Virus record (IMG/VR): IMGVR_UViG_3300005910_000019
Span: 1 to 32,715 of that record
DNA from: a virus
Direction: 5' to 3' (one strand)
Length of the DNA stretch: 32,715 bases
Of the stretch, positions 1-32,715 are shown piece by piece. Each line of letters starts with the position of its first letter. The first letter of the stretch is position 1. The translations under genes were made by a program, and so were the position numbers. The notes under the pieces were generated by a model. That model saw only the letters and a program-made list of their open reading frames with translations. It did not search any database and was not told where the DNA came from.

Positions 1-195
1 CGTTCTTTGTCCTGCTGTTACTCCAACTGTTGTAGCACCTTGTTGAAACGGATACATCACACTTGCTAAAGTAGAAGTAAACCCTCGACTAAAACCACTA
101 TAATCTGATATCGCAACCTCACCGTCTGCTGTTAACTCACTAGATTTAAGAGTTAAAGTGTCGCTCAGTGCGTTTGTAAAAGTTAATTCTATCAT
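1..195 (-). CDS. Partial tail protein, possibly distal tail (Dit) N-terminus
   Basis: The reading frame starts at an ATG one base beyond the tape measure stop and runs off the window edge, so only the first 65 codons are visible (MIELTFTNALSDTLTLKSSE and onward). A short protein start of the form 'I-x-L-T-F-T-N' directly downstream of a tape measure gene is what distal tail proteins (Dit, siphovirus family 1) look like, and the gene order TMP-Dit is standard in Firmicute siphophages. Dit forms the hub between tail tube and baseplate. The function is inferred mainly from position; the catalogue of motifs visible in 65 residues is too small for certainty. Confidence 0.6.
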   Translation of the reverse strand, partial: MIELTFTNALSDTLTLKSSELTADGEVAISDYSGFSRGFTSTLASVMYPFQQGATTVGVTAGQRT

Positions 196-196
196 A

Positions 197-2776
197 TTAA
201 GCCAACTCCCATGCTATTATATCATCCTGAGTTTGAGATTCTAACATTCCTTGAATATCTGCTAAAGTCGCACCTGTTTGATATGTATTATTGTTGTTTA
301 TTGTGACACCGTCTCCTGGCATTAATCCGCTTTTTCCAGATACTCCGCCAATGAAGTCGCTTATTCCTTTTGCGCTAAGTGGAACAACAGCCTCTGGGTA
401 TGCTCCTTCTCCTATTAATGCAATGGTAGCTTTATCTACGATACCACCTTTGGCTAGGCCGCCTCCGCCGCCTCCGCCTCCTGCCCCAGAAGGGTCTACT
501 ACTGTGTCTTTTTTACCTGTTCCCCAGAAGTGTTGCCATTTTTTCTTAATGATGGCTGCCCCTGATTTCCAATTGGACACACCTGCGTCTATATTACTTT
601 TGAATCTATCCCATCTGGTTAACATTTTTCCAGTTTCATAATCTAGGGTGTTGCTTGCTTCCCCAAGGTTTTGTTTAACTGCTGTAACGATTCCTTCGTA
701 AGCCTCGGTTGCAGCATTTTGTTGAGCATTATACGCTGTCTCAGCATCTGATAACATTAGTTTATATTCTTCATCAGTTAGCCCATTGATAGCCTTATGA
801 GAATCCTCTATAGCGTTTAATTGCGCAGCATAATCATCGTCTGATGCTTGCATTGCCTTATCTCTCGCTGCGATTTGTTCTACCAATAAGTCACTTGCAG
901 CTTGTTGCGTTATCTCTTTTTTAGTATAATTCCAATGATCAAGTAATAGTTGCTTATCTTCAACATTAGTTGTTAAAGACTGAACCGCCATATCTTGCGT
1001 CATGTCTGTAATTCGTTGTATTTCTAATTGTTCCTCTAGAGTTGCCTTTCTGTTTTCTTCATATATCTTTGTTTGTATAGCCTGTATAGAGGCTTCATTT
1101 TCTTCTATCTTTGTAATCTTTTCATCGTAACTTGATTGCAACGCATTTAATACTTCTTGTCGTCTCTCATCACTCATATTAGGATTTAAGTCCATACTTA
1201 GTATCATTGTTTGTGCTGCTTTTAATCTATTCATATAATTAGTTTCTATATATGTAGTAACATCTTCAAACGTTCTTTTCATTTCTGCAAGGTCTTCTTC
1301 ACTAATAAGCCCTGTTATTGTAAACTCTGCCATAGATTCATCTAGCGCTTTCATCTTCTTAATGAAAGGAGCTATTTCTTCTTCTGATAACGAACTTAGT
1401 CCGTTTAAATCTGGTCTAGGCCCTAATAACTCTTCCAGTAATCCTGTCTTCATAAAACCGACTAAGAATGTTCCGAGGGCTGTAAGAGCTATAACTATTC
1501 CAGCCACTATTAATGCCGGCCCGCTTAACATAGATAAAACTGCTACTAATCCTAGAACTACTCCAACAACTGCTGTGATAGCTACAAACATAGCCCCAAA
1601 CGTTGTTATAAATTCTAATGTTTCATCATCTAACTCTGCTACCCATACTAAAATACGAGTAAAGAATTCCTTCATCGGATCTAAAATCTCATTAACTTTT
1701 TCCCCGAATATATTTTTTACAGCATCTTGTACAGCATGTAATCTTTCGGTTGTTCCAACAGAACCCTCTTGAATTGTGTCGTACATCCTTTGCGCTGCTC
1801 CGCCAGCATCCTCAAGTTTTGCTCCCATTTCTGCATAAGTAATTCCTAAGTTTGCGGCCTCTTCATCTGTGTCTGTCATTAAAGCAAGCATAGATGATAG
1901 TGCTCTTGTTTGAAATATTGTTTTCATTGTTGCAAATTTTTGTTCGTCTGTCATATCTTTTGTTTTTTCTGTTAATTCTCCGATAATTTGTTCTAGACCC
2001 TTCATGTTTCCTTGAGAGTCATAAGCAGTGAAGCCTAATTCATCCATCGCTTCTTGTGCTTGATTTGTAGGAGCCGCAAGTTTTAACATCATCTGACGTA
2101 ACTGGGTTCCTGCACGACTTCCTGTAATACCATTTGCTGCCATAACTCCAATGGCTGAGGCTGTCTCATTTAGAGAGAACCCAAACTCATTCGCATTTAT
2201 CGCGGCATATTGCATTGATGTGGCTAAGTCTGTAACTGTTAAAGGCGCGTTGGTTGCTGCAACTGCCATGGCATCCACAACATCTGAAAATTGCTCTGCT
2301 GGTATGTCAAAAGCACGCATTATTTTCGCTGCGCTGTCTGTTACTTCATCTAAATTTGTGTCGGCGATTACTGAAAGTTGAATAGTGGCTGGCATTGCGT
2401 CCATTATTTCTATATAGTTTAGACCTGCCTTACCTGCTATTTCCATTGCCCCTGCGATCTCTGACATTGTTCTCGGAGTACTAATCCCCAATTCAAATAC
2501 TTTATCGTTTAAAGCTTCTATTTCATCACCCTGTAAGTCTAGTCCTGTTACCGCTGCTACGGTGTTCATTGCTTTATCGTAAGCAATGGCTACATTCGAA
2601 GCGTCCAAACCAAACCCCACAAGAGCGGCCGATATTTTTTTCATTGCTGTGAATAATCCACTGAAAGAAGATGTGGCTCCACCAACACTTGACCCTAGCT
2701 CATCTGTCCCTTTAGACACACCTGAGGAATCCATAGAGATTACTAATTTTATTTCTTCTGTGGCTGTTTTTGCCAT
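197..2776 (-). CDS. Tail tape measure protein (TP901 type)
   Basis: A protein of 859 residues that sets tail length and is packed inside the tail tube. The N-terminal 300 residues show the conserved TP901-type tape measure core (for example GISTPRTMSEIAGAMEIAG, and a GITGSRAGTQLRQM segment near residue 215). A strongly hydrophobic stretch lies around residues 390-440 and fits the membrane-active segment of these proteins. Long helical, Gln/Glu-rich stretches follow (about 480-710), then a poly-Gly linker (about 770) and a C-terminal motif GEGAYPEAVVPL that is common at the end of Firmicute tape measures. It lies directly after the gpG/gpGT chaperone genes, as expected. The start has a good ribosome site (AGGAGTG) 6 bases upstream. 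Confidence is high. Confidence 0.95.
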   Translation of the reverse strand: MAKTATEEIKLVISMDSSGVSKGTDELGSSVGGATSSFSGLFTAMKKISAALVGFGLDASNVAIAYDKAMNTVAAVTGLDLQGDEIEALNDKVFELGISTPRTMSEIAGAMEIAGKAGLNYIEIMDAMPATIQLSVIADTNLDEVTDSAAKIMRAFDIPAEQFSDVVDAMAVAATNAPLTVTDLATSMQYAAINANEFGFSLNETASAIGVMAANGITGSRAGTQLRQMMLKLAAPTNQAQEAMDELGFTAYDSQGNMKGLEQIIGELTEKTKDMTDEQKFATMKTIFQTRALSSMLALMTDTDEEAANLGITYAEMGAKLEDAGGAAQRMYDTIQEGSVGTTERLHAVQDAVKNIFGEKVNEILDPMKEFFTRILVWVAELDDETLEFITTFGAMFVAITAVVGVVLGLVAVLSMLSGPALIVAGIVIALTALGTFLVGFMKTGLLEELLGPRPDLNGLSSLSEEEIAPFIKKMKALDESMAEFTITGLISEEDLAEMKRTFEDVTTYIETNYMNRLKAAQTMILSMDLNPNMSDERRQEVLNALQSSYDEKITKIEENEASIQAIQTKIYEENRKATLEEQLEIQRITDMTQDMAVQSLTTNVEDKQLLLDHWNYTKKEITQQAASDLLVEQIAARDKAMQASDDDYAAQLNAIEDSHKAINGLTDEEYKLMLSDAETAYNAQQNAATEAYEGIVTAVKQNLGEASNTLDYETGKMLTRWDRFKSNIDAGVSNWKSGAAIIKKKWQHFWGTGKKDTVVDPSGAGGGGGGGGLAKGGIVDKATIALIGEGAYPEAVVPLSAKGISDFIGGVSGKSGLMPGDGVTINNNNTYQTGATLADIQGMLESQTQDDIIAWELA

Positions 2777-2788
2777 ATTAATCCACTC

Positions 2789-3079
2789 CTATAAATGAGC
2801 TAAGTCCGCCCCTTTTATGTTACTTCTGCCATAATCTTTTTCTGCATTGCTTTGTTTAATTAATGTGTTTTTCCAATCGTTGTATGACAAGTTACTAACC
2901 TTAGTAAGCCAAAACTCATGCAATGTTTCTTCCTCATGTTGTCTTAGCAGTATTGCTGATCTTCGGAAACCAATATCCAAATCCACCTCATAAATATAAG
3001 ACACGTCGGAATATCTAGAGTAAACCGCGTCATTCAGTTTATGAACTGTTATTCCGATCTCTATCTGGATATAGCAGTA
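2789..3079 (-). CDS. gpT-like frameshift extension of the tail assembly chaperone
   Basis: This frame has no good start of its own. It is open from the T-run at 3079-3085 down to its stop and lies in the -1 frame relative to the upstream chaperone gene, so it is best read as the C-terminal part of a gpG-gpT fusion made by -1 ribosomal frameshifting. The extension adds 96 residues (YCYIQIEIGITVHKL and onward, ending GADLAHL), giving a fusion of about 270 residues. In lambda-like and many Firmicute siphophages the gpGT fusion brings tail tube subunits to the tape measure protein. It ends 13 bases before the tape measure start. A GTG at 3002-3004 could in principle start a 71-residue protein, but no clear ribosome site precedes it. 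Confidence 0.85.
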   Translation of the reverse strand, partial: YCYIQIEIGITVHKLNDAVYSRYSDVSYIYEVDLDIGFRRSAILLRQHEEETLHEFWLTKVSNLSYNDWKNTLIKQSNAEKDYGRSNIKGADLAHL

Positions 3080-3600
3080 AAAAAACTTTTTACTTCTCCG
3101 CTTGTTGCTAATCTCTTGATTAATGCCACTGCATCTTCTGCATCCATGTCTTCTAATTCTTCTCTATCTATATTAACTATTAAATGGAGTATTAAGTCTG
3201 CAAAAACATCAAATTTGGTCCCCACTAATTCAATCACTTTGTAAACAAGGACTAAAATAGCTTGCATCCTACCGCTCTCTGCTGATTGTTTTGCAGCTAC
3301 ATATCTTATTAAACTATCTGTCTTACCTGCGTACTCTTCCATTAATTCAGCGAAACGCTCTTCTCCCTCAGTTTCTGAAACATATTTTTCTATGTCTCCC
3401 AAGTTGGTCATCTTTGACCCTGGTTTTGCTGCTACTGATTCATACATCTCTTTTAAATCAGCTGGTGTTAATTCCATTCTTGCTAAAAATTCTGCCATTA
3501 TTTGTATATCTCTGAACTTGAATTTTTTTATTTTATATACTTTTATCTCTTCTTCTGTTTCCTCTACTTCTTCTACTACTTCTTCTTTTATTTCATCCAT
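3061..3600 (-). CDS. Tail assembly chaperone gpG-like
   Basis: A 179-residue acidic, helical protein. The N-terminus is very Glu-rich (residues 1-20), followed by a KFKFRDIQIMAEFLARM segment and a helical core. Size, acidity and position between major tail protein and tape measure match the gpG-type chaperones that hold the tape measure protein before tube assembly. The gene ends ...KSFFTAISR; the codons AGT TTT TTT close to its end form a -1 slippery site, so most ribosomes should make this short form and some the longer gpGT. The start is preceded by AGGAGAA at good spacing. Confidence 0.88.
   Translation of the reverse strand: MDEIKEEVVEEVEETEEEIKVYKIKKFKFRDIQIMAEFLARMELTPADLKEMYESVAAKPGSKMTNLGDIEKYVSETEGEERFAELMEEYAGKTDSLIRYVAAKQSAESGRMQAILVLVYKVIELVGTKFDVFADLILHLIVNIDREELEDMDAEDAVALIKRLATSGEVKSFFTAISR
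3079..3085 (-). promoter_or_regulatory. Slippery site T_TTT_TTT for -1 frameshift
   Basis: Seven T residues on the minus strand are read as (AG)T TTT TTT in the gpG frame, five codons before its stop. This is an ideal X_XXY_YYZ heptamer for -1 slippage. The -1 frame stays open for 97 codons to 2789. Placement near the 3' end of the first chaperone gene is the classical one. Confidence 0.85.
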
Positions 3601-3623
3601 ATTATATTCTCCTTCTCTTTTTT

Positions 3624-3665
3624 TTAATAAAAAATGGGAGGAGGAATTTTAATTACCCCCCTCCC
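3624..3665 (-). terminator. Rho-independent terminator after the major tail protein gene
   Basis: On the minus strand a GGGAGG (3665-3660) pairs with CCTCCC (3641-3636) and is followed by ATTTTTTATT. It sits between the major tail protein stop and the chaperone start. It may be partial, keeping the abundant tail tube mRNA above that of the downstream chaperone and tape measure genes. Confidence 0.65.
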
Positions 3666-3698
3666 TTAATCGTTACAATTAAACTTGTGTGTGTATTA

Positions 3699-4607
3699 CT
3701 ATGCTGCTGTTGTAAAGTTTACAAATATTGTTCCTGTTTCTTGACCATATACGTCTAATGCGTTATATGTAATTGTGTGAACTGTTGCTCCAGCCATTGC
3801 TGATGTTGGTGTAAAGCTTACGCTTAACTCATCAGTTGCTACTGCTAATGCTCCAGCTATAATTGCTGTTCCGCCTGTTGCTACAACGTGGAAGTTATCT
3901 GAATCGATATTCCATGTAGGGTCGAACTTGCTAGTTGATGATATTGTGATAGCTGCTGTTTTAGAAACATCAACGTCTGATTCACTAACATTACAAGTAA
4001 CTACGAATGCTGGTGCTGCTGCGATTACTGCGTCAAACCATGTTGCTCCTTGGTCTGCATATCCATCAGATTCTTCATCAACGCAAGACATAATTAAACT
4101 TCTAGTGTTTGCACCAAATGCTTTCTTATATTGTGTTGATAAGAAGTTCCCAACTATTTCTCCTGTTTGGAAATTAACTGAGTCTCCTTTTGTTTCATTT
4201 GAAGATGATGGTTCTGCAAATTTACCTTTGTATAATTTTACGAAACTTGATGTGTCATTGTCGTAAGTTTGTTCGAACATCATTGCTACATAAGGTGCGC
4301 TATATACGTTAGTAACGTAGTTTACTGCTCCTTCAGTGTCTCTACCTAATATCCAAGATAATAGGTCATCTGGTAAGCTATCTTTTTCAATAGTTACTTC
4401 AACTGATCCTACTGTTGAGTAATAGATTGATGCTTTGTTGTCTGTGTAAAGTGTTGCTGAGTTTACATTTGGATTTACTTCTACTTTAACAAGTCCTGGT
4501 ACAGCTACTGGTGATGCGTATGTGATGCTAGCTATTGTATCAGTTGTTAATTCTGCAAAATATAAATTCTTTAACCCAACTCTTGCTTTTTGTGTTATTA
4601 TTGCCAT
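3699..4607 (-). CDS. Major tail (tube) protein
   Basis: A 302-residue protein starting MAIITQKARVGLKNLYFAEL. The N-terminal two thirds look like the phi13/TP901 type tail tube protein, with many short beta-strand segments, a conserved GLVKVEVNPN and later GDSVNFQTGEIVGNF. The C-terminal ~85 residues (from about 215) are a Thr/Ser/Ala-rich beta domain that resembles an Ig-like (Big2/BACON-like) decoration domain, frequently fused to tail tube proteins. It is preceded by a ribosome site AGGAATG and followed by a terminator hairpin. The fold assignment of the C-terminal domain is inference from composition. Confidence 0.88.
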   Translation of the reverse strand: MAIITQKARVGLKNLYFAELTTDTIASITYASPVAVPGLVKVEVNPNVNSATLYTDNKASIYYSTVGSVEVTIEKDSLPDDLLSWILGRDTEGAVNYVTNVYSAPYVAMMFEQTYDNDTSSFVKLYKGKFAEPSSSNETKGDSVNFQTGEIVGNFLSTQYKKAFGANTRSLIMSCVDEESDGYADQGATWFDAVIAAAPAFVVTCNVSESDVDVSKTAAITISSTSKFDPTWNIDSDNFHVVATGGTAIIAGALAVATDELSVSFTPTSAMAGATVHTITYNALDVYGQETGTIFVNFTTAA

Positions 4608-4624
4608 TTTTTACCATTCCTTTC

Positions 4625-5035
4625 TTATAAATTTGAGTCAACGTTTTTGAAATATGTCAAAGAGGTGTAAAATACCTTTTGATCTACGTTGAATTGCTCA
4701 TCTGAGCCTGTCTTTGTATAATCGATAGTCTTAAGAATTCGTGTTAATTCTGAAGCTACCTGTGCTAATGTAACTGTCATCAAGCTGCTTGGTAATAACC
4801 AAACGCTAAATACCATTATTACTTCATCCTTTTGGGGAGCATTATCTGTGAAAAACACAGGTTTTCTGTCCGCCATGGAGTATGTTAATCTAGGAAAGTT
4901 GTCCGCCGCAGCATCTCCGAAAAGATCTTTTGATGGAAACTCATCAGTTACTTTTGTATTGTCGTCACCGAAGAAGGCCATTAAGACGCTGTCCTCAGTC
5001 AATGCTGTAAATATTTCGCTTTTAATTGAAGGCAT
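4625..5035 (-). CDS. Tail completion / tail terminator protein (gp17-like)
   Basis: A 136-residue protein (MPSIKSEIFTALTEDSVLMA...) located between the gp10-like protein and the major tail protein. That position is occupied in HK97/SPP1-like phages by the tail terminator or tail-to-head joining protein, which caps the tail tube. The N-terminal helix followed by 'FPRLTYSM' and a strand-rich middle part fits the DUF3168/gp17 type of fold. It overlaps the upstream gene by 14 bases. The role is based on order and general appearance rather than on a catalytic motif. Confidence 0.65.
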   Translation of the reverse strand: MPSIKSEIFTALTEDSVLMAFFGDDNTKVTDEFPSKDLFGDAAADNFPRLTYSMADRKPVFFTDNAPQKDEVIMVFSVWLLPSSLMTVTLAQVASELTRILKTIDYTKTGSDEQFNVDQKVFYTSLTYFKNVDSNL

Positions 5036-5474
5036 TATTTAACTCCTTTTCTACCGCTTGTGCGAAGGTACTAAGAGAACCTTTTTCAACTTGTATAACT
5101 GCTTTAGTAAAGTATAATCTTCCTCTTTGCCCGTGAGTTGTAAACCATTCACCACTCTGATTTTGATACGTCCATGGTGATGTGCGGCCTCCGCCTCTTA
5201 GGTTATAAATACCAGTCCCAAACTCTGGGTAAACTGCGTAAGGAACGTCTACAAGAACTGTAAATGATGTACGATTATCAATTATTCTAACATTGTTGTA
5301 CATCTTTCCTGAATCCATAATTCCCATACTTGCGATATTTCCTTTTATTTTTCTTCTTGCATCTTCTGCTATATTGTTAGCTGCCGAATAAAGGGCTCTT
5401 TCTGCTACGCCACCTATTTTTTGTACAAATGATTTTAAATCAGTAGTAAATTGTTTTGAGTTGTCTTCAAACAT
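5022..5474 (-). CDS. HK97 gp10-like head-tail / minor tail protein
   Basis: A 150-residue protein with the hallmark of the HK97 gp10 family: an N-terminal helical part with ARRKIKGNI, followed by YAVYPEFGTG around residues 79-88 and an aromatic, basic C-terminal half. Proteins of this family act in head-tail joining or tail completion. The gene overlaps its neighbours at both ends (a shared base with the gene upstream, 14 bases with the gene downstream), which indicates translational coupling. Confidence 0.85.
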   Translation of the reverse strand: MFEDNSKQFTTDLKSFVQKIGGVAERALYSAANNIAEDARRKIKGNIASMGIMDSGKMYNNVRIIDNRTSFTVLVDVPYAVYPEFGTGIYNLRGGGRTSPWTYQNQSGEWFTTHGQRGRLYFTKAVIQVEKGSLSTFAQAVEKELNNAFN

Positions 5475-5791
5475 TAACGGACAGCCTCAAAGCATAGTAA
5501 TTCTAAGTGGTCTCCGTATGTTATTATATAATCAATATCAGCTACAAGATCTTGTGAGTCTACAGTTATTCTGTTTCCCCTCTTTATATTGTAGTCTGGA
5601 GATACGAACACGATTAACCTTGTTAGGTTTGTGGTTACTCCGCTTGTTTCGTAATCTATAGCTCCATCGTCTGGTTGAACTTGACAAGGAATGTTTAAAT
5701 ATAAATCCGCATACCCGCTAGTTACCAAAGTTCCCTCTGAATTTTGACCAGTTTCTTTTTCGGAAATAACCGCAGTAGTATCGAAGATCAT
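5474..5791 (-). CDS. Head closure / head-tail adaptor protein
   Basis: A 105-residue beta-rich protein (MIFDTTAVISEKETGQN...). The end, with DYNIKRGNRITVDSQD then DIDYIITYGDHLELLCFE, resembles the small barrel proteins of the SPP1 gp16 / head-tail adaptor type: an 'I-K-x-G-D/N-x-I' turn followed by a strand pair. The place between connector and gp10-like genes supports a head closure role. The specific family is an inference. Confidence 0.7.
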   Translation of the reverse strand: MIFDTTAVISEKETGQNSEGTLVTSGYADLYLNIPCQVQPDDGAIDYETSGVTTNLTRLIVFVSPDYNIKRGNRITVDSQDLVADIDYIITYGDHLELLCFEAVR

Positions 5792-5792
5792 G

Positions 5793-5996
5793 TTAATCCT
5801 CTTTGGCTTCTGCTTTTATTTCTTTTTTAGCTTTAGGTTTCGCTTCTGGTTTTTTATATAATTCTACAACTTTTAGTTCTTTTAAATTATCAAGTACGGA
5901 AATTTCATCTGAAACAAATTCTCCCTTTGATCGCTTAACTTTTTCCTGCTCTAAAACTATAATTGTATCTTGTGTATAAATATATTTTTCCTTCAT
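5793..5996 (-). CDS. Small Lys/Glu-rich protein of the head-tail region
   Basis: A 67-residue protein. The start is placed at the ATG at 5996 because AGGAGG lies 7 bases upstream on the minus strand; the longer frame from 6026 has no such site and would overlap the connector gene. The C-terminus is a Lys/Ala/Glu/Pro repeat (KPEAKPKAKKEIKAEAKED), probably a flexible charged tail. Family not recognised; its place in a run of head-tail joining genes suggests a structural or assembly role. Confidence 0.7.
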   Translation of the reverse strand: MKEKYIYTQDTIIVLEQEKVKRSKGEFVSDEISVLDNLKELKVVELYKKPEAKPKAKKEIKAEAKED

Positions 5997-6013
5997 AGTT
6001 AACCTCCTATTTC

Positions 6014-6646
6014 TTATATAGACCATTCTTTGTATCTGGCTATAATTCTTTCATTTTCTCTAGTAACATTACTACTACTAAATGTGTATGATACTCGGCC
6101 TTGTTTTATATTACTTAACCCATAAGCGTTCTTTTGTGCTCTATTGTATCTCGTTTGGAGCATGCTTATTACCACTTCTTCTATATCCCAAGGAAGTGTT
6201 CTTGGTAGTTCGTCTGTTGCGTCATTCGGAAGTACATAGCCATAAGTGTATGTAACATCATATATTCTTTGTCCAATTCCTGGTTCTCCTACTAAGCCTA
6301 CTATAGCTGTAGAGGTTGACCATCCGTAGTTGTTAAAAACATAACCTCTGTTTTTATCTCGTACCTCTAGTTCCCATGAATCAGAATCAACTTCTGAGTC
6401 TTCGTATTCTATGGAATCGACTGAGACAATTGGATAATTATTTAAAATTAAATATTGACTATTTGTTCCTTTTAAATGTTCTGTAATTGTACCATAACCA
6501 AGAGGTCGTCCAATACTACCTTCAATATAATCTGAAGCTGCATTTATCCATCTTGTAAAAAGTTCATCTGAAGAAGAAGTAACTACTCCTAGTTCTCGTT
6601 TAACCGAACTCAATGTTGTTAGGGCATTATCCGCTAATTGTGTCAT
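6014..6646 (-). CDS. Head-tail connector protein (gp6-like)
   Basis: A 210-residue protein starting MTQLADNALTTLSSVKRELG. The opening 'L-S-S-V-K-R-E-L-G ... F-T-R-W-I-N-A-A-S-D-Y-I-E' pattern followed by 'GRPLG' is typical of phage gp6 / DNA-packaging connector proteins, where helices bind the portal. The segment DIEEVVISMLQTRYNRA near residue 155 is also typical of the family. It is the first gene after the head protein block and would form the ring below the portal. Confidence 0.85.
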   Translation of the reverse strand: MTQLADNALTTLSSVKRELGVVTSSSDELFTRWINAASDYIEGSIGRPLGYGTITEHLKGTNSQYLILNNYPIVSVDSIEYEDSEVDSDSWELEVRDKNRGYVFNNYGWSTSTAIVGLVGEPGIGQRIYDVTYTYGYVLPNDATDELPRTLPWDIEEVVISMLQTRYNRAQKNAYGLSNIKQGRVSYTFSSSNVTRENERIIARYKEWSI

Positions 6647-6661
6647 ATTTTCATCCCCTTA

Positions 6662-6700
6662 TAAAAAACCAAGGCAGGTTAGGAAGAACACCCACCTACC
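6662..6700 (-). terminator. Rho-independent terminator
   Basis: On the minus strand GGTAGGT (6700-6694) pairs with ACCTGCC (6679-6673) over 7 base pairs including one G-U, followed by TTGGTTTTTTAT. It starts within the last bases of the small SAP-like gene, so it separates the head gene mRNA from the connector genes. Confidence 0.65.
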
Positions 6701-6884
6701 TATTGATCTTTTTGTTTAGTTCTGCAATTAAAGCATCCTTGTTGTCCGCTGTAATCACTATATTTTTGTCTTTTGCGTAATTTTTTAACTCATCGATACT
6801 CATTGCATCAAAGTTAGGAATCTCTATTGCAACTGCCTTTTTTACAAAGGGCTTATGCGATTCACTTGTCGTATATCTTTTCAT
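6696..6884 (-). CDS. Small protein with HeH/SAP-like motif
   Basis: A 62-residue protein. The ATG at 6884 is chosen because AGGAGG is 8 bases upstream; the GTG three codons earlier overlaps that ribosome site. The C-terminal half (MSIDELKNYAKDKNIVI ... KDALIAELNK) is a helix-extension-helix motif of the HeH/LEM/SAP/Rho-N type, often seen as a tiny protein between capsid and connector genes in Firmicute phages. Such motifs bind nucleic acid in other proteins; here the role is unknown. Confidence 0.78.
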   Translation of the reverse strand: MKRYTTSESHKPFVKKAVAIEIPNFDAMSIDELKNYAKDKNIVITADNKDALIAELNKKINR

Positions 6885-6961
6885 ATAGTGCACCTCCTTA
6901 TTTTGGATATGTGTCCTCTACGAAACTACAACATTAATATCCTATATATTAAATTGTCTAA

Positions 6962-7384
6962 TTAGGCAGTTTGGTTAATTGTTGATGCTGGTGCGTAATC
7001 TCTGTCACCTAGTGTTACTGTTCCATAGATTGTTGATTCTGAGCTTGATCCTGCTGATGTAACTACAACTTTAACAAATCTTTTCATTTGGTGAACTGCT
7101 GCTTCAAGATTTAATACTGTAGTAGTGTCGTCTACTGATGTTGTGTTAGCTGCGAATACTGTTGCTGCTACTGCAGTAAAGTCTCCGTCTGTTGTTGCAC
7201 ATTCAGTCATTGTAACAACGTATGTTCCTGCTGCTGTTTCATTAAGAATGCTTAAAGCGATAATTGCTTGATTGTAGTTAATTGTATCTATTGAAGTACT
7301 TGTTAATGCTGCTGGTACTGCTGCTGCTGCGTAAATACTTGGTGCTACAATAGCAACTCTATCAGTTGATAGTAATTTTTTCAT
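6962..7384 (-). CDS. Putative head decoration or stabilisation protein
   Basis: A 140-residue protein very rich in Ala, Thr, Ser and Val (MKKLLSTDRVAIVAPSIYAA...), lacking Cys apart from one and with strand-forming segments. It directly follows the major capsid gene and has its own strong ribosome site (AAAGGAGG). Composition and location suit a capsid decoration or spike-like protein that coats the head. No family motif was recognised, so this is a positional inference. Confidence 0.7.
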   Translation of the reverse strand: MKKLLSTDRVAIVAPSIYAAAAVPAALTSTSIDTINYNQAIIALSILNETAAGTYVVTMTECATTDGDFTAVAATVFAANTTSVDDTTTVLNLEAAVHQMKRFVKVVVTSAGSSSESTIYGTVTLGDRDYAPASTINQTA

Positions 7385-7465
7385 AAATTTATTTCCTCCT
7401 TTAATTTTTGTGTTTCAACACTGCCAAGGGACTAAAGCCCCTTTTGTGTGTTATTTAATTTGTTA

Positions 7466-8641
7466 TTATACGTTGTAAGTGTATACTACGAACGCTGCTC
7501 CTCTAATAACTTTCATATCGTGTTTAGTGATTCCTCTGAATAGAGTGAAATCTGATGTGAAGGCATTAACTGTGTTACCATCTGTATCTGTGAATGAAGC
7601 TGAACCGTCTAAAGATACATCTATAGAAAATTCTTCCCCAATCCATAATTCGTTCCATTTTCCTAAGAAAAGGTTAGTTGTTGTTGTTGATGGAATTTGG
7701 TTAGAAACGATGAATTTTTTACCTAGTAAAGTTCCTCTGTCCATTTCTGCTTGGTTATAGAAAAGTCCTGATGAAGTTTCTGTGTAAAGGTTATGCCATG
7801 AATTCCAGTCCATTACCCATCCAACTGTAGGTGCGTTAACATTAATGTTAGCTTCCCCTAAGTCTTTAATTTGTGCTGCTAGTTTTACTCTTGTTGGTAC
7901 TGCTGAAACTGTATCTGTTGTAATTCCTGCTGTGTTGAAAACACCTAAAGGTTGATTTTCTCCACCTGTTCCGTAAAGTGCTGCGTAGTCCATTGCAACT
8001 ACCATTGATTCTACTAATGTGTCTCTTAAGATCATGTCTGCTCTGTAAGCATTTGTTCTTAGAAGGTCGTTAGTGATTGCAGATAAACACATAAGTTTTT
8101 TAGAACTTAGTCTTATTCTACCGATTTCTATGTCAGAGAATGCTGCGCTTCCGCCTTCAGCCACGTATTGTGCTGTTAAGTCTCCTAATAGTTTGTTGAT
8201 GTTTAAGTTACCTCTTTCCATTGGTACTAATGTAGCACCCATTGCCATAACAACTGTTTGGTTGTAAAGGTATTCTATGAAGTCTTCTGAATATTCTTCA
8301 GGTATTAAGAATCCACCATCATTGCTTTCTTGTAAAGATTTTGCTACTTGTGCAACGAACGCTTTGTCTGTTGCGTATCCTTCTGTTAATAAGTTAGCTT
8401 GATATTCAATTGGGTTTCCAATTGCTTTTCCTGCTTTAACGTCAAGACCGTGAATTAATTTTGCTTTTGCGAATCTAACAAATCCTAATCCTTTTTCATC
8501 TCTGTCAGCTTGTTTTGCTACTGCTTTTGATTCAAGTAAGAATTTAGAGTATTTGTCGTCTATTTCTTTTGATTTTCCTTCTAGCGCGTCAGCAACAATT
8601 GCTTTCGTTTCGCTGAAGAATTCTTCTTTATTAATTTCCAT
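7466..8641 (-). CDS. Major capsid protein, HK97 fold
   Basis: A 391-residue protein. Residues 1-110 are charged and helical, fitting the delta/scaffolding domain that the prohead protease removes. From about residue 108 the HK97-fold starts with the typical GGFLIPEEYSEDFIEYL. Further family marks are VAEGGSAAFSDIEIGRI, KKLMCLSAITNDLLR and YAALYGTGGENQPLGVFN. It is next to the protease gene (stop and start share one base) and precedes a decoration-like protein. This assignment is firm. Confidence 0.95.
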   Translation of the reverse strand: MEINKEEFFSETKAIVADALEGKSKEIDDKYSKFLLESKAVAKQADRDEKGLGFVRFAKAKLIHGLDVKAGKAIGNPIEYQANLLTEGYATDKAFVAQVAKSLQESNDGGFLIPEEYSEDFIEYLYNQTVVMAMGATLVPMERGNLNINKLLGDLTAQYVAEGGSAAFSDIEIGRIRLSSKKLMCLSAITNDLLRTNAYRADMILRDTLVESMVVAMDYAALYGTGGENQPLGVFNTAGITTDTVSAVPTRVKLAAQIKDLGEANINVNAPTVGWVMDWNSWHNLYTETSSGLFYNQAEMDRGTLLGKKFIVSNQIPSTTTTNLFLGKWNELWIGEEFSIDVSLDGSASFTDTDGNTVNAFTSDFTLFRGITKHDMKVIRGAAFVVYTYNV

Positions 8642-9708
8642 TATTTTGTTTCCTCCTTTAATATTTTTCTAACTGAGTCTATTAGGCCCTCAGTTAATGA
8701 CTTTTCGTCTTCGACCTCTTCTTGTACAACTTCGTCTTTTACTTCTTCTTCAGATTCTAAAACTTCTTCTTCTACTTTTTCTTCCGCTGCTTCTTCTTCA
8801 GGTTTTTCGTCTTCGACTACTTCCTCTGCTTCTACAACTTCCGCATCCGCTTCCTCAACATCTTTTTCTTCTGGTTTTTCTTCTATGATTTCTTCTGCTG
8901 GTTCTTCTTCTGCTGGTACTTCTTCAACTACTTCTTCTTCAACTACTTCTTCTTCCGCGTCGGCTTCCGCTTCTACGTCTTTAGAAATTGCTTCAATTTC
9001 AGCTGTCGTTTCTTTTACCATATCAAATAGAGATTTAATTTTCTTCTCTGCTTCTGTAGTGTCTAATTCTAGTTCTACAACAATTTTTGTTTTTTCCATT
9101 TGTGCTTCCTCCTCGCTTAGAGGTTTTTCGTCCTCTACTTTTGGTTCGTCTACTTCTTTTGTTTCTAAGGTTGGTTTATAGTCCATATACTTTTTCAACT
9201 CTTTTGCTTCTTCCGCTGAGAACACTCCTTTTTGAATCCCGGCCAATAATGCGCTTGGGTTCGCTGGAACTGTTACTGCAGAAAGTTCTAAAAGTTCATT
9301 TTTATCTAGATAAAATGTATCTTCGTCTTCTATGTGCCAATCTTTGACAATGAATCCTACTGATACTGCATTAAGATATTTTCCTTTGTATAATTTATAA
9401 ACTGTTTCCGCTAACGGGTACTCGTTTACTGCAAATTCGATATCGAATATTAATGCATTTTTCATATTATCTACGAATACATTAACTGCCTTACCTATTG
9501 GTAATGCACTATAGTCATGTCCCCACAAAAATACTGGGTTTTTCTTATAGTTATCTAATTCCCATCCTGCGGCTACCACAACATCACCATGTCTGTCTGG
9601 TTCCTCATTTGAACCGATAAAACGTAAAACATTTTCCTGTCCGTCTATTTCCTTAATACTAAATAAAAGTGATGACTTCTTGGTCTTGCTCTTTGCTTTT
9701 TCCTTCAT
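8641..9708 (-). CDS. Prohead protease (HK97 type) with long acidic C-terminal extension
   Basis: A 355-residue protein. Residues 15-160 are the U35-type prohead protease: the catalytic His lies in LWGHDYSALPIGKA, the catalytic Ser in LNAVSVGFIVKDW, followed by LLELSAVTVPANPSAL. The rest (about 185-355) is made almost entirely of Glu, Val, Ala, Lys and Asp. HK97-type proteases are normally about 200-230 residues, so this one carries an extra ~130-150 residue acidic tail that may act as scaffold or keep the enzyme inside the prohead. Start chosen for the AGGAGGAGG site 8 bases upstream; it overlaps the portal gene by 50 bases. Confidence 0.92.
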   Translation of the reverse strand: MKEKAKSKTKKSSLLFSIKEIDGQENVLRFIGSNEEPDRHGDVVVAAGWELDNYKKNPVFLWGHDYSALPIGKAVNVFVDNMKNALIFDIEFAVNEYPLAETVYKLYKGKYLNAVSVGFIVKDWHIEDEDTFYLDKNELLELSAVTVPANPSALLAGIQKGVFSAEEAKELKKYMDYKPTLETKEVDEPKVEDEKPLSEEEAQMEKTKIVVELELDTTEAEKKIKSLFDMVKETTAEIEAISKDVEAEADAEEEVVEEEVVEEVPAEEEPAEEIIEEKPEEKDVEEADAEVVEAEEVVEDEKPEEEAAEEKVEEEVLESEEEVKDEVVQEEVEDEKSLTEGLIDSVRKILKEETK

Positions 9709-11089
9709 TTGATTTACCTCCTCCTAGTAGTTTTGCTGCTACCTTGCTTTCAGCCATAATTGCTTTCTTGTTCGCCTCTTTAGATTCTTCGGATGTTTCA
9801 TCGTCGTTTGCATCGTCCGTCTCTTCATTAACCTCTTCTTCAAGAATGTCTGATGATGTCTCTTCCTGTTCTGCATTGAAAGGGTCATCTGTATCCAAAT
9901 CTACTATCGTCCTATTACTAGGGATAAGTAGCTTGTTACCTTGGTTGTCTGGTAATGGTGGAAAGTCATTTGCTTGTCTCCACTCATTAATTGTAATAGC
10001 ACCTTTGTCTAGCCCTGCGCTAGTTTTTTTAAGGTCCCATTCTCTATCTTCCACAATAAGTCTTGTGAATTTAAAGATATATCCTTTAGATCTATTATAC
10101 TGAGTTAACAATTGTCTTGTAATTGCTTCCTCGAAATCTTTTAATTGTGGCTCTAATACTTCTCTTATGTAAATATCTTGCGCCGCAACAACTGTCGCTT
10201 TGTTTGAATTCTCTACATTCCCCATGATTTCTGGAGGTATTCCGAAATGCTGCATCGCTAGATCTCTGTAAAATTTACGAGATTCCAGGAAGTCCATTTC
10301 CTTTGAAGTATTATTTAACATTGTAATTTTAGCTTCCCAGTTAAGGAATGCTGTTTTATTTGAGTTATTATAACCCATAAACTTTTGGTACCATTTTTTC
10401 TCTGCTCGTTCTATTTGTTCGTCGGTTGCTCCCTCTGGAGCTGTTATAATTAAATTAGGTGTCGCATCGTTATAGAAGAATCTCTTTATGAACTTGGCCA
10501 TATATTCGTCTGTTTCGATTTCATCCCCAATTTGCATTACTCTACCAACACCTCTAGCTGTTGGATCTTCTGGATTAGGGTTTTTTCTGTAGAACATGTC
10601 TCTTGCGTCTACTTTAAACTCTTTCCCATTTGGATTCTTAACAATATAAAATTGATCTTCTCCATGTGGAGTATCTGTTACCCATGTTGGTGGAACCCAC
10701 CATAACATAGCTGGATCTCCTGTAGCTTTATCTCTATCTATAATAGCAAATGATTCACCAAGTACTAAATAATGTACTTGTGACATGTATAAGTTTCCGC
10801 CACCTGATGTATGCCACATTAAATTTGCATCGTATAGCAAATCTGTTAATGCATGATCTCTAACTTCTTTTTCTGTTCCGTCTCGCATTACTTTGAAAAC
10901 AGAACCTCCTGATGATGCTATATCTAGAGCCATTTTTGTTACTGGCGCCATTCTAGGGTTTGTATTATATGTTTTTAACCACTCGTTACCATTTCTTAAA
11001 GGTGGATTTTTCTTTGTCGGCATCATGAAACCAGAAATTTCTGATTTTTTTAGGCCATCACCTTTTGATAATATGTCTAATATGTTCAA
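9659..11089 (-). CDS. Portal protein, HK97 family
   Basis: A ~476-residue portal, the dodecameric ring through which DNA enters the head. Family marks include LRNGNEWLKTYNTNPRMAPV near the N-terminus, DLLYDANLMWH, LVLGESFAIIDRD, and the clip/stem segment FGIPPEIMGNVENSNKAT around residue 300. The C-terminus is acidic and flexible. A TTG at 11089 is preferred as start because GGGAGG lies 8 bases upstream; the frame can be extended to a GTG at 11098, which sits against the ribosome site. The order terminase-portal-protease-capsid is classical. Confidence 0.93.
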   Translation of the reverse strand: MNILDILSKGDGLKKSEISGFMMPTKKNPPLRNGNEWLKTYNTNPRMAPVTKMALDIASSGGSVFKVMRDGTEKEVRDHALTDLLYDANLMWHTSGGGNLYMSQVHYLVLGESFAIIDRDKATGDPAMLWWVPPTWVTDTPHGEDQFYIVKNPNGKEFKVDARDMFYRKNPNPEDPTARGVGRVMQIGDEIETDEYMAKFIKRFFYNDATPNLIITAPEGATDEQIERAEKKWYQKFMGYNNSNKTAFLNWEAKITMLNNTSKEMDFLESRKFYRDLAMQHFGIPPEIMGNVENSNKATVVAAQDIYIREVLEPQLKDFEEAITRQLLTQYNRSKGYIFKFTRLIVEDREWDLKKTSAGLDKGAITINEWRQANDFPPLPDNQGNKLLIPSNRTIVDLDTDDPFNAEQEETSSDILEEEVNEETDDANDDETSEESKEANKKAIMAESKVAAKLLGGGKSNEGKSKEQDQEVITFI

Positions 11090-11121
11090 TCTAGGCACCT
11101 CCCATTTATATATACATAATT

Positions 11122-12117
11122 TTAAAAAATACGCATTTCTTTTTTTCTAATTCTATTAAGATAAATTCTTGCTAACCCTTGTGAAAAGGCATCGCAGAAA
11201 TCATCATGTGCTACTGCTGGGAATTTAAGTAGGTCTTCAAGAACATCGTCTAACCATGCATACTTTCGTATTTCTAAAGAAGTACTATTTCCTGGTAGTG
11301 ATACATTACCCGCTTCTACATAAACTGCAACCGATGACATTCTTGAATACTTGTCACCCATTGGGTTAACTGGTAGAATTCCAGGAAGCTGATCCTTCAA
11401 CGTATCTATAACCGCTGGACCGTTTGCTTTATCCTCTACTAATATCTCTATAGGTATCTTTCTACCTAATGCTTGTACTATATCATTCCATTTTTCATAC
11501 ATCGCATCTACTGCTTGTAGTGTTTGTGTAAATGATAGATTCTGTTTATACTTATCAACTAGCTGCGTCGTAACGCCGTCTGTTAAAAATACGGCACACG
11601 CTACATAATCGTTGTTTTCTTTTCCTTTAAATGACATATCCCAAGAATGAACTATCCAAAGTTCCTTTTCCTGTTTGTCCTTTTGGTGGTAAAGAAGAGT
11701 ATGCCAACTTTTGAACCAGTCTCTGTTTAGCACTGCTCCTTGTTCTGGCGATGGATCTTGTAAATATTGAGCATTAAAGGTTCTTATACCTTGCTCGGTT
11801 ACTGTTTGATCTAACCATTTTTTGTCCATTCTAGCTGGCCATAAAACATTATCTTTTGTCATTTTCCAAACTGTTCCAGACAATGGTCCAACAAATGTCA
11901 AAGTATCAACCGTCTGTACTGGCATTACTATGAATTTGTAAAATGGGTAATTCTCTTTTATAAAACCACTAACGTCACTAAAGTGTAGACGTTGTTGGAT
12001 ATTAACAATAATACCTGTGTTAAAGTTGTTAAGTCTAGATGGCAGCGTATTTCTTAAGAAGTTAATTGCTGTCTTTCTATCTGCTTCTGATTCTGCTTGT
12101 TTAGGATTTTGAATATC
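11122..12117 (-). CDS. terL: Terminase large subunit, exon 2 (C-terminal ATPase part and nuclease)
   Basis: The frame continues the terminase after removal of the group I intron. It begins at GAT ATT CAA (DIQNPKQAESEADR), which completes the Walker B acidic pair when joined to exon 1 (LLD|DIQNP). It includes TGIIVNIQQRLHFSDVSG (motif C region with the coupling residues) and the RNase H-like nuclease with WDMSFK, LVEDKANGPAVI and a final HDDFCDAF. The first ATG in this stretch (11925) is internal and has no ribosome site, so the stretch is not a separate gene. Joined with exon 1 the protein has about 528 residues, normal for the family. Confidence 0.9.
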   Translation of the reverse strand, partial: DIQNPKQAESEADRKTAINFLRNTLPSRLNNFNTGIIVNIQQRLHFSDVSGFIKENYPFYKFIVMPVQTVDTLTFVGPLSGTVWKMTKDNVLWPARMDKKWLDQTVTEQGIRTFNAQYLQDPSPEQGAVLNRDWFKSWHTLLYHQKDKQEKELWIVHSWDMSFKGKENNDYVACAVFLTDGVTTQLVDKYKQNLSFTQTLQAVDAMYEKWNDIVQALGRKIPIEILVEDKANGPAVIDTLKDQLPGILPVNPMGDKYSRMSSVAVYVEAGNVSLPGNSTSLEIRKYAWLDDVLEDLLKFPAVAHDDFCDAFSQGLARIYLNRIRKKEMRIF

Positions 12118-13093
12118 CGTATTTATCCATACTTTAATATGGTACTGACTATATCTTCAACCTATAAGGTTGTTATGCGCTTCCATACGTGCTAATTATC
12201 GTATGTACTCCCGTTAGGGATAGTCGATTGACCTTTAAGAAGCCTTATATTGAAACTTTATATTTCCTTTAATAACATTGTGTTTTATTCTATACCAGAT
12301 TGTTGCACGATTTATCCCTGTTTGTTCTGCGGCATCTGTTAATCCACGAAACTCTTGTGTGCTTCCGCATTGTGTGTTTATCATCTGTACAATCTCTGTA
12401 TTATACGTATTATATTTTAAAAGATTACTCATGTAACTGTTATGATCAATAGAATGTTTTCTACCTCGCATACCGTTAGTTTTTAAACGCGCGGCACTTA
12501 TCTTTTTATTATGTGCAGCTGTGTTATGGCATCCTTTACGATTATTTGAATAATTGACTAAACTATTTTCTGCTCTTATCTTGGCATTCTTTCTTTTTAT
12601 AGCCGTCCATTCAAAAGTCTGTCCACCTTGTCCTCCTATAGTTATATTATAACCATTTGGAGCAATCGTATTGTGCTTCTCTATATTAGAGATTTCCAGC
12701 GAGTTTAAATTATCTTCTAGGCATTCATATAATACCTCTACAGTGAAATTATTCCATCCATATTTATTAATAGATAAATATAATGGGGTTTTCCTGTTTT
12801 TAATATTATTCTTATGCTCTTTTATTCTACGTGCTATATTTATACTTTGACCAATATAACTTTTATTTGTAATGTTATTTGTGAGTTTATAAATTCCAAT
12901 CATATTAACTCCAAACTTGGCACCGGATTGTCTTAGATTTCTCCTTAGATTTCCCGGTTAGCCATAACTTATTTTTTTTTTCATGTTATGACACCGCTTT
13001 TGCTTGCGTTCACATAATATTACATGCAATGTTACCATTACACTAGACATATTTCTCTTTTTGTTTTTATGCGGGAGAGGTGAGATAATCTTT
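12118..13093 (-). mobile_element. Group I intron (td-like, IA2 type) in the terminase gene
   Basis: A 976-base intron. Core elements resemble the T4 td intron: GACAATCCGGTGCCAAG (12932-12916), CGACTATCCC and GGGAGTA around 12226-12205, and GAAGATATAGTC (12158-12147), which forms P7 with GACTATC. Exon 1 ends TTAGAT and pairs with an internal guide GTCTAG (13048-13043), with the required U-G wobble at the splice site; the adjacent AATAT (13053-13049) pairs with exon 2 bases ATATT as P10. The intron ends in G. Removing it joins LLD to DIQNP in frame. The exact 5' splice site is an inference from P1/P10 and protein continuity. Confidence 0.88.
12235..12903 (-). CDS. GIY-YIG homing endonuclease in the group I intron
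   Basis: A 222-residue protein. Residues 2-90 are the GIY-YIG nuclease domain: GIYKLTN and SYIGQS give the name motifs, R26 in the following helix and E/N residues near 75 complete the active site, and NGYNITIGGQGG follows. The middle has a basic, NUMOD3-like stretch (GRKHSIDHNSYMS), and the C-terminus has a helix-turn-helix (FRGLTDAAEQTGINRATIWYR) of the intron-endonuclease repeat type that binds the target. It lies between the P4-side element and P7 of the intron, looped out of the ribozyme core. It would spread the intron to intron-less terminase genes. Confidence 0.92.
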   Translation of the reverse strand: MIGIYKLTNNITNKSYIGQSINIARRIKEHKNNIKNRKTPLYLSINKYGWNNFTVEVLYECLEDNLNSLEISNIEKHNTIAPNGYNITIGGQGGQTFEWTAIKRKNAKIRAENSLVNYSNNRKGCHNTAAHNKKISAARLKTNGMRGRKHSIDHNSYMSNLLKYNTYNTEIVQMINTQCGSTQEFRGLTDAAEQTGINRATIWYRIKHNVIKGNIKFQYKAS

Positions 13094-13684
13094 ATCTAAT
13101 AAGATGATATCCGCTCCCTTACCCGTTAATGTACCTCCAACTGATGTTGCAAACATTGAACCTCTTTGTTCATTCTCAAAGTACGTCTTAGTATTTTGAT
13201 CGTCTGAGATTTTTATTTTGTTTCCCCAACGCTCTATAAACCAATCACTTTGAATAATATTTCTACGTTTCTTATTTAACTCGATTGATAAATCAACTGA
13301 GTATGAAACCGTTATGAATTGAACTGATGGATCGTGTATCCAAACCCAACATGGAAAAAATACATTAAAAAATAATGACTTCATAGTTCTAGGAGGTACA
13401 TTTAAGCACACCCTTCTCTTGAGTTCATGTTCTTTAAGTTGTTCAATCCTCTCTTGTGGGATATCAACAATATCTTCAATTCTATCTAACACTAGCAGCA
13501 TAAGTTCTTCTTCTAAATACGCTAAATGCCAGTTGTCTATAAATTCGGTTCCTGGCTCTACTACATGCCAAGCCTGTTTAGCAAATTCTAATAAACTCTT
13601 TTCAGCCAATAGCTTTTCAAGTAACCGTTCTCCTCCGGGTTGCTGTAACATTGCTATTAGTTCGTCATTATTCTGCATTTGCAT
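13094..13684 (-). CDS. terL: Terminase large subunit, exon 1 (N-terminal ATPase)
   Basis: 197 codons encode the N-terminal ATPase half of the packaging motor. Walker A is CLNVPPRTMKS around residue 95-105, preceded by the adenine-binding region (FIDNWHLAYLEEEL). Motif 'TVSYSVDLSIELNKKRR' and GTLTGKGADIILLD (start of Walker B) follow. Without splicing the frame would read a few further codons (KDYLTSPA) to a stop in the intron. It overlaps the small terminase gene by 17 bases, so the two are translationally coupled. Confidence 0.92.
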
Positions 13685-14288
13685 CCGGTGCTTCTATAAC
13701 AACGCGAGATGCGTCTAGAAGTCCTTTTATCTCTTCTGTAGAAAGCTGTAATAATGGAGAAAAATCTACATCTATTATGTTTCTTTTTTCTATTTCAGTT
13801 TTTTCTTTCCAATCTTCCCCACGTTTGTTTTTAAGTACAAACTTTGCAAAAGTTGGATTAGCTCTAGCATGCTTACTGATAGAAACTACATCTCCAGTTT
13901 TATTGTTTACAACTGTTTCTTCGTAGTCATATCCTTTGGCTTCATTATACATAGATAATTCGACATCATCTAATAATATATTCATTCCATCCTCGTATGC
14001 TTTTCTAACTTCAAAAATATCTCTTTTGTAGTTGCTAAACGAACTAGTACTTATGTCTAATAATTGAGCAATATCAGAATCCCTCATACCCAACGCTTTA
14101 CACGATGTTATATGTTTAAGGTGTGGCTGTATCTTCAATTGGTAAAATCTTGACTCTGCACTTACTTCGTCGGTTATTATCTCAACTGGTTCCTCAGGTT
14201 TTATGTCCTTATCAATCATATCAATATCTATATCAATGATGATCTCTTCACCAGTTTCGTTGTCTATGATAACTGTATCCTTAGCCAT
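13668..14288 (-). CDS. terS: Terminase small subunit
   Basis: A 206-residue protein. After an acidic N-terminus (residues 1-45) there is a helix-turn-helix, GMRDSDIAQLLDISTSSFSNYKR (about residues 67-89), which is the DNA-recognition domain of small terminases, and a helical central part for oligomerisation. The C-terminal part ends with NIIDVDFSPLLQLS, which can contact the large subunit. It is the first gene of the late operon, with a ribosome site GAGGTGG and a consensus promoter just upstream. Confidence 0.85.
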   Translation of the reverse strand: MAKDTVIIDNETGEEIIIDIDIDMIDKDIKPEEPVEIITDEVSAESRFYQLKIQPHLKHITSCKALGMRDSDIAQLLDISTSSFSNYKRDIFEVRKAYEDGMNILLDDVELSMYNEAKGYDYEETVVNNKTGDVVSISKHARANPTFAKFVLKNKRGEDWKEKTEIEKRNIIDVDFSPLLQLSTEEIKGLLDASRVVIEAPDANAE

Positions 14289-14331
14289 CGAACCACCTCA
14301 ATTAATTTTCCTTCTTTTTTAATTCTCCTAT

Positions 14332-14360
14332 ATTATAACATATTTACACTGATTTGTCAA
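14332..14360 (-). promoter_or_regulatory. Late operon promoter (sigma-A consensus)
   Basis: Read on the minus strand: TTGACA (14360-14355), exactly 17 bases, then TATAAT (14337-14332), both perfect matches. It fires into the small terminase gene about 45 bases on. Three phased GTAAAC repeats lie directly upstream of its -35 box. Confidence 0.88.
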
Positions 14361-14367
14361 GTGTTTT

Positions 14368-14411
14368 GTAAACATTTGGTAAACAAATTGTAAACTTTAC
14401 AGAACTTTACA
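14368..14411. repeat. Phased GTAAAC direct repeats (operator-like)
   Basis: GTAAAC occurs at 14368, 14379 and 14390, spaced exactly 11 bases, followed by two copies of AACTTTACA at 14393 and 14403 (10 bases apart). Spacing close to one helical turn puts the sites on one face of the DNA. The cluster abuts the -35 box of the late promoter, so it is a candidate binding site for a late activator or a repressor. Confidence 0.6.
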
Positions 14412-14527
14412 CTACTAATAGATATAGAACCCTATAAAATAAGGGATGCAAAAAATTGTCGAAAATACTTGACATTTAGTATCTATTATGATACGCGCGC
14501 ATTGTAGCTCCGCATGGGGCAGTAATG

Positions 14528-14547
14528 GTAACATAGTGTAACATAGT
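14528..14547. repeat. Tandem GTAACATAGT repeat
   Basis: Two perfect head-to-tail copies of the 10-base sequence GTAACATAGT, followed after about 13 bases by an inverted, looser pair (TTACACATATTACA, 14560-14573). Located between the two divergent promoters, about 100 bases upstream of the rightward one; likely operator sites. The rest of 14289-14717 shows no reading frame. Confidence 0.5.
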
Positions 14548-14638
14548 GTTTAAGGATATTACACATATTACATTAGATTGTTTTTTTTCTTTGGTTCTTT
14601 CTTTTTTTAGGTAGTTTAGAAATTTGTTTAGAAAAGAC

Positions 14639-14667
14639 TTGACAAATGTTTAGTAATATGTTATACT
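14639..14667 (+). promoter_or_regulatory. Rightward promoter of the Ro-like gene
   Basis: TTGACA at 14639-14644, 17 bases, TATACT at 14662-14667. It is the only strong promoter seen ahead of the Ro-like gene; none was seen immediately ahead of the RNA array, so the array may be transcribed from here too. Confidence 0.85.
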
Positions 14668-14717
14668 GGGTTTGAAGTTACAAAAAGACACAAAAAAAAT
14701 CTCTGGAGGGGATACTT

Positions 14718-16256
14718 ATGAATTACGTAGAAGCACTACAAAAACAAGGAGCAACAGCAGTTAACACAAAGGGAGGAATTTACTCTAGTAATACTTTAGA
14801 TGCGAATCTAAATTTATTTGCTAGCACCTTTAGACAGTTGCCAGATGATGAGATCGCGTTACTATTTGCGAACGCATACTCGGAAGATAAAATTCTTGCT
14901 ACACAAAATCTATTAAGCATTATGGATATTCGTGGAGGTAAAGGAGAAAGACATGCGACTAAAGCGCTATTGAAGAAAATCATTTCAGTGGATAAAAATG
15001 TTGCAAAAAACATAATTCCAATCATTGGAGACTTAGCTAGATATGATTACATTTTAGAATATATGGAAACATCTCTTGAAAGAGAGGTTATTTCGTACAT
15101 AGCAACTAAGATCAACGAAGATGTGGAAAAAATAGCTAATAATGAACAAGGTATTAGTTTAATAGGTAAGTGGTTACCTAGTTTAAGAACGCATAAAAAA
15201 GATAATCCAGTGGCGAAGAAACTAGCTATTGCTTTATTCAGCGGAGTAGAAGAAAAAGGATCTGCATTTAAACAATACAGAAAGACGTTGAAATCTCTTA
15301 GAGATGCAATTAAAATTGTAGAAACATTAATCACAAATAAACAATATGACAAAGTTAATTACGAAACAGTTCCAACTAAAGCAATGCTTAAATACAGAGC
15401 GGCTTTCGAGAAAAACGATTTAGAAAAATATAGAAGTTTCCTAGATGCGGTTTCTGTTGGAGAAAAGAAAATAAATACACAAGGTTTATTCTGTTATGAT
15501 ATAATCAGAAAGATATTAACAGGAGAATACGGAGGATCATGGAACTACGATGGTCTAATAGCATCAGATGGTATGTCAGATGAAGAACGACTACTATTCA
15601 ACAACATGTGGGAAAACCAACTTGATATTCTTGATGGCGACGCTAGAAATATATTAGCGATAGCAGATACATCAGGATCAATGACAGGTGGAGAATATAT
15701 ACCAATGTCAACAAGTGTGGGACTAGCTTTATATTTAGCTGAAAGAAACACAGGTTATTTTAAAGATTATTTCATGACTTTTGATGATGACCCACAATTC
15801 CACAAAGTAACAGGTTTAGATATAGTAGACAAAGTAAAAAACATTCAGTCAATAGTTGGAACAACAGACGTTGATAAAGCGTTTAAATTACTTTTAGATA
15901 CAGCAGTAACAAACAAAGTTAGCCAAGAAGAAATACCAAGTCATGTTATTTTAATAAGTGATATGGAATTTGATCAAGGAACAAGCTCAAAAGGCGGAAC
16001 TAATTTTGACGGTTGGAAAAGAACATTCGAGGCAGCTGGCTACACATTACCGATAATCATATTCTGGAATGTGTCATCTTACACAGGTGGTTATCCAGTT
16101 ACCAAATTCGAAAAAGATGTAGTGATGATCTCAGGATACTCTACAAACATCTTTAAGAATATCCTTAATTTAGAAAGATTTACGCCGGTTTCGGCGATGC
16201 AGGAAAGCCTAGCTAAGTATTTAGAGCTGGCTGAAGAACTGCATAAATTAAAATAA
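14718..16256 (+). CDS. Ro60-like RNA-binding protein (DUF2828/TROVE-like plus vWA)
   Basis: A 512-residue protein. The N-terminal ~300 residues are helical and match the DUF2828 pattern, a relative of the TROVE ring of Ro60: LFANAYSEDKILATQNLL, IRGGKGERHATK, LIGKWLPSLRTH, then YRKTLKSLRDAIKIVE and VPTKAMLKY. The C-terminal part is a von Willebrand A domain with a full MIDAS start, DTSGSM at residues 317-322, a GTTDVDKAF segment carrying the middle Thr, and ISDMEFD with the third Asp (about residue 414). Ro60 binds Y RNAs on its outer surface and ends of misfolded RNA in its central hole. The start has GGAGGGG 8 bases upstream. Directly after it lies an array of six structured RNAs, one with a tRNA mimic. 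RNA binding is inferred from family and context. Confidence 0.88.
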   Translation: MNYVEALQKQGATAVNTKGGIYSSNTLDANLNLFASTFRQLPDDEIALLFANAYSEDKILATQNLLSIMDIRGGKGERHATKALLKKIISVDKNVAKNIIPIIGDLARYDYILEYMETSLEREVISYIATKINEDVEKIANNEQGISLIGKWLPSLRTHKKDNPVAKKLAIALFSGVEEKGSAFKQYRKTLKSLRDAIKIVETLITNKQYDKVNYETVPTKAMLKYRAAFEKNDLEKYRSFLDAVSVGEKKINTQGLFCYDIIRKILTGEYGGSWNYDGLIASDGMSDEERLLFNNMWENQLDILDGDARNILAIADTSGSMTGGEYIPMSTSVGLALYLAERNTGYFKDYFMTFDDDPQFHKVTGLDIVDKVKNIQSIVGTTDVDKAFKLLLDTAVTNKVSQEEIPSHVILISDMEFDQGTSSKGGTNFDGWKRTFEAAGYTLPIIIFWNVSSYTGGYPVTKFEKDVVMISGYSTNIFKNILNLERFTPVSAMQESLAKYLELAEELHKLK

Positions 16257-16257
16257 C

Positions 16258-16458
16258 ATGAGCACTATAGAAAGAAAAAAAGTATTAGTACTTTATCTAA
16301 AATGGCTAAATGAAACCAACCCTCATTGCAAATCATTTAATACTTTCATAAAAAACGTACATCAATGTGAGTGCGGAGCCATTGTGCATAAAGAATTTTG
16401 TTTCTTTCACAATCAAGTAGCGTTATGCGAAAAATGCTTCTTAGATAAATATATTTAA
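16258..16458 (+). CDS. Small Cys-rich, zinc-ribbon-like protein
   Basis: A 66-residue protein starting one base after the Ro-like stop, hence probably translated by coupling. The N-terminal half is helical and basic (MSTIERKKVLVLYLKWLNE). The C-terminal half has CxC, a further Cys and two His, then CxxC (HQCECGAIVH...CFFHNQ...CEKCF), enough to bind one or two zinc ions. Family not recognised. The stop overlaps the upstream flank of the first RNA unit, so translation could affect the folding of that RNA. Confidence 0.72.
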   Translation: MSTIERKKVLVLYLKWLNETNPHCKSFNTFIKNVHQCECGAIVHKEFCFFHNQVALCEKCFLDKYI

Positions 16459-16464
16459 TAATAT

Positions 16465-16576
16465 GACTCTTACAGCAAACCAAAAATTGACCTTGTAAGT
16501 CCGAAGTCGTGGGTTCAAGTCCCACCATTCCCGCATGGGAGTGTAGCTCAGTTGGTAGAGCGCGAAATAACGAGTC
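16465..16576 (+). ncRNA. Y-RNA-like unit 1 with a circularly permuted tRNA (anticodon UGU)
   Basis: The unit opens GACTC-TTACAGCAA and closes with GAGTC (16572-16576); flanking AATAAT and ATTATT extend the stem. Inside is a complete tRNA in permuted order. The 3' part comes first: positions 29-73 at 16489-16533, with anticodon loop CUUGUAA, AAGTC variable region, T arm GTGGG-TTCAAGT-CCCAC and acceptor strand CATTCCC. After a GCAT loop the 5' part follows: 1-28 at 16537-16564, acceptor GGGAGTG, TA, D arm GCTC-AGTTGGTA-GAGC, G, CG. All four stems pair completely: acceptor 7 bp with one G-U, D 4, anticodon 5, T 5. The break is between 28 and 29. A closed acceptor and missing CCA argue against a normal tRNA and for a tRNA-mimic Y RNA. 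Confidence 0.85.
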
Positions 16577-16601
16577 ACGTATTATTTAAAATAAAAAATT
16601 T

Positions 16602-16653
16602 GACCCTTACAGCAATTAAAAAACCCCTTTCAATGGAGAAAATATTACGGGTC
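16602..16653 (+). ncRNA. Y-RNA-like unit 2 (short)
   Basis: 52 bases. GACCC-TTACAGCAA at the start and GGGTC at 16649-16653 form the closing stem; the variable base pair is C-G here. The interior is A-rich with a short possible hairpin (TTTC / GAAA). No tRNA-like part. Confidence 0.68.
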
Positions 16654-16666
16654 TAGTACTATTAAT

Positions 16667-16731
16667 GACACACACAGCAAACTCACCCCTTAAAAGAATA
16701 TAAGACGCGGGAGTAAGACTCCCACCGTGTC
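16667..16731 (+). ncRNA. Y-RNA-like unit 3
   Basis: 65 bases. GACAC-ACACAGCAA pairs with GTGTC at 16727-16731, and flanking AT/AT extends the stem to ATGACAC/GTGTCAT. The interior ends in a perfect 6-bp hairpin, GGGAGT-AAG-ACTCCC (16709-16723), immediately before the closing strand. Confidence 0.72.
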
Positions 16732-16759
16732 ATGTTAAAACAAGAATAAATCTAATTAA

Positions 16760-16828
16760 GACACATACAGCAACCCAAAATGGTTAAGCTCTTTAAAAGG
16801 CGCTAGGTTCAATCCCTAAAAGCGTGTC
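16760..16828 (+). ncRNA. Y-RNA-like unit 4 with T-arm-like hairpin
   Basis: 69 bases. GACAC-ATACAGCAA pairs with GTGTC at 16824-16828; CTAATTAA upstream and TTAATTAG downstream lengthen the stem with a small bulge. The interior contains TAGG-TTCAATC-CCTA, whose 7-base loop fits the tRNA T-loop consensus, and a D-arm-like hairpin (AGC...AACC-CAAAAT-GGTT...GCT). It may be a degenerate tRNA mimic. It does not fold as a standard tRNA because the acceptor strands mismatch. Confidence 0.7.
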
Positions 16829-16852
16829 TAGATTAATTAGAATATAAAAAAA

Positions 16853-17070
16853 GACACATACAGCAATCATCCTATACTTAGGAGAAAGCATCTAAAAGAT
16901 GACTTACAGTTGGTACCCTCCGGGGTACAAAACAAATGTATTTATTGGGCTCGACCCAATGAGGTGACGTACGACCTAGATGTACGAGGGAGCATATTCC
17001 CATAAGTATGCAGGCGTCCTTGTGGCCTACACGAGGAGGGACGTTGCGGACCCTGAATCCGCACGGTGTC
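16853..17070 (+). ncRNA. Y-RNA-like unit 5, long and highly structured (218 nt)
   Basis: GACAC-ATACAGCAA pairs with GTGTC at 17066-17070, and AA/TT outside extends the stem to 7 pairs. The interior has at least eight hairpins. Examples are CATCT/AGATG (16889-16901), GTACCC/GGGTAC (16913-16928), ATTGGG/CCCAAT (16944-16960), CGTAC/GTACG (16968-16986), GCATA/TATGC (16992-17011), CGTCC/GGACG enclosing TTGTG/CACGA (17015-17043), and GCGGA/TCCGC with a 7-base loop (17046-17062). It is more GC-rich than its surroundings. No known RNA family was recognised. The stable stems and the absence of a plausible protein on either strand mark it as a structured RNA. Confidence 0.75.
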
Positions 17071-17095
17071 TTGTTATTTTTAAAAATTATTTTGC

Positions 17096-17152
17096 GACAC
17101 ACACAGCAAACAACAAAAAAACTTACTTCTAACTAAGTTCCCTTCCAGTGTC
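17096..17152 (+). ncRNA. Y-RNA-like unit 6 (short)
   Basis: 57 bases. GACAC-ACACAGCAA pairs with GTGTC at 17148-17152, and GC/GC outside gives a 7-bp stem GCGACAC/GTGTCGC. One interior hairpin, ACTTA/TAAGT. It ends 23 bases before the next gene; no terminator follows, so the array may be cut from a longer transcript. Confidence 0.72.
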
Positions 17153-17175
17153 GCGATAAAAAAAGGTGTGATTAA

Positions 17176-17430
17176 ATGATAGGTTATGTACTAATGGACA
17201 AGAAAACAGGTCTATACAAACGTAAGAGTAAAACTGAATTTACTGCAAACGTAGTAGGTACTACTATTTATACCACACGAAGCAATGCTTACGCTGGCCG
17301 AAGACGTTGGTTTGAGCGAAGAGATTTTCTGCTATCAATAGAGGAGATTGAAATAATAGAAGTAACAGTATCAGTTGGTAGAGAAGAAAAAAGAATACCC
17401 TGGTATAAAAAACTAAGAAGGAGGAGTTAG
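17176..17430 (+). CDS. Small basic hypothetical protein
   Basis: 84 residues, strongly basic, with Arg/Lys clusters in the middle (SNAYAGRRRWFERRD) and at the C-terminus (KKLRRRS). Not recognised. High positive charge directly downstream of an RNA array would allow RNA binding, but this is only a suggestion. A GGTG ribosome site lies 7 bases ahead of the ATG. Confidence 0.65.
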   Translation: MIGYVLMDKKTGLYKRKSKTEFTANVVGTTIYTTRSNAYAGRRRWFERRDFLLSIEEIEIIEVTVSVGREEKRIPWYKKLRRRS

Positions 17431-17432
17431 AC

Positions 17433-17633
17433 ATGACAAAAGAACAAGCAATCCAAATAATTAAAGCTGTATGCGCAACTTACAAAGGAACATTAGAAGA
17501 ACATACAAACATACAAAGAGCTATTGCAGCAGTACAAGTAGTAGAAGAACCAGTAGTAGTTGAACCAGAAGCTAAAATAGAAGAAGCTATGGAAAAATTA
17601 AAAAAAGAAGTATCTGAAAAGCCTGCTAAATAG
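17433..17633 (+). CDS. Small Val/Glu-rich hypothetical protein
   Basis: 66 residues. The N-terminal helix (MTKEQAIQIIKAVCATYKGTL) is followed by a Val-Glu-Pro rich linker and a Lys/Glu helix. The N-terminal half resembles small phage proteins of unknown function that begin 'EQAIEAIKAAC'. AAGGAGGAG precedes the start. A terminator begins just before the stop. Confidence 0.65.
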   Translation: MTKEQAIQIIKAVCATYKGTLEEHTNIQRAIAAVQVVEEPVVVEPEAKIEEAMEKLKKEVSEKPAK

Positions 17634-17645
17634 TAGGTTTTTTTC
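17622..17645 (+). terminator. Rho-independent terminator
   Basis: CCTGCT (17622-17627) pairs with AGTAGG (17632-17637) around an AAAT loop and is followed by a run of seven T. It ends the Ro / RNA array transcription unit; a new promoter begins immediately after. Confidence 0.75.
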
Positions 17646-17674
17646 TTGACATTTTATCTTAAAAATGATATAAT
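17646..17674 (+). promoter_or_regulatory. Promoter of the RNA ligase operon
   Basis: TTGACA at 17646-17651, 17 bases, TATAAT at 17669-17674: a perfect sigma-A consensus that overlaps the T-run of the preceding terminator. Confidence 0.88.
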
Positions 17675-17694
17675 GTTAATACGAGGTGAAGATA

Positions 17695-17928
17695 ATGGAA
17701 CAAAAACAAATTGATACTTTATATTATGAAATAAAAGACTGTCTAGATTTTGTTATAATGCTGGGAGATTTAAAAAGCACTGGTGTATTACATGACAGAG
17801 ATCCAGACATAGACTCTTTTATATACAGAGACATAGCAGAAAAATTAACAGCAAAGTACGCACATTTAAACATAGGCATAGATTATGACAATGAATATGT
17901 CTTCTATGATTTTACAAGGGAGGGATAA
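17695..17928 (+). CDS. Small acidic hypothetical protein
   Basis: 77 residues, rich in Asp, Tyr and Ile (MEQKQIDTLYYEIKDCLDFV...YDNEYVFYDFTREG). The ATG at 17695 is chosen because GAGGTGA lies just upstream; the frame can be extended to a GTG at 17686 inside that ribosome site. Not recognised. It is the leading gene of the RNA ligase operon; its stop overlaps the ribosome site region of the ligase gene. Confidence 0.65.
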   Translation: MEQKQIDTLYYEIKDCLDFVIMLGDLKSTGVLHDRDPDIDSFIYRDIAEKLTAKYAHLNIGIDYDNEYVFYDFTREG

Positions 17929-17929
17929 C

Positions 17930-18817
17930 ATGAATATTAAAATGTATCCAAAGATAAGACGACCTGATAATTCTACTATAAATTTCAATCCTGGAGACAT
18001 GGTTGTTATTCAAGAGAAGATCGATGGTAGTAATGTAACTATTTATAAAGCAGACGACAAAATAAGATACTTTAGTAGAAACCACGAACTAGTAGAGGAT
18101 GATAAGGATTTTAAAAGATTCTTAACATATATCAAAACCAAAGAAGAAAAACTTCTTAGTTTAATGGATAATAATACAGCCATATTTGGTGAATTTTTAA
18201 GCATGGGTAAAATTGGCTACAACACATTAGCTAAGAATGAGAAGATATCTTGTTTTTATGTTTTCGACGTGGCTGATAGTGTTAAGATAGATGAAGAGGG
18301 CGTGAGAGCAGTTGAATTCGCTAACCCCATAGTAGCAGAATCATTCGCGGTGCTTTGTGGTTTAGATTTCGTTCCTGTGTTGGCACAACAAGAGTTCCAA
18401 ACATACGCAGCTATTAAGAAGTCATTTGTAGAAGATATGCCATCATGCTTAGATAACACTTTCAATAGAGAGGGCGTTGTGATTAAAAGCGTTGATGATC
18501 CGAATACTAGATTAAAGATAGTAGCCGATAAATTTGCTGAAATTAAACCAAAAAGAATGGATAAAAAGAATCCTTTAGAATTCATTACTTGTTACATGAC
18601 AGAAGGAAGAATAGAGAAGTTCTTAACTGAGTTAAACCTTGAGGATAGATCTCCTGAACAATACGGAGTTGTGTTTAAAAATGTTCAACTATTAGTTGAC
18701 GACATCTTTGAAGAAGAAAGTGCACAAATACAAAAAGATTTAGAAAAAGCAGCAAGAAAAGCATCAATAGGAAAAATAAAAAATTATCTTGAAAAAGAGG
18801 TTGACAAAGAACTGTAA
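17930..18817 (+). CDS. RNA ligase, Rnl2 family
   Basis: A 295-residue ATP-dependent RNA ligase that joins 3'-OH and 5'-phosphate RNA ends. Nucleotidyltransferase motifs are in order: motif I EKIDGSN with the adenylated Lys at residue 30, the following SRN (49-51), motif III FGEF (86-89), IIIa FYVFDV (109-114), motif IV REGVVIK (180-186), and motif V LKIVADKF (195-202). A helical C-terminal part (about 220-295) follows, as in T4 Rnl2 (334 residues). The ATG at 17930 is chosen for the GGGAGGG 7 bases upstream; the frame reaches back to 17885 but would overlap the previous gene. Placed just after the Ro-like gene and RNA array, it could seal or repair RNAs bound by Ro. The nick-sealing substrate is unknown. 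Confidence 0.92.
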   Translation: MNIKMYPKIRRPDNSTINFNPGDMVVIQEKIDGSNVTIYKADDKIRYFSRNHELVEDDKDFKRFLTYIKTKEEKLLSLMDNNTAIFGEFLSMGKIGYNTLAKNEKISCFYVFDVADSVKIDEEGVRAVEFANPIVAESFAVLCGLDFVPVLAQQEFQTYAAIKKSFVEDMPSCLDNTFNREGVVIKSVDDPNTRLKIVADKFAEIKPKRMDKKNPLEFITCYMTEGRIEKFLTELNLEDRSPEQYGVVFKNVQLLVDDIFEEESAQIQKDLEKAARKASIGKIKNYLEKEVDKEL

Positions 18818-18829
18818 ATGGGGTATAAT
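18801..18829 (+). promoter_or_regulatory. Promoter inside the end of the RNA ligase gene
   Basis: TTGACA at 18801-18806, 17 bases, TATAAT at 18824-18829. Transcription should start near 18836, at the first base of the perfect palindrome GACAAGT-ATA-ACTTGTC (18836-18852). Confidence 0.85.
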
Positions 18830-18835
18830 TATATA

Positions 18836-18907
18836 GACAAGTATAACTTGTCATTCAATCGAGGCGGCTACAGTCACACCCCTATAGACTGGGCCGCTTT
18901 AATTTTT
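18836..18907 (+). ncRNA. Possible ~70-nt small RNA or attenuated leader
   Basis: From the predicted start near 18836 the transcript first forms a 7-bp hairpin (GACAAGT/ACTTGTC). It then forms a longer one in which GCGGC (18864-18868) pairs with GCCGC (18893-18897) around CAGTC/GACTG, followed by TTTAATTTTT. Promoter, two hairpins and a terminator in 110 bases define a small RNA, or a leader whose read-through controls the gene at 18922. The first hairpin could alternatively be a DNA operator. Confidence 0.6.
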
Positions 18908-18921
18908 AATAGGAGGATATA

Positions 18922-19191
18922 ATGGACTACGAAAATGAAAAAGTAAAGACCACAGATGATCTAGGATTAAAAGATGACACAACAATGCAAACACTGATTG
19001 ATTTGAATATAAAACTAATGGAGGAGTACCGTGAGGGACTTACAACTACAGTAGATTTAAAAAGCCAAATGATGGCATTTAGAAATACATTACTAAAGAA
19101 ACTGTTATTTACACTAGCAGTAACACCGCCTTATGCAGAAGAAATAATGCTAGCAGTAGACGACGCTACCGAAGAATTGTTTAAGGTGTAA
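18922..19191 (+). CDS. Hypothetical helical protein
   Basis: 89 residues, acidic N-terminus and a long helix (MQTLIDLNIKLMEEYREGL...). Not recognised. AGGAGG lies 6 bases upstream of the start. The gene sits behind the hairpin/terminator leader, so its expression depends on read-through. Confidence 0.68.
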   Translation: MDYENEKVKTTDDLGLKDDTTMQTLIDLNIKLMEEYREGLTTTVDLKSQMMAFRNTLLKKLLFTLAVTPPYAEEIMLAVDDATEELFKV

Positions 19192-19194
19192 CTA

Positions 19195-19353
19195 TGTCAA
19201 TGTCTTATGCAAAACTCTCACTAATTAAACAACATGGTTATATGTGCATGCTCGGTGAACCCATAAACAAAAAGGCAAACGAGTTAACATATCACCACAT
19301 GAAAAAGAAAAGCGATCGCGGTGAAGAAACCATAGAAGTAAGCCACAGGTAAA
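19195..19353 (+). pseudogene. Truncated HNH endonuclease fragment
   Basis: An ATG at 19195 opens a frame of about 52 codons that reads LIKQHGYMCMLGEPINKK then LTYHHMKKKSDRGEETIE and ends at a TAA. This is the start of a small phage HNH nuclease (YHH...SD-GEETIE), but the C-terminal metal-binding half with the last His residues is missing. It runs directly into the remains of a second, unrelated HNH gene in another frame. It may be the scar of a mobile endonuclease recombination. Confidence 0.55.
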
Positions 19354-19693
19354 TCATATTAACGGAATAAAAACAGACAACGTGATAGAAAACCTAGAGT
19401 GGTGTACTAATTCGGAAAATCAGCTACATGCCAGAAAACATGCTTTAATAGTAGCCCCAAAAGGAAAGGATCATTATGCCTATGGTATAAAGAAACCTTT
19501 GACTACCCCAATTTCAGTAATTACTGATAACTTGGATTGTGTGCAAACCTTTTATTACTCAAAAGACATAAATGGTTTTTTACACAACAAAGGGTACAAA
19601 GGAAGATATGCCTATAAAAACGTTATAAACTATCTTAAACAGGGCAAACATAGAATTTATGGAGAAGACTGGAGGTGGTTCCACCATGATTAA
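19329..19693 (+). pseudogene. C-terminal part of an HNH homing endonuclease (N-terminus missing)
   Basis: The frame reads KPQVNHINGIKTDN then VIENLEWCTNSENQLHARKH, the hallmark VNH-x-G-x-K...NLEW...N...HA of NUMOD4-linked HNH endonucleases, followed by a C-terminal domain of about 75 residues ending GEDWRWFHHD. The upstream NUMOD4 part is lacking; the only in-frame start is an unlikely GTG at 19382 within the active site. Probably not functional. It overlaps the start of the HAD gene by 8 bases. Confidence 0.65.
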
Positions 19694-20173
19694 TAAAAAC
19701 AAAAGACACATATTTGTTGACATGGACGGTTAGGTACTATAGCGGATTATTGGACCAAATATGGTAAAGTACATCTAACTACAGCTCAATTAGAAGAGCA
19801 TGGATTATTTATAACTAAGCGGCCTATCAAAGTAATGATTAAAGCTATAATGGAATTGTTTAAAGATGATACTATTTATATATTGTCTGCCTGCCCTACG
19901 GAGCATGGTATACAGGAGAAGCACGAATGGTTGGACGAACATTTTTATGTTAAAGAGAAAAATAGATATTTTGTAGATTACCCTAAAGATAGTAAATTAA
20001 CCAAACTTGATATAATAGGTAAATGCAGAGGCATAGAATTAAAAAACATGGTATTAATAGATGATAACCACAACATTTTAAGAGAGTGTGAAGACGGAGG
20101 AGTAACAGTATATCACACTAGTCATGTATTAAGCATGTACGAAGAATTGGAGGATTCTAATGTACAAAGATGA
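19686..20173 (+). CDS. HAD-family phosphatase (nucleotidase-like), interrupted by a 5-base insertion or bypass site
   Basis: The gene starts at ATG 19686 after GGAGGTGG. It reads MINKNKRHIFVDMDG, then hits TAG at 19731. Five bases later, in another frame, the protein resumes as TIADYW and continues to 20173. Together this gives DMDGT, the nucleophile motif of HAD phosphatases, with ILSACP (motif II) and KNMVLIDDNHN (motif IV). The shape resembles the 5'-nucleotidase (NT5C) branch. At the break the order is GGT-TA-GGT-ACT: matching Gly codons on both sides, with a stop just after the first, as in the T4 gene 60 bypass. Whether it is a translational hop, a mutation or a sequencing error cannot be told here. 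The full product would have about 160 residues. Confidence 0.7.
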
Positions 20174-20765
20174 ATTTCAAGAAAGATACATTAACTACCA
20201 AGAACGAAAGAAAGATATTGAAGGAAACACTGAACATACTCCAACTAATTATAAGACAATGGATTGGCTTGTTTTTAAAGCGGTAATGGAAACAAGAAGA
20301 AGTCAAAGGTCTTTTAAAAAAGGACACATAGAAGAAGACGTGTTTAATGAGATATTAGAATCAGCAAGGGTTGCACCGTCTAGTTGTAATAGACAAGCTA
20401 TCTACATAAAGGAGACCGACACTGAGTTCGCAGAACGCATGTTAGTTGGCGCTCGTGGGTGGATTAAAGGTGCCGACAGGGTTTTACTGCTGTTTGGAGA
20501 CAAGATAGCATACAAGAGCCCAGCGGAGAAAGACTTTATGCCTTTCTTAGATGCAGGTTTCGTAGGACAAAATATGTACCTAATGTGTGAAGTATTAGGA
20601 GTAGGATGTTGTTTTGTAAACCCAAATATAATAGAAGAAAACAAAAAAGAGTTCGTTGAAAAATACGGAGATGATTATTTCTGTGGTGCTATTGCATTAG
20701 GTAGATATGACAAAAAACAAAAACCGAATAAGTTAAGAGACTTAAGTAAGGTGATGAGAAAATAA
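20160..20765 (+). CDS. Nitroreductase-like flavoprotein
   Basis: A 201-residue protein. After a ~35-residue extra N-terminus it shows the nitroreductase signature: METRRSQRSFKKGHI (FMN phosphate-binding Arg residues) and ILESARVAPSSCNRQ, then a central region LDAGFVGQNMYLMCEVLGVGCCFVNP and a final AIALGRYDKKQKP. Members bind FMN and use NAD(P)H to reduce many small molecules. Its role in a phage is unclear; it is joined to the glycosyltransferase downstream (the TAA and ATG share one base), so the two may act together, for example in a surface or nucleotide modification pathway. It overlaps the HAD gene by 14 bases. Confidence 0.8.
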   Translation: MYKDEFQERYINYQERKKDIEGNTEHTPTNYKTMDWLVFKAVMETRRSQRSFKKGHIEEDVFNEILESARVAPSSCNRQAIYIKETDTEFAERMLVGARGWIKGADRVLLLFGDKIAYKSPAEKDFMPFLDAGFVGQNMYLMCEVLGVGCCFVNPNIIEENKKEFVEKYGDDYFCGAIALGRYDKKQKPNKLRDLSKVMRK

Positions 20766-22987
20766 TGGATATAGCAATTATTGGAGTAGCCACTCGTGGT
20801 TACGGTAAATTTGTAGAACAATGGTTAGATGGAATATTATGTCAACACGTAAAACCAAGGGAAATAATTTTGGTATTAGGTTTTGGACACAGCACCACTA
20901 AAGAAACACTTAAAAAATTAAAAAAGAATAAAGTTAAAATAATAATGGAAAAAAGGGATTTAACTCTTGGAACATTATTAAACAAGGCTTTATATAAAGC
21001 AAAAAGCAAATGGGTTTTAAGAGTAGACATAGATGATGTCTTACTACCTATTGCGCTAGAAGAAGTAAAAAAGAAATACGATACAGTAGATGCAGTAGCA
21101 CTTAAATTTAAACTTGGAGACACTATAAAAGACTCTCCAATTGTAGATATTAACAAGCTTAATTGCTGTAAAAAAGACTTTAATGAGTCAGGTTATGTTG
21201 CAAATAAAATAAAACACGGGAAAGATATACTATATTATGAGGACAATGATTTTCCTAACTTTCCATATTTATTTTACCTAGCTAGCAAAGGATTTAAATT
21301 TTGTGGGACTGATAATGTATGTGTTGAGTATAATCAAGATGCACAAAGTCAAGAAACATTTTTAAAAGCAAGACCGAATAGAAAAGTTGCTCATGACATC
21401 ATTGATACAGCAGCAATGAAATACAGAGTACACCCAATAATACTAACTATAATGGTTACAATGTATAATAGTGAGGATTTAATATTAAGAAGTCTGAAGA
21501 GCATAGAGTTAAGAGAAGACGTTGAAGTAATAATGATTGATGATTGTTCTGTTGACAATACAGCTAAAATAGCAAAACAATGGATGGACGATAACCCAAA
21601 TAAGAACATTAGCTTTTACCAAAATAATGTAAATAAAGGTTCTGGGGCAACAATGAATGTTGGGTACAACAATTTCAAAGGGGAGTATATAATGATACTT
21701 TGTGATGATGATTATCTAATAGAACCACTAAGTAGTTATATACCATTTTTAGATGGCACAGATTTAGTTTACTATGACCTAGTTACCAATACTGGTAGTG
21801 TGTGGGATGGTACAAAACTTTCAGGTTCTTCTAAAGCATTTAAAAGAAGTATAATAGGAGACACAAGAAGAATAGACCAAAACTTTGGCGGTGATAAAGT
21901 ATTTTATAAAGAAATACTCGCTAAACGACCAACCAAAAAAACATCTAGACTTAGTTTATACCACTACAACTATCCTAGAAAGGGAAGTCAAATGGATTTA
22001 TGGAAAAGCAACGCAGAAGAGGTTGTGTTCTCGCAATACATGGACATAACAATATTTACAATAGCATATAATGGTTATGGTAGATACTTACCAACATGGA
22101 TACTTAACATGAGACGACAATTAGTAACACCTAAAAAAGTAGTTATTGTTTTAGGCAAGAACCATGGGGCTGATTTAGAAGCAATGGAAGCAAGCTTTGG
22201 TTTTTTAGATCACAAAATAATATTCTCTGAAAGTGATAACATGGGAGAACTAAGGAACGAAGCTGTAAGGGTAATAGATACAGAGTGGCAGTTATATTTT
22301 AGTGCTGATGATAAGTTGTTACCAAATGCAGTACAAGAGATACAAAAACAGTCAAATGACTTTGATGCAGTAGCGCTTAGATTTATGGACGTACAATTAG
22401 ACGGCAAAGCAATTGAAAGTTATAGTATGATAGTTGAACCACGTAAAATGTTCTTTTGGAAAACAATAGAGCCTGTTCCTGGATATATCGCAGTTAAGCA
22501 TAAATGGGATGGAGAAGTATTATATTACGACGAGGACTTAGAAGTTCCTAACGTTTCTTATCTATTCAAATTAGCATATTTAGGGCTACGTATTACGGAA
22601 ACAGCAAGAAAAGAAACTGTAAACAAAGAACTTAGATTTGAGCCAATAGATAACAAAATAGACACTGGCAAAAAGGTGTTTAACGAGTGTGCTATATACA
22701 CAAGAAGAAGAGGAAGCCACGGAGATAAGGCAGCAATAAACAAAGATTATCTTATACTTAGAGCAGACTTAGATGTGTATGCAACCCTTTACTTTAACCT
22801 ATGGTTAGAAAAATTAGAGAAGCAAGGAATTGAAAAAATTTGTGTTATGGCGCTATTCCCATTCACGGATAGAAAAACAGGTATATTTTATGATAAAGAA
22901 GAAGTATTCGATGCATCAATAGAATTTATAAGAAATATAACTAAAGAGAGAAAAAGATTGATAGGAATAATTAACACTTTCCAATAA
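20765..22987 (+). CDS. Glycosyltransferase with three tandem GT-A-like domains
   Basis: A 740-residue protein. Domain 1 (about 1-210) begins IAIIGVATRGYGKFVEQWL and has a VLRVDIDDVLLP acidic metal site. Domain 2 (about 220-400) is a canonical GT2: IMVTMYNSEDLILRSL, IDDCSVDNTAKIA, GSGATMNVGYNN and a LCDDDYL DxD-like motif. Domain 3 (about 425-700) resembles domain 1: MDITIFTIAYNGYGRYLPTWI, VLGKNHG, MGELRNEAV and YFSADDKLLP. Tandem GT-A domains occur in enzymes that build polysaccharides processively or transfer several sugars. In a phage the acceptor might be DNA, a virion protein or host wall. No membrane segment or signal is visible. Confidence 0.82.
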   Translation: MDIAIIGVATRGYGKFVEQWLDGILCQHVKPREIILVLGFGHSTTKETLKKLKKNKVKIIMEKRDLTLGTLLNKALYKAKSKWVLRVDIDDVLLPIALEEVKKKYDTVDAVALKFKLGDTIKDSPIVDINKLNCCKKDFNESGYVANKIKHGKDILYYEDNDFPNFPYLFYLASKGFKFCGTDNVCVEYNQDAQSQETFLKARPNRKVAHDIIDTAAMKYRVHPIILTIMVTMYNSEDLILRSLKSIELREDVEVIMIDDCSVDNTAKIAKQWMDDNPNKNISFYQNNVNKGSGATMNVGYNNFKGEYIMILCDDDYLIEPLSSYIPFLDGTDLVYYDLVTNTGSVWDGTKLSGSSKAFKRSIIGDTRRIDQNFGGDKVFYKEILAKRPTKKTSRLSLYHYNYPRKGSQMDLWKSNAEEVVFSQYMDITIFTIAYNGYGRYLPTWILNMRRQLVTPKKVVIVLGKNHGADLEAMEASFGFLDHKIIFSESDNMGELRNEAVRVIDTEWQLYFSADDKLLPNAVQEIQKQSNDFDAVALRFMDVQLDGKAIESYSMIVEPRKMFFWKTIEPVPGYIAVKHKWDGEVLYYDEDLEVPNVSYLFKLAYLGLRITETARKETVNKELRFEPIDNKIDTGKKVFNECAIYTRRRGSHGDKAAINKDYLILRADLDVYATLYFNLWLEKLEKQGIEKICVMALFPFTDRKTGIFYDKEEVFDASIEFIRNITKERKRLIGIINTFQ

Positions 22988-23013
22988 GTATCATAAGAAG
23001 AGGGGATGACAAA

Positions 23014-23769
23014 ATGACAGCAACTAAAGATGTATTTTTTGTACTAGACACATTTAAAACAGAGTTAGAGGATAGAGGGTATAAGGTTCTGTATTTAGGA
23101 CTATATGGTTCTCAAAACTATAACCTACATGATAAAGAAAGTGATATTGATTGTAAAGCAATTATAATGCCATCACTACACGACATTATCTTTAGAAACA
23201 CAGTTAGTACAACGATAAACACAGAGTATGGAGACATAGATGTAAAAGATCTAGTTACTTTCTACAGCGTTATAAGGAAAGGTAACTTTAGTTACATAGA
23301 AGCAATGGCTACAAAATACTGGATAGGGAATCAAGCTATTAAAGACATGTTAGGTGGTTACGAAGTTAACTTAAAAAGTGTGGTAGGAGCGGCGCATGAA
23401 AAAAGAAAAGCAATGCTTCATGAATACCCAAGCAAAAAGAAAGAGTTTAAGAAATTTGGGTATGATCCAAAACAACTGCATCATATATTAAGACTTAACC
23501 ATATACTTGACAGTTTAGTATACTTAGGTGGCACATCTGCGTACATTACGTACGATGATGGTGATCCTGTCAAGAACTTCTTACTTACCTTAAAAAGAGG
23601 TACTAACGATACGATTGACACAGTAGAAAAGGCTGTTGACATGGCTGATGATATTATAGGTCAAATGAAAGAGCATTTACCAGATGATTATAAGTTTATA
23701 CCAACCGACGAGACTGAAGAGATTAGTTCTTTTATAGAAAACGAAATAGTAGAGGATTTAAAACAATGA
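23014..23769 (+). CDS. RlaP-like nucleotidyltransferase (pol-beta fold)
   Basis: A 251-residue protein. GLYGSQNYNLHDKESDIDCK (residues 29-48) is the pol-beta nucleotidyltransferase core: GS motif, then SDxD with two metal-binding Asp (44 and 46), and a third acidic residue in YGDIDVKDL near 75. The YxL between GS and SD and the later basic helical part (AAHEKRKAMLHEYP, LHHILRLNHILDSLVYL) match the RlaP family (RNA ligase-associated pol-beta), common in phages beside RNA repair genes. With the RNA ligase in this window this suggests modification or repair of RNA ends. The gene overlaps the phosphoesterase gene by four bases (ATGA). Confidence 0.82.
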   Translation: MTATKDVFFVLDTFKTELEDRGYKVLYLGLYGSQNYNLHDKESDIDCKAIIMPSLHDIIFRNTVSTTINTEYGDIDVKDLVTFYSVIRKGNFSYIEAMATKYWIGNQAIKDMLGGYEVNLKSVVGAAHEKRKAMLHEYPSKKKEFKKFGYDPKQLHHILRLNHILDSLVYLGGTSAYITYDDGDPVKNFLLTLKRGTNDTIDTVEKAVDMADDIIGQMKEHLPDDYKFIPTDETEEISSFIENEIVEDLKQ

Positions 23770-24293
23770 AGTATTACACAAGTGACTTGCACTTAGGTCA
23801 CGCTAATATAATAGAATATGAGAATAGACCTTTCAAAACAGTGGAAGAAATGGATCAAGCGCTTATAAACAATTGGAATAACAAGGTTAAAAAAGGAGAC
23901 GTAGTTTATATACTTGGAGACTTCGCTTTTTATAAAGAAGGAAAAAAGGTTAATAAAATATTACGCAAATTGAACGGACAGAAACATCTTATAAAAGGGA
24001 ATCATGATTACTTTCTAAAAGACAAAGAATTTGATGAGACCTTATTTGTTTCTGTATCCGATTACAAAGAAGTAAAAGACACAGGAGAAAGAGTTGTTCT
24101 ATTCCATTACCCAATAGCAGTATGGAACGGGCAGCATCATGATGTTATTCATTTATACGGACACATACATGGAAATCAAAATACAGAACATCCGCTTGAC
24201 ATTGCGCTAGAAAAAGCGTATAATGTAGGTGTAGATGTCAACAGCTTTGAGCCAGCAAGTTTAGATGAATTACTCGAGGTTCAAAATGGCTAA
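23766..24293 (+). CDS. Metallophosphoesterase (calcineurin-like)
   Basis: A 175-residue enzyme with a complete two-metal site: DLHLGH (Asp7, His9), GDFAFY, KGNHD, FHYPIAVW and YGHIHGN. It belongs to the small phage/bacterial phosphoesterases. Members remove phosphates or open cyclic phosphates on nucleotides or RNA ends. The four-base overlap with the nucleotidyltransferase and the presence of an RNA ligase make an RNA end-processing role reasonable but unproven. Confidence 0.9.
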   Translation: MKYYTSDLHLGHANIIEYENRPFKTVEEMDQALINNWNNKVKKGDVVYILGDFAFYKEGKKVNKILRKLNGQKHLIKGNHDYFLKDKEFDETLFVSVSDYKEVKDTGERVVLFHYPIAVWNGQHHDVIHLYGHIHGNQNTEHPLDIALEKAYNVGVDVNSFEPASLDELLEVQNG

Positions 24294-24822
24294 GACACCT
24301 AAAACAGTAGAGATGGAAAGACGTCTCAATAGTCACATATCAAAACAAGGAACCTTTCACTGCCCTGAGGTAACAATGGGCTGGTTTGGTAAAGAGAGAG
24401 TTGATTGGTTATCATACGACACAACCAAGACATTTAGATGTTTCGAAATCAAAGTAAGTAAGCGTGATTTCTACTCTGACTGCCATAACACTTTTGTAGG
24501 ACACTATAATTACTATGTAATGCCAAAAGAGTTATATGAGATTGTTAAAGAAGATGTTCCAAAACACATCGGAGTATTGGTAGAAAATGAATACCCATTT
24601 GACTATATGTGGGGATCTCCACTAAGTAGTATAAAAAAGGCTAAGAAGCAACCCTTGCAACTAGATGAAGAGGATGTAAAAGATTACCTTATAAGAAGTT
24701 TATACAGAGAATCTAGTAAGTATAGAAAAGATAAGGATTTAAAAAGGCAAAACAAGAATCTAAAAGCGAACCTAGCGAGAGTCAAAAAATTGCTCACGTT
24801 ATGCAGAGAGAGAGCGAAATAA
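24286..24822 (+). CDS. PD-(D/E)XK-type nuclease, MmcB-like
   Basis: A 178-residue protein. The start at 24286 follows GAGGT and overlaps the phosphoesterase stop by 8 bases; the frame could extend to 24265. It shows a PD-(D/E)XK core: VDWLSYDTTKTFRCFEIKVSKRDFYSD, with Asp, then E-x-K, and HYNYYVMPKELY in the last strand. The 'EIKVSxxDFxxD ... Y.NYYVMP' layout resembles MmcB-like DNA repair nucleases. The C-terminal 50 residues are a basic helix. It may process DNA during replication or recombination, as it precedes a DUF1351 gene. Confidence 0.75.
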   Translation: MAKTPKTVEMERRLNSHISKQGTFHCPEVTMGWFGKERVDWLSYDTTKTFRCFEIKVSKRDFYSDCHNTFVGHYNYYVMPKELYEIVKEDVPKHIGVLVENEYPFDYMWGSPLSSIKKAKKQPLQLDEEDVKDYLIRSLYRESSKYRKDKDLKRQNKNLKANLARVKKLLTLCRERAK

Positions 24823-24823
24823 T

Positions 24824-25780
24824 ATGGCGGCAAAGAAGATGGAAAAACCAGTACTGCTTGTACCAGTACATGCTAAGATTAAAACTATAGGATTAGTGGA
24901 AGACAATATTTCCGAAGCTAAAGAATATGCATTAGAGTTAAATAAATATTACTCTACACTTGTATTTACCAAAACTCAGGTAGCAGATGCTAAGAAAGAA
25001 CGAGCAGCAGTTAATACAACAAAGAAGAAAATAGGGGCTTATAGAAAGAGCATTATTGCTGAATATAAAAGACCTATTGATTTGTTCGAAAGCACAGCAA
25101 AAGAAACAGAGAAGATATTAGAAGAAACTTCATCATTCATAGATGTTCAAGTAAAGAAGTATGAAGACGAAGTAAAAGCAAAGAAGAAAGAAAAAATAGA
25201 AAAACTGTTCAAAAAAGAAGCAGGTAAATTAACAGAATTTGTTAAGTTCGAAGATGTCTTTGACGAGAAATGGCTTAACGTAACTGTACTTATGCCAAAG
25301 GTAACTGTTCAACTTAATGATAGACTAAATGTAATTAGAACGGACATGAATGCCATAGGGCAACTAAATAGTCCCTTCGAAACCGAACTTGTGAATATAT
25401 ACACAAAAACATTAGATCTAGGTCACGTTATCATGGAGGACACAAGACTAAAAGAGCAAAAAGCAAGTATGGACAGATTAAAAGAAGAACAAGAAGAAGC
25501 AGATAGAAAAGCTCAAGAGGCCAAGGAGATCAGAGAAAAAAATGCTGATATTGCTTCGGCACAGGCCAATCTTGCAAAGGCAGAGGACATTTCTCCAGAA
25601 GCGATGGAAGAGGCCAAGGCTATATTACAAGATGTAGAACAAAGACCTATAATAAGCCAGACTATATTATTTAGAACGGCTTTGAGGATAATGGGGACAG
25701 ATACACAAATGAAACAACTTAAGAAATTCCTATTAGATAGCAACATGAAATATGAAAAGATAGAAGAGGAGGTGGAATAA
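24824..25780 (+). CDS. DUF1351 family protein
   Basis: A 318-residue protein with long coiled-coil helices. The segment AVNTTKKKIGAYRKSIIAEYKRPIDLFE near residues 65-95 and the following coiled coil are typical of DUF1351, found in Firmicute phages, usually close to single-strand annealing or recombination genes. A second Glu/Lys/Ala-rich coiled coil spans about 205-255. The C-terminal part (ILFRTALRIMGTDTQMKQLKKFLLDSNMKYE) is an all-helical cap. Its biochemical role is not established; a recombination or replication link is suggested by the family context. Confidence 0.82.
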   Translation: MAAKKMEKPVLLVPVHAKIKTIGLVEDNISEAKEYALELNKYYSTLVFTKTQVADAKKERAAVNTTKKKIGAYRKSIIAEYKRPIDLFESTAKETEKILEETSSFIDVQVKKYEDEVKAKKKEKIEKLFKKEAGKLTEFVKFEDVFDEKWLNVTVLMPKVTVQLNDRLNVIRTDMNAIGQLNSPFETELVNIYTKTLDLGHVIMEDTRLKEQKASMDRLKEEQEEADRKAQEAKEIREKNADIASAQANLAKAEDISPEAMEEAKAILQDVEQRPIISQTILFRTALRIMGTDTQMKQLKKFLLDSNMKYEKIEEEVE

Positions 25781-25781
25781 C

Positions 25782-26201
25782 ATGGGACCAGATATGAATA
25801 GCACTATGCATAATTGCACAGTATCAGTTGACAGTTGTGCTGATTTTGGTGGACTACTTGTTTCAGACGGAAATTTAGGACTGAGCTGGACACAACCTAA
25901 AAAAGAGATTAATCTTCCTGAGCATTATGTCATCAACAAAAAGGTGGTTATGCTTCAGTGGAAAGACGGAGAAAAAACAATCTTAAAATTAACAAAAGAC
26001 GACAACTTCAATCTAAGATTAGGATTCTTAATAGCATACTTTCAAGAAACATCAGGATTATCAAAATCTAAAGCAAATAAATACTTAGACGCATTAGAAG
26101 AATCAGAAGTAGCAGTTAGAAAAGTTAAGAAAATAGCATCACCAGACGAGTTAGAAACTTTCTTTGAAGATCTAGTAGGTATGGTAGACACATCAGCATA
26201 G
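25782..26201 (+). CDS. Hypothetical protein
   Basis: 139 residues, starting one base after the DUF1351 stop with GAGGAGGTGG as ribosome site. The middle has a small beta part (KKVVMLQWKDGEKTILKLTKDDNFNLRLGFLIAYF), reminiscent of proteins in which a short strand hairpin precedes helices, and a helical C-terminus. Not assigned to a family. Confidence 0.72.
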   Translation: MGPDMNSTMHNCTVSVDSCADFGGLLVSDGNLGLSWTQPKKEINLPEHYVINKKVVMLQWKDGEKTILKLTKDDNFNLRLGFLIAYFQETSGLSKSKANKYLDALEESEVAVRKVKKIASPDELETFFEDLVGMVDTSA

Positions 26202-26222
26202 AAGAAGGGAAGGTTGATTAAT

Positions 26223-26501
26223 ATGGCAGGAATAGCAATAACACCACCAGCTGCACCATCAATGGAATTAGTAGACCAACCGGTTCTACCAGTACTTCCT
26301 ATTAAAAAGAAATATCAAAAGGAAAATACTAGAACTAAAGACATTGGAGCCAATGCCGCAAAAAAACTTAAGAAGATAAAATACCTAGAGGACAGACTTC
26401 AAAACATGCACTATAAAGGTGTTTATGTAAGTAGTAAAATGGAGAACGCAGTTAAAGATAAAATAGAACACATAAAAAATACTATGAAAAGAGTTGATTA
26501 G
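26223..26501 (+). CDS. Small basic hypothetical protein
   Basis: 92 residues. The ATG at 26223 is preferred over the TTG at 26214, as a purine-rich site (GAAGGGAAGG) precedes it. A Pro/Ala-rich N-terminus is followed by a Lys-rich helical region (IKKKYQKENTRTKD, AAKKLKKIKYLEDRL). Not recognised. Confidence 0.65.
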   Translation: MAGIAITPPAAPSMELVDQPVLPVLPIKKKYQKENTRTKDIGANAAKKLKKIKYLEDRLQNMHYKGVYVSSKMENAVKDKIEHIKNTMKRVD

Positions 26502-26502
26502 T

Positions 26503-26727
26503 ATGCAAACATGTTGCCCGAATTGTGGAGAGAATTACTGGACCATAGACGGAACAGTGGACCATTGTTTTAGATGTGGTTATGACCGTATTGAATCAGC
26601 GAAGAATAGACTTACCAGAGAGAACAATGCACCTACTGGATGGATATGTCCTGTGTGTGGATCTGGAGTAAGTCCATATAAGGACTCTTGCCCGGATTGT
26701 AGAAGATGGGATGTGACGTGTTATTAA
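26503..26727 (+). CDS. Double zinc-ribbon protein
   Basis: 74 residues with four CxxC knuckles: CPNC, CFRC, CPVC and CPDC, which form two zinc ribbons (residues 4-25 and 47-70). Such proteins bind nucleic acids or serve as adaptors. The ATG at 26503 follows the previous stop by one base. The partner is unknown. Confidence 0.75.
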   Translation: MQTCCPNCGENYWTIDGTVDHCFRCGYDRIESAKNRLTRENNAPTGWICPVCGSGVSPYKDSCPDCRRWDVTCY

Positions 26728-26752
26728 TGATAATGAAGTAATAATCGCTGAA

Positions 26753-26935
26753 TTGACCGCAGAGTTAGATGCTGCAAACGCAAAACTAGAAAAGTATGAA
26801 GGTATGAGAACCAGAGAAGAAGTAGAAGAAAAAATGGAATACGTTAGTGATACATGCCTTCCAGTGTCGCCTGTACATCAGCTATCGTGTAGCTGGCAGG
26901 TTAACATAGCCCTTGACTGGGTGTTAGGAGAGTAA
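26753..26935 (+). CDS. Small hypothetical protein, start uncertain
   Basis: About 60 residues. The first possible start in the frame is a TTG at 26753 without a good ribosome site; an ATT further upstream is also possible. The N-terminal half is a coiled-coil-like helix (ELDAANAKLEKYEGM), the C-terminal half contains Cys and Trp residues. It may be translated by coupling to the zinc-ribbon gene. Not recognised. Confidence 0.5.
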   Translation: MTAELDAANAKLEKYEGMRTREEVEEKMEYVSDTCLPVSPVHQLSCSWQVNIALDWVLGE

Positions 26936-26938
26936 AGT

Positions 26939-27742
26939 ATGTTAACAGAAGAAAACCTTGATATAACTAGTGAGTATATGAAAATCATGTGTGACTTCTA
27001 TGGTGAAGACCAAATTAACATACAAAAGGTAGCCGATAGTGAAAGACGAAAGCTACATAACTATAGAGATATAAGTATTGACAACAAAGAAGCAATGGAA
27101 GAGAAGTCGGTTGTTTGTGAAAACGGCGCTGAAGAGGCTATTATGGCAATGTTAACTAACGACCTTAAACTAGAAATAGACCACTCACTTAATATAATAA
27201 ATAAGGTCAGAGAAGATTTAGCATTACCAACAACAACCAAGTTTATGTATATACCAGCCAATGATTTAGTTGGATTCAGAAAGATGGCATGCAAATCATT
27301 TGCATTGTTTACCCCGTTCACATACGACAGCATTATAAATAAATGCATCTCTCACAAACTTCGAAGCTCTTTAGAAGATACGCCAAGCACATGGTATGAT
27401 GTGGATCACATATTCGCATTTGATTTTGATGCAAAATACATAGTACGTGAATATTTAGATAATATGTACATACATATAAAATTACCAATAGGTGACATGT
27501 TTATAAAAACAACATACGAAAAGAAATGCTTATTAAATTATACAGATAAAATAGATAGCTTGTACAAACAAGTATTACAAAAAGAAAAGCTTCTTAAAAA
27601 TGAGGCGTTCGTAAAGAACTCCCCAAGAGATGTATATAAACAATCTTGTGAGGCATACAGCACACTTATAAGAGAGTTAGAAGCATATAGGTCCATAATG
27701 GGCGTATTACCAAAGTATAAAGAGTTTAAAGAGGGTTATTAA
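26939..27742 (+). CDS. Hypothetical protein, 267 residues
   Basis: A mostly helical protein with an acidic N-terminus. A central mixed region carries TKFMYIPANDLVGFRKMACKS and a FAFDFDAKYIVREYL segment. The C-terminal third is a long helix pair. No catalytic motif or family was recognised. It is the longest unassigned gene of this early block and starts 3 bases after the preceding stop with TAGGAGAG upstream. Confidence 0.75.
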   Translation: MLTEENLDITSEYMKIMCDFYGEDQINIQKVADSERRKLHNYRDISIDNKEAMEEKSVVCENGAEEAIMAMLTNDLKLEIDHSLNIINKVREDLALPTTTKFMYIPANDLVGFRKMACKSFALFTPFTYDSIINKCISHKLRSSLEDTPSTWYDVDHIFAFDFDAKYIVREYLDNMYIHIKLPIGDMFIKTTYEKKCLLNYTDKIDSLYKQVLQKEKLLKNEAFVKNSPRDVYKQSCEAYSTLIRELEAYRSIMGVLPKYKEFKEGY

Positions 27743-27757
27743 AGGAGATGAAATAAT

Positions 27758-28189
27758 ATGGAAATTAAAGTAGTAATGGAGAAAGAAGTTTACGAAAGCG
27801 ATATGCATAAAATGTTTGAAAGCCTAAGTGACGAAAAGAAAGAAGCAATCGTTAAAGAAGCCTTCAAAGAATGGTTTGCAAGTGATAACTTTAGAGAAAA
27901 AAGTACTGGGAGTTATAGCAGCACTAAAGAATTGACATCTAAAGGTGAGTTTGTGAACGATATTGTAAAAACATTGAAGAAAGACCTTGACAAGTACTAT
28001 GAAGATGTGATATTATCTGAAGAGGATATTGTTAAAGTGAAAGACGAATGTGTTGATCACATTAGAAAGAACATAGGGAACATAACAGCACACGCCATGT
28101 CTCGTTCAATAACAGATAAAATATTTCAGGACAGAGACCAATTAAAATGGGATATTGTTAGTGAGATTAGACAGAGCAATCAATACTAA
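27758..28189 (+). CDS. Hypothetical acidic protein
   Basis: 143 residues, highly charged and helical (MEIKVVMEKEVYESDMHKMF...). The pattern of alternating helices with SLSDEKKEAIVKEAFKEWF resembles small phage proteins with unknown role. AAGGAGATG precedes the ATG. Not assigned. Confidence 0.72.
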   Translation: MEIKVVMEKEVYESDMHKMFESLSDEKKEAIVKEAFKEWFASDNFREKSTGSYSSTKELTSKGEFVNDIVKTLKKDLDKYYEDVILSEEDIVKVKDECVDHIRKNIGNITAHAMSRSITDKIFQDRDQLKWDIVSEIRQSNQY

Positions 28190-28201
28190 AGAGGTGGAAC
28201 A

Positions 28202-28387
28202 ATGAGATTTTACGTAGAGTATTGTGACTTAGCAATGTTTGTAATAGACACAGATGAAAAAGGGCCGTTGTATTCTTATGATGTAGAAGACGCCGCAGAT
28301 ATAACAGATCCAGTTACACAAATGATGTTGTGGGAAACAGGGCACAACACTATGGAGAAAACACTAGTCTACACAAAGAAAAACTAA
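28202..28387 (+). CDS. Small acidic hypothetical protein
   Basis: 61 residues, with many Asp, Tyr and Val (MRFYVEYCDLAMFVIDTDEKG). Preceded by AGAGGTGG. Size, charge and location fit early phage proteins that act on host factors. Not recognised. Confidence 0.65.
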   Translation: MRFYVEYCDLAMFVIDTDEKGPLYSYDVEDAADITDPVTQMMLWETGHNTMEKTLVYTKKN

Positions 28388-28397
28388 GGAGACTCGT

Positions 28398-28595
28398 ATG
28401 AATGACAAAACAAGTATTATAATAGTAAGAGACGAAATGATTAAACTAATGGATAGCCTAGCTATACCAGATGAAGATAGAGAAGAGATATCCGAAGATA
28501 TGGGCTGCTTCATGCAAGACGAACAGCACTATAATGCTAACATAAAGATATTGAAGAAGACAGCCAACTTCCAAAAAAAATGGTATAACCAATAG
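28398..28595 (+). CDS. Small hypothetical protein
   Basis: 65 residues, helical; contains IPDEDREEISEDMGCFMQDEQ. AAGGAGAC lies ahead of the ATG. No family recognised. Confidence 0.65.
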   Translation: MNDKTSIIIVRDEMIKLMDSLAIPDEDREEISEDMGCFMQDEQHYNANIKILKKTANFQKKWYNQ

Positions 28596-28637
28596 TACCA
28601 AGAACAAAGATATATGTAAAGAAAGGAGACTAAAATT

Positions 28638-28838
28638 ATGACAGGACAAGTAAAATGGTTTAATGACTTAAAAGGATTTGGATTTATAACTGGAACAGAC
28701 GGAACAGATTATTTCGTGCATTTCTCTCAAATTCAAGGCGAAGGCTTCAAGACTTTAAAAGAGAATCAAGAAGTTACATTTGAATTAGAAGAAAGCGACA
28801 AAGGACCACAAGCAATAAACGTTAACGCAGTAGTATAA
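28638..28838 (+). CDS. Cold-shock domain protein (CspA family)
   Basis: A 66-residue five-stranded OB-fold protein. It has the RNA-binding motifs RNP1 (KGFGFI, residues 13-18) and RNP2 (YFVHFS), starts with [15 protein letters not shown] and ends with [11 protein letters not shown]. Members bind single-stranded RNA/DNA and prevent RNA hairpins. A phage-encoded copy could act as an RNA chaperone for the many structured RNAs in this genome. An AAGGAGAC ribosome site and a 42-base upstream gap separate it from the previous gene; a terminator follows. Confidence 0.95.
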
Positions 28839-28878
28839 CTATGGCATAAAGCGAGAGATGATTAAGTCTCTGTAAAAT

Positions 28879-28903
28879 ATAGAGGGGCTTATGGCCTCTT
28901 TTA
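28879..28903 (+). terminator. Rho-independent terminator after the cold-shock gene
   Basis: AGAGG and CCTCT pair around GGCTTATGG, followed by TTTA. It closes the short cold-shock unit. The T-run is short, so some read-through is likely. Confidence 0.55.
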
Positions 28904-28925
28904 CTTATAAAAAAGGAGAGATAAT

Positions 28926-29321
28926 ATGACAGACAAAGAATTTGAAACAGATTTTCCAGTGGCTGCGGCAGCTGAAAGAAATAACGGTAGAAGAGTTGAC
29001 GGCATAACTCTGCTTATTATGATTAGAGATGGTGAGATAGAAGATGGAACTAAGATCTTGATTTTTAATGATCGGGACGAAGAGAGCCCTATTATATGCA
29101 TTAAAGGAAAATTAAAATGGCGAGATCTACCAGAAAGATTTGTTCAATATAATACTTTTATTGACAATGAGTTTGTAATCATAAAAAACAAAAATGAGAA
29201 GGTGGAGAAGTTGGAAACACAATCGGAATACGGTAGTGGTGCTAGTGATTATGATATTATAGAAAAAATCAACGAACTAGTCGTAATCATAAATGAATTG
29301 AAGGGCTCTAAAAATGTTTAA
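28926..29321 (+). CDS. Hypothetical protein
   Basis: 131 residues. The N-terminal 85 residues look like a compact alpha/beta unit (DGITLLIMIRDGEIEDGTKILIFND...PIICIKGKLKWRDL), similar in shape to small phage proteins that begin 'M-x-x-R-D-G-E-I-x-x-G-T-K-I'. The C-terminus is a helix for oligomerisation. AAGGAGAG precedes the start. Function unknown. Confidence 0.72.
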   Translation: MTDKEFETDFPVAAAAERNNGRRVDGITLLIMIRDGEIEDGTKILIFNDRDEESPIICIKGKLKWRDLPERFVQYNTFIDNEFVIIKNKNEKVEKLETQSEYGSGASDYDIIEKINELVVIINELKGSKNV

Positions 29322-29490
29322 TGAACTAATTAAATGGTTGGAAGAACAATTAGACGAAGCAGGAAGACATTATATGTCGGGGGACGACGAAGAATCAAAA
29401 ATACATAACGACAAGATAGACATGATAGTACATTCTTATATCCATGTGTTATGCCATATTGATCCTGAATATAATATAGAGGAGAAATAA
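29314..29490 (+). CDS. Small acidic helical protein (58 residues)
   Basis: An ATG at 29314 overlaps the stop of the previous gene by 8 bases and opens a frame of 58 codons to TAA at 29490, one base before the next ATG. The product starts MFNELIKWLEEQLDEAG and is rich in Asp, Glu and His. The tight packing between neighbours is the main support. Not recognised. Confidence 0.65.
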   Translation: MFNELIKWLEEQLDEAGRHYMSGDDEESKIHNDKIDMIVHSYIHVLCHIDPEYNIEEK

Positions 29491-29491
29491 T

Positions 29492-29677
29492 ATGTTAGAT
29501 AAAAAGATGAAGAAATACATAACAGACCTCGATACTAATGTAAGAACTATGGGCTTGTTGAGCTGTATAAAATGTGTTAACGAAACACCTGAGTTTGTAC
29601 AAGGAATGTTAGACGCAATCTTCGAAAAATCTCTGGAGAGTATAGAGTTAATTTATAAAATAGAGGGGAAGAAATAA
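29492..29677 (+). CDS. Small helical hypothetical protein
   Basis: 61 residues (MLDKKMKKYITDLDTNVRTMG...), two predicted helices and one Cys pair, CIKC. Preceded by GAGGAG. No family seen. Confidence 0.65.
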   Translation: MLDKKMKKYITDLDTNVRTMGLLSCIKCVNETPEFVQGMLDAIFEKSLESIELIYKIEGKK

Positions 29678-29678
29678 T

Positions 29679-30017
29679 ATGGATAAATTCGAGATGGTTC
29701 AAAAAATGCGACAACTGCATGAGTTATTAGCAGATACTAAAATGAGTGAAATATACTTTAACGAGTATAAACACAGAATAAACAAAGATAACAATGCTAT
29801 ATTATATGTTGTACCAAACTCAGAAATGAGACAAAACTTATTTAGATTTTTTGTAGACGGCGGAGCTGTACTAAATAGAACACCTTGGTGCGCCAATTTC
29901 TGCGGGCAAACAATATACGTAACTACTGTAGAGGAAAGACAAATGGGAAGAGAGTTCGGACATGTTGTATTTATATATGACCTCGATGAATATTACGGAA
30001 GGGATGAAGAAAAATGA
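29679..30017 (+). CDS. Hypothetical protein, ATPase-like fragment shape
   Basis: 112 residues. The middle reads NNAILYVVPNSEMRQNLFRFF, followed by FCGQTIYVTTVEERQMGREF and HVVFIYDLDEYYG. The order strand-helix-strand ending in an acidic strand (VVFIYDLDE) resembles the Walker B half of a small P-loop or phage terminase-like domain, but no P-loop is present. Role unknown. GAGGGGAAG precedes the start. Confidence 0.7.
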   Translation: MDKFEMVQKMRQLHELLADTKMSEIYFNEYKHRINKDNNAILYVVPNSEMRQNLFRFFVDGGAVLNRTPWCANFCGQTIYVTTVEERQMGREFGHVVFIYDLDEYYGRDEEK

Positions 30018-30340
30018 AAAGTTATTTAGGAGAATGGGAAGTTAGAATCATGGCCATGGCAACATCTTTTAATAAAAGAGTATTCATGTTTAAAAACACA
30101 AGTACTCACACAACATTTTTAACACATGAAGGATTGCAAAGAACTTTCGAACACGGCATGGAAAAAGACGAAAACGAAGTCTATTTTGCAGAGATGGAAG
30201 AAGAGCAGTTACAAGCCCTTGCTAACGCGATGGCTACTGCTGGTATTAAGACACCTAACGATAGTAAAAACGAGGGTCTATTAGAAGCCACAAGATATCA
30301 TTTGGAAGATACTAGAACGCTATTAAAGTTAAACAAGTAA
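30014..30340 (+). CDS. Hypothetical protein
   Basis: 108 residues, overlapping the previous gene by four bases (ATGA). The sequence has one strand-rich N-terminal part (RVFMFKNTSTHTTFLTHEG) and an acidic helix with EMEEEQLQALANAMATAG. A second ATG at 30050 is possible with AGGAG further upstream. Not recognised. Confidence 0.68.
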   Translation: MKSYLGEWEVRIMAMATSFNKRVFMFKNTSTHTTFLTHEGLQRTFEHGMEKDENEVYFAEMEEEQLQALANAMATAGIKTPNDSKNEGLLEATRYHLEDTRTLLKLNK

Positions 30341-30352
30341 GGAGGGCTAGAT

Positions 30353-30667
30353 ATGTTTAGATTTGAGATAAAAGGAAAAACAAATAACGTATTAAACATA
30401 AACGATGATACAGATTATAGGTACGATCATGCATCGTATAATATAGAAATAGAAAGCCCTTACATAACATTAGAGCATGTAGGCAGAGATTGGGTACTAA
30501 CAATAGATAACGACTATTATCAGTTTGTAAAGAGCTTCTTCGCTAAACACAGTGCTGATAGATTCCTGCACAACAATAAGATAAAAGAGTTCGACTATGT
30601 ATCAAGTAGCGGAAAATCCTACAAAAAGAAATGGGACACAAAGAGACAAGGGTATTATAAAATATGA
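30353..30667 (+). CDS. Hypothetical protein
   Basis: 104 residues, Tyr- and Asp-rich with a strand-dominated N-terminus (MFRFEIKGKTNNVLNIND...) and a basic C-terminus. AAGGAGGG upstream. The stop overlaps the next start by four bases. No family recognised. Confidence 0.7.
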   Translation: MFRFEIKGKTNNVLNINDDTDYRYDHASYNIEIESPYITLEHVGRDWVLTIDNDYYQFVKSFFAKHSADRFLHNNKIKEFDYVSSSGKSYKKKWDTKRQGYYKI

Positions 30668-30897
30668 AAGACTTCACTACAGAAGAATACATACAAAATG
30701 CTATAAAGACATTAGCGAGTAATAATGCCCCAGCTTACAAGAGGCAATATATAGGAACTATAGAAGAGATCGACTATGTATGTAGAATGTTAGGCGACGG
30801 TTTAACAGATGAAGATAGAAACGATCTAAAAGATAAGGGCCACATTAAGAAGCACAGTATTATATTTATAAAAGATTTTCCATTACCACGTTATTAA
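30664..30897 (+). CDS. Small hypothetical protein
   Basis: 77 residues, helical N-terminus (FTTEEYIQNAIKTLASNN) and charged C-terminal part. Translationally coupled to the gene before it through ATGA. Not recognised. Confidence 0.68.
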   Translation: MKDFTTEEYIQNAIKTLASNNAPAYKRQYIGTIEEIDYVCRMLGDGLTDEDRNDLKDKGHIKKHSIIFIKDFPLPRY

Positions 30898-30911
30898 GAA
30901 GGAGAGATAAT

Positions 30912-31169
30912 ATGAATTTATGGATAAGAAGTCAAGATAGAAAGACTTTAGAACGTGTAGACAGTGTAACACTAGACAACAATAGGGTTGTCACAAGAGA
31001 TTGGGAGAGAGAATTGGGAGATTATAAAACAGAAAAAAGAGCATTAGAAGTTATGGATGAAATACAAAGCGTACTACTCAATTTTGATAAAGTAGGTTAC
31101 ACCGACCCATACAAAAATGTGTACACAGGCGGTAATTTCTGTATTTATGAAATGCCGAAGGGGAGATAA
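30912..31169 (+). CDS. Small hypothetical protein, phage early type
   Basis: 85 residues starting MNLWIRSQDRKTLERVDSV. The opening, followed by LGDYKTEKRALEVMDEIQ and a final FCIYEMPKG, matches a widespread small phage/Firmicute protein pattern ('W-I-R-S-Q-D ... L-G-x-Y-x-x-x-x-R-A-x-E-V-L-D-E-I ... Y-x-M-P') of unknown function. AGAAGGAGAG is the ribosome site. Confidence 0.78.
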   Translation: MNLWIRSQDRKTLERVDSVTLDNNRVVTRDWERELGDYKTEKRALEVMDEIQSVLLNFDKVGYTDPYKNVYTGGNFCIYEMPKGR

Positions 31170-31171
31170 TT

Positions 31172-31606
31172 ATGAAAAGCAGCACAAAAACACGCACAAT
31201 TAGAAAATTTGTTGGTGACTATGTAGATGAAGAGATAAAAGAAACTATGTATACATCTGACGACGGGAAGTGCACATCAAAAAATAAGAGACAGATAGAA
31301 GATTATGAGAACTGCCAAGAGAAAGAAAAAGAAGTGTATCATAAGACACCCATAGCTTTAGAATATACAGAATGGTACTTTGATTTCGCTTACTACCTAG
31401 AGGACGAGGCAGCAAAGGAAGACTTCGAAACTAGATTCAACCGTTGCGACGTAACTGGAGAAGTACCTATAAAGAAATGGTTTATATATAGTACAGAAGA
31501 TGGCGGCGACTATTACTCTGAATATAATACAATATACCTACTAACAGATATACTTGATGATATGAACAAAGATATAAAAGAGATCAACCGCATAACAAGC
31601 AAGTAA
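31172..31606 (+). CDS. Hypothetical acidic protein
   Basis: 144 residues, very rich in Asp, Glu, Tyr and Lys, starting MKSSTKTRTIRKFVGDYVDE. No family recognised. The last gene of the plus-strand block; a terminator overlaps its stop codon. Confidence 0.72.
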   Translation: MKSSTKTRTIRKFVGDYVDEEIKETMYTSDDGKCTSKNKRQIEDYENCQEKEKEVYHKTPIALEYTEWYFDFAYYLEDEAAKEDFETRFNRCDVTGEVPIKKWFIYSTEDGGDYYSEYNTIYLLTDILDDMNKDIKEINRITSK

Positions 31607-31627
31607 AGACCGCAGGTCTTTTTTTTA
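31606..31627 (+). terminator. Rho-independent terminator
   Basis: AAGACC (31606-31611) and GGTCTT (31615-31620) pair around GCA, followed by a long T-run. It ends the early gene block. Confidence 0.85.
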
Positions 31628-32084
31628 TGTCTTAATGGCTGGCGCATTTCTCCATGAGGGGCGGCGGGAAGGATGGGTACAATATGTACATACCCATGTA
31701 ACAAATCTTCTATAGCTATTAGAAATTCTGTTACCCTCTTTTTCACTACGTAGCACAAGCGGAATTAAATGTGCCAGAATGTAATTCCCAAAGGGGGTGG
31801 CGGCTATAAGAGTCATTAGAATCCTTATACATACAATAACGTGATTAATAACCCTATAAAGCCTCTAATTATGTGAACCATTATAGTTCTACACGCATAC
31901 CCTCGTAAACCCTTATAGTTCTAATGTGTACAGCCTTTTCCTTATAGGACCCTTTAATTTTTTTAAAATTTTATTTCACCCGCTGTCCTTATAGCCTGTC
32001 CCCCCACCCCTGGATCAAATCGCTTATAGAGGGTAAAAAAATGATACACTTTCCTCGAGATGCAGTGTATGTACGGTATATGAA

Positions 32085-32173
32085 GTGTAAAGGTAACCGT
32101 CAAGTCAATGTAAAGGGCGTCAAGCAAGGTGTAAATGGACACGGTGCTTAACATATTATTTACAGTGTAAAGG
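32085..32173 (+). repeat. GTGTAAAGG iteron-like repeats
   Basis: GTGTAAAGG at 32085, ATGTAAAGG at 32108, GTGTAAATG at 32129 and GTGTAAAGG at 32165; the first three are 21-23 bases apart, near two helical turns, and GTCAAG accompanies the first two. An inverted relative (ACACTTTCC) lies at 32046. Iterons of this kind bind replication initiators; a repressor site is the alternative. Confidence 0.5.
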
Positions 32174-32277
32174 CATTGTATATGTAATTATATTTAGAAT
32201 TCATTAGTATATATAAGGGGGGAGGCATACCCTCTTTAATTCGCTATACATACACACCAAAGACCCTATAAATAAAC

Positions 32278-32601
32278 CCCCTATATATGCCCCTACCCAT
32301 ACCCCTTTAATGCCTACCCATATATAAGGGCATACCCTTATTTTAAGACCACCGCCCCCACCATAGAGGCACACCCATTATATTAGAGGCATTATATACC
32401 CCCTACTATACAACCACCCACTAGCACCCCTTAAAATGCCCCTATATGCCCCCCTATATATGCCCACCTATTAGACCCCCACCCCTTAAAGTGGAGGACA
32501 ACCACCCATAAAAGGGGCAAAGTGGGGGCGAAGTGGTATAATACCCCCTATAAATAGCACCAAAGTGGGGGAAAACTTCATATATGGGGCAAAAGTGGGG
32601 G
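32278..32601 (+). repeat. C-rich then G-rich direct repeats
   Basis: The 15-base CCCCTATATATGCCC occurs at 32278 and again at 32451, with shorter relatives between. From about 32510 the same strand becomes G-rich and AAAGTGGGGG occurs three times (32519, 32562, 32592). The C and G blocks can pair with each other, allowing large cruciform or hairpin structures. Confidence 0.55.
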
Positions 32602-32715
32602 GAAAGTGTCAATATAGGGCATATTCTTAACGGAAAACCCCAAAAACCATACAAAAACCTATTGATTTTCTACGATTATGCATTTTGCCCTTATACTATA
32701 ACGATTTAAAACCAT

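What the first reader, a model, noticed from the sequence alone, without database searches (positions are those of the whole stretch)
14718..17152. Phage Ro60-like protein followed by an array of six Y-RNA-like RNAs
Seen directly: a DUF2828/TROVE-like protein with vWA MIDAS (DTSGSM) is followed by six RNA units. All start GACnC-n-YACAGCAA and are closed by GnGTC. Known: bacterial and some phage Ro60 genes are accompanied by Y RNAs, with an end-closing stem that binds Ro and a second part that often mimics tRNA. Inference: this is a Ro/Y-RNA system based on a DUF2828 protein, with far more RNAs than the one or two usually reported. The shared YACAGCAA next to the closing stem would be the protein recognition element. 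I did not see a previously described RNA family with this signature.
Basis: partly seen in the sequence, partly recalled or inferred. Interest (0 to 1): 0.93.

Follow-up and report, generated by a model that had tools for sequence, protein, structure and literature searches.

The report
Phage Ro-like protein with tRNA-mimic RNAs
A virus of bacteria carries a relative of the human Ro60 autoantigen next to six small RNAs; the same protein-RNA pairing turns up in many phages and gut bacteria, the RNAs often imitate pieces of transfer RNA, and they share their signature with a mysterious RNA class of social amoebae.

Summary
Confirmed and larger than claimed. The 512-aa protein is DUF2828+DUF7788 by sequence, and its predicted structure matches Ro60 best among solved structures. 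Downstream lie six units: a terminal stem of up to 7 bp, two bases, ACAGCAA, an interior of 33-199 nt, the 3' strand, then G. None reaches an Rfam threshold. The signature is widespread: beside DUF2828 genes, same-strand units outnumber opposite-strand ones 98:1 in viral contigs and 137:1 in bacterial genomes. It occurs in Bacillus, Listeria, Staphylococcus, Felix O1, Campylobacter, Aeromonas, Klebsiella and mycobacterial phages. A covariance model finds it in 12 of the 14 DUF2828-bearing genomes among 245. Interiors are strongly enriched in tRNA anticodon-arm and T-arm hairpins; unit 1 is a permuted tRNA like YrlA. In phage GAP32 the units lie in a tRNA cluster 200 kb from the gene, which implies action in trans. 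Rfam's Dictyostelium Class I RNA model picks out these same phage units. Best reading: a new branch of Ro/Y-RNA particles presenting tRNA-arm mimics, probably for tRNA repair or as decoys against tRNA-cutting defences. Binding, expression and function are inferred, not shown.

The parts
14639..14667 (+). promoter-like site TTGACA-17-TATACT upstream of the Ro-like gene
   Evidence: 11 of 12 consensus bases; the total number of sites in the region is at chance level
14718..16256 (+). Ro60-like DUF2828/DUF7788 protein, helical N-terminal region plus vWA domain with intact MIDAS
16258..16458 (+). 66-aa protein with CxC and CxxC, possible zinc ribbon, directly after the Ro-like gene; conserved in the 74% relative L009
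   Evidence: no family match
16463..16579 (+). RNA unit 1: stem TGACTC/GAGTCA, core ACAGCAA, interior = permuted tRNA (T arm, closed acceptor stem, D arm) as in YrlA
16600..16656 (+). RNA unit 2: short AU-rich unit; matches the covariance model R1 and weakly Dictyostelium Class I RNA
16665..16734 (+). RNA unit 3: 7-bp stem, degenerate T-arm-like hairpin inside
16758..16831 (+). RNA unit 4: T-arm hairpin CTAGG-TTCAATC-CCTAA inside; matches model R1
16851..17073 (+). RNA unit 5: 223 nt, 7-bp stem, several strong hairpins inside
17094..17155 (+). RNA unit 6: 7-bp stem, anticodon-arm-like hairpin ACTTA-CTTCTAAC-TAAGT (one base too long in the loop); matches model R1
   Evidence: hairpin read from the sequence, not the minimum-energy fold
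17885..18817 (+). ATP-dependent RNA ligase downstream, a possible functional partner
   Evidence: (PF09414, 3.8e-24)

Best explanation
The locus encodes a Ro60-fold RNA-binding protein and a family of trans-acting small RNAs that it holds. Shown: the gene is consistently paired with RNA units made of a co-varying terminal stem, an ACAGCAA element beside the 5' strand and a 3' G, while the interior is free to vary and is often a tRNA anticodon arm, a T arm, a permuted tRNA or a tRNA body. Inferred: the protein binds the stem plus ACAGCAA, and the interior is the working end. Most likely the particle presents tRNA-arm mimics. These would act either as decoys for host nucleases that cut tRNA anticodon loops, or as adapters that bring damaged tRNA or tRNA-repair enzymes (RNA ligase, RtcB, kinase) to the Ro ring. 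This would protect translation during infection.
For: Pairing: 98 vs 1 and 137 vs 1 units on the same vs opposite strand within 3 kb. Of 245 genomes of one order, 14 have DUF2828, 15 have the RNA and 12 have both (Fisher p about 5e-16). Held-out named phages are hit, mostly next to the gene. A protein-independent pattern scan returns units whose bases outside the pattern also pair, and 14 of the 17 such records over 60 kb carry the protein. Structure: one search shows 7 of 7 pairs with double changes; the 3' G is present in 239 of 262 although not selected for. Ro fold. tRNA mimicry: 57 anticodon-arm hairpins in 250 units not overlapping tRNA genes vs 8.1 in shuffles, 40 with a loop identical to a real tRNA loop vs 1.9; T arms 28 vs 0.4; YrlA-like unit 1. 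Trans action: GAP32 units sit in gaps of a tRNA cluster 200 kb from the gene. RNA-repair neighbours: RNA ligase in the window, RtcB in Listeria LP-048, RNA ligase in GAP32 and Aeromonas LAh_8.
Against: No transcript or binding data. TROVE profile not matched. The Ro match has TM 0.57 and a large rmsd. Units with perfect stems were found in 40 of 75 viral loci (52 with one core mismatch), so not every DUF2828 locus has them nearby. Three long records have units without a detected DUF2828 gene (G004, G025, G041), and no TROVE gene was found in G041 or G025. Many interiors are not recognisably tRNA-like. Selecting units on their stems makes 100% pairing true by construction. Repair and decoy roles are inferred from neighbours and mimicry only.
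Confidence: 0.72

Rival explanations
1. The units are cis-regulatory leader elements through which the protein represses its own mRNA, not free RNAs.
For: In bacterial genomes most units lie within 1 kb upstream of the gene and the last one often ends about 30 nt before it.
Against: In the window and in several phages they are downstream; in GAP32 they are 200 kb away; interiors differ and mimic different tRNA arms.
Confidence: 0.1
2. An ordinary member of the known bacterial Rsr/YrlA system.
For: Unit 1 is YrlA-like; the fold is Ro60.
Against: TROVE does not match in any of 58 homologues. YrlA is below its gathering score in unit 1 and not reported for the other five. The ACAGCAA element is not part of the YrlA consensus shown.
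Confidence: 0.07
3. Decayed tRNA genes or tRNA-island debris, kept by chance near a gene that travels with tRNA clusters.
For: tRNA-like pieces and frequent tRNA clusters nearby.
Against: A conserved core and a co-varying terminal stem unrelated to tRNA; strict same-strand placement.
Confidence: 0.03
4. A type III toxin-antitoxin or abortive system with repeated antitoxin RNAs.
For: RNA array next to one protein gene; an overexpressed Ro-like protein of mycobacteriophage LeBron is toxic (PMC13148394).
Against: Ro60 fold, no nuclease fold found; units differ in sequence, unlike tandem antitoxin repeats; no PADLOC match for the protein.
Confidence: 0.05

Closest known systems
Ro60 / bacterial Rsr (TROVE family)
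   Same: overall fold, vWA with MIDAS, RNA partners encoded next to the gene, link to RNA-repair genes (as in the Salmonella rsr-yrlBA-rtcBA operon, PMC7790460)
   Different: no TROVE profile match; DUF2828/DUF7788 sequence family; arrays of up to 7 RNAs with an ACAGCAA element
YrlA Y-like RNA (RF02553)
   Same: end-closing stem plus permuted tRNA-like domain in unit 1
   Different: 38.6 bits against a gathering score of 69; other units carry single tRNA arms or no tRNA part; different element next to the stem
Dictyostelium Class I RNA (RF01414; PMC7919456)
   Same: about 60 nt, multicopy, variable co-varying terminal stem, (CCUU)ACAGCAA beside the 5' strand, AG start and CUGU-type end, variable interior; the Rfam model's best hits in phage genomes are these units
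   Different: eukaryotic; below the gathering score (best 31.8 vs 41.5 bits); linker one base longer; known binder is the RRM protein Rnp1A; no Ro partner known to me
Phage 'Ro-like RNA binding protein' annotations (phrog_850)
   Same: same protein family
   Different: no RNA partner found described in the papers available here

Membership tests
Ro60/Rsr (TROVE) | TROVE sequence profile PF05731 | tested here: not met
   DUF2828 and DUF7788 in all 58 members, VWA in some, TROVE in none
Ro60/Rsr (TROVE) | Ro60 fold over the whole chain | tested here: met
   the five best PDB matches are all Ro60, E 4.7e-8 to 2.6e-5
Ro60/Rsr (TROVE) | vWA domain with MIDAS | tested here: met
   D317, S319, S321, T383, D415 invariant
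Ro60/Rsr (TROVE) | binds Y RNA | not testable with these tools
   association only
YrlA (RF02553) | score above the gathering threshold | tested here: not met
   38.6 of 69 bits in unit 1, none listed for the others
YrlA (RF02553) | permuted T arm - closed acceptor - D arm | tested here: met
   alignment; unit 1 only
Dictyostelium Class I RNA (RF01414) | score above the gathering threshold | tested here: not met
   best 31.8 of 41.5 bits
Dictyostelium Class I RNA (RF01414) | variable terminal stem, ACAGCAA next to the 5' strand, conserved 3' UG | tested here: met
Dictyostelium Class I RNA (RF01414) | partner protein of the DUF2828 or Ro type in dictyostelids | not tested
   no eukaryotic genomes available here
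tRNA | complete tRNA gene | tested here: not met
   none in the window; 12 of 262 units elsewhere overlap a predicted tRNA

The most novel reading that the evidence does not exclude
DUF2828 proteins are a second, ancient Ro lineage with its own RNA class, shared by phages, bacteria and social amoebae. Dictyostelium Class I RNAs would be the amoebal members, held by a Ro-type protein, and the phage RNAs a modular set of tRNA-arm mimics that shield or repair tRNA during infection.
Probability: 0.4. Interest if true: 0.96.

Novelty: new variant of a known kind. Interest (0 to 1): 0.9.

Why it matters
It gives an RNA partner to a large protein family that Pfam still lists as unknown and that is present in 665 records of the phage collection, including well-studied phages such as Felix O1. 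It extends Ro/Y biology to a separate branch with a clear candidate recognition element that can be tested at once. The isolated anticodon arms suggest that phages display parts of tRNA on a Ro particle, a possible counter to tRNA-cleaving defences. The match to Dictyostelium Class I RNAs would make the open question of their core protein partner and origin directly testable.

Tried and rejected
T4 stable RNAs rnaC and rnaD were checked as possible members: no motif there; the one RF01414 hit in T4 at 132052-132103 contains ACAGCAA but was not hit by R1. Rfam drum RNA in L029 does not overlap a unit. TROVE as the partner in records that have units but no DUF2828: none. The three genomes with R1 hits but no DUF2828 gave no DUF2828 near the hit; three is about what E <= 0.01 over 245 genomes gives by chance. 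Many raw pattern hits in enterobacterial prophages are copies of one sequence that lacks the outer pairs, probably coding, not units. A close-relative protein search found only one relative; an alignment was needed. A consensus promoter/terminator scan was uninformative for the array itself. A second interior class (TTGG..GAA) is only weakly enriched. The 2011 paper on Class I binding proteins and the Ro60 review were not held.

Full report
Observation. The six units are present on the + strand, 0.2-0.9 kb downstream of the protein gene. Each has a terminal stem, two bases, ACAGCAA, an interior of 33 to 199 nt, the complementary strand, and a G. The protein is 512 aa. Pfam sees DUF2828 and DUF7788 and PHROGs sees phrog_850 'RNA-binding protein' at 1.6e-103. 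No Rfam family reaches its gathering score in the window and no tRNA gene is predicted.

The protein is Ro-like. An AlphaFold model from 58 homologues has mean pLDDT 90.6. Among 350,542 PDB chains the five best matches are all Ro60, covering the whole length, with E-values of 4.7e-8 to 2.6e-5; isolated vWA domains follow. By sequence no homologue matches TROVE, so it is a Ro relative by fold and not a member of the TROVE sequence family. The metal-site residues D317, S319, S321, T383 and D415 are invariant.

The RNA units recur. A 74% identical relative ends, at its contig edge, in GACTCACACAGCAAA at the same place. In named phages the units sit beside the gene: Bacillus vB_BcoS-136 (7) and PJN02, Listeria LP-048 (3), Staphylococcus SEP9 (3), Enterococcus phages, Felix O1 (4), mycobacteriophage Krypton555 (3), Campylobacter Los1 (2), Aeromonas LAh_8 and Klebsiella KP13-16. 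From 75 viral and 80 bacterial-genome loci, units with a fully paired 7-bp stem and a 3' G lie on the gene's strand 98 and 137 times within 3 kb, and once each on the other strand. Permuting the heptamer drops counts about eight- to eleven-fold on average.

Independence from selection. Calling units by their stems biases pairing statistics, so four checks avoid it. Of the 17 such records over 60 kb, 14 carry phrog_850. Second, the G after the stem is present in 239 of 262 units. Third, a covariance model built from 36 units finds units in named phages that were not used to build it, mostly next to the gene. Fourth, among 245 genomes of one bacterial order DUF2828 occurs in 14 and the model hits 15, with 12 in common, on the same contig and strand within a few kb (p about 5e-16). 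Some training loci may come from this order, so that test is not fully held out. All seven stem pairs show changes on both sides.

The RNAs probably act in trans. In bacteria many units lie just upstream of the gene, which could suggest a leader. But the window array is downstream, Felix O1 units are interspersed with tRNA genes, and in GAP32 the units are at 310.5-311.9 kb, in gaps of a tRNA-rich cluster, while the gene is at 106 kb.

The interiors imitate tRNA. In 262 units near the gene, hairpins with a 5-bp stem and T-loop sequence occur in 28 against 0.4 in shuffles. Excluding T loops and units that overlap predicted tRNA genes, 57 anticodon-arm hairpins occur against 8.1, and 40 of them carry a 7-nt loop identical to that of a real tRNA in the collected loci, against 1.9 expected. 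Examples are tttgaCTGTTAAtcaaa (Asn), tcgggCTCATAAcccga (Met) and cctgtCTTGAAAacagg (Ser), each identical over 17 bases to an arm of a predicted tRNA. Some interiors are tRNA bodies without a normal acceptor end (L175, L178), and window unit 1 is the permuted tRNA known from YrlA. Many interiors have no recognisable tRNA part.

Relation to Dictyostelium Class I RNA. That class was reported only from social amoebae (PMC7919456). It has about 60 nt, a variable co-varying end stem, an unpaired 11-nt motif beside the 5' strand (CCUUACAGCAA in the Rfam consensus printed), and ends AAG and CUGU. Rfam's model of it, run over 23 complete or partial phage records, gives 26 hits at E <= 0.05. All but two (T4 132052, and a core-less site in G033) are units of the kind described here, the best being Vibrio XZ1 AAGTAATCTTACAGCAA...GGATTACTGT at 31.8 bits, E 4.4e-5. 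None reaches the family threshold of 41.5 bits. The likeness may be common descent or convergence on a shared type of protein site; dictyostelid proteins could not be searched here.

Mechanism. Inferred, not shown: the protein holds the stem plus ACAGCAA and the interior is displayed. Neighbours point to tRNA damage: RNA ligase and a weak nucleotidyltransferase match in the window, RtcB in LP-048, RNA ligase in GAP32 and LAh_8. In Salmonella, Rsr and YrlA are in an operon with RtcBA that responds to tRNA cut in the anticodon loop, and its authors suggested that YrlA could competitively inhibit that nuclease (PMC7790460). Isolated anticodon arms with several different anticodons fit a decoy or repair-adapter role best. 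I give the protein-RNA particle about 0.85, the tRNA-protection role about 0.5, and the statement as a whole 0.72.

Novelty. Ro/Y particles are known, phage Ro-like annotations are known, and ROT/TROVE in jumbo phages has been linked to RNA repair (PMC7824862). Not found in Rfam or the searchable papers are the ACAGCAA RNA family in phages and bacteria, its tie to DUF2828, the modular tRNA arms, and the bridge to Class I RNA. Preprints and most subscription journals were not searchable.

Noticed in passing
window 16258-16458: 66-aa Cys-rich protein (CxC, CxxC) starts directly after the Ro-like stop codon and is conserved in L009; could be a third part of the system.
   Followed up: partly
window 17885-18817, 23014-23769, 23766-24293: RNA ligase, nucleotidyltransferase with a weak RlaP (RNA repair) match, and metallophosphoesterase-like protein: a possible RNA-repair set near the array.
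   Followed up: partly
window 11122-13684 (- strand): Reading frames that look like the two halves of the large terminase are separated by an ORF with a GIY-YIG-like start (12235-12903), as if an intron or homing element sits there.
   Followed up: no
window 20765-22987: 740-aa protein that appears to hold several glycosyltransferase-like segments.
   Followed up: no
L029 7558-8229 and 12269-12780; L015 1460-2011: Giant non-coding RNAs ROOL and GOLLD occur in the same phage regions as the units (ROOL below its threshold in Listeria LP-048).
   Followed up: no
L341 9702-11582 (- strand), record G041: At least four units in a 192-kb phage record with no detectable DUF2828 or TROVE gene; the partner may be missing, diverged or host-borne.
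   Followed up: partly
short unit interiors, e.g. L175, L200, L354: A second interior class with TTGG..GAA (9 vs 2.6 in shuffles) that is not a tRNA arm.
   Followed up: partly
window 16851-17073: Unit 5 is unusually long (223 nt, about -80 kcal/mol) with many hairpins; its interior matches no Rfam family.
   Followed up: no
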